Origin: Peribacillus frigoritolerans
Lineage (GTDB): Bacteria; Bacillota; Bacilli; Bacillales; DSM-1321
Length of the DNA stretch: 64,000 bases
Assembly: GCA_030562215.1 (NCBI GenBank)
Contig: JAUPFL010000001.1
Coordinates: forward strand, 2,778,501 to 2,842,500
Reading direction: 5' to 3'
Shown: piece by piece, positions 1-64,000 of the stretch
How the letters are laid out: the number at the start of each line of letters is the position of its first letter
How positions within the stretch are numbered: the first letter of the stretch is position 1
Notes under the pieces: model-generated
What the model was told of the DNA's origin: nothing
The model's input: only the letters and a program-made list of their open reading frames with translations
Database searches by the model: none
Position numbers and translations under genes: made by a program

Positions 1-60
1 GGTTCCAATCTACAAACAATAAGCTAATAAAGGTGATTTATATAATGAGGAGGATTATTC

Positions 61-1339
61 ATGTCTATTGCTTCCGATACAATAACGGAAAAAAGCGGCT
101 ACAAGCTTCATGTGGTCCGGACGGATAAATATAAAACGAATACTCTCGTGCTGAAGATGAAAGCCCCGTTGACAAAAGAGGACGTTACATATCGTGCATT
201 GCTGCCATATGTGTTACAAAGCAATACAAGTAAATATCCTACAACACCCGAGCTTCGATCTTATCTTGATGATTTATATGGAGCAGGGTTTTATGTCGAT
301 GTAGCTAAAAAAGGAGAATATCAAATCATAAGTTTTACGATCGATATCGTAAATGAAAAATTCCTTAGTGATCCAACCCCCTTCTCGAAAAGGCATTTGG
401 GCTATTATCAGAGGTGATCTTTAATCCGAAGAAAAACGGCGAAGCCTTTGACTCTAAAACGGTTTCCAATGAAATCCGTTCTTTAAAACAGCGGATTCAA
501 TCCATTTCCGATGACAAAATGCGATATTCAGCTACACGCCTTGTAGAGGAAATGTGCAAAAACGAACCATATGCTTTAGAAGCGAGCGGTAATCTTCAAG
601 ACTTGGAAACGATAACACCAGAGTCCCTTTTCGCCTACTATAAAAAAATGCTGTCTGAGGATGAAATCGATTTATATGTAATCGGTGACATCGATGAATC
701 GGAAGTGGAGGCACTAGCCGACAAGTATGTGTCGTTGCAAGAACGAGTGCCTGTGAGACTGCCAAGGGAGACGGGCAAGGTAGTGGAGAAGGAAAAAGAA
801 ATCATCGAGAATTCGGATGTGAAACAGGGAAATTGAATATCGGTTATCGAACCCAAGTTGCATACGGTGATCCGGATTATTATGCTCTTCAGCTATTCAA
901 TGGGATTTTTGGCGGCTTTTCACATTCGAAACTTTTCATTAATGTCAGGGAGAAAGCCAGCCTTGCTTATTATGCAGCTTCAAGGCTCGAAAGTCATAAA
1001 GGACTACTGATGGTCATGGCCGGCATTGAAAATGCCAACTACAAGCAGGCATTGGATATTATTCATGCACAAATGAAGGAAATGAAGCAAGGGAACTTTT
1101 CCGATGAAGAACTGGCACAGACAAAGGCGGTCGTTAAGAACCAACTCCTTGAAACCATTGACGTTTCAAGAGGACTTGTGGAAATTTTATATCATAATGT
1201 GATTTCCGGGCAGGATATATCACTCGACGAGTGGTTTGCAAAAACAGAGCGGACGACAAAGGAAGAAATCATTGAAGTTGGTCAAAAGATTCAGCTTGAT
1301 ACGATTTATTTCCTAACGGAAGCGGAGGTGCAAGGGTAA
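61..1339 (+). pseudogene. ymfF: YmfF-like M16 peptidase homologue, frameshifted as sequenced
   Basis: Three consecutive frames together give one protein of about 425 aa resembling Bacillus YmfF, an insulinase/M16-family protein that pairs with YmfH. No HxxEH zinc motif is visible, which fits the non-catalytic partner of an M16 pair. The C-terminal part carries the M16 dimer-half features (GGFSHSKLF, REKASLAYY). ATG 61 has a strong GAGGAGG site just upstream. Frame is lost once at the C run 377-381 (adding one C restores DPTPLLEKAFG) and once at the A run 830-832 (adding one A restores QGKLNIGYRTQ). The stop at 1337-1339 overlaps the ymfH start, so the two are co-translated. Identity is firm; whether the frameshifts are real is doubtful. 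Confidence 0.85.
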
Positions 1340-2589
1340 TGGAAAAAATAGCATTCACTCAATGGTCTCGAAGTATATATTCTTCCGAAAAGCGGGTTCA
1401 ATAAATCATTTGCTACTTTCACGACGAATTATGGTTCAATCGACAACCATTTCAAACCATTGAATGAAACTGAATTCTCTAAAGTACCCGATGGGATTGC
1501 CCATTTTCTTGAACATAAGCTATTTGAAAAGGAAGATGGTGATGTTTTTCAGCAATTTTCAAAGCAGGGAGCATCGGCAAATGCCTTTACTTCTTTCACC
1601 CGTACAGCTTATTTATTTTCGAGCACGTCCGATTTCGATAGGAATCTAACTACCTTAATTGACTTTGTCCAGGATCCTTACTTTTCAGAAAAGACGGTAG
1701 AGAAGGAAAAAGGAATCATTGGGCAGGAAATCAACATGTATGATGATAATTCAGACTGGCGGTTATATTTCGGGACCATTGCCAATATGTATCATCAGCA
1801 TCCAGTGAAAATCGATATTGCCGGTACTGTGGAATCCATTGCAGATATTACGAAAGACATGCTTTATGAATGTTATAATACGTTTTACCATCCTAGTAAC
1901 ATGCTCCTATTCGTTGTAGGACCGGTAGATGTCGAAAGTACCATGAAACTGATTCGGGACAATCAAAATGATAAAGGGTACAACGAACAACCAGCAGTGG
2001 AACGTAAATTTGACGAAGAGCCGGAAACCGTTGCCAAGGATAAAGAAGTCTTAAGGATGAATGTCCAGACACCAAAAGTGATGCTGGGCATCAAGGCCAT
2101 CAATGTGCACCAATCCGGTTTACAGCTTTTGAAAAGGGAATTGGCTACCAATATTTATTTGGAAATGCTATTTGGCAAGAGTTCACCTTTGCATGAGGAA
2201 CTATATGAGGAAGGGTTGATCGATCAAAGCTTTTCATATGATTATACACAGGAACAAGGTTTTGGGTTTGCGTTAATTGGCGGGGACAGTGCCAAACCTG
2301 ATGAGTTGACGAAGTCTTTATTCGGTATCCTGCAAAAATCAAAAGCCGGAACCGGCCTGAATGAAGAAAGCCTGCAAAGGACAATCAAGAAAAAATCGGT
2401 TCTTTCCTTCGTTCCCTGAATTCGCCGGAATATATAGCGAATCAATTCACCAGATATGCATTCAATGATATGAACTTGTTCGATGTTGTATCGGTATTGG
2501 AAAAACTAACGATCGAAGATATCAGGGAGGTCGCCAAGGACTTAATATCCGATGAACGGATGACAGTCTGTCAGGTACTTCCTAAATAA
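1339..2589 (+). pseudogene. ymfH: YmfH-like M16 zinc peptidase, small deletion plus frameshift
   Basis: This is the catalytic-type partner of ymfF. The zinc motif HFLEH is present at about 1501-1515, followed by the family stretch QQFSKQGASANAFTSFTRT. ATG 1339 overlaps the ymfF stop. After MEKIAFTQ the reading jumps straight to a frame reading NGLEVYILPKSGFNKSFAT, so around 30-35 nt seem missing near 1360-1364, compared with my recollection of the family N-terminus. A second break lies at the A run 2390-2395: one more A restores KKKIGSFLRSLNSPEYIANQF and runs to the TAA at 2587. Role by family: processing or degradation of peptides, with no proven substrate here. Confidence 0.85.
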
Positions 2590-2608
2590 TATAAAAGGGG
2601 GCGGGAAT

Positions 2609-3334
2609 GTGGGGAAACGTTTTGCCCTTATTACAGGAGCCAGTGGAGGAATCGGCAGGGAAATCGCTATAAAGCTCGCCGAGGAGAATTACTCACTTTA
2701 TTTACATTATAACAGCAATGAAGAAGCGATACTTGCCCTGATTGAAGAACTGAAGCCTCATCAAGTCGAACTTATTCCGATTCAAGCGGATTTGGCTGCA
2801 CCGGACGGCTACAAGAAATTGGCGGAAAATATTTTTGCCCTCCATGCAATCGTCCTTAATAGTGGCAATAGCTATTACGGGCTTATATCTGACATGGATG
2901 AGACAATCGTTACTGAAATGGTACAGCTGCATGTAACGAGCCCTTTCCAATTAACAAAGGAACTGCTTCCAAAGCTTATGTACCAAGAACAGGCTGCCAT
3001 CGTTGCGGTCACATCGATTTGGGGGCAGACAGGTGCATCTTGTGAAGTATTATATTCAATGGTCAAGGGCAGTCAAAATGCTTTTATTAAGGCGCTTAGC
3101 AAAGAAGTATCGCTTAATGGGATCCGGGTGAATGCCGTTGCCCCCGGTGCGATTTCTACTTCCATGCTCGAATCCTTCAGTGCAGAAGATCTGGAAATCA
3201 TCAAAGGCGACATCCCGATGGGCAGGATGGGGCATTCCAAAGAAGTCGCCGAGGCCGTATACTATTTGCTTTCCGACAAGTCGTCCTATATAACCGGGCA
3301 AATTTTAGGCGTAAATGGCGGATGGTATACATGA
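2609..3334 (+). CDS. ymfI: Short-chain dehydrogenase/reductase YmfI
   Basis: This 241 aa SDR has the classic N-terminal Rossmann motif TGASGGIG (residues 8-15), NSG in place of the common NNAG, a catalytic Tyr in the YSMVK motif with Ser upstream (VTSIWG), and the C-terminal ITGQILGVNGGWYT. It is FabG-like; the physiological substrate is unknown. GTG 2609 is chosen because a purine-rich AAAAGGGGGCGGG stretch precedes it. It lies 19 bp after ymfH in the conserved ymfFHIJK cluster, so co-transcription is likely. No frame damage. Confidence 0.88.
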   Translation: MGKRFALITGASGGIGREIAIKLAEENYSLYLHYNSNEEAILALIEELKPHQVELIPIQADLAAPDGYKKLAENIFALHAIVLNSGNSYYGLISDMDETIVTEMVQLHVTSPFQLTKELLPKLMYQEQAAIVAVTSIWGQTGASCEVLYSMVKGSQNAFIKALSKEVSLNGIRVNAVAPGAISTSMLESFSAEDLEIIKGDIPMGRMGHSKEVAEAVYYLLSDKSSYITGQILGVNGGWYT

Positions 3335-3416
3335 TTTTTTTTTCTAGACATGTATAATTTCCTCGGTTCCTTCACAAAATATCTATGTACTATTTTGAAG
3401 GAAAGGGTGACCATTC

Positions 3417-3674
3417 ATGTCTGTACTGGACAATTGGGATCAATGGAAAAACTTCTTAGGCGACAGATTACATCAAGGTGAACAACAAGGCTTGTCAGAA
3501 AGCGCTGTTAACAACTTGGCTTATGAAATCGGTGATTACCTGGCTAATCAGGTTGAGCCCCAGAATGATCAAGAGAAAGTGCTAGCTGATCTTTGGTCAG
3601 TGGCAAGCGATCAAGAAAAACATGCCATGGCAAGTGTCATGGTCAAGTTAGTCGAGAACAATGGAACGAAGTAA
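3417..3674 (+). CDS. ymfJ: DUF3243 protein YmfJ
   Basis: This is an 85 aa cytosolic, helical, acidic protein matching the Bacillus YmfJ/DUF3243 family in length and position. The function is not established. A GAAGGAAAGGGTG ribosome site precedes ATG 3417. It is followed by a long perfect hairpin, so the upstream unit probably ends here. Confidence 0.85.
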   Translation: MSVLDNWDQWKNFLGDRLHQGEQQGLSESAVNNLAYEIGDYLANQVEPQNDQEKVLADLWSVASDQEKHAMASVMVKLVENNGTK

Positions 3675-3680
3675 AATATC

Positions 3681-3723
3681 AATCCAAAAGGCCCTGTTAT
3701 TAATTAACAGGGCCTTTTGGATT
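3681..3723 (+). terminator. Long perfect hairpin after ymfJ
   Basis: Left arm AATCCAAAAGGCCCTGTTA and its exact complement on the right are separated by TTAAT, giving a 19 bp perfect stem. A clean U-tract after the stem is lacking because the T run is inside the arm. It probably terminates or protects the ymfJ transcript. Confidence 0.6.
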
Positions 3724-3915
3724 GAAGTGGATGGCTATTTGTCCTCTTATATAAAAATGAATACTTTTATAGGGTTTTTCCTTTTAACTTATCAAGAAAT
3801 GCTATATTATAGAAGCTAGACAAATAATATTAAAGTGTTCAGACCTTGAAATTTACGATGGATAAGTTTTTGCCAATGATTAGGGTAAAAGCTTTTAGGC
3901 TTAAGGAGTGTTATC

Positions 3916-4707
3916 GTGGATAATAAAGAATGGTATTTTGAATATGAAATCCAAGTCAACCGTCCCGGTTTATTAGGGGATATTTCATCCCTTCTGGGTA
4001 TGCTTTCCATTAATATCATCACCATTAACGGGGTCGATGAAGGCAGGCGTGGGTTACTTTTGTTGGCGAAAGACAGCCGTAATATAGAAAGATTCGAGTC
4101 AATCCTCCGTACGATGGATACGATAAAGGTCATTAAGCTTAGGGAACCTAAATTACGGGATCGCCTCGCAGTCAGGCATGGACGCTATATTCAGCGCGAT
4201 GCCGATGAGAAAAACACTTTTAGGTTTGTTCGTGATGAACTGGGCTTGCTTGTCGATTTCCTGGCCGAGCTATTTAAACAGGAAGGTCATAAATTGATCG
4301 GGATACGAGGGATGCCCCGTGTCGGGAAAACTGAATCTATCGTAGCCTCTAGTGTTTGTGCTAATAAGAGATGGTTGTTTGTGTCATCGACCCTTTTAAA
4401 GCAGACTATCCGCAGTCAGCTTATTGAGGATGAATATAATAATGATAATTTGTTCATTTTAGATGGAATTGTTTCCACTCGCCGTGCAAATGAGCGTCAT
4501 TGGCAGTTGATTCGTGAAATAATGAGGCTTGATGCTGTCAAAGTAATCGAACATCCTGATGTTTTTGTCCAAAATACGGAGTATACCCTCGAAGACTTTG
4601 ATTATATTATTGAATTGCGAAACAATCCTGAAGAAGAAATAACATATGAAGTTGTCGACCAAAAAGACCAGTTTTCAGGGTCCGATTTTGGTTCCTTTGA
4701 CTTTTAA
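3916..4707 (+). CDS. ymfK: DUF3388 protein YmfK
   Basis: This 263 aa protein has an N-terminal ACT-like segment (residues 1-75, YEIQVNRPGLLGDISSLLGM) followed by the DUF3388 part, in which GMPRVGKTES resembles a P-loop. The function is unknown. GTG 3916 is preceded by TTAAGGAG at 7 bp spacing. It sits between ymfJ and ymfM as in other Bacillus genomes. No frameshift seen. Confidence 0.87.
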   Translation: MDNKEWYFEYEIQVNRPGLLGDISSLLGMLSINIITINGVDEGRRGLLLLAKDSRNIERFESILRTMDTIKVIKLREPKLRDRLAVRHGRYIQRDADEKNTFRFVRDELGLLVDFLAELFKQEGHKLIGIRGMPRVGKTESIVASSVCANKRWLFVSSTLLKQTIRSQLIEDEYNNDNLFILDGIVSTRRANERHWQLIREIMRLDAVKVIEHPDVFVQNTEYTLEDFDYIIELRNNPEEEITYEVVDQKDQFSGSDFGSFDF

Positions 4708-4724
4708 AATGGCAGGTGTTTTAT

Positions 4725-5624
4725 TTGACTGAGTTAGGTAATCGATTAAAGGAAGCTAGGGAAGCCAAAGGTCTTAGCTTAGAAGATTTGCAGGAATTAA
4801 CAAAGATTCAAAAGCGTTACCTCATTGGCATTGAAGAGGGAAATTACAGTATGATGCCTGGAAAGTTCTATGTACGGGCATTCATAAAGCAATATTGTGA
4901 AGCGGTCGGACTGGATTCAGAAGAGATTTTCGAACAATATAAGAGTGAAATACCATCGGTCTATAGTGAGGAATTGCCAGAACAGCTTTCACGGGTCCAA
5001 TCCCGGAAAACTATACCGGCAGGAGATTCAAAGGTTGTAGAAATGTTACCGAAGATCTTGGCTGCCGTTTTAGTCATTGGTGCGGCCGTATTGATTTGGG
5101 TGCTGGTATTGAACTATATGAGTAATCCGGATAATGATGACAAAAAGGACGCAAAACAGAGCGATGTCGTGGATTACAATAAAAGTGAAGATTTCAACAA
5201 AGAAGAAAAGAATGCAGACCAAAAACAGAATGAAGAAAAATCAGATTCATCTGATAAGAAGACTGAAGATGATACAGCAGTCAAAGAAGAAAAGGAAGAG
5301 CAAAATCTTGCCGTCACCAGTTCCAACGGTAAAAATAGTACGTATGAATTAAAAAATACCGATACCTTTAAATTAAAGGTGACCTCCAAAGGCTCACCAT
5401 GGGTCGGCATAAAAAATGGTGAAGGTAAATTACTTTTCCAGGGCACTATCGAAAAGGGCAAAAGCCAGGAAATTGATTTCACCAATGAAAAAGAAGCTGT
5501 CATCAATATAGGCAGGGCATATGAAACTGAGATTTATGTGAATGATGAGAAGCTGGAGTATTCCATTTCACCGACTGAAGTGAATACGCAATTGGTTACG
5601 ATACAATTTACGAAAGCCGAATAG
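4725..5624 (+). CDS. ymfM: RodZ-like cell-shape protein YmfM
   Basis: This is a membrane-anchored cell-shape factor linked to the MreB cytoskeleton in the family. Order of parts: an HTH_25/Xre-like domain (residues 1-75, GNRLKEAREAKGLSLEDLQ, KFYVRAFIKQYCEAVGL), a linker, one transmembrane helix (about 110-132, ILAAVLVIGAAVLIWVLVLN), a very acidic/Lys-rich linker, and an extracellular DUF4115-type beta domain ending ITIQF-like. TTG 4725 is the start that gives MTELGNRLKE; CAGGTG lies upstream. It comes just before pgsA. Confidence 0.88.
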   Translation: MTELGNRLKEAREAKGLSLEDLQELTKIQKRYLIGIEEGNYSMMPGKFYVRAFIKQYCEAVGLDSEEIFEQYKSEIPSVYSEELPEQLSRVQSRKTIPAGDSKVVEMLPKILAAVLVIGAAVLIWVLVLNYMSNPDNDDKKDAKQSDVVDYNKSEDFNKEEKNADQKQNEEKSDSSDKKTEDDTAVKEEKEEQNLAVTSSNGKNSTYELKNTDTFKLKVTSKGSPWVGIKNGEGKLLFQGTIEKGKSQEIDFTNEKEAVINIGRAYETEIYVNDEKLEYSISPTEVNTQLVTIQFTKAE

Positions 5625-5647
5625 TCATCTTATAGATGACTATTTTT
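5621..5647 (+). terminator. Terminator after ymfM
   Basis: ATAGTCATCT and AGATGACTAT form a stem followed by TTTTT. The stem begins at the ymfM stop codon. Confidence 0.75.
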
Positions 5648-5789
5648 GCTCTATATAATAGTAAGGCGGCGGGAGATGGTTTACCCGGCATATAAGATTG
5701 GATTTTGAGTTAAATTATACATATGAGCATTATTTTAGATCTAAGACGCATTGCCCAAATGGCAGGCGTAAATTTTGGAGGTAAAAGTT

Positions 5790-6374
5790 TTGAATCTGCC
5801 TAATAAGATTACAGTAGCAAGAATCTGTTTAATACCAGTATTTTTAATCATCATGCTCGTTCCTTTTTCTTGGGGGACACTGACTTGGGGAGAATACAGT
5901 TTGCCAGTGGCGCACCTAGCTGGAGCCCTCCTCTTTATAATCGCTTCCACTACGGATTGGATCGATGGCCATTTTGCGAGAAAATATAATATGATTACTG
6001 ATTTGGGAAAATTTTTAGATCCATTGGCAGATAAACTTCTGGTTTCGGCCGCCTTAATCGTTTTAGTTGATCTGGATCTAATGTACGGTCAATCTTGGAT
6101 TGCCATCGTGATCATAAGTCGCGAGTTTGCAGTAACCGGATTGCGTTTGGTGTTAGCGGGTACAGGGGAAGTGGTTGCAGCGAACCAGCTTGGTAAAATT
6201 AAAACATGGGCACAAATTGTTTCTATTTCAGCTTTATTGCTGCATAACCTTCCATTTGCCCTCATTTCACTTCCATTTGCTAATATCGCATTATGGATTG
6301 CATTAATCTTTACAATCTGGTCAGGTTTGGATTATTTTATAAAAAACAAAGAAGTATTTGTTAATTCAAAGTAA
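5790..6374 (+). CDS. pgsA: CDP-diacylglycerol-glycerol-3-phosphate phosphatidyltransferase
   Basis: PgsA makes phosphatidylglycerol phosphate from CDP-diacylglycerol and glycerol 3-phosphate in the membrane. The CDP-alcohol phosphotransferase signature DG-x2-AR-x8-G-x3-D-x3-D is complete (WIDGHFARKYNMITDLGKFL, then DPLAD). The ~194 aa length and several hydrophobic helices fit. TTG 5790 follows TTTTGGAGGT at good spacing and yields the typical MNLPNKIT start. The cinA start follows 22 bp after its stop. Confidence 0.93.
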   Translation: MNLPNKITVARICLIPVFLIIMLVPFSWGTLTWGEYSLPVAHLAGALLFIIASTTDWIDGHFARKYNMITDLGKFLDPLADKLLVSAALIVLVDLDLMYGQSWIAIVIISREFAVTGLRLVLAGTGEVVAANQLGKIKTWAQIVSISALLLHNLPFALISLPFANIALWIALIFTIWSGLDYFIKNKEVFVNSK

Positions 6375-6396
6375 AACGAATGGTGGTTTTGAAAAG

Positions 6397-7629
6397 ATGG
6401 ATGCAGAAATCATTGCAGTGGGCTCAGAGCTTCTTTTAGGTCAAATCAATAACACTAATGGAAGATTCTTATCGCAGCAGTTTGCGGAAATGGGGATAAA
6501 CGTTTTTTACCATACTGTGGTCGGGGATAACGACCGCCGCTTACAACAAGCTATAGAAATCGCTGAATCGAGGGCGAACTTGATTGTTTTTACCGGTGGA
6601 CTTGGTCCTACCAAAGATGATTTAACGAAAGAAACGATTGCTCGCCATATAGGGAAAAAGCTCGTTTTTAATGATGAAGCTTTGCAATCCATTGAAGCTT
6701 ACTTCCAAAAACGGGAACGGCCGATGACGGAAAACAACAAAAAGCAGGCCCTTGTCTTAGAAGGCAGTGAAGTGTTGGCAAACGATCATGGCATGGCTCC
6801 GGGAATGGTCTTGTCCAAATCGGGGATTACATATATGCTTCTACCTGGTCCACCAAGTGAAATGGAGCCGATGTTTTTAAGTTATGGTTATGAAAAGATC
6901 ATGAATAAATTGGAAAAGCATGAACGGATCGATTCCAAGGTTCTTCGGTTCTACGGTATAGGGGAAGCCGAACTGGAAACGGTGATTGAAGATCTCCTTG
7001 TCAATCAAACGAATCCGACAATTGCTCCGCTGGCAGCCGAAGGGGAAGTGACGTTAAGGATCACCGCCAAAGACTCTTCTAAAGAAAAATGCGAAGAACT
7101 TATTTTAGAAACGGAAAAAGAAATTCTTAGCAGGGTCGGTAAGTTTCATTATGGAAGTGATAATACTTCGCTAATAAAGGAACTTGTAAAAGAATTAACG
7201 GTCCGCAAGCTTTCAATCGCGGCAGCTGAAAGCTTGACCGGAGGGATGTTCCAAGAACAGCTGACAACCATACCGGGCGCCGGTAAAGTCTTTAAAGGCG
7301 GAATTGTCTGCTATACGAATGATGCGAAGTCCAATGTCCTCGGCGTCAGTGATGATACCATATCTGAGTATGGGGTGGTCAGCGGTGAGTGTGCAATGGA
7401 AATGGCCTCTAATGTCAGGAATAAGCTCGATGCGGATGTAGGCATAAGCTTTACGGGTGTTGCAGGGCCGGATGAACAAGAAGGTAAGCCTGTTGGTACA
7501 GTATTTATTGGCATTTCCTATCGGGATGGAGACACTCATTTCAAGGAGTTGAATCTTTCCGGAAGCAGGGCGCAAAACCGTACTCGGAGTGTGAAGTACG
7601 GCTGTCATTACCTATTAAGGGATTTATAA
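6397..7629 (+). CDS. cinA: CinA, competence/damage-inducible nicotinamide-nucleotide amidohydrolase-like protein
   Basis: This 410 aa two-domain protein has an N-terminal MoaB/MogA-like (COG1058) domain (MDAEIIAVGSELLLGQ, FTGGLGPTKDD) and a C-terminal PncC-like domain (AAESLTGG). The C-terminal domain hydrolyses NMN in family members. ATG 6397 gives the conserved MDAEIIAVG; an upstream in-frame start at 6358 lies inside pgsA and is unlikely. As in B. subtilis it precedes recA. Intact. Confidence 0.93.
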   Translation: MDAEIIAVGSELLLGQINNTNGRFLSQQFAEMGINVFYHTVVGDNDRRLQQAIEIAESRANLIVFTGGLGPTKDDLTKETIARHIGKKLVFNDEALQSIEAYFQKRERPMTENNKKQALVLEGSEVLANDHGMAPGMVLSKSGITYMLLPGPPSEMEPMFLSYGYEKIMNKLEKHERIDSKVLRFYGIGEAELETVIEDLLVNQTNPTIAPLAAEGEVTLRITAKDSSKEKCEELILETEKEILSRVGKFHYGSDNTSLIKELVKELTVRKLSIAAAESLTGGMFQEQLTTIPGAGKVFKGGIVCYTNDAKSNVLGVSDDTISEYGVVSGECAMEMASNVRNKLDADVGISFTGVAGPDEQEGKPVGTVFIGISYRDGDTHFKELNLSGSRAQNRTRSVKYGCHYLLRDL

Positions 7630-7636
7630 ACGCTAT

Positions 7637-7669
7637 AAGCAGAGCTTTATTACAGCTCTGCTTTTTATT
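7637..7669 (+). terminator. Terminator after cinA
   Basis: AAGCAGAGCT pairs with AGCTCTGCTT, followed by a T-rich tail. Confidence 0.85.
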
Positions 7670-7816
7670 TGGTTTTGGAAGTTTGTTTCTTGAAAAATAG
7701 GGAAAAAAGAAAAAGTTAATTCAATGAAATGTGTTTTTTAGGGAGTAAGTGAAGCGAAATGGAGATTTCCTTAAGATAAAACGCTTTTTTACAAAGAATC
7801 TCCTGAAAGAAAAAAA

Positions 7817-7868
7817 CGAATGAATGTTCGACTTTTTGCTTGGCAAAATAGTAAAAAGAGTATATAGT
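7817..7868 (+). promoter_or_regulatory. LexA (SOS) box and recA promoter
   Basis: CGAATGAATGTTCG (7817-7830) fits the Bacillus SOS box CGAAC-N4-GTTCG with one mismatch. Just downstream are TTGGCA (7840-7845), a 17 bp spacer and TATAGT (7863-7868), a sigma-A type promoter. LexA bound here would occlude the -35 region, so recA is likely DNA-damage induced. The remaining 7631-7816 holds only the cinA terminator and AT-rich sequence. Confidence 0.85.
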
Positions 7869-7974
7869 AAAGATAGGTTTTGAGACAGGGTCAAACCTTG
7901 ATCTCAAATAATTGCTAACGTAAGTACACCTTTAATCGGGCAGCCGATTATTTGAATATAGAGGAGGAAATTGA

Positions 7975-9021
7975 GTGAGTGATCGTCAAGCGGCTTTAGA
8001 TATGGCGTTAAAACAAATTGAAAAACAATTTGGTAAAGGTTCTATTATGAAACTTGGTGAACAGACTGATCGTAGGATTTCAACGATTTCAAGCGGTTCT
8101 TTAGCATTGGACGTAGCGTTGGGAGTGGGCGGATATCCAAGAGGCCGGGTCATTGAGATATATGGACCTGAAAGCTCCGGTAAAACGACTGTAGCATTAC
8201 ATGCTATTGCAGAAGTACAAAAGACTGGCGGCACGGCTGCATTCATTGATGCCGAGCATGCTTTAGATCCAGCATATTCAGAAAAACTTGGTGTGAATAT
8301 CGATGAGTTACTGCTTTCACAGCCTGATACGGGTGAACAGGCCTTAGAGATCGCTGAAGCGTTAGTTCGAAGCGGAGCGGTAGATATCATTGTCATTGAC
8401 TCGGTGGCAGCACTTGTTCCTAAAGCCGAAATCGAAGGCGAAATGGGAGATTCCCATATGGGTCTTCAAGCCCGGATGATGTCCCAGGCACTTAGAAAAC
8501 TGTCTGGTTCCATTAATAAATCAAATACCATTGCCATTTTCATTAACCAAGTCCGTGAAAAAATCGGTGTTATGTTTGGGAATCCAGAAACGACTCCGGG
8601 AGGCCGGGCATTGAAGTTCTATTCAACTGTTCGTCTGGAAGTGCGCCGTGCGGAACAATTAAAACAAGGTAATGAAATCGTCGGTAATAAAACGAAAATC
8701 AAAGTTGTAAAGAACAAGGTTGCCCCACCATTCCGCCAAGCAGAAGTTGACATCATGTATGGTCAAGGGATTTCACAGGAAGGTGAAATCATCGATATGG
8801 GTGCAGATCTTGATATCGTCCTTAAAAGCGGCTCGTGGTATTCATACAATGAAGAGCGTGTCGGACAAGGCCGCGAAAATGCGAAGCTGTTCTTGAAAGA
8901 AAATCAGGATATCGCTCAGGAAATTTCTCAGAAAATCAGAGATCACTATAATCTTGATGGAGAGCATGAATTACCACCAGAAGAAAATGAACCAGAAGAG
9001 CATTTTGAATTGCTTGATTAA
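7975..9021 (+). CDS. recA: Recombinase RecA
   Basis: RecA binds single-stranded DNA, drives strand exchange and triggers LexA self-cleavage. It has 348 aa, Walker [10 protein letters not shown] (about residues 65-73), Walker B VIDSVAAL, the L2 loop [12 protein letters not shown] and an acidic tail. GTG 7975 is preceded by GAGGAGGAAA at ideal spacing. It is expressed from its own SOS-regulated promoter and closed by a strong terminator. No frame damage. Confidence 0.98.
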
Positions 9022-9031
9022 TGATATTTGG

Positions 9032-9065
9032 AAAAGGCCTAAGCTTATTCGCTTAGGCCTTTTAT
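9032..9065 (+). terminator. Terminator after recA
   Basis: AAAAGGCCTAAGC and GCTTAGGCCTTTT form a 13 bp stem. Confidence 0.9.
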
Positions 9066-9212
9066 GTATATTTTGAGAAAAATGCGGAATTTTCAGCGGA
9101 TTAAATGGCATTGAAATCAGATTTACAGACTTCTTCCATAATGAATGCTGTACATTATGATGGTTGATATTAAGAAAACTTGAATAATCATTGATACATA
9201 AGGGACAAACGC

Positions 9213-9241
9213 TTGACAATAAAAATTCTCAACTATACAAT
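9213..9241 (+). promoter_or_regulatory. Sigma-A promoter for rny
   Basis: TTGACA (9213-9218), a 17 bp spacer and TACAAT (9236-9241) make a near-consensus promoter. It leaves an AT-rich leader of about 125 nt before rny. I see no defined riboswitch in the leader. Confidence 0.75.
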
Positions 9242-9374
9242 TAATATGTATATTTTACAATTTTTCAAACTAAAATTTTGAAAATTAAGTGCTGTATATT
9301 GAATTTATGTGCAATGTACTTGCCGACAGTTCAACATTTTATGTAAAAAGTTCATAGCAAGGGGAGGTGAAACG

Positions 9375-10934
9375 ATGGAACCCATGACAATCATCTTCAC
9401 TTTGCTTGGCCTAATCGTCGGTGCAGTTGTTGGTTATTTTATTCACAAATCAAAATTTGAGAGTAGAATAGCAGGGGCAAAGGGCTCTGCAGAGCACATC
9501 CTTGAGGATGCAAAACGTGAAGCGGAAGCACTTAAGAAAGAAGCCTTGTTGGAAGCAAAAGATGAAATTCATAAAGTTCGTGCCGATTCGGATCGGGAAG
9601 CCCGTGAAAGAAGGAACGAATTACAAAAACAAGAAAATCGGTTATTGCAAAGAGAAGAGAATCTGGACCGTAAGGATGAAACGTTAGACAAACGTGAGAG
9701 CCTTTTGAGAGAAAAAGAAGATTCTCTAAACCAAAGACAACAGCATATTGAAGAGATGGAAAGCAAAGTGGAAGAGACGGTTCGTAAGCAGCAAACAGAG
9801 CTTGAACGTGTTTCCGGTTTAACTCGTGAAGAGGCTAAAGCAATCATTATAGACCGAATGGAAAACGAGCTTGCTCACGATGTAGCGCTTATGATTAAAG
9901 AAAGTGATACCCGTGCCAAAGAAGAAGCTGATAAAAAAGCAAAAGAAGTCCTTTCTCTTGCCATTCAGCGTTGTGCGGCTGATCATGTTGCAGAAACCAC
10001 CGTTTCTGTAGTAAATCTTCCAAACGATGAAATGAAAGGGCGGATAATCGGACGTGAAGGACGAAATATCCGGACGTTAGAAACGCTAACAGGTATTGAC
10101 CTTATTATTGATGATACTCCTGAAGCTGTCATTTTATCTGGATTCGATCCAATTAGACGGGAAACGGCACGCTTGGCTCTTGAGAAACTTGTTCAGGACG
10201 GACGGATCCATCCGGCCCGCATTGAAGAAATGGTTGACAAAGCAAGACGTGAGGTAGATGAACATATTCGTGAAATTGGTGAACAAACTACTTTTGAAGT
10301 TGGAGTTCACGGTCTCCATCCAGATCTCATCAAAATACTAGGACGTTTGAAATTCCGTACCAGTTATGGGCAAAACGTGCTTAAACATTCAATTGAAGTG
10401 GCCCAGCTTTCAGGTTTACTGGCCGCTGAGCTCGGTGAGGATGAAGTACTTGCCCGCCGTGCAGGTTTATTGCATGATATTGGGAAAGCGATCGATCATG
10501 AAGTGGAAGGCAGTCACGTTGAAATTGGCGTTGAATTAGCAACCAAATATAAAGAGCATCCAACTGTCATTAACAGCATCGCTTCACATCATGGCGATAC
10601 GGAACCAACTTCCATCATTTCAGTGCTTGTGGCTGCCGCTGATGCGTTATCAGCTGCAAGACCGGGAGCTAGAAGTGAAACGCTTGAAAATTACATTAGA
10701 AGACTTGAAAAACTTGAGGAAATTTCCGAGTCCTATGATGGAGTGGAAAAATCTTTTGCGATTCAAGCCGGACGTGAAGTGCGGATTCTAGTGAAACCAG
10801 AACAAATCGATGATCTTTCGGCACATCGACTCGCACGTGATATCCGGAAAAGGATTGAAGAAGAGCTCGATTACCCAGGACATATAAAAGTCACGGTCAT
10901 CCGTGAAACAAGAGCAGTCGAATACGCCAAATAA
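9375..10934 (+). CDS. rny: Ribonuclease Y
   Basis: This is the membrane-anchored endoribonuclease that starts mRNA decay in Firmicutes. Order: N-terminal transmembrane helix ([18 protein letters not shown]), a long coiled coil rich in Glu/Lys/Arg (about residues 30-200), a KH domain ([17 protein letters not shown]), and an HD domain with [12 protein letters not shown]. It is about 519 aa. ATG 9375 is chosen for the GGGGAGGTGA site directly upstream; the open frame extends to 9309 without a better start. Intact and followed by a terminator. Confidence 0.96.
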
Positions 10935-10948
10935 TTGTTAATGAAAGA

Positions 10949-10978
10949 CGAAGTGGTGCAAACCACTTCGTTTTTTCT
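10949..10978 (+). terminator. Terminator after rny
   Basis: CGAAGTGGT-GCAA-ACCACTTCG followed by TTTTTT. Confidence 0.92.
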
Positions 10979-11086
10979 TTTTCCGATATTAATCGTTAAG
11001 CGTAATTCTTATAATTACCCCAAATTATGTTACAATACATACTTGAATCATTCATATAATTAGGTGAATCCAGAAAGGGTTTTACA

Positions 11087-11884
11087 ATGAAATTGCTATT
11101 TATTGGAGATGTAGTGGGGTCTCCAGGTCGTGACATGATCCAAGAATACCTTCCTAAGTTAAAAGAAAAGTATCGTCCGCATATCACGGTCATCAATGGC
11201 GAGAATGCCGCAAGTGGCCGGGGAATTACAGAAAAGATTTACCGCAGTTTTTTAGAGTGGGGAGCGCAGGCAGTGACCATGGGAAACCATACATGGGATA
11301 ATCGTGATATTTTCAATTTTATTGATGAAGCGAAATATCTCGTCCGTCCAGCAAACTTTCCAGACGGGGTACCTGGAGAAGGTATGAAATTTTTAAAATT
11401 GAACCAGCATGAAATAGCGGTCATCAATTTGCAAGCGAGAACGTTCATGCCGGATTTGGATTGTCCGTTCAAAAAGGCGGAAGAACTAGTGGCGGAGGCT
11501 CGAAAAAAGACACCGATCATCTTTGTCGATTTTCATGGAGAAGCTACAAGTGAAAAGCAAGCTATGGGGTGGTTCCTTGATGGTAAGGTTACAGCCGTTG
11601 TTGGTACACACACACACGTCCAGACAGCCGATAATCGTATATTACCTGCAGGCACCGCTTACATATCGGATGTAGGCATGACAGGACCATATGATGGCAT
11701 CCTTGGTATGGAAAGAGAGGCAGTCATCCATCGGTTCCTGACCAGCCTTCCTGTTCGTTTCGAAGTCCCAAAAGAGGGACGGACCCTATTAAGTGGGGTT
11801 CTCCTTGAAATTGATGATAAAACTGGCAAGGCAAAGAAGATAGAAAGGATCCTGATTAACGAAGATCATCCCTTTTATCATTGA
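11087..11884 (+). CDS. ymdB: YmdB metallophosphoesterase (cyclic-nucleotide phosphodiesterase)
   Basis: This 265 aa protein starts MKLLFIGDVVGSPGRD and carries NGENAASGRG, GNHTWDN and HTHVQTAD, the metal ligands of the YmdB calcineurin-like family. In B. subtilis YmdB affects biofilm formation and colony development, and it neighbours rny there too. AGAAAGGG precedes ATG 11087. A hairpin follows. Confidence 0.93.
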   Translation: MKLLFIGDVVGSPGRDMIQEYLPKLKEKYRPHITVINGENAASGRGITEKIYRSFLEWGAQAVTMGNHTWDNRDIFNFIDEAKYLVRPANFPDGVPGEGMKFLKLNQHEIAVINLQARTFMPDLDCPFKKAEELVAEARKKTPIIFVDFHGEATSEKQAMGWFLDGKVTAVVGTHTHVQTADNRILPAGTAYISDVGMTGPYDGILGMEREAVIHRFLTSLPVRFEVPKEGRTLLSGVLLEIDDKTGKAKKIERILINEDHPFYH

Positions 11885-11888
11885 TTCG

Positions 11889-11924
11889 AACGGATGGGCA
11901 GTCAAACTGGGCATCCGTTTTTCC
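11889..11924 (+). terminator. Terminator after ymdB
   Basis: AACGGATG and CATCCGTT pair across a ~16 nt loop containing a GGGCAG/CTGGGC-like element, followed by TTTT. Confidence 0.7.
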
Positions 11925-12058
11925 ATCCTTTAATAAATGGTGTACAATCCTGGTTTTCTTTGTCATACAAGTTTTACTTGATGAATATAGTAGCAGTGGA
12001 AAGTGTTATAACTATTTAGCCAAGTTAGAATCGGCAGGGAAAACAAGGAGGACTAGGA

Positions 12059-12319
12059 ATGGAAATATTAAAAGTTTCAGCAAAATCTAATCCTAATTCT
12101 GTAGCAGGCGCACTAGCGGGAGTGCTCAGGGAAAGAGGAGCAGCCGAAATTCAAGCAATCGGTGCAGGTGCGTTAAATCAAGCCGTCAAGGCAGTAGCAA
12201 TCGCAAGAGGGTTTGTCGCACCTAGTGGAGTTGACTTGATTTGTATTCCTGCCTTTACAGATATACTTATTGATGGCGAAGAGAGAACGGCAATAAAACT
12301 AATCATTGAACCAAGATAA
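12059..12319 (+). CDS. spoVS: Stage V sporulation protein S
   Basis: SpoVS is 86 aa, nearly invariant across Bacillus, starting MEILKVSAKSNPNSVAGALA with the C-terminal GEERTAIKLIIEPR. It is an Alba-like small nucleic-acid-binding type protein needed for progress through stage V of sporulation. ATG 12059 follows AACAAGGAGGA. Its place after ymdB is the conserved one. Confidence 0.97.
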   Translation: MEILKVSAKSNPNSVAGALAGVLRERGAAEIQAIGAGALNQAVKAVAIARGFVAPSGVDLICIPAFTDILIDGEERTAIKLIIEPR

Positions 12320-12450
12320 TTGCATGTTTGGGTGTCCTGTTTGTCGGATGGCGAGCAGGCTCTTTTTGTCGTGAAATCCAAATGACGAAAGGCCCGTGTC
12401 GTTTATGATGGATCTATAATTATAAAAAAGGTGCAGGAAGGGGGATTACA

Positions 12451-13382
12451 TTGGAGATTTTTGATGCACATTGTGATGTGCTGATGAAGATGTTCATCGA
12501 TCCGGATATTTCTTTTGCAAATAGTGATAAATTACATATAACAAAGCGGAGTTTATTGGATGAAGGGGGAAAAGTCCAATGTTTTGCCATATATATTCCT
12601 GAAAAAGTCCACCCTGATATGAGGTTTCAAGCAGCTTTAGCGATGGTGGATATTTTTCATGAAAAGATTTTATCAGAGCCGGAAATGAAATTTATAAAAA
12701 CCAAGGCAGACATCGAATCTTTAAAAGAAAAGGAAATCGGTGCAATGCTAACTTTGGAGGGCTGCGATTGCATTGGGAATGATTTGTTGAAACTGAAAAC
12801 CCTTATTCATCTTGGAGTGTCCTCCGTAGGTCTAACTTGGAATTATGCTAACTTGGTAGCGGATGGGGCATTAGAAACAAGAGGGGTGGCTTGACAGGAT
12901 TTGGAACGGAGGTGGTCGCGCTATTGAATGAGAAGTCAATTTGGTGTGATTTATCCCATTTATCTGAAGCTGGATTTTGGGACACCCTAAAGTTGGCGAA
13001 ATTCCCAATCGCCTCCCATTCGAATGCTTATCAACTTTGTCCGCATCCGAGAAATTTAAAGGACGGGCAGATAAAAGCCCTTTTACAGAAAAATGGGGTG
13101 ATCGGCGTAACCTTTGTCCCGCAATTTCTAGCAAGTGGCTCGGCTACGATAAAGGATATCTTGAAACATATAGAGCATATATGCAGTTTGGGCGGAGAGA
13201 GACAAATTGGATTAGGGTCCGACTTCGATGGAATCGATCATATGGTAGAGAATTTAATGTCATATAAGGATTATCATAACTTAATAAATGAATTGAACAG
13301 GCTTTATTCCAGTGAGTTTATAAAAGGTCTCCTTTTTGATAATTTCACTCGTAATTTTCCGCCTGAAAAGGAAATATCTTAA
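12451..13382 (+). pseudogene. Membrane dipeptidase (peptidase M19), one frameshift
   Basis: Two frames join into a ~310 aa renal-dipeptidase-type zinc enzyme that cleaves dipeptides. Visible are the N-terminal metal motif FDAHCDV, the bridging Glu in LTLEGCD, ASHSNAY, and GLGSDFDGI near the C terminus. TTG 12451 follows GCAGGAAGGGGG. Frame is lost in the G run 12883-12886; one more G restores ETRGGGLTGFGTEVV and reads to the TAA at 13380. The internal ATG of the second frame is an artefact. Located between spoVS and korA, as in related Bacillus. Confidence 0.85.
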
Positions 13383-13597
13383 GTGATTTTCAATTCTTAC
13401 TATATAGATACGAATGAATATTCTGAAAATATAAAAAATAAAAGCAAAAAGGTTGCAATTTGATGATTTAACCGATAGAATTGAAAGCGTTTAGTACACC
13501 TTTCCTAAATTAGAACGATGATTATACATAGTGGAATGTTCTAAGAGAGGTGCGGTTAAATGCATTTATATACGAACGTCCTAAAGGAGTGTAAGAC

Positions 13598-15355
13598 ATG
13601 ATCAATCAACTTTCATGGAAAGTTGGCGGACAACAAGGTGAAGGTATTGAAAGTACAGGAGAAATATTCTGTATTGCCCTCAATCGCTTAGGTTATTACT
13701 TGTATGGCTACCGTCATTTCTCATCCCGAATCAAGGGTGGACACACGAATAACAAAATTCGTGTAAGTACTACGGAAACTCGTGCTATCTCTGATGATTT
13801 AGACATCTTAGTTGCTTTTGACCAAGAAACAATTGACGTCAATTATAAAGAATTACATGAGGGTGGCATCATAATTGCAGATGCAAAATTCAAACCTGTC
13901 TGCCCAGAAGATACAAAGGCAGAATTATATATTGTTCCTTTTACGGAAATAGCAGCCGAATTAGGGACATCATTAATGAAAAATATGGTCGCCATCGGTG
14001 CGACATGTGCTGTTCTTGGAATGGAAATTTCCGTATTCAACGATGTGGTTGATGAAATATTCGGCCGTAAAGGTGAAGAGATCGTTAAGAAGAATATGGA
14101 TGCCATTACTGCCGGCTATAAGGCAATGGAAGTGTTGCTTGGAGAAAAACTGGGCGCGATGGAGCTGGAAAAGGCAGACGGCCAAAAACGAATGTTCATG
14201 ATCGGAAACGATGCTATCGCTTTAGGCGCAGTTGCAGGCGGTTGCCGCTTCATGGCAGCTTACCCGATTACTCCGGCCTCGGAAATTATGGAATACTTAA
14301 TCAAGAAACTTCCTCAATTTGGCGGGACGGTCATACAGACTGAAGATGAAATCGCGGCAGCCACAATGGCAATCGGTGCCAACTATGGCGGTGTACGTGC
14401 CATCACAGCTTCAGCTGGACCTGGACTTTCCTTGAAAATGGAAGCGATTGGTTTAGCGGGCATTACCGAAACGCCAATTGTCATCGTCGATACTCAGCGT
14501 GGCGGTCCATCTACGGGACTTCCTACAAAACAGGAGCAATCCGATTTAATGGCCATGATTTATGGTACACATGGTGAAATACCTAAAATCGTCATGGCTC
14601 CGAGTACTGTTGAGGAAGCTTTTTATGATACGGCAGAAGCATTCAACCTTGCAGAGGAATATCAATGTCCAGTTATCGTTTTATCCGACTTACAGCTATC
14701 ATTAGGTAAACAAACGGTTCAGCCGCTTGATTATGGCAAAGTGGAGATAAGACGCGGAAAATTGGTTGACTTTGAAATTGAAGAGCCTGAAAACAAATCT
14801 TACTTCAAGCGTTATGAAGTTACGGAAGACGGAGTCTCACCACGGGTAGTACCTGGTATGAAAAATGGAATTCACCATGTTACAGGTGTTGAACATGATG
14901 AAACGGGCAGACCTTCCGAGACGGCCTTGAATCGCAAATTACAAATGGATAAACGGATGCGTAAGCTGAATAATTTAACTAACACATTCCAAACACCAGT
15001 ATACAAAAACACACCGCATGAAGAAGCGGATTTATTAATTCTTGGTTTTAACTCAACACGCGGGACGATTGATGAAGCGATCGGCCGTTTAGAAACGGAT
15101 GGAATGAAAGTGAATCATGCGCAAATCCGTTTGATTCATCCTTTCCCAGCTGATGAAGTCCTATCATTGGTGCAAAGTGCTAAGAAAGTAGTAGTTATTG
15201 AAAATAATGCGACTGGACAATTGGCTAATATTATCAAGATGAATGTCGGACATGTTAATAAAATTAAAAGCATCCTAAAATATGATGGCAACCCATTCCT
15301 CCCGCATGAAATTCACACACAATGCAAGGAGATGTTCGAATATGGCAACGTTTAA
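13598..15355 (+). CDS. korA: 2-oxoacid:acceptor oxidoreductase, alpha subunit
   Basis: This 585 aa protein fuses a gamma-type domain at the N terminus (WKVGGQQGEGIESTGEIF) with the pyrimidine-binding alpha domain (AAYPITPASEIMEYL, TEDEIAAATMAIGANYGG). It is the KorA-type subunit of a two-subunit 2-oxoglutarate/2-oxoacid ferredoxin oxidoreductase. ATG 13598 follows CTAAAGGAGTG. Its last 14 bases overlap korB, so the pair is translationally coupled. Exact oxoacid specificity cannot be told from sequence. Confidence 0.92.
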   Translation: MINQLSWKVGGQQGEGIESTGEIFCIALNRLGYYLYGYRHFSSRIKGGHTNNKIRVSTTETRAISDDLDILVAFDQETIDVNYKELHEGGIIIADAKFKPVCPEDTKAELYIVPFTEIAAELGTSLMKNMVAIGATCAVLGMEISVFNDVVDEIFGRKGEEIVKKNMDAITAGYKAMEVLLGEKLGAMELEKADGQKRMFMIGNDAIALGAVAGGCRFMAAYPITPASEIMEYLIKKLPQFGGTVIQTEDEIAAATMAIGANYGGVRAITASAGPGLSLKMEAIGLAGITETPIVIVDTQRGGPSTGLPTKQEQSDLMAMIYGTHGEIPKIVMAPSTVEEAFYDTAEAFNLAEEYQCPVIVLSDLQLSLGKQTVQPLDYGKVEIRRGKLVDFEIEEPENKSYFKRYEVTEDGVSPRVVPGMKNGIHHVTGVEHDETGRPSETALNRKLQMDKRMRKLNNLTNTFQTPVYKNTPHEEADLLILGFNSTRGTIDEAIGRLETDGMKVNHAQIRLIHPFPADEVLSLVQSAKKVVVIENNATGQLANIIKMNVGHVNKIKSILKYDGNPFLPHEIHTQCKEMFEYGNV

Positions 15356-16208
15356 AGATTTTCGGAATGATGTAAAACCAAACTGGTGTCCTGGCTGCGG
15401 AGATTTCTCCGTTCAGGCTGCCATGCAGCGTGCGGCAGCCAATGTAGGATTAGAGCCGGAGAACTTGGCTGTTGTTTCCGGTATCGGCTGTTCAGGGCGT
15501 ATATCCGGTTACATCAAGTCATATGGTTTCCACGGCATCCATGGCCGCTCACTGCCAATTGCCCAAGGAGTAAAAATGGCCAACCGTGAATTGACCGTTA
15601 TAGCTTCAGGCGGTGACGGAGATGGTTTTGCAATCGGGATGGGACATACCATACATGCGATCCGCCGTAATATAGACATTACGTATATTGTCATGGATAA
15701 CCAAATTTATGGATTGACAAAAGGCCAGACTTCACCTAGATCCGCTGCTGGATTTAAAACGAAATCAACTCCAGAAGGATCAATAGAACAGGCTGTTTCA
15801 CCTATGGAATTAGCATTGTCAGCTGGCGCTACGTTTGTCGCTCAAAGCTTTTCCACTGATTTAAAGGACCTGACGGCGATCATTGAAGCAGGGATAAACC
15901 ATAAAGGGTTCTCCTTTATCAATGTATTCTCTCCTTGCGTAACATACAATAAGATCAATACGTATGATTGGTTTAAACAAAACTTAACTAAATTGAATAC
16001 GATTGAAGGCTATGATTCATCAAATAAAGAACAGGCCATGCAGACTTTGATGCAGCATGACAGCCTTGTGACAGGGATTATTTATCAAGACTCTTCACGC
16101 CCTTCGTACCAGGAATTAGTGCCAGGGTATGCTGAGAAAGCGTTAAACAAATCAGATCTGACACTGGATCAAGCGCACTTTGATAAGCTTGTTGCTGAAT
16201 TTATGTGA
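15342..16208 (+). CDS. korB: 2-oxoacid:ferredoxin oxidoreductase, beta subunit
   Basis: This ~288 aa thiamine diphosphate-binding subunit carries NWCPGCGDFS, GIGCSGR and the ThDP/Mg motif GGDGDGFAIG ... DNQIYGLTKGQTSP. The ATG at 15342 gives MATFKDFRNDVKPNW and lies inside the 3' end of korA, with CAAGGAG upstream. The open frame extends to 15282 but that start would be buried in korA. Works with KorA; followed by a strong terminator. Confidence 0.93.
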   Translation: MATFKDFRNDVKPNWCPGCGDFSVQAAMQRAAANVGLEPENLAVVSGIGCSGRISGYIKSYGFHGIHGRSLPIAQGVKMANRELTVIASGGDGDGFAIGMGHTIHAIRRNIDITYIVMDNQIYGLTKGQTSPRSAAGFKTKSTPEGSIEQAVSPMELALSAGATFVAQSFSTDLKDLTAIIEAGINHKGFSFINVFSPCVTYNKINTYDWFKQNLTKLNTIEGYDSSNKEQAMQTLMQHDSLVTGIIYQDSSRPSYQELVPGYAEKALNKSDLTLDQAHFDKLVAEFM

Positions 16209-16213
16209 AAATT

Positions 16214-16249
16214 AAAAGGTTCACCCCTTAGGATGGGGTGAACCTTTTT
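16214..16249 (+). terminator. Terminator after korAB
   Basis: AAAAGGTTCACCCC pairs perfectly with GGGGTGAACCTTTT around TTAGGAT, with a T tail. It may also serve the convergent coat-like gene. Confidence 0.92.
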
Positions 16250-16302
16250 GTGATTAATGGGACAGCTCAAGTAGAGAGAATCACTGTACTCTTTAAATTA
16301 GC

Positions 16303-16692
16303 TTACCAAAAACCGTTATTGCATCCGCAGCCGAATGAGAAGAGGTTGCAACGATTCCTTCTGCGACAATGGCGGTCCCGATCGCGATCACGGTCCCGAT
16401 CACGGTCCCGATCCCGATCGCGGTCGCGCCTATTACAGCCCCTTACAGCACGACAAAAATCATCTGCGATTCTATCGTTGTCCCGATCACGATCCCGATC
16501 ACGGTCCCGATCGTGGTGCCGGTCGCGGTCCCGATCGCGGTCCCGATCGTGGTGCCGATCGTGGTGCCGGTCGCGGTCCCGATCGCGGTCGCGCCTATTA
16601 CAGCCCCTCACAGCACGACAAAAATCATCTGCGATTCTGTCGTTATTATTGTTGTTATCATGATGATCGTGATTATTGCATCCACATGACAT
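16303..16692 (-). CDS. Asp/Arg-repeat, Cys/His-rich spore-coat-like protein
   Basis: This is a 129 aa low-complexity protein. It has an N-terminal MSCGCNNHDHHDNNNNNDR, two copies of DRIADDFCRAVRGCNRRD each followed by long DR/HD dipeptide tracts, and a C-terminal NLFSFGCGCNNGFW. The Cys-Gly-Cys ends and Asp/His/Arg tracts recall spore coat or metal-binding structural proteins. Coat function is inference only. ATG at 16692 (reading leftward) is chosen over an upstream GTG because GAAGGAG sits 8 bp before it. The coding DNA contains an internal duplication of 165 bp (55 codons). All six frames are partly open because of the repeats; only this frame has a good ribosome site and sensible ends. 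Confidence 0.7.
   Translation of the reverse strand: MSCGCNNHDHHDNNNNNDRIADDFCRAVRGCNRRDRDRDRDRHHDRHHDRDRDRDRDRHHDRDRDRDRDRDNDRIADDFCRAVRGCNRRDRDRDRDRDRDRDRDRDRHCRRRNRCNLFSFGCGCNNGFW
16417..16645. repeat. Internal 165 bp tandem duplication in the DR-repeat gene
   Basis: The block containing GCGCCTATTACAGCCCCT and GACAAAAATCATCTGCGATT occurs around 16426-16480 and again around 16591-16645. The offset is exactly 165 bp, with only a few substitutions. Between and around the copies the sequence is a run of imperfect CGGTCCCGATCG-like hexamer units. Confidence 0.85.
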
Positions 16693-16920
16693 ATAAGTCA
16701 CTCCTTCATAATTTTGTTGTACAAGATATCTTATTCGAGAGCGGACAAGATGCTATAGAAACATGACCCATTTAACAAAAATGTACGGATGCCTAAAGTC
16801 ATCATCATTAATCTGAAAAGGCCGGTACAACAGGGATTATGGTATTTTTGTGATTGATTTTTCATATCTTTACATATTAAGGTAGAGAAAAAGAACAGCC
16901 CTATTTCAGGGGGAATGTAC

Positions 16921-17963
16921 ATGTTGAGAGGTAAAATGAAAGCCATAGTCAAACACCATCGAGGTTATGGGGCACAATTACAAGTTGTCGATATACCGGA
17001 TATTCGTGATGACGAGGTCTTGATCCGGGTGAAAATGACTTCGATCTGCGGAACGGATATTCATATTTTCACCTGGGATGAATGGTCACAAGGAAGAGTG
17101 AGTCCACCATATGTGTTTGGGCACGAATTTGCTGGGGAAGTAATCGAGATAGGAGCAAGGGTCAGCAATGTTTCAGTTGGTGATTATGTATCTGCCGAAA
17201 CGCATATTGTTTGCGGTACATGCAGGCAGTGCTTGACCGGTCAATTCCATATTTGTAAAAAAACGGACATTATCGGTGTTGATAAACAAGGTTGCTTTGC
17301 AGACTATATAGCTCTGCCAGCCAAAAATTTATGGAAAAATCCAAGTAATATGCCACTAGATATAGCTACCATCCAAGAACCGATGGGTAATGCAGTCCAT
17401 TCAGTGCTAGCTGGCGAGGTGCTGGGGAAAACGGTGGCAATAATCGGCTGTGGTCCAATTGGGCTTATGGCGATTGCTGTAGCAAAGGCCGCGGGTGCTG
17501 ATAAAGTAATCGCTCTTGATATTAATGATTATCGACTTCAGCTTGCCAAAAGATGGGTGCTACGGACCTCATTCATTCAATTAAACAGGATCCAGTGGAA
17601 ATCACGAAAAGCCTCACAAGTGCGGAGGGGGTGGATGTTGTTTGTGAAATGAGCGGTAATCCTGCAGCTATCCAACAAGGGTTCAAGATGGCGACGAATG
17701 GTGGAAGAATATCTATTCTAAGTCTGCCTTCTAAGCCCGTCACGATTAATATAACAGAGGATATTGTATTCAAGGGTCTTACTGTCCAAGGGATAACTGG
17801 AAGGAAGATGTTTTCAACCTGGCAACAGGTTTCAAGTCTGCTAGAAAATGGCAAGGTTGATGTAAAACCAATGATTACCCACCGTTTTTCACTTAGCGAT
17901 TTTGAAAAGGGATTTGAACTGATGATCAAAGGTCAGTGTGGTAAGGTTCTCCTTATACCTTGA
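16921..17963 (+). pseudogene. tdh: L-threonine 3-dehydrogenase, one frameshift
   Basis: This ~347 aa zinc alcohol dehydrogenase-family enzyme oxidises threonine to 2-amino-3-ketobutyrate. Motifs: catalytic Zn ligands in SICGTDIHIF and FGHEFAGEV, a structural zinc cluster CGTCRQCLTGQFHIC, and the NAD fold VAIIGCGPIGLMAIAV. ATG 16921 follows CAGGGGGA. The frame breaks at the A run 17548-17551; one extra A gives LAKKMGATDLIHSIKQD and continues to 17963. Its usual partner kbl is not downstream here. A terminator-like hairpin follows at 18010. Confidence 0.87.
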
Positions 17964-18009
17964 ACATCTGAAAAGGTGGAAATTGCATTGTCTGCATTTG
18001 AAAATTCTT

Positions 18010-18038
18010 GAGAGGCTAACTTCGTTTTAGCCTCTTAT
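18010..18038 (+). terminator. Terminator after tdh; rest of the gap
   Basis: AGAGGCTAA and TTAGCCTCT form the stem, with a TTATTT tail. The rest of 17964-18271 holds a possible miaB promoter (TTGCTG, 17 bp, TGATAA near 18109-18137) and nothing else I can identify. Confidence 0.7.
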
Positions 18039-18271
18039 TTCATGTTTATTTTCAATATTTGTGAAAAATTTCTTACAATTGAAGAAGCCACGACAGAATG
18101 ATTGTTTCTTGCTGTTAAAAGCTTTATACTATGATAATGTGGATATATCACACTTAATAGCTAATATTTACTGGAAATTCTTAAAAAGGAATCCGTATAA
18201 ATCCATTTGAAGATAGGTCTTGAAATAGTTGGTGAAAGAAATAAACTAACTATTTTGAAAGGAGATTAACT

Positions 18272-19813
18272 ATGAACGAGAAACAACGATTAGAATCACA
18301 ACAAGTACAGGCTGAGAATCCAGCGGACAAAAAATCCGAAAAGGACTTCAGTAAGTATTTTCAAGCCGTTTATATTCCCCTTCCTTAAAAGATGCGAAAA
18401 AACGAGGAAAAGAAGAAGTAGAATATCATGATGACTTTGCCATTCCTGAAGGTTTCCGCGGAATGGGGAAGGTAAAAAGTTTTACATTCGTACTTACGGC
18501 TGTCAAATGAACGAACATGATACAGAAGTCATGGCGGGCATCTTTATGGCACTTGGTTATCAGGCGACAGACACGGTGGATGATGCTAACGTCATTTTAC
18601 TTAACACTTGTGCGATTCGGGAAGGCGCAGAGAATAAAGTGTTCGGTGAATTGGGGCATTTAAAATCATTGAAATTGGAAAAGCCCGATCTATTGCTTGG
18701 GGTTTGCGGTTGTATGTCACAAGAGGAGTCAGTTGTAAAGCGGATTCTAGAGAAGCACCATTTTGTAGATATGATTTTCGGAACGCATAATATCCACCGC
18801 CTGCCGCAAATTCTTAATGAAGCTTATCTTTCCAAGGAAATGGTCATTGAGGTTTGGTCTAAAGAAGGTGATGTAATCGAGAACCTTCCGAAAGTGCGTA
18901 AAGGAAAAACGAAGGCATGGGTCAATATCATGTATGGCTGCGATAAGTTTTGTACATACTGCATCGTACCGTACACAAGAGGGAAAGAAAGAAGCCGCAG
19001 GCCTGGAGATATCATCCAAGAAGTCCGTCATTTAGCGGCACAGGGTTACAAGGAAATAACCTTGCTTGGACAGAATGTGAATGCTTACGGTAAAGATTTT
19101 ACAGATATCGAATATCGTTTCGGCGATTTGATGGATGAAATCCGCAAAATCGACATTCCGCGTATTCGTTTTACGACAAGCCATCCCCGTGATTTTGATG
19201 ATCACTTGATTGAAGTGCTGGCTAAAGGCGGAAATCTCGTTGACCATATCCATCTACCAGTTCAATCGGGAAGTACGGACACACTTAAAATCATGGCCCG
19301 TAAATATACACGCGAACAATATTTAGAGCTAGTAAAAAAGATCAAGGAAGCTATCCCAAGTGCATCGCTAACCACGGATATCATTGTAGGCTATCCGAAT
19401 GAAACGGAAGAGCACTTTGAAGAAACGATGTCATTATACCGTGAAGTTGGTTTCGATGCAGCATATACTTACATCTATTCACCGCGTGAGGGAACACCGG
19501 CTGCGAAAATGCAGGATAATGTACCGATGGAAGTGAAAAGGAACGTCTGCAACGCTTGAATGCCCTTGTCAATGAAACGTGCGCATTGAAAATGAAAGAG
19601 TATGATGGGCAGATTGTTGAAGTGCTCGTTGAAGGCGAAAGCAAGAAGAATGCGGAAGTATTAGCAGGTTATACAACGAAAAATAAGCTCGTGAACTTCA
19701 AAGGACCAAAATCCGCTATTGGCAAAATCGTAAAAGTGAAAATCACCGGAACGAAAACATGGTCATTAAATGGGGATATGGTTGAAGAAGCAACGGCGAT
19801 TGAGGTGGAGTAA
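18272..19813 (+). pseudogene. miaB: tRNA-2-methylthio-N6-dimethylallyladenosine synthase MiaB, three frameshifts
   Basis: MiaB is a radical-SAM methylthiotransferase acting on A37 of tRNAs modified by MiaA. The order is intact: an N-terminal UPF0004 domain with [19 protein letters not shown] and CGCMSQEE cysteines, the radical SAM motif [14 protein letters not shown], and a TRAM domain ([12 protein letters not shown]) at the end. ATG 18272 follows GAAAGGAGA. Frame losses lie at the C run 18377-18380 (restoring [15 protein letters not shown]), GG 18471-18472 (restoring [14 protein letters not shown]) and the A run 19536-19539 (restoring [14 protein letters not shown]). Three independent hits in one conserved gene favour sequencing error. 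Confidence 0.9.
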
Positions 19814-19814
19814 T

Positions 19815-20243
19815 ATGACTAAATATACTAAAGATGACATTCTGAACAAAGCGGCCGAGCTTGCTGAAATGATCGCCAGCACGGAAGAAGTCGATTTCTT
19901 TAAACGGGCAGAAGCTCACATCAATGAAAATCAAAAAATCCGTGAAATGATTGCCAGCATCAAGAGCTTGCAAAAACAGGCTGTAAACTTCCAACATTAC
20001 GGCAAAGAGAAAGCATACAGCCAAGTTCAAGCAAAAATTGATGCACTGGAAAAACAATTGGATGAACTTCCGATCGTGCAAGAATTCAAACAATCCCAAG
20101 TGGATGTAAATGACCTTTTACAAATGGTTTCTTCACAGGTATCGAATAAGGTGACTGACCTGATTATTGAATCGACCGAAGGTGATGTCCTTCGCGGTGA
20201 GACAGGTTCACAGGTACAAGCAGGCGGCGGAAGCTGTTCATGA
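19815..20243 (+). CDS. ymcA: YmcA/RicA regulatory protein
   Basis: This 142 aa helical DUF964-family protein is part of the YmcA-YlbF-YaaT complex, which in B. subtilis influences RNase Y activity, biofilm, competence and sporulation. It begins MTKYTKDDILNKAAELAEMI and ends with GGGSCS, the Cys being typical of the Fe-S-binding tail. ATG 19815 follows GAGGTGGAG, 1 bp after the miaB stop, so the two are co-translated. Confidence 0.92.
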   Translation: MTKYTKDDILNKAAELAEMIASTEEVDFFKRAEAHINENQKIREMIASIKSLQKQAVNFQHYGKEKAYSQVQAKIDALEKQLDELPIVQEFKQSQVDVNDLLQMVSSQVSNKVTDLIIESTEGDVLRGETGSQVQAGGGSCS

Positions 20244-20245
20244 AT

Positions 20246-20284
20246 ATTAAAAAAGCCCTTCTGATTTCAGAAGGGCTTTTTAAT
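20246..20284 (+). terminator. Terminator after ymcA
   Basis: AAAAAAGCCCTTCTGA and TCAGAAGGGCTTTTT form a strong stem. Confidence 0.93.
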
Positions 20285-20395
20285 ATGCGGAAATCCTTAT
20301 ACAGTGCCCATTCGTGACACATATCCCAAAACATGAGCATAAAATAACCTAGGTTTAAAACATTACAGCAGTTTTCAAACAATTAAAATTCTACG

Positions 20396-20424
20396 CACAC
20401 TAGACTTTTACCACGCATAGGATG
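20396..20424 (+). promoter_or_regulatory. Putative sigma-K promoter of cotE
   Basis: CACAC (20396-20400), 15 bp, then CATAGGATG (20416-20424) approximates the sigma-K pattern AC and CATAnnnTA. B. subtilis cotE has a sigma-K promoter in the same place. Match is by eye and imperfect. Confidence 0.4.
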
Positions 20425-20455
20425 AATGGAAACTGTATGAGGAGGGTTCGCTAGC

Positions 20456-20995
20456 ATGTCACAATATAGAGAGATAATTACTAAAGCGGTGGTGGCAAAA
20501 GGACGTAAATTCACAAAGTCCTCTCACACCATTTGCCCGGCTCATCATCCTTCTAGCATTCTAGGTTGTTGGATCATCAACCATAAATACGATGCAAAGA
20601 AAGTCGGCAAAAAGGTAGAAATTCACGGCAGCTACGAAATCAACGTCTGGTATTCTTATAACCAAAATTCGAAGACGGAAGTTGTAACTGAAAAAGTGCA
20701 ATATACCGACGTTATTTCGCTGAAATACCGTGATCCCGATTGTCTTGATGACCATGAAATCGTTGCAAAAGCTGTCCAACAGCCGAATTGTTTAGAAGCT
20801 TGCATCTCCCCATGTGGACAAAAAATCATTGTTCATGTGGAAAGGGAATTCTTTGTGGAAGTCGTCGGCGAAACGAAAATTTGTGTCGCTGTAAGTCCAG
20901 ATGGCCGCTGTGAGGATGACTGGGGCTCTGATTTCGATGATGAGGATTTCGAAGATTTAGATCCGGATTTCCTTGACGAATTCGAAGACGAATAG
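20456..20995 (+). CDS. cotE: Spore coat morphogenetic protein CotE
   Basis: CotE is 179 aa and organises outer-coat assembly on the forespore surface. It begins [19 protein letters not shown], contains [22 protein letters not shown], and ends in the typical acidic tail. ATG 20456 follows GAGGAGGG. It lies between ymcA and mutS as in B. subtilis. Intact; terminator follows. Confidence 0.97.
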
Positions 20996-21010
20996 AATAT
21001 AGAAATTAAT

Positions 21011-21042
21011 ACCGGATGACATTCCCTTCATCCGGTTTTATT
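21011..21042 (+). terminator. Terminator after cotE
   Basis: ACCGGATGA and TCATCCGGT pair around CATTCCCT, followed by TTTATTT. The rest of the 217 bp gap contains a TATAAT at 21158-21163 likely serving mutS. Confidence 0.85.
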
Positions 21043-21212
21043 TAATTTGAAGCGGGACAAGTACCTATGGCTTTACAGATACAGCTAGCTCACAATATAA
21101 AGGATAATTGATTTACCATGCAATTTCGAATACAGGCAATGTTGCTTTCCCGTATGTTATAATGAAGGACATAAAAGTGTAATAGATTTTAGTTTGGAAA
21201 GGTTTTGAAGGA

Positions 21213-23835
21213 ATGGCTGGATATACTCCGATGATACAGCAATATTTAAAAATTAAGGCAGAGTATCAGGATGCCTTTTTATTTTTTCGTTTAGGCGATT
21301 TTTATGAAATGTTTTTTGACGATGCACTGAATGCATCACAAGAGCTCGAGATCACATTAACGAGCCGAGAAGGCGGTAGTGAAGAGCGAATTCCGATGTG
21401 CGGCATTCCGTATCACTCGGCAGCTAATTATATTGATATATTGATAGAAAAAGGATTTAAAGTAGCTATTTGTGAACAAACCGAAGATCCGAAGCAAGCC
21501 AAAGGTGTGGTTCGCAGGGAAGTTGTCCAGCTGATTACTCCGGGAACGAAAATGGATAGTAAGGGTCTTCGTGAAAAGGAAAATAATTATATTGCCACCA
21601 TCACTTATTTTACGGATGGTCAGTTTGGCTTTGGATACAATGATTTATCGACAGGGGAAAATAAGGTTACATTGATTGAGAGTTTCGAGGAAGTTCTTAA
21701 TGAATTTGCCATCCTTGGTGCGAGTGAAGTGGTCATTGCCGAGGATTTCAATGAAGAATGGAAAAAAAGCTGCAAGAACGGGGCGCTGCCGCTCTATCCC
21801 TAGAGAGTAATTTGGTTCAAAGCGAGTCATTCGTTGCATTGCTTCATTTGCTAAAAGACCAGAAACTGGCGACAACGATCTCACGTTTATTGAATTATCT
21901 ATACCGTACCCAAAAACGCAGCCTGGATCATTTACAGCCAGTGCTCGCATATGAAACATCACAATATATGAAAATTGATTATTATAGCAAACGCAATTTG
22001 GAGTTAACTGAAACCATTCGTTCCAAAGGTAAAAAAGGCTCATTATTATGGCTGCTTGATGAAACAAAAACAGCCATGGGCGGAAGGATGTTGAAACAAT
22101 GGATTGATAGACCGCTCATTAATAAAAACAGATCGAGCGGAGACAAAGCCTTGTTGAAACCCTGAAAAATCAATACTTCGAACGGCAGGACTTACGTGAA
22201 CGGCTGAAAGAAGTGTACGACTTGGAGCGGCTTGCCGGAAGGGTGGCCTTCGGGAATGTAAACGCCCGGGACCTGATTCAACTGAAACGTTCATTGCAAC
22301 AGGTGCCGATCATTCGTGAAATCGTGAAGTCAATGGCTTCCAATCAGGATATTTCAATCCTGGCCGATAAATTGGATCCTTGCGAAGAAGTGACGGATCT
22401 GCTTGAAACGGCGCTAGTAGAAAACCCGCCATTGTCCGTGAAGGAAGGGAATATCATTCAGGACGGTTACCATAAGGAGCTGGATACATACAGGGATGCC
22501 AGCAGAAACGGGAAAACTTGGATTGCACAGCTTGAACGCGAAGAGCGGGAACGCACCGGGATCAAATCCTTGAAAATCGGATATAATCGTGTATTTGGCT
22601 ATTACATTGAAGTCACACGAGCAAATTTGCATCTGCTTGAAGAAGGCCGTTATGAACGGAAGCAAACTTTAACGAATGCCGAACGTTATATCACTCCTGA
22701 ATTGAAAGAAAAGGAAGCTTTGATTTTACAAGCAGAAGAAAAAAGCATCAGTTTGGAGTATGACCTATTCCTCAATCTTCGTGAAGAGGTCAAAAGCTAT
22801 ATCCCTCGCCTACAGGATTTGGCCAAAGGCGTCAGTGAACTGGATGTCCTGCAGTGCTTTGCGACGATTAGTGAAGAACGCCATTATGTGAAGCCTGTCT
22901 TTTCCGGTGATCGAAGAATCGTACTAAAGGAAGGCAGGCATCCAGTGGTCGAGAAAGTTCTTCAATCACAGGAGTATGTCCCAAATGACTGCTTTATGGA
23001 TGGAGACCGGGAGTTACTCTTGATCACAGGGCCCAATATGTCGGGTAAAAGTACGTATATGCGTCAAATTGCGCTAACATCGATTCTGGCGCAAATTGGA
23101 TGCTTCGTATCCGCAAGTATAGCTGAATTACCTATTTTTGATAAGGTATTTACCAGGATTGGCGCTGCAGATGATTTGATTTCCGGGCAAAGTACATTCA
23201 TGGTCGAGATGCTTGAAGCGAGAAATGCCATCATGAATGCGACAGAAAACAGTCTGATATTATTTGATGAAATAGGGCGGGGAACTTCAACTTATGATGG
23301 GATGGCGCTTGCTCAGGCCATCATTGAATATATTCATGAGGAAATTGGGGCAAAGACACTCTTTTCGACCCATTATCACGAATTGACTGTATTGGCAACG
23401 GAACTGCCAAAATTGAAAAATATCCATGTAAGTGCCATTGAGCAAAATGGAAATGTCGTTTTCCTTCATAAAATTAAAGAAGGGCCAGCAGATAAAAGCT
23501 ATGGAATTCATGTGGCTAAGCTAGCTGATTTACCGGAGCAGTTAATAGAGCGGGCGGCCGCTATTTTAGCGCAGCTAGAGAATGAAAATGGACAGGTAAA
23601 GGCGATTCCTGAACAGCCTGCTGCTGAAATAGCACCTATTGCCGAAGCTGACCCGGTAACACCCGTCAATGAGGCACAGCTTTCCTTCTTTGGGGAAGAA
23701 GCTCCTAAAGGAAGAGTGAATTCTTCACCAAAGGAAAAAAAGGTGCTGGATGACATAAAATCACTGGATATCCTTGAAATGACGCCGCTTGAGGCAATGA
23801 ATACCCTTTATAAATTACAAAAGAAACTTAAATGA
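21213..23835 (+). pseudogene. mutS: DNA mismatch repair protein MutS, two frameshifts
   Basis: MutS recognises base mismatches and small loops. Present are the mismatch-contact region [10 protein letters not shown] (residues about 33-42, with Phe-x-Glu after GDFYEMF), the P-loop [14 protein letters not shown], the Walker [17 protein letters not shown], and the C-terminal tail. ATG 21213 is chosen by family start [12 protein letters not shown]. Frame is lost in the A run 21762-21768 (adding A gives [15 protein letters not shown]) and the A run 22124-22128 (adding A gives [20 protein letters not shown]). mutL follows 22 bp later. If the breaks were real the cell would be a mutator. Confidence 0.92.
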
Positions 23836-23857
23836 GAATTAAAGTGAGGCGATAAAA

Positions 23858-25786
23858 ATGGGGAAAATCATACAGCTTGATGAGGCTTTATCTAATAAAA
23901 TCGCAGCTGGAGAAGTTGTTGAACGCCCAGCCTCAGTCGTTAAGGAACTAGTGGAAAACGCAATAGATGCAAACAGTACCATTATAGAGATTGAATTGGT
24001 GGAGGCTGGACTTGGTTCCATTCGGATCGTCGATAATGGCGATGGGATTTTGGCTGATGACATAGAAGCGGCATTTAAACGTCACGCCACTAGTAAAATA
24101 AAAGATGAAAATGATCTCTTCCGAATCCGAACACTTGGCTTCCGCGGTGAAGCGATGCCCAGTATTGCTTCAGTTTCCCGTTTTGAAATGAAAAGCAGCA
24201 CTGGCGAAGGTGTAGGAACGCGCATACTTCTTGAAGGAGGAATGGTTAAGGAACTTGAGGCTTCATCCAGCCGTAAAGGAACGGATATCCTGGTTTCCGA
24301 CTTGTTTTATAATACTCCTGCAAGGTTGAAATATATGAAAACCATTCATACCGAGCTAGGAAACATTACGGATGTCGCTAACAGGCTCGCACTTTCACAT
24401 CCGGATGTTTCTATACGGTTAACGCACAATGAGAAGCGTATCCTGCATACGAATGGTAACGGTGATGTCAGGCAGGTGCTAGCCGCAATCTATGGTGCGA
24501 ATATTGCCAAAAAGATGATTCCGGTTCAGGCAAGTTCCTTGGACTTCAAATTAACCGGATATATCGTCATGCCCGAGATCACCCGGGCTTCGAGGAATTA
24601 CATTTCAACCATGATAAACGGCCGCTTCATCAAAAACTATGCGCTCGTGAAAGCAATCCTGGATGGCTACCATACACTTCTGCCGATTGGGCGTTTTCCA
24701 ATTGCTTTGTTAAATATTGAAATGGATCCGATTCTTGTCGATGTCAATGTACATCCATCCAAAATGGAGGTAAGGCTCAGCAAGGAACAGGAATTGTACA
24801 GTCTTGTATCGGAAACGATCAAATCTTCGTTTAAAAGGATGTCTCTAATACCAAGCGGATATACACAAACAGCAAAGTCGGAACAGGTGAAAAGTGAGCA
24901 AACCACTCTGGAATTGGATCATGTTATGGAAAACGGCAAGCGTGTTCTTGAAGAAGCCAAGAAAGAAGCTTCACTCTTGAAGGATACCCTGATTCGGGAA
25001 AAGCAGGAACAAAAGAGTAATGTGGATCATTTCAATCTTGACCCAATAAAGGAAATAATCTATAGCAATGAACAGCAGCAAATGGAAGATGTCTATGTAC
25101 CGGTCTTACAAGATGATGAAAGCAAAAATTTCGAGTCGGCCGAAAAGTATACAACCTACACTGTCGAACAAGAGGAAGAAATCGAGGCGAAAGAACCGGA
25201 CAGCCGAATCCCTCCGATGTACCCGATTGGGCAAATGCATGGAACATATATTTTCGCCCAAAACGAAAAGGGTTTGTATATCATAGACCAGCATGCTGCC
25301 CAGGAACGGATCAAATATGAATATTTTAAAGAAAAGGTCGGACGTGTTGAAAACGAGCTACAGGATATGCTTGTTCCCATCACCCTTGAATTTTCAACGG
25401 ACCAGTGTATCCGGATAGATGAATATCGTCATGAGTTGGAAAAAGTCGGCGTCTATTTAGAAGAGTTTGGCTATAACGCCTATATTGTCCGATCGCATCC
25501 ACAATGGTTCCCTAAAGGAATTGAACAGGAAATCCTTGAAGAAATGATAGAACAATTGCTATCGATGAAAAAGGTCGACATCAAAAAATTGCGCGAAGAA
25601 GCAGCCATCATGATGAGCTGTAAAGCCTCCATAAAGGCTAACCGTCATCTGCGCAATGATGAAATCCAAGCACTATTGGATGAACTGAGGCGGACAACAG
25701 ATCCCTTCACATGCCCTCATGGAAGACCTATCATCATCTCGTATTCCATTTATGAAATGGAGAAAATGTTCAAACGGATCATGTAA
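23858..25786 (+). CDS. mutL: DNA mismatch repair protein MutL
   Basis: MutL is 642 aa. The N-terminal GHKL ATPase domain shows ENAIDAN, DNGDGI and [10 protein letters not shown]; a variable linker follows. The C-terminal domain has the endonuclease motif [12 protein letters not shown] and the zinc-associated CPHGRP, as expected for Bacillus MutL that nicks DNA itself. ATG 23858 has GTGAGGCG upstream. Unlike mutS it is undamaged over 1.9 kb. Confidence 0.96.
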
Positions 25787-25788
25787 TT

Positions 25789-25837
25789 AAAAGCAATGGA
25801 GAACCCTTATGTAATGGGATTCTCCATTGCTTTTTTA
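25789..25837 (+). terminator. mutL terminator, copy 1 of a direct repeat
   Basis: AAGCAATGGAGAA and TTCTCCATTGCTT form the stem around CCCTTATGTAATGGGA, followed by TTTTTT. A very similar hairpin in the same orientation lies at 26666-26712. Confidence 0.88.
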
Positions 25838-25863
25838 GTTCAATGACCAAAAAATGACCACTT

Positions 25864-26050
25864 TTATTGTTCCATGCTCTTTTTTATTATAGCTTTTGAA
25901 AAGTTTTCTGCCGAGGAGTCCTGTATATTCCGAGCTTTTGAACGTCCTAATCTTTCTGATACCACTTTAGAACTTCTCCAATCTCCAACATTATAGTTGC
26001 ATGTGTATGTCGTAAATAATTGAATCCTCTTCATTTCATCAGGCATACTT
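25864..26050 (-). pseudogene. Tyrosine recombinase (phage-type integrase) C-terminal remnant
   Basis: Reading leftward, one frame gives FNYLRHTHATIMLEIGEVLK and the next frame continues KVVSERLGRSKARNI. This matches the HxxR-box region of XerC/phage-type integrases (typical DLRHTHAT ... VVSERLGHS). One frame break joins the two. Only about 60 C-terminal codons remain, and the tyrosine motif region is degraded (IQDSSAENF). It ends next to the mutL terminator, as integrase genes often end near an attachment site. Confidence 0.65.
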
Positions 26051-26320
26051 AGAATTTATATAATTTTACTTCCCAGGATTATTACTTGATATTATCAATA
26101 CTCATTTTTATTGTATCTTTGCAATATGCGAGTGGATATCATATTTGGTTAACATATCGATAATAAATATAGTGTGATTTTTAAATATATATCACTAGTT
26201 GGCGAGTAGGTATATAGAATGATATTGTTTACATAAAAAAGGATGAGAAAACTTGGTTTTAACTATTTTGCTTTATAAGTAGGTGATTTTTTCAGGGTGA
26301 GATGAGTCGGGAGGTATATA
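26051..26320. other. AT-rich stretch without recognisable gene
   Basis: No convincing reading frame or hairpin. The region would have carried the rest of the integrase if the remnant at 25864-26050 was once complete, but I cannot recognise more of it. Confidence 0.4.
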
Positions 26321-26530
26321 GTGTTGGTATTTTTCTTCTTCGATAATCAAAATGAAAACGAAATGGAAACTGAGCAACTTAGAGAACTCATGTTAAAATG
26401 GAAAAACAAATTCAAGAAGATGCAAATAATCGGACAATTGAATTTTATAGAACTGGATTTAGCACGTTCCTTTATTGATAAGAGAAGTTCTGAGCTCACC
26501 GGAAATAGAGTGAATAAACTGTTGCTATAG
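26321..26530 (+). CDS. Small hypothetical protein inside the relic region
   Basis: This is a 69 aa reading frame preceded by a good CGGGAGGT at 5-8 bp (GTG 26321 or TTG 26324). It has a Phe-rich start then an acidic/basic helix-rich body (EQLRELMLKWKNKFKKMQ). I recognise no family. It lies between the integrase remnant and the second terminator copy, so it may be cargo of the lost element. Confidence 0.35.
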   Translation: MLVFFFFDNQNENEMETEQLRELMLKWKNKFKKMQIIGQLNFIELDLARSFIDKRSSELTGNRVNKLLL

Positions 26531-26665
26531 GGGCAATTTGAGAAACTTTTATATTATAAGAAGAAACTCGGTAGAATATATAGATTGAATATGGATAATT
26601 GTATTGGATGGTCACCATAATGTAAGGTGTGGGTGAAGTAAATGTATCACTTTTAAACGGGTCAT

Positions 26666-26712
26666 AAAAAGCAATGGAATCCCTATGTAATGGGGGCATC
26701 CATTGCTTTTTT
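26666..26712 (+). repeat. Second copy of the mutL-type terminator hairpin (att-like direct repeat)
   Basis: AAAAAGCAATGGAATCCCTA, TGTAATGGGG and CATCCATTGCTTTTTT reproduce the 25789-25837 hairpin in the same orientation, about 877 bp away, with a few changes. Together the copies bracket the integrase remnant. Confidence 0.75.
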
Positions 26713-26790
26713 CGATTCCGATTTATTAGCCGCAATCCATGAAGTTATAAAGGCCCTTGAACAGGGTTGATCAAGTTCCCTTACTTATCT

Positions 26791-27447
26791 TCAATAATAA
26801 TAATAATACGGGGGATTGGGCTGGACTTGATAGTTGTATGCCGGGACAGTATACCTTTGGTTTTCATAATGAATATTATATTGTGGATATTGCTGCATGT
26901 CTTCTTCGGCTGCTCGATGGCAGTTGGCTGGCGGGCCGATGAATGTTGAGGGTTGAACGGGTGCAATTGTTTTTTTCCATTGGTTTTCATCCATGCAATA
27001 AGTATGTGCCATTATATTTGCAGGCGTCAATTTCAAGATATCCGAACCGAGGATAACCTCAGGTGTTGGTGCATTAAAAATGGCGAGCAGATGAGTATTA
27101 TCCGCATTAGCCACTTCATAATGCCACCAACCTTGTGGGACGTTGGCTACTTGACCGGGTTTAATGGGGTAATTTTGAATTTGCTTTGTAAATGGATTCA
27201 GTAATGAAACGGTTGCCGCTCCAGAAATGCAATACACTAGCTCTGCTGCATTTTGGTGATAATGCGGTTCTACGACATTGTCTGTACTAAGGTAAATATC
27301 TAATAATGAAACATTTTCGAGGGTGTTTAATTGTTTAACACCTAATACATTAATATAGTTTTGCTTGTCTTTTTTCATGAAATTGCTTTTATTGACATCG
27401 AAAAAGAATTGTGTGGATGGTGAAGTATAGTCCATATAGGATACCAT
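26791..27447 (-). CDS. Cupin-domain protein with Tyr/Pro-rich tail
   Basis: This 218 aa protein has a single cupin barrel around residues 60-150: the metal-binding motif PHYHQNAAELVYCISG and the second motif region PGQVANVPQGWWHYEV. It is most like oxalate decarboxylase/germin-type cupins, but too short for a bicupin enzyme. The tail is rich in Tyr, Gln and Pro and ends YYYYY. AAAAAGGAATG precedes the start. No signal peptide. Function unknown; a spore or surface location would be speculation. Confidence 0.75.
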   Translation of the reverse strand: MVSYMDYTSPSTQFFFDVNKSNFMKKDKQNYINVLGVKQLNTLENVSLLDIYLSTDNVVEPHYHQNAAELVYCISGAATVSLLNPFTKQIQNYPIKPGQVANVPQGWWHYEVANADNTHLLAIFNAPTPEVILGSDILKLTPANIMAHTYCMDENQWKKTIAPVQPSTFIGPPANCHRAAEEDMQQYPQYNIHYENQRYTVPAYNYQVQPNPPYYYYY

Positions 27448-27707
27448 GAATTTATCATTCCTTTTTAAGACTTGATTTTTCAGGATATGTTAAAACACAT
27501 TCTAATGTGCAATAACCCAGTGCGTTATTTGCCTATGGAGCTGATAAGGGGTGCTGATGAACTGTCATTGAATGAATGATAGGCTGTGACTTCGTGTAAC
27601 GTATCAGTCATTGTTATTATATCGATATTATTTTAAATGTTTTAAAACCGAAACTACTAATCTGATTATTGGATATAATCAATCTTTTGATAAGCAGCAT
27701 TTCCCCA

Positions 27708-27737
27708 TTGCGTAACTTTAAACTACAGTGATATAAT
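27708..27737 (+). promoter_or_regulatory. Promoter for the OPT transporter gene
   Basis: TTGCGT (27708-27713), 18 bp, TATAAT (27732-27737). The rest of 27448-27707 contains the divergent cupin leader and AT-rich sequence without other clear signals. Confidence 0.5.
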
Positions 27738-27778
27738 GTTCTCTGTGATTTTAAAGTTTAACATAGGAAGTGGCTAAA

Positions 27779-29656
27779 TTGTCGAACAATTCAAAAGAGA
27801 GTAAATTCGTCCCGTACGTCTCTTCATCTAAATCTCTACCGGAATTGACTGCAACTGCAATCATTCTAGGGATCATTCTTGCAATCGTATTCGGGGCGGC
27901 AAATGCATACTTAGGCCTACTTATTGGTTTAACTGTCTCTGCTTCTATACCCGCGGCGGTAATTTCAATGGCCATATTAAGAGGGGTTTTTCGCAGGGAT
28001 TCAATATTAGAAAACAATATTGTGCAAACGATGACCACGGCAGGTGAGGCTATTGGTGCCGGTGCTGTATTTACCATTCCGGCATTATTCATGTGGGACA
28101 TGGACGTGAGTCAAGCATTCATCATTTTCGTTGTATTAACTGGGGGTTTTTAGGGGTCTTCATGATGGTTCCCCTTCGCCAGCTTTTGATTGTAAGGGAG
28201 CATGAAACATTACCTTATCCAGAAGGCACGGCATGTGCCGAGGTCCTGAAGTCAGGGGAAAAGGGCGGTACAAGCGCCAAGCTAATCGGAGCCGGTTTGG
28301 TTATCGGCGGGGTTGTTAAAGGGCTTGGTGATGGGTTTAAGCTTTTCAAGACAGAGGTTGAAACAGGGATCACGAATTTTAAAAATGCAGTGGTTGGTCT
28401 TGATGCCTTTCCTTCCCTTTTGGGTGTAGGTTATATTATTGGACCGCGTGTTGCAGGACAAATGCTAGGTGGGGGTTATTGGCCTGGGTCGTTCTAATAC
28501 CGGCCATCAGCTTTTTGGCGGAAACAACGGAACAGCCATTTTCCCTTCAGATGTACCGATCGGTGAATTGGATGCATGGGGAATTTGGGATAATTATATA
28601 CGCTATATTGGTGCTGGTGCCGTTGCAACTGGCGGATTGATCACTTTGATCAAAACATTACCAATACTTTTCAGTTCAGTTATTGATACTCTTAAAGGCG
28701 TAAAAGCAAATAAAGGACAACTAAAATCGGGTTCTATCCGTACAGAACAAGACATACCGGCTAAATACGTTTGGTTGGGAACGATCATCGTAATTTTAAT
28801 CATTGCTTTCACACCTATAACAGATGTAGGAATCATCGGTGCGATTGCAATCGCGATTTTTGGATTTTTATTCGTGACAGTGGCTTCAAGGGTTGTTGGA
28901 ATCGTCGGCAGTTCTTCTTCCCCTGTTTCTGGAATGACGATAGCCACTCTATTGATTGTAGCGATCGTCTATAAAGCAACTGGTTTTACTGGTACGACTG
29001 GAATGGTAGCCGCGTTAACCGTCGCTGCGATCATTTGTACAGCACTTGCGGTTTCAGGTGATGTTTCCCAAGATCTTAAAACAGGATATATCGTCGGCGG
29101 AACACCATGGAAACAACAAGTTGCCATGATGATCGGTGTTGTTGCGTCCGCTTCTGTCATTGGTTTTATCCTGGTTCTGATGGATAACGCATATACGATG
29201 GGTTCTGCAGAACTGCCTGCACCTAAAGCGGCGCTTATGAAAATACTTGCCGAAGGTGTTCTAGGTGGAGATTTACCTTGGACTCTAATCTTTATCGGTG
29301 CGGCTATTTCCATTACATTAGAGTTTTTCGGTCTGAATTCACTTGTTGTTGCTGTCGGCATTTACTTGCCTGTTCATACTAGTGCCCCGATCATGATCGG
29401 TGGATTTATCCGATTCTTCGTTGAGTTCTTCTCGAAAACTAAAGAAGCACTTAAAGCACGGGTTGATAGAGGTGTATTATTTGCCTCTGGTTTAATAGCA
29501 GGTGAATCATTGATTGGTGTTCTTATTGCCATATTGATCGCAGCAGGTGTCCAAGTTCCGGCTGCGGCTAAATTAGCCAGTAATTTGCTGCCATTCTTAC
29601 TATTCCTTGCTCTAGCTGGCTTGCTTTGGTTCGTATCCAGCAAAGGGAAAAAATAA
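27779..29656 (+). pseudogene. OPT-family oligopeptide transporter, three frameshifts
   Basis: Joined frames give a ~625 aa multi-helix membrane protein of the OPT family. N-terminal ELTATAIILGIILAIVFGAANAYLG and the PYPEGTACAEVLKSGE segment are diagnostic. TTG 27779 has TAGGAAGTGG at proper spacing and is preferred to GTG 27770. Breaks: G run 28142-28146 (restores LTGGFLGVFMMVPLRQ), G run 28471-28475 (restores LGGGLLAWVVLIPAIS) and T run 28512-28516 (restores SFFGGNNGTAIF). Likely imports peptides by proton symport. A PqqD-like gene follows directly. Confidence 0.85.
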
Positions 29657-29657
29657 G

Positions 29658-30015
29658 ATGCTTCGTAAACGCCAATCAAAAAAGAGGAACCTGTTAACCA
29701 TGGTTCCCCTTTGGAAAGACGCGTCACAATGGTACAAGAATCTTCGGAAGCTACTTTTTGGTCATTCAAAGGACCAATTTTGTGGAACGAATTACAATTC
29801 GTTTCTTTAAACAACCTTCAGTCCGTAAAATCAAGCTTGATAAGTTTGGGGCATATGCCATTAAACAGATGGAGTTCCAGAGCAATGTAAATCAGATTTC
29901 TGAAGCGATGAGTGAACATTTTGGTGAGGAAGCAGAACCAGCCTTACCTCGGTTGATGAAATTTCTGGAGATTCTTGAGACTCATGATTGGATCATATGG
30001 AATGATGAAGAATAA
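29658..30015 (+). pseudogene. PqqD-family small protein next to OPT transporter, two frameshifts
   Basis: ATG 29658 lies 1 bp after the transporter stop, so the two are co-translated. Restoring one G near 29718-29722 and one T in 29755-29759 yields a continuous ~119 aa protein: MLRKRQSKKRNLLTMVPL, then WKDGVTMVQESSEATF, then IKLDKFGAYAIKQM and a C-terminal helical part ending DWIIWNDEE. The LDKFGA ... ISEAM pattern is PqqD-like. PqqD domains normally bind peptide substrates of RiPP enzymes, but no radical SAM enzyme is nearby. A role with the transporter is inference. Confidence 0.65.
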
Positions 30016-30020
30016 AAATG

Positions 30021-30060
30021 AAAAAAGCTGAAGCTCTTTTGGATGCTTCAGCTTTTTTCT
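30021..30060 (+). terminator. Terminator after the OPT-PqqD pair
   Basis: AAAAAAGCTGAAGC and GCTTCAGCTTTTTT form the stem. Confidence 0.9.
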
Positions 30061-30236
30061 GTTTTGAATTTAGTAAACAAAATTATCATTAGGTTTACGA
30101 CATTCTATTAAACTCGGACTGTAAGTATAGTTATTTGTAATGACTTTATATGTGTTGTATTCTTTTACTGTTAGTCATGATTAATGATTATGTAACTAAA
30201 GCAAAATCCAAATGATTGTCTGGACATTCATATAAC

Positions 30237-30281
30237 AAAACCTTACCCTGGATAAGATAACCTTATCCGGGGTTTTAGTTA
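30237..30281 (+). terminator. Hairpin upstream of the methyltransferase
   Basis: AAAACCTTACCCTGGATAAG pairs with CTTATCCGGGGTTTT. It lies in the 310 bp gap 30016-30325 and could be a terminator of an unseen small transcript or a leader structure. The rest of the gap is AT-rich. Confidence 0.5.
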
Positions 30282-30325
30282 AGAAGACCCTATATTTAAA
30301 AAACATGAAGCAGGTGCATATAACA

Positions 30326-30933
30326 ATGGAAGAAACGAATTATGATGAAATGCTGAACATCAGGACGGGAGGTGAACAAAAAAATTCAATGATTCTTTGC
30401 ATTATCACCGATACGAACCTACGCCATACAGCGCATTAGAACTTTTATTCAAAAAATATCCACTGAAAGGAAATGATCGCATTGTGGATTTTGGATGCGG
30501 TAAAGGACGCTTGAATTTTTTGATCCATCACTTATATCAATCATCTGTGGTTGGCGTGGAGATGAATGAAAATTTCTATAAAGAAGCGATCGAGAATCTG
30601 AATGGCTACATGAAGAAAAGGAAAAACAACAATAACAATATAGAATTCCATTGTTGCTTGGCAGAAGAATATGATATTGATACGAAAGACAATCGTTTTT
30701 ATTTCTTTAATCCGTTCTCGGTACAGATTTTCATGAAAATCATCAATAACATTTTGCTTTCCTTTGAAAAAGAACCACGCCAAATCGAACTGATATTATA
30801 TTATGCTTCACAGGATTATATTTTTTTCCTCGAAAATCAAACCGCCTTCGAACTGAAAAACGAAGTGATGTTACCTGGCTTGACTGAATCGAATCCATTT
30901 GAGAAATTCGTCATATACCAACTGTTAAATTGA
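30326..30933 (+). pseudogene. Class I SAM-dependent methyltransferase, one frameshift
   Basis: ATG 30326 reads MEETNYDEMLNIRTGGEQ; adding one A in the run 30378-30384 continues KKFNDSLHYHRYEPTPYSA into the main frame, ~202 aa in all. The SAM-binding motif I IVDFGCGKGRLNFLIHH and the acidic end of motif II GVEMNENF are clear, and FNPF is the motif IV position. Substrate unknown. Weak ribosome site (GAAGCAGGTG). Stands alone. Confidence 0.75.
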
Positions 30934-30973
30934 ATGGATATTCGTTTTTTGGTGATAAACAAGTAAATATTAA

Positions 30974-31010
30974 AAGCACCCAAGCTTTCTTTCATTGATG
31001 CTTGGGTGCA
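30974..31010. terminator. Hairpin between methyltransferase and asparagine-synthetase remnant
   Basis: GCACCCAAGC and GCTTGGGTGC form the stem. It could serve either strand. Confidence 0.6.
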
Positions 31011-31225
31011 AAGAGTGAAGCCAATAAAGGGTGAATTCTTTCGGGGCTCATATTGTTTTTCTAAATAAATTTGATGCCAAGTCATAAACGTCAAAATGGT
31101 CCAGAGCTTCCGGCTGTTGTCCGCTTTATTATTTACATGGTTTTCAAGTAATTTCATGATCTGCGCTTTGTTAAAAAGATAGTCAGTCAAGCTTTCCTGG
31201 ATACGGAAAGCGAGTGCCTGGAGTG
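31010..31225 (-). pseudogene. Asparagine synthetase (glutamine-hydrolysing) C-terminal remnant
   Basis: Reading leftward: ALAFRIQESLTDYLFNKAQI, then MKLLENHVNNKADNSRKLW, then TILTFMTWHQIYLEK. This is the typical AsnB/AsnO C terminus (LFN...LL..H..GKADHSRKLWTLL.F..W). No upstream glutaminase or synthetase domain exists; sequence to the right is unrelated and leads to the GntR gene. It is a truncated relic, not just a frameshift. Confidence 0.65.
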
Positions 31226-31314
31226 GAATTCAACGTTCCAATCTTACACCCCCCAAAAAAATCGAGTATGTCTACAGTCTAGGATGCCTTTATTAATAAG
31301 GCATCCGTCTTATT

Positions 31315-32040
31315 TCAATAGTTCCGCTCGATGACAAAGTGAGCACGATCGCCTCTAAAGAGAGTTTTAGAGAATTCAATGACCGATCCATCATTCTCAT
31401 ATGTGTAAGTTTCCAATGAAAAACAAGGTGAACCGTTCGGTACCTCCAATTTATCAGAAATGGAATCGTCGGCAAGTGAAAATTCCAAGTGTTCGACCGT
31501 CTTTTTTACTTTTAAATCGAATTGTGTTTCAAGTACTTTAAAGAGTGATTTTTCACAGGCTTCGATATTAAGCCCAGGTGTTTTATACCAAGGGAGAAAG
31601 GCTATTTCATATTGAAGGGGGATGTCGTTTACGTAACGTATCCTTTCCAGTTTGTTTACGGGGTCTCCAATATTTTGTTTGAAAAGCTTGGCAAGGGTAG
31701 CATTTGCTTCAATCACTTTTAAGCTAATGACCTTTGTAGAAGGGTTTTTTCCTTGCATCGTGACTTGTTCAGAGAACTTTTCAACCGTGCTTGTAAGAAA
31801 TTGCTTGACTTTATTTTCCGAAACGAAAGTACCTTTACCTTGGACACGGTAAATATAGCCTTCGACGTTCAACTGCTGTAAGGCCGTGCGAACTGTTGTC
31901 CTGCTTACTCCGTATATTTTACAAAATTCGGCCTCAGTCGGTAATTTTGTATTTGTTTGATATTCGCCATTTTTTATGAGATCGATAATCGATTCCTTGA
32001 CTATGGAATGCAATGCCGCTTCTTTATTCATGGTCTCCAC
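31315..32040 (-). CDS. GntR/HutC-family transcriptional regulator of the chitobiose-type PTS operon
   Basis: This ~241 aa regulator has an N-terminal winged helix (LPTEAEFCKIYGVSRTTVRT, residues about 30-50) and a C-terminal UTRA effector domain (FSEQVTMQG ... IPLQYEIAFLPWY ... FSKTLFRGDRAHFVIERNY). GTG at 32040 (leftward) is chosen for the AGGAGGAATCACT just upstream; the open frame runs to 32100. It is divergent from the PTS genes, with twin operator-like palindromes between, so it probably represses that operon until a sugar phosphate binds. Confidence 0.87.
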   Translation of the reverse strand: METMNKEAALHSIVKESIIDLIKNGEYQTNTKLPTEAEFCKIYGVSRTTVRTALQQLNVEGYIYRVQGKGTFVSENKVKQFLTSTVEKFSEQVTMQGKNPSTKVISLKVIEANATLAKLFKQNIGDPVNKLERIRYVNDIPLQYEIAFLPWYKTPGLNIEACEKSLFKVLETQFDLKVKKTVEHLEFSLADDSISDKLEVPNGSPCFSLETYTYENDGSVIEFSKTLFRGDRAHFVIERNY

Positions 32041-32122
32041 AGTGATTCCTCCTATGTTCATTCCCAATATATACATATAGATTATCTCGGATAAGTTCAA
32101 TAATCAACTTTAATTAACAAAT

Positions 32123-32175
32123 TTGTAGTAACAAATTTAAAATTGTGTTGATATTTTTAAATTTGTAACTACAAT
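32123..32175 (+). promoter_or_regulatory. PTS operon promoter with two operator-like palindromes
   Basis: TTGTAGTAACAA (32123-32134) and TTGTAACTACAA (32163-32174) are similar 12 bp dyads 40 bp apart. TTGATA (32148-32153), 16 bp and TACAAT (32170-32175) form a sigma-A promoter whose -10 lies on the second dyad. This is a fitting arrangement for repression by the divergent GntR protein. Confidence 0.6.
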
Positions 32176-32315
32176 GTATGTATGGAGGCAATAATACCCA
32201 TTTCATATAGCCTTTCAAGGGAAGTGATAAAAAAGTAACATCGATTTTTATAAAAATGCGGTTTAGTCTTACTTGAAAATACTGAATAATCAATCATTAA
32301 AAGGGGGTAATTTCA

Positions 32316-32624
32316 ATGAATATCTTATTATGTTGTTCTGCAGGGATGTCTACTAGTTTATTAGTTACCAAGATGGAGGAAAGCGCTAAAAAACAAGGGA
32401 TAGAATGTCAGATATGGGCTGTGGGTTCTACAGAAGTGAACAATGAAATAGATAAGGCTGATGTGATTTTATTAGGTCCGCAGGTTAGATACCTTCTTTC
32501 CAAGTTACAGGAAGCGGGGAAAGAAAAGGGAATTCCAGTCGCTACCATCAATCCGATGTTCTATGGACTATGTAATGGTGAAGAAGTACTAAAACAAGCC
32601 ACTGCTTTAATAAAAGGAGAATAA
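32316..32624 (+). CDS. chbB: PTS lactose/cellobiose-type EIIB component
   Basis: This 102 aa cytosolic phosphocarrier has the active-site cysteine in [14 protein letters not shown] (residue 6 or 7). It passes phosphate from IIA to the sugar carried by IIC. ATG 32316 follows AAAAGGGGG. First gene of the IIB-IIC-IIA-GH4-ChbG operon; the chb name is by inferred substrate. Confidence 0.88.
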
Positions 32625-32628
32625 GGAT

Positions 32629-33978
32629 ATGATGACTTTTATTGATAAGTATATTATGCCTGGGGCGGTAAAGGTAGGAAATAACCGGCATTTGCTTGCG
32701 ATTCGTGACGCATTGATTGGAATGATAGCGATTACAATGATCGGGTCATTCGCCGTCCTGTTTAATAATCTTGGGCAAGTCATCAAGCCTTACGGAAGAA
32801 TGATGGAGGCCATCTTCGGACCTGCATGGAATACGCTGGGCGGTGATATTTGGTTTGGAACCTTTGCATTCATGACGGTATTCGCTGTATTCGGCATCTC
32901 TTATAAATTGGCACGATCATACGGTGACGATGGTTTTGAAGCGATGCTGGTTTCCGCAGCCTGTTTCTTTTTATTATTACCTCAAATCGGAAATGTCACT
33001 TTAACTATCGATGATAAGGATGTTACAGGCGGGGCATGGGGTTTTGTAAGCGTGAACTATTTTAATGCTACAGCTCTATTTACAGGAATTGTAGTTGCCT
33101 TAATAGCCACTGAAATCTTTGTTAGACTTTCCCGGGTGAAATATTTAGTCATCAAGCTTCCTGATGGAGTACCTCCAGCGGTAGCCCGTTCATTTGCAAA
33201 GTTAGTGCCAGGTATGGCAACGATCTTTATTGCTGGAGTATTCGGACTGCTATTCCGTAAAGCTACGGATGGGCAGGTACTGAATGACTGGCTGAGCAAA
33301 GTGATTGTATCTCCATTACAAAGTGCAGTAGATTCATTGCCATTCGCTATTTTACTAGTATTTCTTGTTCATTTATTATGGATGATCGGTTTGCATGGAC
33401 CCAATATCCTTGGCGGGATAACGACACCGCTTTTTGAAAGTTCGGGAGTGAAAAATATCGATTTATATGCACAAGGCGTCAAAGACATGGACCAATACGG
33501 GGTATTGGCGGGTTCTTTCCTGGATGCATTTGTTTATTTAGGCGGATCTGGTGCAACATTGGGCTTGATCATTGCCATGATCATTGCCGGTCGGAAACGG
33601 TATAAACAGATGATTGCACTCGGAGGGGCGCCAGGAGTGTTCCAGATTAACGAACCCATTCTTTTCGGATTGCCTATCGTTCTGAATCCAATGTGGTTCA
33701 TCCCATTTGTTCTCGGCCCGGTAATTACAACGGTGATATCTTATATCGCAGTAAGCAGCGGAATGGTTTTCCCGATCGTTGCTAAGATTCCATGGGTAAC
33801 CCCTCCGATTGTGGGTGGATTCCTGGCCACAGGCGGGCATGTGTCTGGAGCGGTCCTGGCTGCAATCAACTTAGTCATTTCAACAGCGATTTATTTACCA
33901 TTCGTTTATGCTCAAGTGAAGATAGACACCAAAAATAAAACAGAGCTTACAAAAGATTCAGAAACGCTAAACGTTTAA
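32629..33978 (+). CDS. chbC: PTS lactose/cellobiose-type EIIC permease
   Basis: This 449 aa membrane permease has about ten hydrophobic helices. Family signatures HLLWMIGLHGPNILGG and FQINEPILFGLPIVLNPM are present, the latter holding the sugar-binding NEP. ATG 32629 (or 32632) follows AATAAGG. It starts 4 bp after IIB. The likely substrate is diacetylchitobiose or cellobiose; the downstream deacetylase favours the former. Confidence 0.92.
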   Translation: MMTFIDKYIMPGAVKVGNNRHLLAIRDALIGMIAITMIGSFAVLFNNLGQVIKPYGRMMEAIFGPAWNTLGGDIWFGTFAFMTVFAVFGISYKLARSYGDDGFEAMLVSAACFFLLLPQIGNVTLTIDDKDVTGGAWGFVSVNYFNATALFTGIVVALIATEIFVRLSRVKYLVIKLPDGVPPAVARSFAKLVPGMATIFIAGVFGLLFRKATDGQVLNDWLSKVIVSPLQSAVDSLPFAILLVFLVHLLWMIGLHGPNILGGITTPLFESSGVKNIDLYAQGVKDMDQYGVLAGSFLDAFVYLGGSGATLGLIIAMIIAGRKRYKQMIALGGAPGVFQINEPILFGLPIVLNPMWFIPFVLGPVITTVISYIAVSSGMVFPIVAKIPWVTPPIVGGFLATGGHVSGAVLAAINLVISTAIYLPFVYAQVKIDTKNKTELTKDSETLNV

Positions 33979-33988
33979 GAAAGTAGTG

Positions 33989-34342
33989 ATGAAAATGGAA
34001 AAAGAAGAATTATACCAACTATCTTTTCAATTGATTTTATATAGCGGGAATGCGAGAAGCTTTGCAATGGAAGCGATGCAGGAAGCAAAGAAAAGGAATT
34101 TTGATTCTGCCCGCGTGAAAATAGCCGAAGCAGAAACGGAATTACTGCAAGCCCATAAATACCAAACCCAATTAATCCATGCTGAGGCAGGCGGGGACCA
34201 TTTTGATCTTCCCATTATCCTGGTGCACGCACAAGATCATTTAATGACAGCGATGACTGTAAAGGATCTTGCAATTGAAATGATTGATCTACGCGAAGAA
34301 TTCTTACATGCGGATGCCGTGAAGGAGAGGGCTGCTGAATGA
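33989..34342 (+). CDS. chbA: PTS lactose/cellobiose-type EIIA component
   Basis: This ~117 aa all-helical phosphocarrier has the phosphorylated His in LVHAQDHLMTA. The start is uncertain between GTG 33986, ATG 33989 and ATG 33995; a poor ribosome site suggests coupling to IIC. The stop overlaps the glycosidase start by ATGA. Confidence 0.87.
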   Translation: MKMEKEELYQLSFQLILYSGNARSFAMEAMQEAKKRNFDSARVKIAEAETELLQAHKYQTQLIHAEAGGDHFDLPIILVHAQDHLMTAMTVKDLAIEMIDLREEFLHADAVKERAAE

Positions 34343-35680
34343 GCAAGGGATTGAAGATCGTCACGATTGGCGGAGGTTCGAGCTATACGCCTGAACTGAT
34401 CGAAGGTTTCATCAAATATCATGAAGAACTTCCTGTGAGTGAAATTTGGCTCGTGGACATCGAAGCGGGAAAGGAAAAGCTTGAAATTGTCGGGAATTTG
34501 GCAAGAAGGATGATTGAAAAAGCTGGTGTGAATATTGAAGTCCATCTCCTCTAGATAGAAAGAAAGCGCTTAAAGGCGCTGATTATGTAACAACCCAGCT
34601 GCGGGTTGGCCAGCTCGCAGCTAGGGCTCTTGACGAAAAGATTCCATTGAAACACGGAGTGATCGGACAGGAGACGAATGGACCAGGCGGGCTTTTCAAG
34701 GCTTTTAGAACGATTCCCGTCATTCTGGATATTGCTCATGAGATGGAGGAATTATGTCCGGAAGCATGGCTGATTAACTTCACGAATCCTGCGGGAATGG
34801 TAACGGAAGCAGTTCTGCGTCACAGTAATATTTCCAAAATCATCGGACTTTGCAATGTGCCGATTGGGATGGAACGAGGTGTTGCGGATTTGATGGATGT
34901 AGAGCCATCCAGAGTCCGGATCGACTTTGCTGGCTTGAACCATATGGTTTACGGCTTGGATGTATTCGTTGATGGCAAGAGTGTCAAAGATCAAATCATC
35001 AATTTGATTACGGATCCAGCTAAAGCTGTCACGATGAAGAATATCCATGCAATGGGCTGGGAGCCGGAATTCCTTAGAGCGTTGAACCTGTTTCCGTGTC
35101 CATACCACAACTACTATTATAAAACGGGAGATGTGCTGGCCCAAGAATTGAAGGATGCGGAAAAAGGGGAAACACGTGCAGAGGTCGTTCAAAGACTTGA
35201 AGCAGGTTTATTCGAACTATACAAAGACCAAGATCTGGCCATCAAGCCGCCTCAGCTTGAAGAGCGCGGAGGTGCGTACTACAGTGATGCGGCTGTACGG
35301 TTGATTTGCTCGATGCATACGGATAAGCGAGATATTCAAGCGGTAAATACGGTCAACCATGGGGCGATTGAAGGCATCCCTTACGGATCGGCGATTGAAA
35401 CCAGTTGCGTAATAACTAAGGATGGTCCTAAACCAATCAATGTAGGAGAGCTTCCTGTCGCTGTCCGCGGGTTAATTCAGCAAATCAAATCCTTTGAAAG
35501 GGTGGCCATCGAAGCTGCAATTTCGGGAGATTATGATACTGCGTTGCTTGCCATGACGATCAATCCACTCGTTCCAAGTGACCGGGTTGCAAAACAGATC
35601 TTAGACGAAATGCTGGAGGCACATAAAGATTATCTGCCGCAGTTTTTTGAAAAAAGGAGTTGCAGGATAATTTATCATGA
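34339..35680 (+). pseudogene. GH4 6-phospho-beta-glucosidase, frameshifted
   Basis: This is an NAD- and metal-dependent family 4 glycosidase of about 446 aa. Features: N-terminal IVTIGGGSSYTPELIEG, VTTQLRVGQLAARA, the metal-binding GLCNVPIG and GLNHM. It would cleave the phosphodisaccharide brought in by the PTS. One base is missing at about 34545-34551 (restoring LDRKKALKGADYV). A probable second loss at the A run 35650-35655 would give FEKKELQDNLS, ending in an ATGA overlap with the next gene. Confidence 0.85.
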
Positions 35681-36399
35681 TTGAAGTCCTAGTAAATGCA
35701 GATGATTTCGGGTTAACTAAAGCGGTGAATTATGGGATTTTGGATAGCCACAAATATGGAATTGTCAATTCGGCAACGATCATGATGAATGCAAAAGCAA
35801 CGGAGCATGCGATTGAAATCGCCAAGAAGACAGCATCGTTGAAGGTAGGTATTCACTTAGTGCTGACATGGGGTAAACCTTTGTTGAGTGATGTTCCGAG
35901 TTTGGTTGACGAATCTGGTTTCTTTAAGAAGCAAGGTGCGGTATATGGGGATCCTGCCGGTATTTCCTTGAGCGAATTGGAGAGGGAGTGGTCAGCACAA
36001 ATCGAAAGATTCTTGGAATTTGGTCTATTCCCGACTCATTTCGACAGCCACCATCATGTACATGGAATCAAAGCATTTCTACCGGTTATTAAAAAGCTGT
36101 CAGATAAATATGGGTTGCCAGTGCGTAATGCCGGAAGGCACTTTGCTGGGATTCAAACCGTTACAGATGTATTCCTGGATGATTTTTATGGAGAAATGGT
36201 GGTAGAAGATTACTTTCAAAACTTGAAGGGGAGGGTAATGGATGGGGAGAGTGTGGAGATAATGACCCATCCTGCTTATATGGATGAAGAATTGAAGGAA
36301 GTCTCCTCTTATAATGATAAACGCTTAAAAGAAACCAGGATTTTGACAAATGCAAAATTACCTGAGGGATTTTCCTTAGATTCAGCATCAACCAAGTAA
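35677..36399 (+). CDS. chbG: ChbG/YdjC-type carbohydrate deacetylase
   Basis: This 240 aa protein has VNADDFGL at residues 5-12 and HFDSHHHVHG, the metal-binding ADD and HxH motifs of the YdjC/ChbG family, which removes an acetyl group from chitobiose phosphate. ATG 35677 has AAAAAGGAG upstream and probably overlaps the GH4 stop. It makes chitooligosaccharide the most likely operon substrate. Confidence 0.9.
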   Translation: MIEVLVNADDFGLTKAVNYGILDSHKYGIVNSATIMMNAKATEHAIEIAKKTASLKVGIHLVLTWGKPLLSDVPSLVDESGFFKKQGAVYGDPAGISLSELEREWSAQIERFLEFGLFPTHFDSHHHVHGIKAFLPVIKKLSDKYGLPVRNAGRHFAGIQTVTDVFLDDFYGEMVVEDYFQNLKGRVMDGESVEIMTHPAYMDEELKEVSSYNDKRLKETRILTNAKLPEGFSLDSASTK

Positions 36400-36421
36400 A
36401 GATTTGATTTCTTTAATTACA

Positions 36422-36459
36422 AAAAAGGGCCATTCATCACAAGATGAATGGTCCTTTTA
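36422..36459. terminator. Bidirectional terminator between chbG and ndh
   Basis: AAAAAGGGCCATTCATC and GATGAATGGTCCTTTT pair with A and T runs on both sides. Confidence 0.9.
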
Positions 36460-36485
36460 AATTCTATGAGTGCTTTATCTTATAA

Positions 36486-37667
36486 TTAATAAGCTAGGCT
36501 GAATAGGGCTTTGATGTGTGATAGGTAGCGAACATTACTTGCTTCTTTCATCAATGTAGCCGGCAGGCCTTTAAGTGACGTGTTATTGGCCCCGACGGTT
36601 GCCACCGCATCCTTACGGCCAAGGCTCGCAAGTGTACCTGAGTTTACAGGTGAAAATACTTCAAGTTTCTTGCCTTCAAAGGCTGCATATAGGTTGTATC
36701 CAACAAGCTCACCCATTTGCCAAGCATTTTGTGCAGTAGGGGCGTATGGACGTCCGCCTTCTGGAGGGAACGCAACGGCACTGTCCCCGACAACGAATAC
36801 GTCATTATGGGATTTGGATTGCAAATACTCATTAACGGTTGCTTTGCCGCGATCCACTTCAAGGCCTGATTCGCCTACGATAGGAAGTGCCGCAACTCCG
36901 CCTGTCCAAACAAGCGTATTGGCAGTTATCGTTTGTCCGTCTTTCAATTCGATTTGATTTCCTTTAACACCCGTTACAGGCAGACCTGTCAAGAATTCAA
37001 CGCCGCGTGCCTCCAAGCTTGTCATGGCACGTTCGATTAAGTGATCAGGCAGGACCGGAAGGATTTTTGGACCAGCTTCCACAAGCTTGATTTTCAAGTC
37101 CTTGAAGTCCACACCGAACTTTTTGGCGATTTTAGGGAAATGATCCACGATTTCACCGATTAACTCGACGCCCGTCAATCCGCCGCCGCCGATCACGATG
37201 GTTGCGTCCGCTTCATTATTCGTTTGTGAATATTCGCGGATGCGATCTTCGATATGTTTGTAAATCTTGTTAGCATCATTTACGGATTTCAAGACCATGC
37301 TGTTTTCCTCAAGTCCCGGAATGCCGAAGAATCCTGTTTGGCTTCCCAAAGCAACAACCAGGGCATCATAAGATAAAGTGGAACCGTTGGCAAGTTTCAC
37401 TTCTTTGTTATCGACTGAGAAAGACTCCACTTTGGAAATGACAAGGTCGATATCTTTTCCTTTGAAAAGCTTTTCCAACGGAATGGAAACGGCTTGTTCA
37501 GAAATGGAACCGCCTGCAAGACGGTGCAATTCGGTGATGATTTGGTGCGTTGGAAATTGGTTCACCACTGTAACCTGCACTTCATCTTTATTATAATATT
37601 CACGTACGGATAAGGCAGATAGCAATCCTGCGTAACCTGCACCTAAGATGACGATTTGTTTTGACAT
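36486..37667 (-). CDS. ndh: Type II NADH dehydrogenase (YjlD/Ndh)
   Basis: This 393 aa FAD enzyme feeds electrons from NADH to menaquinone without pumping protons. The first dinucleotide fold is IVILGAGYAGLLSALS, the second is IVIGGGGLTGVELIGE, and the C-terminal FAD motif VFVVGDSAVAFPPEG and membrane-binding C-terminal helix region are present. Located directly downstream of yjlC, as in B. subtilis where Rex represses the pair in response to NADH. Confidence 0.93.
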   Translation of the reverse strand: MSKQIVILGAGYAGLLSALSVREYYNKDEVQVTVVNQFPTHQIITELHRLAGGSISEQAVSIPLEKLFKGKDIDLVISKVESFSVDNKEVKLANGSTLSYDALVVALGSQTGFFGIPGLEENSMVLKSVNDANKIYKHIEDRIREYSQTNNEADATIVIGGGGLTGVELIGEIVDHFPKIAKKFGVDFKDLKIKLVEAGPKILPVLPDHLIERAMTSLEARGVEFLTGLPVTGVKGNQIELKDGQTITANTLVWTGGVAALPIVGESGLEVDRGKATVNEYLQSKSHNDVFVVGDSAVAFPPEGGRPYAPTAQNAWQMGELVGYNLYAAFEGKKLEVFSPVNSGTLASLGRKDAVATVGANNTSLKGLPATLMKEASNVRYLSHIKALFSLAY

Positions 37668-37705
37668 AGTTAATCCCCCGTCCTTACTGATTGAAAGTTA
37701 TCAAA

Positions 37706-38143
37706 TTATTTTTGGTTTTTACGTTCTGAAGAGACTTCAAGAAAAGCTTGGGCGAAACGGAAAAGCTTTTGCGCTTGCGGATCTTTCATCATTTTTAACA
37801 GACCAAAAAGACCAATCACGTCGTTATTTGCTTCAGCACGATCCTTAGCTTCGATGGCATTAACCGCAAGCCCTTTCACTGAATCGACTACAGGTGTCGC
37901 GATTTCCGAAATGGCGCTGACCGTATCATTTTTCAACACATCATCAGTCGCAACCGATTGAGCGAAATCATAAGACTTTGTTAAAATATTCACTAACTCA
38001 GTCAGTTTTGGTAACTGCTCGACTAAAGTGTTCAATGATTCCTGCACCTCAGGCTTTAAAAGCTGATCTAGGATATCCAATTGTTCTTGGTTTGCAGAAA
38101 TATTAAGTGTTTCATGTTCAGGTTTTGTGACTACATCTACCAT
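37706..38143 (-). CDS. yjlC: DUF1641 protein YjlC
   Basis: This 145 aa helical DUF1641-family protein (VIGLFGLLKMMKDPQAQKLF near the end) forms an operon with ndh. Function unproven. AAGGGGAATTAG precedes the start. The 410 bp upstream gap (38144-38561) holds a TTGTGA half-site near 38241 that could belong to a Rex operator, but the second half is poor, so I do not call it. Nothing else recognisable. Confidence 0.88.
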   Translation of the reverse strand: MVDVVTKPEHETLNISANQEQLDILDQLLKPEVQESLNTLVEQLPKLTELVNILTKSYDFAQSVATDDVLKNDTVSAISEIATPVVDSVKGLAVNAIEAKDRAEANNDVIGLFGLLKMMKDPQAQKLFRFAQAFLEVSSERKNQK

Positions 38144-38561
38144 AACTAATTCCCCTTTAAACTTAATTATTTTGATTTATGTGTTTTCCGCCGATACTAC
38201 TAATCATACGACTCTAATCTCTTAATTTCAAATATTTCTTTTGTGATACGAATATAATTTTAATGGTTATAAATAACAGATATTAGGTGGGTTTGAAGAT
38301 TTATCTTAATATTCCGAAAAAATGTTAAGGTTATTCGGGATATAGTACCTTAAATAAAGGAGGTTTCTATTAGATTATGAATTGGATCACCTTGTCATTC
38401 TATAATAATAGAACTATAGGTTGTCGTTTGGTAGACAACTTTTGTTTTGTATGCATATTTGTTTTGCTATAATGTCCATAATCTTTGAATAGGCCATGAC
38501 AGAATGTACCTCAAGAATATTTTATCTGATTTAGTAAATAATATTATCGGAATTGGAGATG

Positions 38562-38774
38562 ATGCCCTTGGTAGAACGCAGGATGTTAAATGTACGTGGT
38601 GAGATTATCGAAATATCCTCTAGGTATAATGAAAAATATAGTAAATGGAATTGTACAGCTAAAATTCCCAATAGTTCCATCATTGCTTATTGTCGTGACA
38701 AGAATAAGCTTCGTGCCGAGACAGTTTCTATGAGCAGGTTATTAATAACTTATGATGACTTTAAAATTGTCTAA
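38562..38774 (+). CDS. Small hypothetical protein (~70 aa)
   Basis: It starts around MPLVERRMLNVRGEIIEISS and ends YDDFKIV; no family recognised. The start is uncertain: GGAG at 38555-38558 could serve ATG 38562 (short spacing) or TTG 38568. A strong terminator follows directly, which supports a real gene. Confidence 0.55.
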   Translation: MPLVERRMLNVRGEIIEISSRYNEKYSKWNCTAKIPNSSIIAYCRDKNKLRAETVSMSRLLITYDDFKIV

Positions 38775-38782
38775 GATGTATG

Positions 38783-38820
38783 TGGCGCCCAAACTTGAAG
38801 ATGAAGTGGGCGCCTTTTTA
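38783..38820 (+). terminator. Terminator after the 70 aa gene
   Basis: GGCGCCCA and TGGGCGCC form the stem, then TTTTTA. Confidence 0.9.
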
Positions 38821-38842
38821 TAGAATAATATTTTTATCTGTG

Positions 38843-38945
38843 AAATCGGGAATATATCTTCGAAAATGGAGATATATCATCGAAAACCCTGATTTATCTA
38901 CTAAATTATACGATTTATCGATTTTTCGACAAAATTTCGATTAAA
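38843..38945. repeat. Irregular ~21 bp repeats with ATATATC/TTTATC cores
   Basis: Four successive units share a GATATATC-x-TCGAAAA pattern: AATATATCTTCGAAAATGG, AGATATATCATCGAAAACCC, TGATTTATCTACTAAA, CGATTTATCGATTTTTCGA. Non-coding. The rest of the gap to 39200 is AT-rich apart from the short frame at 39064. Confidence 0.5.
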
Positions 38946-39063
38946 AAAGCTATTTTCTTAATGAAAAGCAACGAAATTGTCAAAAAATATATCAGAAAAT
39001 ACTGAAAAGGAAAGTAAAATTATGTTAATATATTTAAAAAAAGTATTATTTTCTAAAGTAATA

Positions 39064-39153
39064 ATGAATAATTTATATTTAAAGTATCTTCGTAAATGGA
39101 GTCTAGAACCTGGCTGTTTTATAAGCGGCGATTTAGCAAGTGAAATAGAATAA
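39064..39153 (+). other. 29-codon frame upstream of SUKH gene, possible toxin tail
   Basis: ATG 39064 reads to TAA 39151 with a non-random look (KYLRKWSLEPGCFISGD). There is no clear ribosome site. It could be the C-terminal remnant of a toxin whose immunity gene follows, but no family is recognised. Confidence 0.2.
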
Positions 39154-39200
39154 CATTATCAATTGAATTTACTACAATAAAATGAAATGGAGTCGATACA

Positions 39201-39650
39201 ATGGTGAATATTACTGGATATGGCAAAGCGACACAAGCAGAAGTGAATAATTTTCAGGAATTTGTGGGTTTTGAAATTCCTGAAGATTATAAACAATTTC
39301 TCCTTAAACATAATGGCGGCACAACTGCGGTTCAAAACTGTAAGTTTTATGTAGATGGATTAGACACACTCGTTTGCTTAAAAGCACTTTATGGATTAGA
39401 GCTTCAAGATAAAGAACTGGATTTACAAAAATGGCATGAAGAAAACAGAGAAGACTTACATAAGAATTGCATTATAATAGGTAATGATACATGTGCAGGT
39501 AAAATCTTGCTGATAAATAACGAAGAGGAAAAGGGAGTATACTTCTGGGATCGGGGTTGGTATTCGGATCCTTCAAGCCAGGATGAAAATATTTATAAAG
39601 TTGCATCGAGTTTTAATTCCTTCATTGAGGGATTGAAAGTCCCGGAGTAA
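39201..39650 (+). CDS. SMI1/KNR4 (SUKH) family immunity-type protein
   Basis: This 149 aa protein has the SUKH pattern: EVNNFQEFVGFEIPEDYKQF followed by LLKHNGG (residues 14-41), IIIGNDTCAGKILL and GVYFWDRGWYSD, and a C-terminal SFNSFIEGLKVPE. SUKH proteins neutralise polymorphic nuclease toxins. No intact toxin is beside it. AAATGGAG precedes ATG 39201; terminator follows. Confidence 0.82.
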   Translation: MVNITGYGKATQAEVNNFQEFVGFEIPEDYKQFLLKHNGGTTAVQNCKFYVDGLDTLVCLKALYGLELQDKELDLQKWHEENREDLHKNCIIIGNDTCAGKILLINNEEEKGVYFWDRGWYSDPSSQDENIYKVASSFNSFIEGLKVPE

Positions 39651-39668
39651 ATCTAATTTTATTGTAAT

Positions 39669-39702
39669 CCCCTTGATTGGCTCATGCCATTCAAGGTTTT
39701 TT
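39669..39702 (+). terminator. Terminator after the SUKH gene
   Basis: CCTTGATTGG and CCATTCAAGG pair with one mismatch, followed by TTTTTTATT. Confidence 0.8.
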
Positions 39703-39728
39703 ATTGTCATGTTAATGAGGAGATAAAA

Positions 39729-40436
39729 ATGTATAAAATATTATTGGTTGAAGACGATCTCAAAATAGCTGGAATCTTGGTCAATTATTTAAAAAGGTAT
39801 GGGTACGAGGTTTTTGAAGTGAAGCAACTGGACCAAGTTTTTGCGGAGTTCCAAGATATAAAGCCAGATTTGGTTTTATTGGATATTAATCTGCCCTATT
39901 ATGATGGGTTCCATTGGTGCCGGCTAATAAGGACGGTTTCGAAGGTTCCTGTCATATTCATCTCTGCAAGGACAGATGAAATGAACCAAGTCATGGCCAT
40001 TGAATATGGGGGAGATGACTATTTAACAAAACCGTTTCATTTGGAAGTGGTATTAGCGAAAATAAAGAGTGTCCTACGAAGGGTGTATGGTGAATATGCG
40101 GATATATCTTCATTCCACCAACAAGTAAAGGAAATGGAGGGATTAACGCTTTATACGGAAAAAGCGATGATTGAATATCAAGACAATCAGGTAACGTTAA
40201 CTCAAAATGAGTTGAAATTATTGAGTTGTTTACTACGACAGTATGACACCATCGTCTCTCGTGAAGTGTTACTTGAAGCATTATGGAATGATGATTCATT
40301 TGTTGATGACAATACATTGACCGTCAATGTCACAAGGGTACGGAGAAAACTTGAGGAGATTGGTGTCAAGAATGCCATAACAACTAGCAGGGGAAAAGGA
40401 TATCGACTAAAAATAGTGCAAGGTGAAGAAAAATGA
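39729..40436 (+). CDS. OmpR-family response regulator (Bce type)
   Basis: This 235 aa regulator has a receiver domain with the acidic pair EDD, phospho-Asp in LVLLDINLPYYDG and Lys in LTKPFH. The C-terminal winged helix has LTQNELKLLSCLLRQ and VDDNTLTVNVTRVRRKLEEIG. ATG 39729 follows GAGGAGATA. It overlaps the kinase gene by ATGA. The set with kinase and ABC transporter resembles BceRS-BceAB peptide-antibiotic sensing modules. Confidence 0.9.
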   Translation: MYKILLVEDDLKIAGILVNYLKRYGYEVFEVKQLDQVFAEFQDIKPDLVLLDINLPYYDGFHWCRLIRTVSKVPVIFISARTDEMNQVMAIEYGGDDYLTKPFHLEVVLAKIKSVLRRVYGEYADISSFHQQVKEMEGLTLYTEKAMIEYQDNQVTLTQNELKLLSCLLRQYDTIVSREVLLEALWNDDSFVDDNTLTVNVTRVRRKLEEIGVKNAITTSRGKGYRLKIVQGEEK

Positions 40437-41493
40437 AGCTGAAATCCTTTATTAAAGACCGTCTTTATTTTATATTTTATACCGTACTACTGTTAAGCCT
40501 GCTTATCATTGCTTATGCATTAGCCGTTCTGGAAGCGGGGAATCACATATCGATTTCAAATATCATCTATTTAATTATTCTCGCGTTGTTTATGATGCTT
40601 ATATTTTTAGTGGCCGATTACATAAGGCAATACCGTTTTCTTAATCAATTAGCAAGGATGAAGCAAGAACCGAGCTTGTCGTTTGAATATGTCGAAGCCT
40701 TTAGGGAACCTTTGACAAATGAACAAAAGTTGTGGATGGAGCTTTTTCAACAAATGAACAAGGTAACCATTGGGCAATTACAAGAACAAATCAAACAGAA
40801 GGAGCAATATGAGCTGTTGATTCATCAATGGGTCCATCAAATGAAGACACCTGTTTCAGTCATTTCCTTACTGATTCAAGAAGGCAAAAGGACATTTTCG
40901 AATGAGCCGATGAAGGATCATCTTAAAGAGATAGAAGAAGAAAATGATCGATTTCGTAGAGGGCTGGAAATTATATTGCATGGAGCAAGGCTGCAGCGTT
41001 TTTCGGAGGATGTAAAATCGGAGCGGGTTAACTTAATTAATCTAGTCAAGCAAGTGATTAACGAGGAAAAAAACAGTTCATCAAACGGTTCATATATCCC
41101 AGGCTTGAAACGGAGTTTGAGGACGTATATGTACATACGGATCGTAAGTGGCTGCACTTCGCCATTAGTCAGGTGGTCTTTAATGCACTGAAGTATTCAA
41201 GGCAGGAAGAACATGACAGCATAACGTTCAATATCATTGAAAAAGAGTCGGAGATTTTCCTTAGAATAACAGATCAGGGAATTGGAATCGTCCCACATGA
41301 TGTAAAACGGGTGTTTGATCCATTCTTTACTGGTGAGAACGGGCGAGTCAAACAAGAGTCAACCGGAATGGGACTATATCTTGTGAAGGAAATCGTTAAT
41401 AGACTTGGGCATGTCGTTACCATCCAATCGACCGTATCCGAAGGGACTACTGTGGAGTTTCTCTTTAAGACAAATATCTTACATGAAAGGTGA
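40433..41493 (+). pseudogene. Intramembrane-sensing histidine kinase (BceS type), one frameshift
   Basis: Two closely spaced N-terminal transmembrane helices with almost no extracellular loop are typical of BceS-like kinases that read the transporter state. The phospho-acceptor is in HQWVHQMKTPVSVISLL; ATP-binding motifs are VVFNALKYS, DQGIGI and STGMGLYLVKEI. The frame breaks in the A run 41067-41073; one A restores EEKKQFIKRFIYPRLETEF. About 353 aa in total. Confidence 0.85.
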
Positions 41494-41591
41494 CAGAATT
41501 GTAAGGGTGCTAAACGATTATGTAATAAACTTCGATGGGAGCCTCCCGCTTTATTCATTATACTTACGGTAAGAAAGGGAGGTATTTTCGA

Positions 41592-42368
41592 ATGTCGATT
41601 TTAAAAGCGGAACAACTATCCAAAACTTATTTTCAAAAGCAGGGGAATTTATTTCATAAGGCGTTACATAATTTCACCATGAATGTACAGAAAGGGGAAT
41701 TTGTCGGAGTGATGGGTCCATCTGGCAGCGGGAAAACCACTCTGCTTAACTTAATGGCCACGATTGATAAGCCCACCACAGGTAAAGTCATTCTAAATGA
41801 TCAAAATCCTAATGAATTAAACAATCAGGACCTGGCATTGTTTCGCAGGAGGGAAATTGGATTTGTTTTTCAAGACTTCAACCTTCTTGATACACTTACC
41901 GTTCGCGAAAATATCCTCCTTCCTCTAGCGTTAGATCATTATAAACTGCAGGAAATGGAATATAGGGTAAATCAGTTGGCAAGCCTTCTTGGTATAGAAG
42001 GGATTTTAGAAAAGAGGACTTTTGAAATTTCTGGAGGTCAGCAGCAACGAACGGCTTGTGCAAGAGCGATGATTCATGAGCCTTCCATTATTTTAGCGGA
42101 TGAACCTACTGGTAATTTGGATTCCAAATCTGCCAAGCAGGTAATGGATACCCTCACGACACTTCAGGAGAAAAAGGGAGCAACCATCCTCATGGTCACT
42201 CATGACCCGACTGCAGCCAGCTTCTGTGACCGGATTCTATTCATAAAGGATGGCAAGTTCTTTTCGGAGGTCCACAGCGGAGGGGAAAGACAGAGCTTCC
42301 ATCAAAGGATTTTAGATACGTTAAGTGTTTTGGGAGGAGTCTATCATGAACATCCGACTTCTCGCTAA
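41592..42368 (+). CDS. ABC transporter ATPase (BceA type)
   Basis: This ~258 aa ATPase has Walker A GPSGSGKTTLLNL, the Q-loop FQDFNLLD, signature SGGQQQRTACARA and Walker B IILADEPTGNLDSKS. ATG 41592 follows AAGGGAGGT. The 98 bp before it contains TGACAGAATTGTAAGGGT and could be the response-regulator target promoter. The stop lies 22 bp inside the permease gene. Confidence 0.9.
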   Translation: MSILKAEQLSKTYFQKQGNLFHKALHNFTMNVQKGEFVGVMGPSGSGKTTLLNLMATIDKPTTGKVILNDQNPNELNNQDLALFRRREIGFVFQDFNLLDTLTVRENILLPLALDHYKLQEMEYRVNQLASLLGIEGILEKRTFEISGGQQQRTACARAMIHEPSIILADEPTGNLDSKSAKQVMDTLTTLQEKKGATILMVTHDPTAASFCDRILFIKDGKFFSEVHSGGERQSFHQRILDTLSVLGGVYHEHPTSR

Positions 42369-44279
42369 GAGGAATATTCAAGGAAATGCACAACGTTATC
42401 TTGCTTATTTTTTAGTATTGTCCTTTCCGTCTCAATCTTTTTTATTTACGCATCGTTTATCTTTCATCCTGATGTGGTCCATGCGAATATTCCAGGGGGA
42501 CAGTTAATTAGTAGGGGACTCATTGCAGCAGAAATAGTGATCATCATATTTTCAGTTTTTTTATCGCTTATTCGAATGCAGCATTTATACAGCCGCGAAA
42601 AAAGAGTTTGGGCTGCTGACACTGCTTGGAATGTCCAAATCCCAACTTAGAAAACTGATTTACTTGGAGCAAACGATGGTTTCCCTCATATCTATCCTGG
42701 TTGGAGTTGGCTTAGGTTTTTGTTCTCAAAATTATTCTTAATGGCAATTTCTTGGTTATTGGCTGTAGAGCAACCAATATCGTTTGTCTTTGTCCCTGAG
42801 GCCTTTATTTATACCATTGTTGGTTTCATTTTGCTATTTCAGCTATTATCGCTCCTTTCATTGTTCCACATAGGAAATGCGGAGGTAGTCGATTTACTCA
42901 AAGATAAACAAAAACCCAAAAAGACTCCCTTCGTTTCAAGGTGGTTAATTGCACTATCAGCAGTTTGCTTAAGCATTTCTTATTATTTGGCATGTACGAT
43001 GTCGGTGAACAATTCTTATATTCGAGTATTGCCCATAGTATTCTTCGTACTGATCGGCACCTATTTTTTATTCAGCCAAAGCATTGTCGCTCTATGCAGA
43101 AGGCTTTACCGGAAGAAGAAAAGCTTATATGGTGGAACGAATTTAATTACTCAAACAAACCTGATATTCAATATTAAGGACTATTCCAGGTTATTCTTTT
43201 TGACCTCGATCATTACAGCCGTGATTTTGACAGCTGCAGGAACACTTTTCATGTTCAGTGCAGATTTAAAAAGCAAGGGATGGATAACATTCCTCAATCA
43301 ATTGGCTGGGTTGAAAATGATGCTTCCATTTATTCAGTTATTGAACCATCTGCAGTGGAGAAAACATTAAAGGAAGATGGATTCAAGATCCTTTACGAAG
43401 TAAATATGACTGGATTGCCCATTACCCACATGTTACCCCATATGAGAACGGGAGAACCCAATGAAAATAGGTCATTATTAATCTCGGAAAGTGATTATAA
43501 CAATGCGGCTGCATTGCGAAAAATTGAACCAGCAAAGTTATCAGGAAAAGAAGCGTTATATATTTTTCCTTATGGAGGACTGGACTATCAATTCGTCCAC
43601 AAGGGAGAACAAAAGGAGCTGCACTTTGGCAATCGAACCATTCAGGTAACAATGATTGGTCAGCGCAATCAATCGATAGTCGCACCCATAAAAGCAGCAA
43701 CGACCCTGATGGTGGTCGATGATCAGCTGTATCATGAAATCACTGCAGATGTGCCATTAAAAGAGATGGCAAGAGTACGGGGTATGAAGTTAAAGATTGG
43801 GAAGAATCAATGGAAACATCTAGTGAAATCGAACAAATGTCTAATAATCCTAATCATAATCAACTGCAAACAAGAGCTCCGATTTATCAAGAAATGAAAC
43901 AGGGAAGCATATTGATTCTTTTTATAGGCTTGTTTGTCAGTCTATTATTCTTTATCGTCCAAGGGAGCATGATGTATCTGCGAGTTTTTACGAATTTAGA
44001 AGATAAAAAAATCCAAATCCATGCCCTTCATCGATTGGGGTTGACAAAAAAGAAATAAGGCAAATTTTAAGTGCCGAAATACGCATCCTCTTTTTCGCTC
44101 CTTTTCTGATAGGGGTGATTCATGCCATAGTCGCCTACGTGGCATTAAGCAATTTATTGGGAACGAATTTGTTTGTCTACTCGGCCATGGTCATCGCAAC
44201 GTATTTTCTTTTTCAACTGCTATACTATCAAGTAACTAAAAAGATGTATGAGCGGGCAGTCATCAATTCATTTAAATAA
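42346..44279 (+). pseudogene. ABC transporter permease (BceB type), about six frameshifts
   Basis: After repair this is a ~645 aa FtsX-like permease with about ten helices and one large extracellular domain (residues about 300-520), as in BceB. It starts MNIRLLAKRNIQGNAQRYLA after GGGAGGAG. Single-base losses are inferred near 42432 (C), 42604 (A), 42721 (T), 43266 (T), 43786 (G) and 44052 (A); each restores continuous sequence, e.g. KKEFGLLTLLGMSKSQL and GYEVKDWEESMETSS. The break density is the highest in the window. Ends MYERAVINSFK. Confidence 0.8.
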
Positions 44280-44296
44280 AAGCTATCATATGTATA

Positions 44297-44331
44297 GGAA
44301 TCTAGGGTTCAGTCCCTGATTCCATTTTTTT
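44297..44331 (+). terminator. Terminator after the Bce-type operon; AT-rich gap beyond
   Basis: GGAATCTAGGG and CCCTGATTCC form the stem, then TTTTTTT. The following 44332-44825 is very AT-rich and includes the palindrome-like TAATTATACTAAAATAATTA near 44563; no gene seen. Confidence 0.82.
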
Positions 44332-44825
44332 ATTCAGGAGTCTTCTCATTGAAACGGCATTTTCCTTGATGATAAATTAGTTAATATGCACTATTGAAAG
44401 AAGATTGATCCGCTATTTTGCATAAATCATATGAATTATGGTGTGATTTTACAGGTGAGTCCTTTAAAATCTTGTAATATTTTCATATAAAGGGTAAAAT
44501 TATTTATTTGAAGCGAGAATATCGAACCCAACATCATTTATTTTTACCATTTTCACATAAATAATTATACTAAAATAATTATTTTATGGAAATAAAATGA
44601 TTAATTAGAAATGATTAATAATAGACTTCGTTTAGATTAAAACATAAAAAGTCATTTGATCAAAAAAATGGTGGGTATTCTGTTAATTACTTGCTTAATT
44701 ATAGTATTATTTGCCTGGGATAATAGAGATTATTAGATTTTCCCTATTTCTTTGTCCCTTAATATAGTAAACTCAGAATAAGTTCGTTAACTTTTAGCTG
44801 CTAGAGACGAGGTAAGTTTAATCCT

Positions 44826-46147
44826 ATGAAAAATAAAAAGTTAAGGGCATTTCTTTATTTGACCATTCTTTTATTGATTGTTTTCATTCTTCTAAATATG
44901 TTTTCAACATATTTAAGCATTAAAAATTCTGTGCAAAAATCCGTTGCAAATCAAAACTTGGTAGCTGCTAGATCTATTGCCGACTCGATGGATATAGAGG
45001 CGTATCAGCGATTTCTCAATAACCAAGTAAAGAGCCAGGATTATTGGGATATAAAAGCTTACTTAGAGGATGCCCGTGAAAAAATAGGAGCATTATACGT
45101 TTATACCATCTTGATTGATAATCCGGAAGTATCTAAGGCTATGATTACTGGATTTTCTAAGGATCATAAAGGGGATTTTCCTATCGGTGGTGTATGTACT
45201 GTTCCGTCGGAGCAGGTTAAACAGGCGTATGAAGGCAAAAGTTTCATTACCGGTATTCTGGAAGATCCGGAATATGGTGAGTATTTGACTGTGGGAGTGC
45301 CGATGAAAAATCAAGATGGCACCATTATTGGTTTTTTGGGCATTGATGTTAGCGCGGAAGATATTAATGCCATTAACGGCAAGGTATTGAAAAGCAGCAT
45401 TGCCATTCTTGTTTATAATGGTGGATTTGTTATCATGCTGCTGGTTACCTTTTTGTCATTCAAAAATGGTATCAAAAGGAACTGACACGTGAAGTGGGAG
45501 ATACGGAAGATACATATCAATCGGAATTTCAATCGCTCATTGCTTCAGTCCGCTCATTAAGGCATGATTTTTCCAATCATATTCAGGTGATACATGGATT
45601 GCTTAAATTAGAGGAGAACGCAAAAGCACTCGAATATTTAACCGGTCTTTCAAAAGAAGTGCATTCGATTGAATCGATGAAATTGGATGTGATTCATCCG
45701 GGCTTATCTGTCCTGTTAGAGACTAAAAGGCTTTCGGCCCAGAATTATAACATCGATATTGAGATTGATGTTTCACAAGAATCCTTCAATCGGATCAAAA
45801 CAATCGATTTGATAAAATTATTATCAAATGTTATCGACAATGCGATTGAGGCAACAATTGAATTGCCGGAGCAAGAACGCCGGATGAATATTGCATGCAA
45901 AGCTGATGATGAAAAGTATACGTTCATGGTCACGAACACTGGACCAATGATTTCGGAATTAGATCTGGAGAATATATTCGCCAGCGGTTTTTCAACCAAA
46001 AAGGCACAAAAGGGCAAAGTTCGCGGACAAGGGTTGTTCATCGTCAAAGACTTAGTGAAAAGATATGATGGAGAGATTCATGTACAATCCTCTGAAAAAG
46101 AAACGACCGTTACGATGATCATTCCCGTAAATGGAAAAATGGGCTAA
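44826..46147 (+). pseudogene. Sensor histidine kinase with extracellular sensor and GHKL domain, one frameshift
   Basis: Joined frames give a ~440 aa membrane kinase: TM helix at residues 8-30, a Cache-like extracellular domain (to about 200, GVPMKNQDGTIIGFLGIDVS), a second TM helix, then a Spo0B/GHKL-type kinase core with SLRHDFSNHIQVIHGLL (H...N box), VIDNAIEA and GQGLFIVKDLVKRY. The break is the A run 45462-45466; one A gives SFKKWYQKELTREVGD. No response regulator lies beside it, unlike CitA/DctS-type relatives. Confidence 0.8.
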
Positions 46148-46174
46148 ATTGATCCAAAGGAAACACATTTGATA

Positions 46175-46213
46175 AGAAGGTATGATTCCTTGAAGGAATC
46201 ATACCTTTTTTAC
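46175..46213 (+). terminator. Terminator after the sensor kinase
   Basis: AAGGTATGATTCCTT and AAGGAATCATACCTT pair perfectly, then TTTT. No gene is recognised in 46214-46422; it would include the miaA promoter. Confidence 0.93.
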
Positions 46214-46422
46214 GATTTTTCCCCATTGCCGCAATGGAGCTGTGAGCCTCAAATGTATTTTTGTATTTTACAGCCTGACGATCGAAGAGATATGAAGATG
46301 ACGATTATTACGGTTAAAAATTTGAATAAAAGTACCTTAATTGGACATAATGGGTAGATGTTTAGCTGCTCTCAACGAGATTATGATAAGATAGGGAAAA
46401 AATCATTTAAGGCAGTGAGATT

Positions 46423-47346
46423 GTGAAACAACAAAAAGGAAAACTTCTCGTTATCATTGGACCGACTGCTGTTGGGAAGACAAAGATGAGCATTGAGATG
46501 GCAAAGTTATTTAATGGTGAAATCATTAGTGGAGACTCCATGCAGGTTTATAAAGGGATGGATATTGGGACTGCAAAAATCAAGATGGAAGAAACGGAAG
46601 GAATTCCTCATTATTTACTTGATATTAAAGATCCTGTTGAACCATTTAGTGCGGCAGAGTTCCAGGAGCGAGCTAATGCTTGTATCGAGGATATCCAAAG
46701 CAGAGGTAAACTTCCCATTATCGTCGGTGGAACAGGATTATACATACAATCAGTCATCTATGATTATCATTTTTCGGAGGCGCCATCCGACCCTGTTTAT
46801 AGGGAGGGACTCGAAAAACAGGTAAGGGAGTCAGGAATCGATCCTGTTTTTGAACAATTACGAAGTGTTGACCCGGAAAGTGCGAATCGGATTCATCCTA
46901 ATAATATAAGAAGGGTGATCAGGGCACTTGAGATTTTTCATTGTACCGGTAAAACGATGAGTGAGCAGCTGAATGAACAGCCTACAGAATTGAAATATGA
47001 TACGTGCATCATTGGATTGACAATGGAACGTGAAAAGTTATATCAACGGATCGATCAACGTGTTGATGTCATGGTAGAAGAAGGGCTGATTCAAGAGGTG
47101 GAGTCATTTCATGAAAAAGGTTTGAGGGATTGCCAATCGATCCAGGCTATAGGCTATAAAGAAATCTATGATTATTTTGATGGAAGGGCTTCATTGGATG
47201 AAGCGGTTGAGACATTAAAGCAAAACTCCCGTCGTTATGCGAAAAGGCAATTGACCTGGTTCCGGAATAAAATGAATGTATTTTGGTTTGATATGACCGA
47301 TCTCGAGGGTTTTCCGAAAAAATACATGAAATATCTGGATTTATAG
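46423..47346 (+). CDS. miaA: tRNA dimethylallyltransferase MiaA
   Basis: This 307 aa enzyme adds a dimethylallyl group to A37 of tRNAs, providing the substrate for MiaB encoded upstream in this window. P-loop GPTAVGKTKMS (residues 12-22), GDSMQVYKGMDIGTAK, and the RRVIRALEI region are all present. GTG 46423 follows GGCAGTGAG. Intact; hfq follows 62 bp later. Confidence 0.96.
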   Translation: MKQQKGKLLVIIGPTAVGKTKMSIEMAKLFNGEIISGDSMQVYKGMDIGTAKIKMEETEGIPHYLLDIKDPVEPFSAAEFQERANACIEDIQSRGKLPIIVGGTGLYIQSVIYDYHFSEAPSDPVYREGLEKQVRESGIDPVFEQLRSVDPESANRIHPNNIRRVIRALEIFHCTGKTMSEQLNEQPTELKYDTCIIGLTMEREKLYQRIDQRVDVMVEEGLIQEVESFHEKGLRDCQSIQAIGYKEIYDYFDGRASLDEAVETLKQNSRRYAKRQLTWFRNKMNVFWFDMTDLEGFPKKYMKYLDL

Positions 47347-47408
47347 CAGGAAAGCTTTTCAGTGAAGGCGAATACATAAATTTAGAGAGAAAAGAGGAGG
47401 ACTAATTC

Positions 47409-47642
47409 ATGAAACAATCAGTAAATATTCAAGATCAGTTTCTTAATCAATTACGTAAAGATGGTACGTATGTGACGGTATTTTTATTAAACGGGTTCCA
47501 GATTAGAGGACAAGTGAAAGGGTTCGATAATTTTACCGTTTTATTTGAATCGGAGGGCAAACAGCAACTAGTCTATAAACATGCGATTTCTACATTTGCT
47601 CCACAACGTAATGTTCAGATTGATTACGAAGTGAAGGAATAA
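47409..47642 (+). CDS. hfq: RNA chaperone Hfq
   Basis: Hfq is 77 aa with Sm1 ([20 protein letters not shown]) and Sm2 (YKHAISTF, the YKHA motif). It forms hexamer rings that bind small RNAs. GAGGAGGACTA precedes ATG 47409. Position after miaA is conserved. Confidence 0.97.
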
Positions 47643-47659
47643 TCATATATATGAATGTG

Positions 47660-47694
47660 AAAAACAGGTTTAGCTTATGGCGACCTGTTTTTTT
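47660..47694 (+). terminator. Terminator after hfq; gap to spoVK
   Basis: AAACAGGT and ACCTGTTT form a stem with a 7-T tail. The region 47695-48028 carries no gene I can see and presumably holds the spoVK promoter; I could not identify a convincing sigma-E box by eye. Confidence 0.8.
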
Positions 47695-48028
47695 GCATGC
47701 ACTTCTCTGTTCTTTTTCAAAGAATCGATAATTTTACGTACCTGATTTGAATATATATCAAGGGACGGATTATTTTCGGGAAACCGCAGGAAATGACATT
47801 ACCCCTAATAAATTGGTGAACGGGTATGGAATTTGTCGTAATAAATCCTCCTAATGAAAAAATCCTGTCAGAATAAGTCGCTTTTCAGGAAGGGAATGGG
47901 GCTTAATTACGAAAAGATTAACGCGAATTTTCCGATGGGATAATTTTGGCTAAGCAGCAATGCCATGACCATCATAAATCGAAAATTGTGGTGTTAGAGT
48001 CAGGGTCCAAGATGGAGAGGTGAATGAA

Positions 48029-48984
48029 TTGGAACAACCGATCCGTATGAAAAATAACGGGCAAATCAATATTGTGTTTAATGCGGAAAACAGAAAAGCG
48101 CTGCAAAAGGATCTGCCGATAAAAGAAATTTTGGTGCAGGAAATCCCCCACCAGCATGTGGCATTGAAAGAGATTGAAGATGAACTGAAATCGCTGGTCG
48201 GAATGGAAGAAATGAAGCGGATGATAAAAGAGATATATGCCTGGATTTACATCAATAAACAACGTGAGGCAAAGGGGCTGAAGACTGGCCGGCAAGCGCT
48301 GCATATGATGTTTAAAGGGAATCCGGGAACAGGAAAACAACGGTTGCACGTTTAATCGGTAAGTTGTTTCAAAAAATGAATGTACTTTCGAAAGGGCATT
48401 TAATTGAAGCGGAGAGGGCAGATTTAGTCGGGGAATACATTGGCCATACTGCCCAAAAAACAAGGGATTTAATTAAGAAGGCCATTGGCGGAATCTTATT
48501 TATTGATGAAGCTTATTCCTTGGGAAGAGGCGGCGAAAAGGATTTTGGAAAAGAAGCCATAGATACCCTTGTCAAGCATATGGAGGATCGGCAGCACGAA
48601 TTCATTTTGATCCTTGCGGGATATTCGAGGGAAATGGATTATTTCCTCAGTCTTAATCCTGGCCTTCATTCCAGGTTCCCGCTTGTTATTGATTTTCCGG
48701 ATTATACGATTGAACAGCTAATGGAAATAGCCGATCGGATGTTGCGGGAAAAGGAGTATCTAATGAATCGGGATGCCGAAAGGAAATTAAGAGAACATTT
48801 AATCATATTACGTTCATTCCGGGGACCTATTTCATTTTCTAACGGTCGTTATATCCGCAATATACTTGAAAAGTCAATTAGGGCGCAGGCAATGCGGCTT
48901 TTACTGGAAGATTCATTTGAAAAATCCGATTTACTCACGCTTACCAGCCAAGATTTGATTTTCGAGGATGATGAGAAAGAATGA
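48029..48984 (+). pseudogene. spoVK: Stage V sporulation protein K (AAA ATPase), one frameshift
   Basis: This is a CbxX/CfxQ-type AAA ATPase of ~318 aa, made in the mother cell. TTG 48029 gives MEQPIRMKNNGQINIVFN and sits 9 bp after GAGAGG. Motifs: Walker A GNPGTGKTTVARLIG (after adding one A in 48334-48337), Walker B GGILFIDEAYSLGRGG, and sensor/SRH ILILAGYSREMDYF. The frameshift falls exactly inside the P-loop; as written the protein would stop at 111 aa. Confidence 0.9.
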
Positions 48985-48988
48985 CATG

Positions 48989-49017
48989 GAAAAGCCCACC
49001 AAGATGGCGGGCTTTTC
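48989..49017. terminator. Bidirectional terminator between spoVK and the TRIC-like gene
   Basis: GAAAAGCCC and GGGCTTTTC form the stem, with convergent genes on both sides. Confidence 0.8.
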
Positions 49018-49021
49018 AAAT

Positions 49022-49630
49022 TTATGTTTTAGGCACCCATTTTTTATTAGGCAGATGCCAATTATTGGTGTAAGAAAGGACTCGCAATATCGTGATGACG
49101 GCAAAGAGCGAATATAGCTGCCATGACTGGGATAATACACCACTGCCTAAAGCCAAGCCTGCAATGATGGCCCAAACTACGTAGATTTCTTTTCTGAAGA
49201 CCAATGGCTTTCTTCCGGCTAGTACGTCACGGAGTATCCCGCCGCCGCATCCGGTTAATGCAGCTGATACAATGATGGCGCTTATTGGATGATTTAGTTC
49301 CACGGCATACATCGCCCCTTGGATGGCAAAGGCTGAAAGGCCAATGGCATCACTGAGATTTCCCCATCTGTCCCAGTGCTTTGATAGGTTTGTAGGAAAA
49401 ATAAAAACGATGGTGATGGATACTAAAGCAATGACAAAATAGAAACTTTGATCCCATAAAGCTGAAACGGGGACACCGATCAACAGATTGCGGATTGCCC
49501 CGCCGCCAAAGGCGGTTATGATTCCTAAAATATAAACTCCTAAAATATCATACTCTTCTTCCATGGCGATGATAGTTCCGCTAATAGCGAATGCAATCGT
49601 ACCGATTAAGCTTAATACTTCCCATGTCAT
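49022..49630 (-). CDS. UPF0126/TRIC-family membrane protein
   Basis: This 202 aa protein has seven hydrophobic helices in two homologous halves, each with the glycine-rich motif (FGGGAIRNLLIG and CGGGILRDVLAGRKP). Family members form trimeric cation channels. B. subtilis YvgT belongs here. Reads leftward from an ATG at 49630 with AGAGGGACATTC upstream. Not part of the neighbouring operons. Confidence 0.87.
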   Translation of the reverse strand: MTWEVLSLIGTIAFAISGTIIAMEEEYDILGVYILGIITAFGGGAIRNLLIGVPVSALWDQSFYFVIALVSITIVFIFPTNLSKHWDRWGNLSDAIGLSAFAIQGAMYAVELNHPISAIIVSAALTGCGGGILRDVLAGRKPLVFRKEIYVVWAIIAGLALGSGVLSQSWQLYSLFAVITILRVLSYTNNWHLPNKKWVPKT

Positions 49631-49798
49631 ATGAATGTCCCTCTATGTCTTTTCGATTTTGATGGTAAAGCCAAATTTGATTTTAGCATGTTATCGGAAT
49701 TTTTAAAACGGTTAAAAGCTTCGTTTTGAGGAAATTTTTATATATTGAATTTTTTTGTTATGATTAACTGAAATCTACCAGAAGGTGGTGCCTTTGAT

Positions 49799-51052
49799 TT
49801 GGAAGAACCGATAAAGGAAACGGCTGTTTTAATTGGGTGTCAAACAACTGAGACTAGTGAACGTTTTGAATATTCACTCGATGAACTGGCTTCATTGGCG
49901 AAGACGGCGAATGCTGAGGTTTTAATGACCATCTCCCAGAAAAGGGAAAGCGTAGATCCGGCTACATATATAGGAAAAGGAAAAGTGGAAGAACTCCGGA
50001 ATCTGGAGGAGGAGCTGGAGCCGGATTTATTTATCTTTAATGATGAACTATCCCCGAGCCAGATTCGGAACCTTTCGAAACAATTGGAGGCAAGGATCAT
50101 AGACCGGACACAGCTAATATTGGATATATTTGCACAGCGGGCTCGATCCAGAGAAGGAAAGCTGCAGGTTGAACTTGCTCAGCTCCAATATTTATTGCCG
50201 CGTTTGGTTGGACAGGGAACGGCAATGTCCAGGCTAGGAGGAGGAATCGGCACCAGGGGACCAGGGGAGACGAAGCTGGAAAGCGACCGCCGCCACATCC
50301 GTGGAAAAATAGATGAAATCAAGCAACAATTAAGTGGAATAGTGAAGCATCGTGAACGCTATCGTGATAGAAGGAAACGTAATAAGGCCTTTCAAATAGC
50401 ACTTGTGGGATACACGAATGCAGGTAAATCCACACTGTTCAACCGTTTGACGGAGGCTGATTCATATGAAGAGAACCAATTATTCGCTACGCTGGATCCC
50501 ATGACAAGAAAGGCGATCCTTCCTAGCGGATTTACCGTGCTGCTGACGGATACGGTTGGATTCATACAAGATTTGCCGACATCTTTAATCGCTGCATTCC
50601 GCTCTACCTTGGAAGAAGTGAAAGAAGCGGATCTGCTGTTACATGTGGTCGATTCCTCAAGTACAGATTACTTTAATCATCAGAAAACAGTGCAGGATTT
50701 GTTAAATGACTTAGATGTGCCTTCCATTCCACAGCTAACGCTGTATAATAAAAAGGACAAGATTCACGCTGATTTTGTCAGGTCAGCCAGTCGTGCTTCA
50801 TTAATGATCAGTGCCTATGAAGAATCGGACCTGAATCAAATCATGGAAGAAATTGAAAAGTACGTGATTGAAGAAATGGTCCCGTATCATGTTTTCCTGC
50901 CGTCGAGTGAGGGTAAACTATTATCACAGCTGAAAAATGAAACCATATTGCGCACTCTCTCCTTTAACGAAGAATTGGAAAGGTATGAATGCAAAGGTTT
51001 TTGTCTAGCTGATCATCCAATAACCGGGCAGCTGGAGAAATATTCATTATAA
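49799..51052 (+). CDS. hflX: Ribosome-associated GTPase HflX (YnbA)
   Basis: This 417 aa GTPase has an N-terminal HflX domain ([20 protein letters not shown]), a Gly-rich linker ([20 protein letters not shown]), and a G domain with [22 protein letters not shown] and NKKDK. It splits or rescues stalled ribosomes in the family. TTG 49799 follows AGAAGGTGG. Intact, 12 bp from ynbB. Confidence 0.94.
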
Positions 51053-51064
51053 AGGGGAATTTTG

Positions 51065-52333
51065 ATGTATCAGCAGTTAACAAATGGAGAAGTGTTGAAA
51101 AACATTGCACAGGAAGTGGAAGCAATGATTTCTCCGTTACATAAGCAAGTGGACGAACGAATCGAAGAAAATCAATTTCGCGTATTACAGAGTTATCAAT
51201 CACATAAAGTGAGTGATTCCCATTTCATCCCGACTACAGGGTATGGATACGATGATATGGGCCGCGATACGCTGGAATTGATATATGCAGATGTTTTTGG
51301 CGCGGAAGCTGGATTGGTGCGCCCCCAAATCATTTCAGGCACACACGCCATCTCCACCGCTCTTTTCGGTATATTGCGCCCAGGGGATGAATTGTTATAC
51401 ATAACTGGAAAGCCGTATGATACTTTGGAAGAGATTGTCGGTATCCGGGGATCGGGTATCGGATCTTTGCGTGATTTTCAGATCGGCTATAAGGCCGTTC
51501 CGTTAGCGGAAACCGGAACCGTTGATTTCGAAGCCGTCAAACAAGCCATTCAACCAAACACGAAGATGATCGGTATACAACGGTCAAAAGGGTATGCGAC
51601 ACGCCCTTCCTTTACGATAAATGAAATAAAGGAAATGATTTCATTTGTTAAAGAGATTAACCCGGAAATCGTCGTGTTCGTGGACAATTGTTATGGAGAG
51701 TTTGTTGAGACACAAGAACCATGTCATGTCGGAGCGGATTTAATGGCTGGTTCACTCATTAAAAATCCTGGTGGCGGGATAGTGAAAACCGGTGGATACA
51801 TTGTTGGTAAAAAAGATCTGGTTGAAGCTTGCTCTTATCGATTAACATCGCCAGGAATAGGGGCTGAAGCAGGTGCATCGCTTTATAGTCTGCAGGAAAT
51901 GTACCAAGGGTTCTTCCTTGCACCGCATGTCGTGGGCCAAGCTGTTAAAGGAGCGGTATTCACAGCTGCCTTTTTAGAAAAACTCGGTATGAATACATCT
52001 CCTAAATGGGATGCGAAGCGAACTGATTTGATTCAATCCGTCCAATTTGATGACCGGGATAAGATGGTTGCGTTCTGTCAGGCCATCCAATATGCATCAC
52101 CAATCAATTCACATGTAACACCATATCCTGCCTATATGCCAGGATATGAAGACGATGTAATCATGGCTGCGGGCACCTTTATACAGGGGGCCAGCATTGA
52201 ACTGACGGCAGATGGTCCGACAAGGGCTCCTTATGTTGCCTACGTTCAAGGCGGATTGACATACGCACATGTTAAAGTAGCTGTACTGACTGCTGTGAAT
52301 GCGCTAATTGACAAAAAGCTGATTCAATTGTAA
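51065..52333 (+). CDS. ynbB: YnbB, PLP-dependent Cys/Met-type lyase family protein
   Basis: This 422 aa aluminium-resistance/methionine gamma-lyase-related PLP enzyme has the FVDNCYGEFVE motif (PLP-contact Asp) and SLIKNPGGGIVKTGGYI with the Schiff-base Lys. ATG 51065 follows AAAGGGGA; a TTG three bases earlier is also possible. Always next to hflX and glnR in Bacillus; substrate not established. Confidence 0.9.
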   Translation: MYQQLTNGEVLKNIAQEVEAMISPLHKQVDERIEENQFRVLQSYQSHKVSDSHFIPTTGYGYDDMGRDTLELIYADVFGAEAGLVRPQIISGTHAISTALFGILRPGDELLYITGKPYDTLEEIVGIRGSGIGSLRDFQIGYKAVPLAETGTVDFEAVKQAIQPNTKMIGIQRSKGYATRPSFTINEIKEMISFVKEINPEIVVFVDNCYGEFVETQEPCHVGADLMAGSLIKNPGGGIVKTGGYIVGKKDLVEACSYRLTSPGIGAEAGASLYSLQEMYQGFFLAPHVVGQAVKGAVFTAAFLEKLGMNTSPKWDAKRTDLIQSVQFDDRDKMVAFCQAIQYASPINSHVTPYPAYMPGYEDDVIMAAGTFIQGASIELTADGPTRAPYVAYVQGGLTYAHVKVAVLTAVNALIDKKLIQL

Positions 52334-52454
52334 ATGAAATTAAGTTAGGTAGGTAATGGGAATCCAGATACAATTGGATTCCTAAAAAAGCAATAGTCAT
52401 AATATTTGAGTAGTAGCAAATCATTTAATTTTTCTGAAAAAAGACGTCATAAAA

Positions 52455-52495
52455 TGTAACATCATATTGACAAGTTTAATAACATGATATATGCT
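52455..52495 (+). promoter_or_regulatory. glnRA promoter with GlnR/TnrA-like site
   Basis: TTGACA (52467-52472), 17 bp, TATGCT (52490-52495) is a sigma-A promoter. TGTAA at 52455 and TGACA at 52468-52472 form a dyad like the GlnR/TnrA box TGTNA-N7-TNACA, but with 8 instead of 7 bases between. A second half-site TAACA lies at 52480-52484. Position is that of the B. subtilis glnRA operators, so nitrogen autoregulation is expected. Confidence 0.6.
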
Positions 52496-52528
52496 TATTT
52501 TAAGATAAACAAAAGGAGGATGCTAAGA

Positions 52529-52932
52529 ATGAGCGGCAACAACATTCGGCGTTCGATGCCTCTTTTTCCATCGGAATCGTCATGCAGCTAACTGAGTTGT
52601 CTGCACGCCAAATTCGGTATTACGAAGAGCATCAACTTATTACTCCTATGAGAACAGATGGAAATCGTCGGGTTTTTTCATTAAACGATATCGATCGACT
52701 GCTTGAGATTAAAGACTTAATCGAACAAGGAGTCAATCTGGCCGGCATCAAAAAGATTTTCACTGTAAAGGAAGAGAATTTACCTAAAACTCAAGATTTA
52801 GAACAAGCGGAAAAGATAAGACAGGACCTTAGTGACGAGGAGCTTCGCAAGCTTCTGCGTGCCGAGCTTTTACAAGGCAGCAAGCATCGAACATCTCTTC
52901 GGCAAGGGGATATGTCCCGTTTTTTCCAATAA
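52529..52932 (+). pseudogene. glnR: Nitrogen regulator GlnR (MerR family), one frameshift
   Basis: Adding one C at 52568-52569 joins [20 protein letters not shown] to [18 protein letters not shown], a complete ~134 aa GlnR. It has the MerR-type winged helix, dimer helix, and the C-terminal SRFFQ segment that senses feedback-inhibited glutamine synthetase. ATG 52529 follows AAAGGAGGA. As written the protein would stop early. glnA follows in the same operon. Confidence 0.93.
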
Positions 52933-52971
52933 AAAATATGATTTATGAATGATTATTAGGGGGAATAGAAA

Positions 52972-54306
52972 TTGGCAAAGTTCACACGTGAAGACATCAC
53001 TCGTTTAGCGAAAGAAGAAAATGTTAAGTACATTCGTTTACAATTTACTGACATTTTAGGGACAATTAAAAACGTTGAAATCCCAGTCAGTCAATTAGAA
53101 AAAGCACTTGATAATAAAATGATGTTTGACGGATCTTCCATTGAAGGCTTCGTTCGTATCGAAGAGTCTGATATGTACCTATATCCTGATTTAAACACAT
53201 GGGTTATCTTCCCTTGGACTTCTGAAAAAGGTAAAGTCGCACGTCTAATCTGTGATATTTACAATACGGATGGAACACCTTTTGATGGAGATCCACGTGC
53301 AAACCTAAAACGTGTTCTTGCGGAAGCAAGAGAAATGGGCTTCACGGATTTCAATCTTGGACCTGAGCCTGAATTCTTCCTATTCAAACTGGATGCAGCA
53401 GGCGAGCCGACTCTAGAATTGAACGATAAAGGCGGATACTTTGACCTTGCACCTACTGACCTAGGAGAAAACTGCCGTCGTGATATCGTTCTTGAACTTG
53501 AAGAAATGGGATTTGAAATCGAAGCATCCCACCATGAAGTAGCTCCAGGACAACATGAAATTGACTTTAAATATGCAGATGCAATTTCAGCTTGTGATAA
53601 CATCCAAACATTTAAATTGGTTGTTAAAACGATTGCCCGTAAACATGGTTTACACGCAACATTCATGCCAAAACCATTGTTCGGTGTTAACGGATCTGGA
53701 ATGCACTGTAATGTTTCACTATTCAAAGGCAACGAAAACGCGTTTTATGATAAAGAAGGTAAATTGGAATTAAGTAAAACAGCTGAGCAATTTATCGCAG
53801 GTATCATTAAGCATGCTCCAAGCTTCACTGCGGTAACAAACCCAACTGTTAACTCATACAAACGTCTAGTTCCTGGTTACGAAGCTCCTTGCTATGTTGC
53901 ATGGTCTGCTAAAAACCGTAGCCCACTAATCCGTATCCCAGCTTCACGCGGAGTAAGTACTCGCGTAGAGGTACGTAGTGTCGATCCAGCAGCAAACCCA
54001 TACTTGGCGCTTGCAGTTCTACTAAAAGCTGGTCTTGACGGAATCAAGAACGACTTGACTCCTCCAGCTCCAGTTGACCGCAACATCTATGTAATGAATA
54101 AAGAAGAACGTGAAGAAGTAGGTATCGTTGATCTACCAGCTACTTTATATGCTGCATTGGAAACATTAAAATCTGATGAAGTAATCAAAGAAGCATTAGG
54201 TGAACATTTACTTGAGCACTTCATCGAAGCAAAAGAAATCGAGTGGGATATGTTTAGAACTCAAGTTCACCCATGGGAACGCGAACAATATATGTCAATG
54301 TATTAA
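52972..54306 (+). CDS. glnA: Type I glutamine synthetase
   Basis: This 444 aa enzyme makes glutamine from glutamate, ammonia and ATP. Visible are the beta-grasp region [27 protein letters not shown], the ATP/metal site [12 protein letters not shown], the [17 protein letters not shown] flap and [13 protein letters not shown] 52972 follows TTAGGGGGAATAG. Intact; with GlnR it forms the nitrogen feedback loop. Confidence 0.97.
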
Positions 54307-54312
54307 TCTCTC

Positions 54313-54346
54313 AAACCCTTGGCACCTTTGGTGTCAGGGGTTTTTT
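54313..54346 (+). terminator. Terminator after glnA
   Basis: AAACCCTTGGCACC and GGTGTCAGGGGTTT pair around TTT, then TTTATTT. Confidence 0.9.
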
Positions 54347-54960
54347 ATTTCGGGCATTCTTTCATAAAATCTTAGGAAGTTATCAACTGTCCGAAAAATG
54401 CCCGAAAAAAATTTGGAAAGAATTTAAGATATAAGGAGATGAATCAAATGGGAAGGGATTTTTCATAATTACTTTAATTGTTATCGTGTAACTTTTTATT
54501 TAATTGGTTTTGATAGTTATATTTACTCCTATTAAAGTCAGTTCCCAGATATTACCCCGCCTATTATTGCCCCCCAAACAATACTTAAAGCGACGACAGA
54601 CATAAGCCAATATATTAGAATAAGGTAGACCACACATACAAATGTCTATACAAATCTATCAATTTTATAACTTAGAAAAAGCACTAACCTTGGAGGTCAG
54701 TGCTTTTTCATTTGTGTTGGCTCTCCATTCAATTTTATCCATACCAATATCCTGAATAAACAGTACCGCTTATTGTTGAATAAGATGAATTAGTATAAAA
54801 AGTTACCTTCATTCTAGTTTTCGCGTTCTTTTTCAATACATTTGTAAATGTTCTATTAGAAGGGCTAAGAATACGGATAAAACATAAAATGATTAATAAA
54901 TAATTTCTTTTTCATATAACAGCATCATTGGTCTCACGCTTACAAAGATGAAGAATTATT
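54347..54960. other. Gap after glnA with one terminator-like hairpin
   Basis: No convincing gene. AAAAGCACT and AGTGCTTTT at about 54677-54711 form a terminator-like hairpin. A ribosome-site-like TAAGGAG at 54434 is followed by ATG and a frame that stops after nine codons; adding bases would give a short hydrophobic peptide, too weak to call. Confidence 0.5.
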
Positions 54961-55050
54961 CAACTAACAGGTGCTTTACTGCATTACCAGAAGCTAATCA
55001 ACAGCTCCTTTTTCTAATGCAACCAACGGGGTAGTTTAGTTCATTAAGAA
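54961..55050 (+). repeat. Palindromic intergenic repeat, copy 1
   Basis: Left part CAACTAACAGGTGCTTTACT and right part AACCAACGGGGTAGTTTAGTT, with AACAGCTCC-like centre. First of about ten copies confined to 54.9-63.4 kb. Lies 3' of the amine oxidase gene. Confidence 0.75.
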
Positions 55051-55085
55051 ATTTCACAGTCCTAATTTATCTATATTTCCTGTGT

Positions 55086-56558
55086 TTATTTTGGCAAGTC
55101 ATTCACTTCATATGCAACCCGGATTCCGGATTCAATCGCCCCTTGCATCCAAGCGTGGGTAAGCGAAGTGTGTTCACCGGCAAAGTGCACCCTTCCTTCA
55201 GGTTTAGGGATATAAGGATGTAACTCGGTTTCCTGACCCGGTTCAAAAGCAGTGAAAGCTCCAGAAGTATATTCATTATCGACCCAACTTAAGGAAGTTC
55301 CTGATACAAACTCAGAATAGACTTGGTCTCCGAAAATTTCAGCTAAGTTCTTTAAAGCATATTGAATGCGATCTTCATTTGATAGACCGTTCCATATTAA
55401 AGCCTCATCCGCCCATGTATAGCTTGCCAAAACAACAGCAGGTCCCTTTGTACCAATCCCTTGACTTGGGTAATAAGTAAATCGAATCGGAAGGTCAGTT
55501 ATGGATTTACCACCATATTGATGGTGTCTTTCCCAAAACCTGCTTTTAAACTCGATACCGATTTTTGTTGCGCTCATATAGTTCAGTTCACGAATCGCTC
55601 TCCGTTTATAATAGGAAAAAGAATGGTATGGTTCAACTTTCACAAATCGTAACACTGTAAAGGGGATGGTTATGATGGCAAGATCACCAGTTATGGTGGA
55701 ATCCTCTAAGGTGTGCTGATGGGTGGAATGGATGGTTACTCTGTTGTTATGTTGGAGGATTTTCGTCATCCTTTGATTGAACATAAGAACTTCTTTTAAT
55801 TGCGGGAGAAATGCCCGTGGCAGCAGATCCATACCACCGGTTATCTCATAGAAACGATTTGCTCTGAAGGACGACTCTTCTCGCAAGACTTCAATAAATG
55901 ACATCCCCATATATGCTTCTAAGTCAAGGAGTACACCGATCATATCAACCGCGCCATCTGAAAAAGTCGTTCCATATTGATAATGGTAAGAGTTTAAGAA
56001 AGTACCTAGTGAGTAGTTTTTAAATTCTTTTTCTACGAGATGCCAATTTCTCGTAGGGTCTTGTTTAATAAAATCAAGAATTGGCTGTGTAGCTAATTTC
56101 ACCAGATCCTCTGCGCTTTTACCTCTTTCATTTGGGGCAACGGGAAAGTTTAGAATACCAGGAGAACGTTCAAAAATGTTAAGACGTGTTTTGATTCCAT
56201 TGAGATAAAGAATATCCATTGGAGTTCGGTTAATAAACAGGTTTAGGGTTAGCCCGAATTTTTTAATATACTCTAAGGTCAAAAAATGAACATCAGGAAT
56301 ACGCATTGGGCCTGGGTTAAAATAAAGCCCATTACTAAAGGGGGAACGTATGGTAAAGGCACGTCCGCCTACCCTGTTATTTGCTTCAAGTATTGTGATG
56401 TTGTGCCCGGCCTCCTGCAATAGAGAAGCCGCAACCAGTCCTGCCAGTCCTGCGCCAACAATAGTGATATGTTTGGGAACTTGGGACTTTTTAAGACCAT
56501 TTCTAATAATGCTAATCATTTGTTGAGTAGTTAATTGATAATTTATGTTAATGGGCAT
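55086..56558 (-). CDS. Flavin-dependent amine oxidase family protein
   Basis: This 490 aa protein has the FAD dinucleotide fold [17 protein letters not shown] (residues about 31-47), [18 protein letters not shown] and the C-terminal flavin-contact motif [20 protein letters not shown]. It resembles monoamine/L-amino acid oxidases that release ammonia and H2O2 from an amine substrate; the specific amine is unknown. CTGGAGGGAAG precedes the start. No signal peptide. Single-gene unit flanked by repeat copies 1 and 2. Confidence 0.85.
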
Positions 56559-57023
56559 CTCTTCCCTCCAGTGAAATAGATTTATTACATTGTATTCACT
56601 TGTATAGAGGTCTATGTGTTCTTACTATTTTCGGATAAATAAAGTAAAGATAAATTCTACTTTTGTAGCTGGGGTACAAATGAAAATATTAAATAAAGAG
56701 ACCCCTCCATTTCAGTGAGTGATAGGAAAAACCTCCAACACTTACACAGGTATACTTTTTACGTAGAAGTGCCTGAAGGATTTAGCGTTGAAGTTCTGTG
56801 TTTAACAAGTTACTTGGAGATTGATATTAAACTAACAGGCGCTTTACCTCAATAAAAGGGGGCTGCGGGAACCTTTTTCTTACGGAACTAACGGGGCAGG
56901 TTAGTTGTATAAGGAATTGGATTATTACGGTATAATCTTTAGGTTGTTGTCTTCAATACTCAATGTTAGGGTGGATAATTTAATCGTTCGAAATTTACAT
57001 TTAACTTTTAGGAGGACATACCT
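56559..57023. other. Intergenic region with repeat copy 2
   Basis: Divergent leader between the amine oxidase and the broken lipoprotein gene. Apart from repeat copy 2 (56829-56910), no gene or clear promoter was recognised. Confidence 0.5.
56829..56910 (+). repeat. Palindromic intergenic repeat, copy 2 (near-complete)
   Basis: AACTAACAGGCGCTTTACC at the left, a GGGGGCTGCGGGAACC centre, TTTTTCTTACGG, then AACTAACGGGGCAGGTTAGTT at the right. Both ends are small inverted repeats and the whole can fold into one long hairpin. Confidence 0.85.
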
Positions 57024-57594
57024 TTGTTTAATTTTGTCACTGTAGGGCTCCTTGTTATAGGAATCCTTGCTGCTTGTGTCAATGAACTATAAAAATGAAT
57101 TAGTAGATGTAGATACTCCTCAACAAAACGAGGTTCAAGATTCCACCCAACAGAACACAGAGCTTTCTTACGATGCACCAAGGTATCATATGACGGGCGG
57201 TTGGACAAATGGTGAATATTACATAATGATTAATGGTAGCAGCGACTTCGAAGGATCTGCTAAGTAGATACTGCAAAAAATTCCGAAAAAGGGAAAAGAG
57301 AAAGTCATAAAGCATTTACAGTTAACCGAATCAACCGGAAATAAACTAACTGCAAAGCCTCCAGGCGGCGAGGAGAATGTACATTTATGGTAAAATGTGG
57401 AGTGATGTACAACTCCTTTATTTCACAATGCCTTCACGAAATCCTCATGTCCTGAAATCACTCCATTTAACTTTGACCTCACAATCAAGGGGGATGAAAT
57501 CCTGCGAATAAGTGAGCATTCGAAAGATATTTGTATCAAACTGAGGGAGTTGAAGAAGGTATTTATTGATCAGCTAAAGAATAGTATTCGGTAA
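57024..57594 (+). pseudogene. Degraded lipoprotein gene
   Basis: TTG 57024 after TAGGAGGAC gives MFNFVTVGLLVIGILAACV, a lipoprotein signal peptide with lipobox ILAAC. A one-base shift follows near 57080; then frame YKNELVDVDTPQQNEVQDST runs to an in-frame TAG (57265), past which coding-like sequence continues (ILQKIPKKGKEKVIKHLQLT). More shifts lead to a final part reading DEILRISEHSKDICIKLREL up to TAA 57592. A substitution-type stop plus several shifts suggest real decay. A related fragment occurs at 62806-62865. Confidence 0.6.
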
Positions 57595-57639
57595 AGGTTG
57601 ATTTTAAGGGGTAAACAAACTTAATATCAGGAGGGAAAA

Positions 57640-57927
57640 ATGGTTGATTATAGTTATGAGAAACAATATCTGAAAAAACTCAGGACTTTTACTTATATCA
57701 CGATAGCATTAATTTTTTTAATGATATTTATATTCATTTGCATTTTTCTTTTGTATTTTTCTATGTCAAGCATTTTAGACGTTGTGTATTTTACACCAAA
57801 AATAGCAATTTTCTCATTCTTGATTTCTAGTGTATTTTCTGTTTTAGCCATAAAAAATCTCTTTGGTAAGATATTGTTATTATTAAACATATTTCTAATG
57901 CTATTTATGATTTTTTATGGACCATAA
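57640..57927 (+). CDS. Small hypothetical membrane protein
   Basis: This 95 aa protein has a short charged N terminus and three hydrophobic helices (ITIALIFLMIFIFICIFLLY; IAIFSFLISSVFSVLA; LLLLNIFLMLFMIFY). No family recognised. ATCAGGAGGG precedes ATG 57640. It follows the broken lipoprotein gene closely. Confidence 0.65.
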   Translation: MVDYSYEKQYLKKLRTFTYITIALIFLMIFIFICIFLLYFSMSSILDVVYFTPKIAIFSFLISSVFSVLAIKNLFGKILLLLNIFLMLFMIFYGP

Positions 57928-57956
57928 ATAGATACAAGAAGACTAAATTAGGGTGT

Positions 57957-58012
57957 AAGCTGTCGTTTAGACAGCCTTTACTTATGCAACTATCAGGGCA
58001 GTTTAGTTGCAG
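57957..58012 (+). repeat. Palindromic intergenic repeat, copy 3 (partial)
   Basis: Central hairpin GCTGTC-GTTTA-GACAGC, then ATGCAACTATCAGGGCAGTTTAGTT. The left end is missing or diverged. Confidence 0.65.
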
Positions 58013-58148
58013 AAAAAATGCTAAAATATGTATAGCTAAATTAAACTTTGGGACGTGATTAAAACGGATAAATTTAAAAAAACTTTTCTCCGGTTTTAGT
58101 AACCGGTTAGTTTAAGACAGGGGTGTTCGAGGTGACAGTTATTAATGG

Positions 58149-58545
58149 ATGGAGGCGTTTAATTTAAATAAAATTTTAAAAATGGGTATTTGTACGTCTA
58201 TCGTATTAGTAATTTTACTTGGTGTTACTTTTTTTGAATACATATTTTTAAGATTACTCGGATTACAATATAATTCAATTGGTGCTTTAGTATTTTTCTT
58301 TGTTATGTAGGTATTTCTTGAAATACCTCTCTCGCTCATTACAAATGCGATACCAAAGGCTTTAAAATCCTTCGGTATTATTCAATCAACTAAGGGCTGG
58401 GGGTCTCACTTTTGCGTTAATTGAATTACTCGTTACCTTCTTGGATAATATCTCCATTACTTGGCAAGGTTCACTCATATTTGCATTGATTTCTGTACTT
58501 ATCGGTTTGAAATTAAAGAGAAAGATGATGGCGACCAATGATTGA
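58149..58545 (+). pseudogene. YrvL-family protein, stop codon and frameshift
   Basis: Frames combine into a ~131 aa membrane protein: MEAFNLNKILKMGICTSIVL, FEYIFLRLLGLQYNSIGALV, a TAG at 58308, then VFLEIPLSLITNAIPKALKS and, after removing one G from the run at 58400-58404, GLTFALIELLVTFLDNISIT. The EIPLSLITNAIPKAL block is the YrvL family hallmark. The TAG sits where a Tyr is likely (TAT or TAC). Family function is reported only as regulatory; here the gene looks inactive. Confidence 0.6.
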
Positions 58546-58591
58546 TAGTGAAGAATTCAAGACAATAGAAAATAGATTTAATTCCAAAAAG

Positions 58592-58625
58592 TAAACTATC
58601 GAACGCACGTTAGTTTAACAAGAAT
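58592..58625 (+). repeat. Palindromic intergenic repeat, copy 4 (half)
   Basis: AAACTATCGAACGCACGTTAGTTTAACAAG shows the AACTA...TTAGTT dyad of one end of the element. Confidence 0.5.
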
Positions 58626-58658
58626 GGGGAAACCCTAATTGATTAGGAGTGAGGTTAG

Positions 58659-59009
58659 ATGATTGCCATTGTTATGCAAGTAATTTTAGCAGTTTTTATT
58701 TTAGTCGGAGGATTCATAAAACTTTTACGTATCCCGTTTCAGGTTGAACATTGGCAGCATTATCAATATCCATTATGGTTCATGTCTGTAATTGGATTTA
58801 TTGAACTTATTGGAGCAATAGGAATGATTGGGGGTATCTGGAATAGATACTTGGCTGTTGGATCAGGTGTATTGTTTGTACTTATCATGATAGGAGCCCT
58901 ACATGCTCATATTTTTCGAGCGCATCAATCTATTGTAATGATTGTTCCTGCAATGATCTGTTTAATATTATCTATCATGGTTATTATCAAGAACTTAACG
59001 TTCGCATAA
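58659..59009 (+). CDS. DoxX-family membrane protein
   Basis: This 116 aa protein has four hydrophobic helices. ILVGGFIKLLRIP, FIELIGAIGMIGGIW and LIMIGALHAHIFRAH match the DoxX/DoxX-like pattern. Role uncertain; relatives are linked to redox or thiol stress. TTAGGAGTGAGG precedes ATG 58659. Single-gene unit between repeat copies 4 and 5. Confidence 0.8.
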   Translation: MIAIVMQVILAVFILVGGFIKLLRIPFQVEHWQHYQYPLWFMSVIGFIELIGAIGMIGGIWNRYLAVGSGVLFVLIMIGALHAHIFRAHQSIVMIVPAMICLILSIMVIIKNLTFA

Positions 59010-59114
59010 ATTTGTTCACAATTTTGGAGAGTTTAATAAAACTTATAATTTTACTTCTCTATTTATGTTAATCCCCTACTGAATCAGTCTTTGAGGGACT
59101 TTGCGAATGTTCTT

Positions 59115-59166
59115 GAACTAACGGGTGCGTTAGCTGAAAATCAGAGCTGTCTTTAAGGCGAGAGAG
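59115..59166 (+). repeat. Palindromic intergenic repeat, copy 5 (left half)
   Basis: GAACTAACGGGTGCGTTAGC then GAAAATCAGAGCTGTCTTTAAGG. The right end is replaced by the SDR ribosome site (GAGAGGAGC). Confidence 0.75.
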
Positions 59167-59178
59167 GAGCTTCAATAA

Positions 59179-59913
59179 GTGCTTAAAAATAGAAAAGTAA
59201 TCGTAACAGGCGCGGCTTCTGGAATAGGTAAAGAAATTGTCAAACAATGCTTATATGAGGGGCTTCAGTAATTGCATGCGATATTAATGAACATTCCTTA
59301 TATGATTTAAAACGGTCAATGGATGATCGCTATGTTCTACATACATATCAGTTAGATGTAAGTAACCATGAAGAGGTCATTAAATTTTTTGTATATGTTG
59401 AAGCAGAACAAGCTGATGTAGATGGTTTAGTTAATAATGCGGGGATTTATTTGGCGAAAAATATATTGGATTATCAAGTAGATGAAATTGATAAAGTCCT
59501 AGATATAAATGTTAAGGGGTATATTTATCTCTCACAAATGTTCGGTAAAAAATTGTTCCAAAGCCAACGTAAAGGGAGTTATCGTTAATATGTCTTCAGT
59601 GTCAGGAATGGAGGGCAGTTCAGATGCAATTTATGGGTTATCAAAGGCTGCCATATTAGGTTTAACTAAAAGCTGCGCAATGAATTTCTCACCATATATC
59701 CGAGTTAATGCTGTTGCTCCTACGATGGTTAATACTCCCATGATGGGTACGATACCTGATTGGAGAAAAGAGGAGTATTTAAGTCACCAACTCATCAATA
59801 CGCCTGTCCTGCCTGAAGATGTGGCTGATACTGTTGTCTTCTTATTATCAGATAGAGCCAAGCATTATACAGGCGCAACATTCGATATTAATAATGGAGG
59901 ATATCTAAGATAG
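59179..59913 (+). pseudogene. Short-chain dehydrogenase/reductase, frameshifted
   Basis: Repaired reading gives a ~245 aa SDR: VIVTGAASGIGKEIVKQCLY, NNAGIYLAKNILDY, catalytic Ser in MSSVSG and YGLSKAA with Tyr-x-x-x-Lys changed to YGLSK, RVNAVAPTMVNTPM, and a C-terminal GATFDINNGG. GTG 59179 follows GAGAGGAGC. One G is missing at 59259-59262, and two bases (probably A) between about 59562 and 59572. Substrate unknown. Confidence 0.8.
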
Positions 59914-59928
59914 TTCTGCTTCTTGTTA

Positions 59929-60014
59929 AACAATAGGTACGTTTGTTTAGATAGGGGTTGCTGAGGCAATCCTTTTTCTTATGGCACTAACGGGACAGAT
60001 TAGTTGATTAAGCA
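59929..60014 (+). repeat. Palindromic intergenic repeat, copy 6
   Basis: AACAATAGGTACGTTTGTTTAG, centre GGGGTTGCTGAGGCAATCC, TTTTTCTTATGGCACTAACGG then GACAGATTAGTTGATTAAGC. Confidence 0.75.
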
Positions 60015-60326
60015 TTAGGGAGAGTTAATAGGGTGAAATTAAAACTTTTAAGGGGAAGACAGTGAGAAACTACTTAGAGTAACAACCATACTACAATAAA
60101 TCGTAGAGTAAGAAGTCTAGTGGCGTTTTCTAGTAATACTCGGAAGTATAAGCGCTTTCTGTTATAATAACAATGGGTTGGCATGTGTGGCTGTCATAGT
60201 ATCTGGCGTAGGCGGGGCCAATACCGGAAGAGGACTTAGTGAAAATATCCTTTTTATCTGAATAAAATCTTACATAAACTATAAAAGACGATAACCCCTT
60301 GGCACTCAAGGGGGTTATTTTTCTGG
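60015..60326. other. Gap between SDR and secreted-protein gene
   Basis: A terminator-like hairpin (AACCCCTTGG, CACT, CAAGGGGGTT) lies at 60295-60318 and serves the leftward secreted-protein gene. A short open frame 60121-60261 (FLVILGSISAFCYNNNGLAC) has no start or ribosome site and is not called. No other feature. Confidence 0.5.
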
Positions 60327-60827
60327 TTATTCAGCAGTGAATGTAAATGTTTCTTTTAAAGGTCTGCCTTCCATTCCCTTTTGAGTCCAAATAATTTCCA
60401 CTTCGAATTCCGTAGCTTTTTCAGCCAAAAGGAAATTGCTAAATCGATAAGGATACCCATCATTCAATTGTTTTGCTAAAGCAATCGCCTGTTCATCAGT
60501 ATCTAGTTTTCTACAAGGATGATCAGGAGGACAACCAAAAAGTGCAAACTTCGTCGTAGAATTAGGTTCATTTCTATACATGTAAATTTCCGCAGATAAT
60601 ACATCCTTACCAATATTATCAACCTCTAAAGAGTAAGTATGATATTCTCCCTTTTTAGATTCTGCTAACACCATACCTTTTTCAGCTTGGCCTACTTGAA
60701 CCGACCATTGTTTCGATGTTTGTTTGGTTGGCAATTCACCAAAGGTTAAAGCTTTTGCCTCTAGAGTTGGTGCGACTATGTTCAAAAGAAATAATGTGCA
60801 TATAGCAAGTATCGTTTTCTTAACCAT
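60327..60827 (-). CDS. Secreted hypothetical protein
   Basis: This 166 aa protein has a Sec signal peptide (MVKKTILAICTLFLLNIVAP, cleavage probably after LEAKA). The mature part is beta-rich with a Cys pair in FGCPPDHPCRKL. No family recognised. AAGGAGGTAG precedes the start. Leftward, between repeat copies 6 and 7. Confidence 0.7.
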   Translation of the reverse strand: MVKKTILAICTLFLLNIVAPTLEAKALTFGELPTKQTSKQWSVQVGQAEKGMVLAESKKGEYHTYSLEVDNIGKDVLSAEIYMYRNEPNSTTKFALFGCPPDHPCRKLDTDEQAIALAKQLNDGYPYRFSNFLLAEKATEFEVEIIWTQKGMEGRPLKETFTFTAE

Positions 60828-60885
60828 GACTACCTCCTTGTTTTAGTTACAGTTACTTTGCCCAAAATGGAATGGACTATGTTTT

Positions 60886-60960
60886 GAACTAAGAGGTGCT
60901 TTATTTAATAAGGAAGGTTGCTGCGGCAACCTTGTTTCTTAACGGAACTAAAGGGGCAGC
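60886..60960 (+). repeat. Palindromic intergenic repeat, copy 7 (best central hairpin)
   Basis: GAACTAAGAGGTGCTTTATT, TAAGGAAGGTTGC-TGCG-GCAACCTTGTTTCTTA, then CGGAACTAAAGGGGCAGC. The right GTTAGTT end is lost. Confidence 0.85.
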
Positions 60961-61047
60961 ATTCCTGTAATGAATGAAAATGAGTTTTGAGCACATCTTT
61001 CTTATTAAATTAAACAAAACCAGCTAAGTTTGTGATTTAATACACTT

Positions 61048-61128
61048 AAACTAACGGGTGCTTTAGCTGAAGATTGGATCTGTCTTTAAGGCAGCTTTCC
61101 TTATGGAACTAAAGGGGAAGGTTAGTTT
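61048..61128 (+). repeat. Palindromic intergenic repeat, copy 8 (complete)
   Basis: AAACTAACGGGTGCTTTAGC, centre CTGTCTTTAAGGCAG, CTTTCCTTATGG, then AACTAAAGGGGAAGGTTAGTT. Copies 7 and 8 are adjacent, about 90 bp apart. Confidence 0.85.
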
Positions 61129-61261
61129 CAAATATTTAAAGTTAACGATACTTCACCTCTAAGATGTATTCGTCTCGATTTGCTTTCTCAATATTGTTCT
61201 GTTAGGTGCAATGGTTCATCAACTTAAACCATTAAACTGATTACTGGAGGTATTTTACTAA

Positions 61262-61528
61262 ATGAATAAACAGGACCAACTAAATATTATCAAAGAGGAT
61301 TTTATTAATTGTCAAAAAGTACTATTGGCAATTGGTGATGAAACACGTCAATCGATCCTTTCTCGACCTGCTGTGTCCCATCATCTTAAGGTTTTACGAG
61401 ATGCCGGTGTTATTTTAATGCGTAAAGAAGGGACAAAAAACTTTTATTATATTAATGTACGTACAGAATTAGGTTTATTAAGAACGCTTGTGTTGGATAT
61501 TGATAAGTTCATGCAGAACTTTTATTGA
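61262..61528 (+). CDS. ArsR-family regulator with internal deletion in the HTH region
   Basis: This 88 aa protein shows the ArsR start (LLAIGDETRQSIL) joined directly to the recognition helix SRPAVSHHLKVLRDAGVIL and wing (RKEGTKNFYYI). Family members have roughly 25-30 residues between these two blocks (rest of helix 2-3, typically containing RVGEITEKTHL), so the gene seems to carry an in-frame deletion near 61355. A complete protein would control the adjacent oxidoreductase. CTGGAGGT precedes ATG 61262. Confidence 0.7.
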   Translation: MNKQDQLNIIKEDFINCQKVLLAIGDETRQSILSRPAVSHHLKVLRDAGVILMRKEGTKNFYYINVRTELGLLRTLVLDIDKFMQNFY

Positions 61529-61568
61529 AAAGATGGAATATAAACACACATTAGTTGGAGGTATAGGT

Positions 61569-62567
61569 ATGAGAGCAATGGTTATTGATAGGTATGGGAA
61601 AGTTCCAATGCATTTGGTAGAAATACCCACACCTGAAATTGGTGAATATGAGGTACTCGCAGAAATTCATGCAGCTAGTATTAATCCTGTTGATTTTAAG
61701 ATACGCGATGGGAAAGTGAAATTGTTAGTTAAATATAAAATGCCTCTTATCTTAGGAAATGACTTTTCTGGTGTCATTGCAAGGGTTGGCGCAAAAGTGA
61801 CTCGTTTTAAAGTTGGTGACGAAATATATGCACGTCCACGTAAGAGTAAAATCGGTACTTTTGCTGAATATATCGCTATTCATGAAGATGACATCGCCTT
61901 AAAACCTAAAAATTTAAGCTTTGAAGAAGCGGCATCGATCCCACTGGTTGGGTTAACCTCCTATCAAGCCCTAACTGACATTTTGCAATTACAAAAGGGA
62001 CAAAAGATTTTAATTCAAGCTGGGGCTGGTGGTGTCGGTACCTTTGCTATTCAACTGGCCAAATTAATGGGTGCCACTGTTGCAACGACTGCCAGTGAAG
62101 CTGGTGCGAATTTAGTAAAATCTCTTGGTGCAGATGAAATTATCAATTACAAGACAGAAAAATTTGAAGAGATACTGAAAAACTATGATGCCGTATTTGA
62201 TACACTTGGGGGTGAGATACTCGAAAAATCATTCGAAGTGATAAAAAACGGAGGGAAAATTGTTTCCGTTTCGGGATTACCGAATGCTCGTTTTGGTAAA
62301 GAATATGGTTCCGGATTTTTTAAAACGTTGTTGTTTTCTGCAGCAAGTTATAAACTTACTGTACTTGAAAAAAAGCATAATGTTCAATATACGTTTTTGT
62401 TTATGAAGCCGAGTGGAGAGCAATTACGTATAATTGCAAACTTTATTGAGACTCGTAAAATTACACCTATAATTGATAGAGTTTTTCCTTTTGAAGATGC
62501 TCAAGAAGCGATGGAATATGCGGAGTCAGGAAGGGCGAAAGGGAAAATAATATTAAAAATCAGGTAG
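61569..62567 (+). CDS. NADP-dependent zinc-free alcohol dehydrogenase/quinone reductase-type oxidoreductase
   Basis: This 332 aa MDR-superfamily protein has ASINPVDFKIRDG, the PLILGNDFSGVI region, IPLVGLTSYQAL and the NADPH fold ILIQAGAGGVGTFAIQLAK. It lacks zinc-ligand cysteines, as expected for quinone-oxidoreductase-like members. ATG 61569 follows TTGGAGGTATAGG. It starts 40 bp after the ArsR gene and is probably its target. Intact. Confidence 0.87.
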   Translation: MRAMVIDRYGKVPMHLVEIPTPEIGEYEVLAEIHAASINPVDFKIRDGKVKLLVKYKMPLILGNDFSGVIARVGAKVTRFKVGDEIYARPRKSKIGTFAEYIAIHEDDIALKPKNLSFEEAASIPLVGLTSYQALTDILQLQKGQKILIQAGAGGVGTFAIQLAKLMGATVATTASEAGANLVKSLGADEIINYKTEKFEEILKNYDAVFDTLGGEILEKSFEVIKNGGKIVSVSGLPNARFGKEYGSGFFKTLLFSAASYKLTVLEKKHNVQYTFLFMKPSGEQLRIIANFIETRKITPIIDRVFPFEDAQEAMEYAESGRAKGKIILKIR

Positions 62568-62689
62568 TTGTCAAACGAAGTAAAAAATATTTCCCAACTT
62601 TAATCAGTATGGAGTCTTTTGTATGGATGTTAAATAATAGGGTAAAGGTAACTTTTCAAAATCTTTATTCTAAAGCTACAAATGATCTT

Positions 62690-62710
62690 CAACGAACAGG
62701 CGCTTTAAAG
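62690..62710 (+). repeat. Palindromic intergenic repeat, copy 9 (left half)
   Basis: CAACGAACAGGCGCTTTAAAG resembles the left end of the element. Confidence 0.5.
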
Positions 62711-62718
62711 AAGTAACC

Positions 62719-62760
62719 AAAGCCTAAATTCACACTTATAACACCGGGAATTTAGGCTTT
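62719..62760 (+). terminator. Terminator after the oxidoreductase
   Basis: AAAGCCTAAATTC and GAATTTAGGCTTT form a 13 bp stem around a 16 nt loop. Confidence 0.8.
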
Positions 62761-62805
62761 ATGTATTGTGGCTTCATTAACTTTGTAAATCCTTTCCTGA
62801 CGCTA

Positions 62806-62865
62806 CCCCTTAATGAACTCCCTCAGTTTAATAGATAATGCTCACGAATACTCATAGAGGATAAA
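62806..62865 (-). pseudogene. Short fragment related to the 57.5 kb lipoprotein gene
   Basis: Leftward strand reads CGTGAGCATTATCTATT then AAACTGAGGGAGTTCATTA, closely matching the 57.5 kb segment that encodes SEHSKDICIKLRELK, with small gaps. Only about 50-60 bp are similar. Confidence 0.45.
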
Positions 62866-62920
62866 ACTAAAATGAAATACGAACCTATATTATTATTTAT
62901 TTGAAGTAAAGGAGGATAAG

Positions 62921-63390
62921 ATGAATACATATTGTAAGAGTGCATTGAATCAAATTAAAGTAGCTGTAACGACAATTATTGAGATGATAGAAAAATTAGA
63001 AGAAAACGACTTACAAAAAGACCTACACCTAATAAGCATTCCATAGGAGAGCTGTTAGAACACATTGCTATTATTGGTGAAGCTGATTCGCTTATATCGG
63101 ACGGGGCATCCCAAGATATGATGAATAAATTTTATTCAAGTGTTTCATATAAAAGCCTAAATGAGATGAAAGGAGCGTTGATAAAAAATCATCAATTTTT
63201 AGAAGATAAATTTATGAATTTTACAGAAGTCGAACTTCAAGAGAAAATTACTTCTTATTGGGGTGTTACTTACTCACGATATGAATGGTTGTTAGAGATT
63301 GTTGCTCACGTTTATCATCACAGAGGACAATTACACTCTATGCTTGTTCATTGTTATGGGAAAGACCCAAAAGTTCCATTATTTGAATAG
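62921..63390 (+). pseudogene. DinB/YfiT-like metal-dependent protein, one frameshift
   Basis: Adding one A in 63015-63019 gives a continuous ~157 aa DinB-superfamily four-helix protein: QKRPTPNKHSIGELLEHIAI (first His of the triad) and EIVAHVYHHRGQLHSMLVH (the later HxxxHRGQ). Family members bind Ni/Zn and some are thiol transferases; role here unknown. AAGGAGGATAAG precedes ATG 62921. Ends KDPKVPLFE. Confidence 0.8.
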
Positions 63391-63400
63391 AATTTACTAA

Positions 63401-63433
63401 TCAACTAACGGGTGGTTTAGTTTATTAAGGAAG
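63401..63433 (+). repeat. Palindromic intergenic repeat, copy 10 (left half)
   Basis: CAACTAACGGGTGGTTTAGT followed by TTATTAAGGAAG. Confidence 0.7.
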
Positions 63434-63485
63434 ACAAAAAAGATCAGCGTTTTTATAAAAGAATAATCCAATTTAATAGTAGTAT

Positions 63486-63523
63486 AAGGGCATGTTTTGA
63501 TAATCTTTTTCAAACATGCCCTT
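63486..63523 (+). terminator. Terminator-like hairpin after DinB gene
   Basis: AAGGGCATGTTTTGA pairs with TCAAACATGCCCTT, followed by TCTATTT. Confidence 0.75.
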
Positions 63524-63651
63524 TCTATTTATTTATTTATTAAAGTTTTTTGTTTAGGTACTCTAAATAATCCTAGTGCTTTTCTAGTTCCATTAGATTA
63601 AGATGGATTAGTTAGTATTTACTATATGAGAGAAAATGGGGAAAAATTGTT

Positions 63652-64000
63652 ATGAGAAATTATTTTATTTTAGCAGCAAGTGTTATCTCAATTGGATTGC
63701 TTGGTGCATGTATGCAAGAAGAAAAAGCAGTAGATAAAAAGGCTCCAGTCGAAGAAAGTGCACATGCTGAGGAACCGACAGATGTTGAAGAGCTCTCTTC
63801 AGAAGAAGTAAACGAAACTAAATCTCTTTATACGGTGGACAGTTATATGAAGTCAGTCGAAGAAAACCTTGATGCAAAATCGGAAACATTAATCAGTAAT
63901 ATAAAGGAGTTACATAAATACACCATTTACTCTAAAGTGGAATTATTGGATTTTGTAGCATTTGTAGAAGATCCTTCCGAGTTTAACTTATCCATTACTA
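63652..64000 (+). CDS. Lipoprotein, partial (runs off the window)
   Basis: ATG 63652 reads MRNYFILAASVISIGLLGAC, a lipoprotein signal with lipobox LLGAC. An acidic low-complexity linker (EESAHAEEPTDVEELSSEE) and a soluble part follow; the frame is open to the window end (116 codons visible). No family recognised. Ribosome site weak (GGGGAAAA). Confidence 0.7.
   Translation, partial: MRNYFILAASVISIGLLGACMQEEKAVDKKAPVEESAHAEEPTDVEELSSEEVNETKSLYTVDSYMKSVEENLDAKSETLISNIKELHKYTIYSKVELLDFVAFVEDPSEFNLSIT

Follow-up and report, generated by a model that had tools for sequence, protein, structure and literature searches.

A probable gene-cassette array with two recombination-type sites in Peribacillus frigoritolerans

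The textbook means of capturing and shuffling single genes in bacteria is the integron. Integrons have the core consensus RYYYAAC/GTTRRRY and, to our knowledge, are nearly absent from Bacillota. IntegronFinder 2.0 is reported to give one complete Firmicutes integron, that of Limnochorda pilosa, and a few CALIN (PMC9024848). In Acinetobacter, genes lie between pdif sites with two arms and a 6-bp spacer, the crossover takes place inside the site and spacer identity matters; the C modules and D modules of this system alternate in orientation, and the host XerC/D is assumed to act on them (PMC13141974). Group IIC introns have been reported behind terminators and attC sites, the IIC-attC introns being opposite to the cassettes (PMC7923331). 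Among the matches listed in open-licence PMC text, no title or start of an abstract pointed to an earlier account of arrays such as those described below.

The window is a stretch of 64,000 nucleotides of the P. frigoritolerans contig JAUPFL010000001.1, and very probably a gene-cassette array that works by site-specific recombination begins in its last 9 kb. The initial annotation took the repeat between the genes for a single palindromic element. The repeat is confirmed, but its full form of about 85 bp consists of two sites around a terminator-like hairpin. Site 1 (type 1) has the consensus AACTAAC-GGGTGC-GTTAGCT with a 6-bp spacer and site 2 (type 2) the consensus AACTAAC-GGGGCAG-GTTAGTT with a 7-bp spacer; both are short and near-palindromic, have different spacers and appear from their sequence to be of the recombination type. 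The arms within a site are alike (AACTAAC/GTTAGTT cores), and in site 2 the likeness extends over about 14 bp. Between full repeats a gene block thus has a type-2 site on its left and a type-1 site on its right, and blocks are also joined by single sites without a hairpin. The repeat consensus folds into a single long hairpin, the repeat middles fold at -11.95 kcal/mol compared with -7.50 for shuffled sequences, and a pattern scan found 13 terminator-like sites vs 5.9 in shuffles. A regular-expression terminator test on the folded middles (0.23 vs 0.19 for shuffles in the forward direction, 0.02 for the reverse complement) gave no useful contrast, probably since the T-run is itself paired in the fold. 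Transcription of each block probably terminates at the hairpin that separates the two sites.

Repeat copies and gene blocks of the window and its genome

A profile search of the window found seven repeat copies, each on the + strand. Further sites, single or degenerate, lie at 58594, about 62690 and 63403 and raise the number to about ten, as originally given. The first 54 kb, described as empty, yielded no copy, and the single orientation of the repeats was borne out in 7/7 copies (+), with genes on both strands. The array opens with a full copy at 54961..55043 (+; site 1 AACTAAC-AGGTGC, hairpin, site 2 AACCAAC-GGGGTAG-TTTAGTT), about 650 bp after glnA. Integrases lie beside glnA and, by their position, would belong to island integration at this gene. 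A flavin amine oxidase block (PF01593, 55086..56558, -), opposite to the repeats, is followed by the second full copy (56829..56910, +), which has a perfect site 2, AACTAAC-GGGGCAG-GTTAGTT, at 56886. Next come a dispersed element of about 205 bp (57354..57558, no strand given), with seven other matches within the arrays analysed, and a block with a 95-aa ORF (57640..57927, +) without Pfam match, which recurs in the window's own genome (G000) near C1:2,874.5 kb (91.7%) and in G006 (88.2%). Copy 3 (57955..58012, +) is a 3' part with hairpin and site 2 only. A degenerate single site (58594..58615, +; AACTATC, spacer of 8 bp, GTTAGTT) precedes a DoxX-like gene block (PF13564, 58659..59009, +), and copy 4 (59115..59159, +) is a 5' half with site 1 AACTAAC-GGGTGC-GTTAGCT. 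The stretch 58645-59115 with the DoxX block is 97.7% identical to G004:C1 at about 4,862.55-4,863.02 kb; the match starts about 20 bp inside the degenerate site and stops at the left arm of site 1. As the right end of this block meets a type-1 spacer in the window and a type-2 spacer in G004, the spacer types are not strictly exclusive.

The C-terminal part of an SDR dehydrogenase (PF13561, 59509..59913, +) belongs to a block (59160-59952) with 97.1% identity to G006:C1:636042-636834, the right break of which lies beyond site 1, within the hairpin part, and the left break off any full site. The DoxX and SDR matches are both in other species and at different places. Several units had been called decayed, and the SDR frame is broken upstream, but some of the frameshifts may be sequencing errors, as the completeness of the assembly is put at 87% and another match, to phage integrase and perhaps xerD, looks split as well. 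Copy 5 (59930..60007, +) is full with a degenerate site 1 and a terminator-like hairpin at 59953-59974, and a block with a 166-aa ORF (60327..60827, -) without Pfam match separates it from copy 6 (60886..60962, +). In another genus of the same family (L172, G264) the sequence after the spacer of copy 6, CATTCCTGTAATGA, likewise comes after GGGGCAG, there behind the recombinase. Copy 7 (61048..61130, +) is full and has the best score of the window copies. It is followed by an 88-aa ORF (61262..61528, +), a putative ArsR by its initial label, which shares a block with a zinc-binding dehydrogenase (PF13602 and PF08240, 61488..62567, +). A half site at 62690..62710 (+; AACGAAC-AGGCGC-TTTAAAG) was read from the sequence and is a copy in repeat family D2. 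The last block is DinB-like (PF05163, 63118..63390, +; 19.8 bits, under the 23-bit cut-off), and the single site behind it (63403..63422, +; AACTAAC-GGGTGG-TTTAGTT) forms the left edge of an element of about 150 bp (63402-63556), for which the arrays analysed gave 19 matches. No known RNA family matched the window in Rfam at gathering score.

The array reported for the last 9 kb is thus present but not confined to them. The system as such extends across the genus and into further genera of the order. The array runs on to about G000:C1:2,909,355, with scattered copies beyond, and the same genome has similar islands on C1 (60-220 kb, 1.28-1.40 Mb and 2.36 Mb) and fewer copies on C2. Stretches of this genome picked for having repeats, 581.5 kb with the empty first 54 kb of the window counted in, hold 159 matches, and controls of 20 stretches across the genome (400 kb), two of them sited over integrase genes, hold two, one of which is weak. 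Copies are therefore clustered in islands, and the even spread that would have spoken against a cassette array was not seen. In seven Peribacillus genomes the family amounts to 653 matches in 1.66 Mb of array-rich DNA.

Breakpoints, orientation and mobility of the blocks

Gene blocks turn up again among different neighbours, in different species and on different replicons, and their breaks lie at the sites; breaks between otherwise unrelated neighbourhoods are mostly at the spacers. For pairs that share only the upstream gene, retention is 0.78 in the first arm and 0.68 in spacer 1 and drops to 0.11-0.24 over the arms and hairpin that follow, and for pairs that share only the downstream gene the rise is confined to the last arm (0.86) and the following bases (0.69). 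The repeat middle is kept with the upstream gene at 0.24 and with the downstream gene at 0.08. Among 629 non-collinear homology ends, counted without group II introns and IS, both partners have a repeat at 198 (31%; null 1.0%) and neither has one at 258. A looser count with repeats masked and introns and IS included, in which collinear arrays are possible, gave 285 of 776 ends, and 55 of its 72 repeat-bounded blocks pass the intron/IS and array filters. Gene gain and loss thus often breaks at the repeats, and the contrary outcome was not seen. Isolated repeat-bounded block pairs number 40, in 27 families, and block orientation relative to the repeats is kept in 331/342. At strain level the evidence is one event, i.e., a small number: the near-identical plasmids NZ_CP084540.1 and NZ_OY970401.1 differ by a swap (34.8 kb vs 395 bp), in which the left difference starts directly after GGGGCAG and the right one stops directly before GGGTGC. 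The suggestion of a cassette system is borne out by the isolated pairs, by this exchange at spacers and by the breakpoint profiles that step there. The strain comparison originally suggested was of whole repeat-gene units. What moves is mostly just the gene block, not gene plus repeat; gene and hairpin also move together, since in upstream-only pairs with flanks of at least 90% the hairpin is kept in 13/40.

The repeats run in one direction in 32/33 stretches, whatever the gene orientation, and in the remaining one (2 vs 7, in G048) the orientation flips at a skew reversal, so that repeat orientation agrees with repeat-masked GC skew, a proxy for replication, in 33/33. Around recombinase genes of other genomes it agrees with unmasked skew in all 15 stretches with matches, out of 19 examined, five of the 15 having one match only. 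In NZ_CP084540.1 an insertion of 27.7 kb carries 13 plus copies amid minus copies and violates the replichore rule, because its own skew is plus (+0.024) and that of its neighbours minus (-0.109 and -0.031). Full-length copies of two group II introns and one IS110-type element carry part of a repeat at one or both edges in 17/17 cases and at both in 11/17, the repeat being split in its hairpin part. The two introns adjoin the repeat hairpin directly behind it. For the introns taken by themselves, 10/10 full-length copies show such a piece at one or both edges and 7/10 at both, and intron and repeat point the same way in 10/10.

The recombinase and competing explanations

A recombinase associated with the repeats had been called for, and such an enzyme was found, although no intact copy was found in the window's genome. 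The gene, for a Xer-like tyrosine recombinase of 279 aa, is located inside arrays as a repeat-bounded block of its own that recurs, and in one clade it points with the array, in another mostly against it. Just past its stop codon a single site is found in 12/12 close copies, and by eye the DNA beyond this site differs in each of the 12. The protein has a SAM-like N-terminal domain (PF13495/PF02899) and a catalytic domain (PF00589), and R138, K162, H228, R231, H254 and Y263, which we take to be the catalytic RKHRHY set, are invariant in 14 aligned sequences. By its catalytic residues, both domains and short length it belongs to the Xer-like simple class. It scores 203 bits for XerD and 201 for archaeal XerA, each under its own cut-off, and 95 bits for the integron integrase profile TIGR02249, with a cut-off of 265; in a sequence search XerD and XerA-type chains rank first. 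The protein model has a mean pLDDT of 80, with values below 50 across nearly all of the last 26 residues. It is presumably this recombinase that acts on the sites. Of 135 genera sampled across the order, 41 have relatives. A search at E 1e-40 found no relative in the genome of the window, neither G000 nor G013 gave a dedicated recombinase, and five of the ten genomes with at least 20 repeats among the matches listed had no relative. A 278-aa match at G013:C2:811425 was dropped as a candidate, having only 25% identity to the recombinase and lying in a 20-kb stretch without repeats.

It is conceivable, if unlikely, that the cassette system is real and is driven by the housekeeping XerC/XerD, as has been proposed for the dif modules of Acinetobacter. 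Strong XerC/D-like matches are found in 6/6 genomes searched, including G000 and G013; yet the 279-aa enzyme is encoded within the arrays and followed by a site, and the site arms are alike and do not resemble B. subtilis dif. A slightly smaller chance is given to a true integron, with repeats that are single-strand-folded attC, one per cassette, moved by an IntI-type integrase. The four-box layout (1L-2L...2R-1R) resembles that of an integron, the cores AACTAAC/GTTAGTT match by eye 6/7 positions of the integron core consensus, and the repeat consensus forms the one long hairpin. The 13/40 pairs with a kept hairpin are what an integron would have, and the arrays track GC skew much as chromosomal integrons reportedly follow replication (PMC11023631). 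These likenesses are opposed by the low integrase score, by a repeat middle that the preceding gene usually leaves behind, by apparent crossovers at both sites and by the box pairs 1L-1R and 2L-2R, for which covariation of the attC-type fold was looked for and none found.

Very unlikely, too, and marginally more so, is that the genes are shuffled by homologous recombination from one dispersed repeat to another, with the recombinase as a passenger. Although the repeats are sufficiently alike to recombine and arrays persist where no recombinase was found, the breaks step at the spacers instead of being spread across 85 bp, the plasmid swap breaks at two different spacers and not across the hairpin, and single sites without hairpin also join blocks. 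Least credible of all is an independent mobile repeat family (MITE or terminator element) inserting between accessory-island genes, which the initial annotation had offered as its second possibility. Hundreds of intergenic copies in islands might suggest it, but one orientation per array is unexpected for an independent inserter, and it was rejected since the neighbouring genes are what change around the repeat: 64 repeat pairs share the upstream flank only, 95 the downstream flank only and three both.

A cassette array moved by site-specific recombination remains the preferred reading. The Xer-like recombinase would pair two sites and exchange strands in the spacer, leading to excision, insertion or swap of a block, and the asymmetry of the spacer would fix the orientation of every insertion. 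Since two spacer types lie at the gene ends, block exchange by a double crossover would be possible: crossovers in type 2 on the left and type 1 on the right would swap gene blocks while the flanking hairpins stay put, much as in recombinase-mediated cassette exchange. The array in the window's own genome looks stranded, and movement there would need an enzyme from outside because no intact recombinase was found.

Comparison with integrons and dif modules

We consider the chances evenly balanced that these arrays are a third bacterial cassette system, widespread in the order and separate from both integrons and dif modules, with a dedicated Xer-like recombinase and two heterospecific sites, in which genes (type 2–1) and terminators (1–2) are separately replaceable and the replication fork holds the orientation. 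If so, recombinase-mediated cassette exchange would occur naturally. A separate system of integron-like scale in soil Bacillales would explain how accessory islands are built and would give access to many portable genes, the edges of which a simple profile can find. It would also suggest that replication-tied cassette arrays arose more than once, and the question why arrays follow the replication fork could be put to the test in a second system unrelated to the first. As a tool, the two-spacer design may be of use for directed gene exchange.

The array introns, putatively of class IIC, resemble group IIC introns in lying directly behind a hairpin, but differ from IIC-attC introns in pointing with the repeat. 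With the pdif modules of Acinetobacter the Peribacillus arrays share short two-arm sites that bound genes, modules that shuffle with a probable crossover inside the site, a likely role for spacer identity and a 6-bp spacer (type 1). In contrast, they hold tens of blocks and a linked recombinase, their repeats run one way per array where dif modules alternate, and their arms are alike with spacers of 6 and 7 bp, where dif, as in Bacillus, has unlike XerC/XerD arms and a 6-bp spacer. With sedentary chromosomal integrons (IntI/attC/attI) they share long arrays in which most cassettes have one gene, near-palindromic sites whose two ends have two boxes each, a tyrosine recombinase, one orientation of insertion, an array orientation tied to replication, and clusters that persist with no integrase (CALIN-like). 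The single site behind the recombinase stop codon, a putative entry site, may be compared with attI. However, the 279-aa enzyme is Xer/XerA-like and not an IntI-type integrase, and its gene is itself a block. An attC moves with its cassette through one crossover in the last box; here the hairpin mostly stays when a gene moves and both repeat halves, with both spacers, apparently act as sites. The arrays function like an integron or dif-module system, yet are members of neither, because the enzyme is not IntI, both sites appear to recombine, the hairpin is mostly left behind and the repeats do not alternate.

Distribution and anatomy of the repeats

The roughly ten palindromic copies that the initial annotation had placed at 54961..63433 resolve into 7 repeats, recognised by a profile seeded with two window copies and then iterated, while the remainder are single sites. 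All 7 lie on the + strand, in keeping with the single orientation that had been claimed, the first of them at 54,961, and the profile search finds no repeat in the window 5' of this position, in agreement with their reported absence from the first 54 kb. When 80 stretches from seven genomes plus the window were merged into 34 joined stretches (1,657,719 bases), 653 profile matches were obtained, 311 of them of full length. Repeats are scarce away from the selected islands, with 2 matches in 400 kb of the window's genome sampled as 20 control stretches, and among the 40 matches scored in this genome, out of 84 candidates, 37 fall in four regions of contig C1 and 3 on C2; the copies are clustered, and the even spread that the initial annotation had set against its own proposal is not what is found. 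Matches to a 23-base piece of the repeat also occur in 20 stretches from named genomes; most come from Peribacillus or from Bacillus of unnamed species, and one from Paenisporosarcina.

Within a repeat the order is site 1, a hairpin followed by T, and site 2. The consensus of site 1 is cTTaTTgAACTAAC-GGGTGC-GTTAGCTGAAGATC (spacer of 6 in 228/257) and that of site 2 is CTTATGGAACTAAC-GGGGCAG-GTTAGTTnAATAAG (spacer of 7 in 253/272). These classes, seen within full repeats, come from a scan for short inverted arms, which is permissive: 183 of its 1,311 hits run against the direction of the repeats in their stretch and 535 lie outside any repeat. The mean fold energy of the 292 distinct middles is -11.95 kcal/mol vs. 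-7.50 for shuffles, and 90% are below their own shuffle. A pattern scan detects + strand terminator-like hairpins in four window repeats, and the family holds at least two different middle sequences, each a hairpin. No covariation was seen in the outer or inner box pairs of an attC-type fold. Two other elements were noticed in the window: one of about 150 bp at 63402-63556, which begins at a single site, has 19 matches in the fetched arrays and is perhaps a regulatory or terminator mini-cassette, and a dispersed 205-bp element at 57354-57558 (7 matches, 77–94% identity).

Exchange of gene blocks between arrays

With intron and IS copies excluded, 342 array alignments (at least 200 bp, at least 80% identity) have 629 ends without collinear continuation. 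Breaks often fall at repeats, as the initial annotation would have it: 198/629 of these ends have a repeat no more than 25 bp away in both partners, against a null of 1.0%, while a further 173 are near a repeat in one partner and 258 in neither. In forty isolated pairs, which belong to 27 block families and are 80.9–99.8% identical, each of the four ends is at a repeat; 38 of these pairs link different genomes and 2 lie inside one genome. Orientation relative to the repeats is preserved in 331 of the 342 alignments. Exchange is also seen between the P. frigoritolerans plasmids NZ_CP084540.1 and NZ_OY970401.1, which are 99.4–99.97% identical over long collinear pieces and where 34.8 kb of the former stands opposite a 395-bp block in the latter. 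At the left edge GAGCTAAAGGGGCAGT is common to both and divergence follows directly; at the right edge divergence extends until AACTA(T/A), after which both continue with CGGGTGCGTTAGCTG. The ends of a 27.7-kb difference between the same plasmids are not at repeats.

The break positions can be placed within the repeat by comparing pairs among the 328 near-full copies, of which 3 pairs share both flanks, 64 the upstream flank alone and 95 the downstream flank alone. Retention was expressed as similarity above background divided by flank similarity, with bootstrapping over 43 clusters per pair class. For upstream-only pairs it is 0.78 in the first arm and 0.68 in spacer 1, and past this point 0.18 in the second arm, 0.24 in the middle, 0.13 in the third arm and 0.11 in the last arm (spacer 2, -0.22, is uninformative). 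For downstream-only pairs it is 0.10, 0.23, 0.02, 0.08 and 0.15 from the first arm through spacer 1, second arm and middle to the third arm, and 0.86 in the last arm (spacer 2, 0.27, is again uninformative). From these steps it follows that the right end of a gene block is mostly at spacer 1 and its left end mostly at spacer 2. Where flanks are at least 90% alike, the middle is equally alike in 13/40 upstream-only and 9/54 downstream-only pairs, against 8% of random pairs.

The DoxX block of the window (58,645-59,115) has a counterpart of 97.7% identity in an oppositely oriented array of the comparison genome G004. At its right end identity reaches the site and, given a 3-base gap, enters the left arm of both. 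Beyond the arm come the spacer GGGTGC and a hairpin in the window, but GGGGCAG and unrelated sequence in G004; at its left end the match starts within a degenerate site, about 20 bp in. A block end is thus able to change spacer type, being joined to type 1 here and to type 2 in G004, and the exclusivity of the site types is not strict. For the SDR block, which shares 97.1% identity with its counterpart in G006 (P. simplex), the left break coincides with the truncated edge of a half repeat, and the right break is a few bases beyond site 1, inside the hairpin part.

A recombinase linked to the arrays

Phage-integrase matches close to arrays led to the identification of a 279-aa recombinase, encoded on the P. 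simplex plasmid NZ_CP011009.1 and elsewhere. It scores 203 bits with XerD, 201 with archaeal XerA and 200 with XerC, each under its own cut-off, and 95 bits with the integron integrase model (cut-off 265). A single site stands behind its stop codon at 12 close loci, whose matched pieces are at least 90% identical, L106 and L107 being one gene in two pieces and several being broken, and the DNA beyond the site, judged by eye, is different every time. One of the 12 departs from this identity, L090, which is 95% identical over residues 1-176 and divergent beyond. The recombinase gene plus its flanks also forms a repeat-bounded block found in different places. The sequence CATTCCTGTAATGAATGAAAATGAG follows the spacer of the window repeat at 60,886 and, with one difference, the single-site spacer behind the recombinase of G264, a different genus of the same family.

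At E 1e-40 the recombinase, whole, partial or diverged, occurs in 19/36 genomes of the window's genus, and at E 1e-60 relatives with identity down to about 40% occur in 79/397 genomes and 41/135 genera of the order; named plasmids with a match include those of Cytobacillus, Sporosarcina, Niallia, Metabacillus, Alkalihalophilus and Mesobacillus. Repeat matches are present in 15/19 recombinase-flanking stretches from other genera and diverged genomes of the window's genus, in a single direction that agrees with GC skew, 5 of the 15 having one match. In the closer clade the recombinase is co-oriented with the array, except for one of two G353 copies, and in the more distant clade it is mostly opposite. 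The initial annotation had asked for an associated recombinase, and this Xer-like protein is a candidate, though at E 1e-40 none was found in the window's genome, nor in 5 of 10 genomes with at least 20 repeats listed. The arrays either survive longer than the recombinase or use another enzyme. In the window's assembly, rated 87% complete, a phage-integrase match at G000:C2:1010651-1011164 lies in two pieces and is perhaps xerD; sequencing errors may account for frameshifts in this assembly.

Array direction, mobile elements and known systems

In all stretches but one the repeats run in a single direction; in G048, near 2.8 Mb, 7 minus copies come after 2 plus copies, and GC skew flips there from +0.029 to -0.067. 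With repeats masked, repeat direction equals the sign of GC skew, a stand-in for replication direction, in 33/33 repeat-bearing stretches (the 34th has no repeats), which are partly non-independent because some arrays are common by descent. Control stretches close to islands in the window's genome have the same skew sign as the islands. ORFs of at least 70 aa between repeats are co-directional with them in 556 cases and opposite in 167, and 307/524 inter-repeat intervals of 150–4000 bp contain one such ORF and no more; the median interval is 799 bp. The replichore rule is broken by the 27.7-kb difference noted above, an insertion in NZ_CP084540.1 (about 86.9–114.6 kb), with 13 plus repeats flanked by minus copies and a skew of +0.024 between neighbours of -0.109 and -0.031. 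Its annotation suggests a Tn554-like element, and transposons may carry pieces of arrays about.

Two group II introns, recognised through Rfam and Pfam, and an IS110-type element, recognised by eye on the basis of its protein, insert behind the hairpin of the repeat. The fetched arrays contain 8, 2 and 7 full-length copies of them, respectively, and a repeat piece adjoins at least one side in 17/17 copies and both sides in 11/17. Elements of the IS110 family also target attC. Terminators and attC sites are reported as targets of group IIC introns (PMC7923331), and the two group II introns here have a similar placement. In G006, C1:620001-640000 and 660001-680000 together make up 40 kb of array sequence with about six group II introns, several of them near-identical copies. 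Separately, the last 57–60 bp of glnA (window 54247-54306) recur, mostly some kb downstream, in many genomes of the same genus (G006, G008, G041 and G048 among them), and integrase genes or fragments adjoin glnA in G004, G006, G013 and G023; this 3' end looks like an island attachment site distinct from the cassette system.

The sites, their polarity, the positions of the breaks, the movement of blocks and the linkage of the recombinase are seen in the sequences, and the mechanism is inferred from them. The 279-aa recombinase probably acts on double-stranded single sites and cuts at the spacer edges, with spacer asymmetry setting the orientation of the block. A type-2 plus type-1 pair of crossovers would then exchange gene blocks, and the hairpin would insulate neighbouring blocks. 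No published description of the Peribacillus array system was found among the papers listed in searches of the open-licence literature. IntegronFinder 2.0 is reported to give one complete Firmicutes integron plus a few CALIN (PMC9024848). Chromosomal integrons follow an array-replication rule similar to that of the Peribacillus arrays, which is attributed in integrons to single-strand attC folding (PMC11023631). In the way they work the Peribacillus arrays resemble both integrons and dif modules, yet they lack a defining feature of each.
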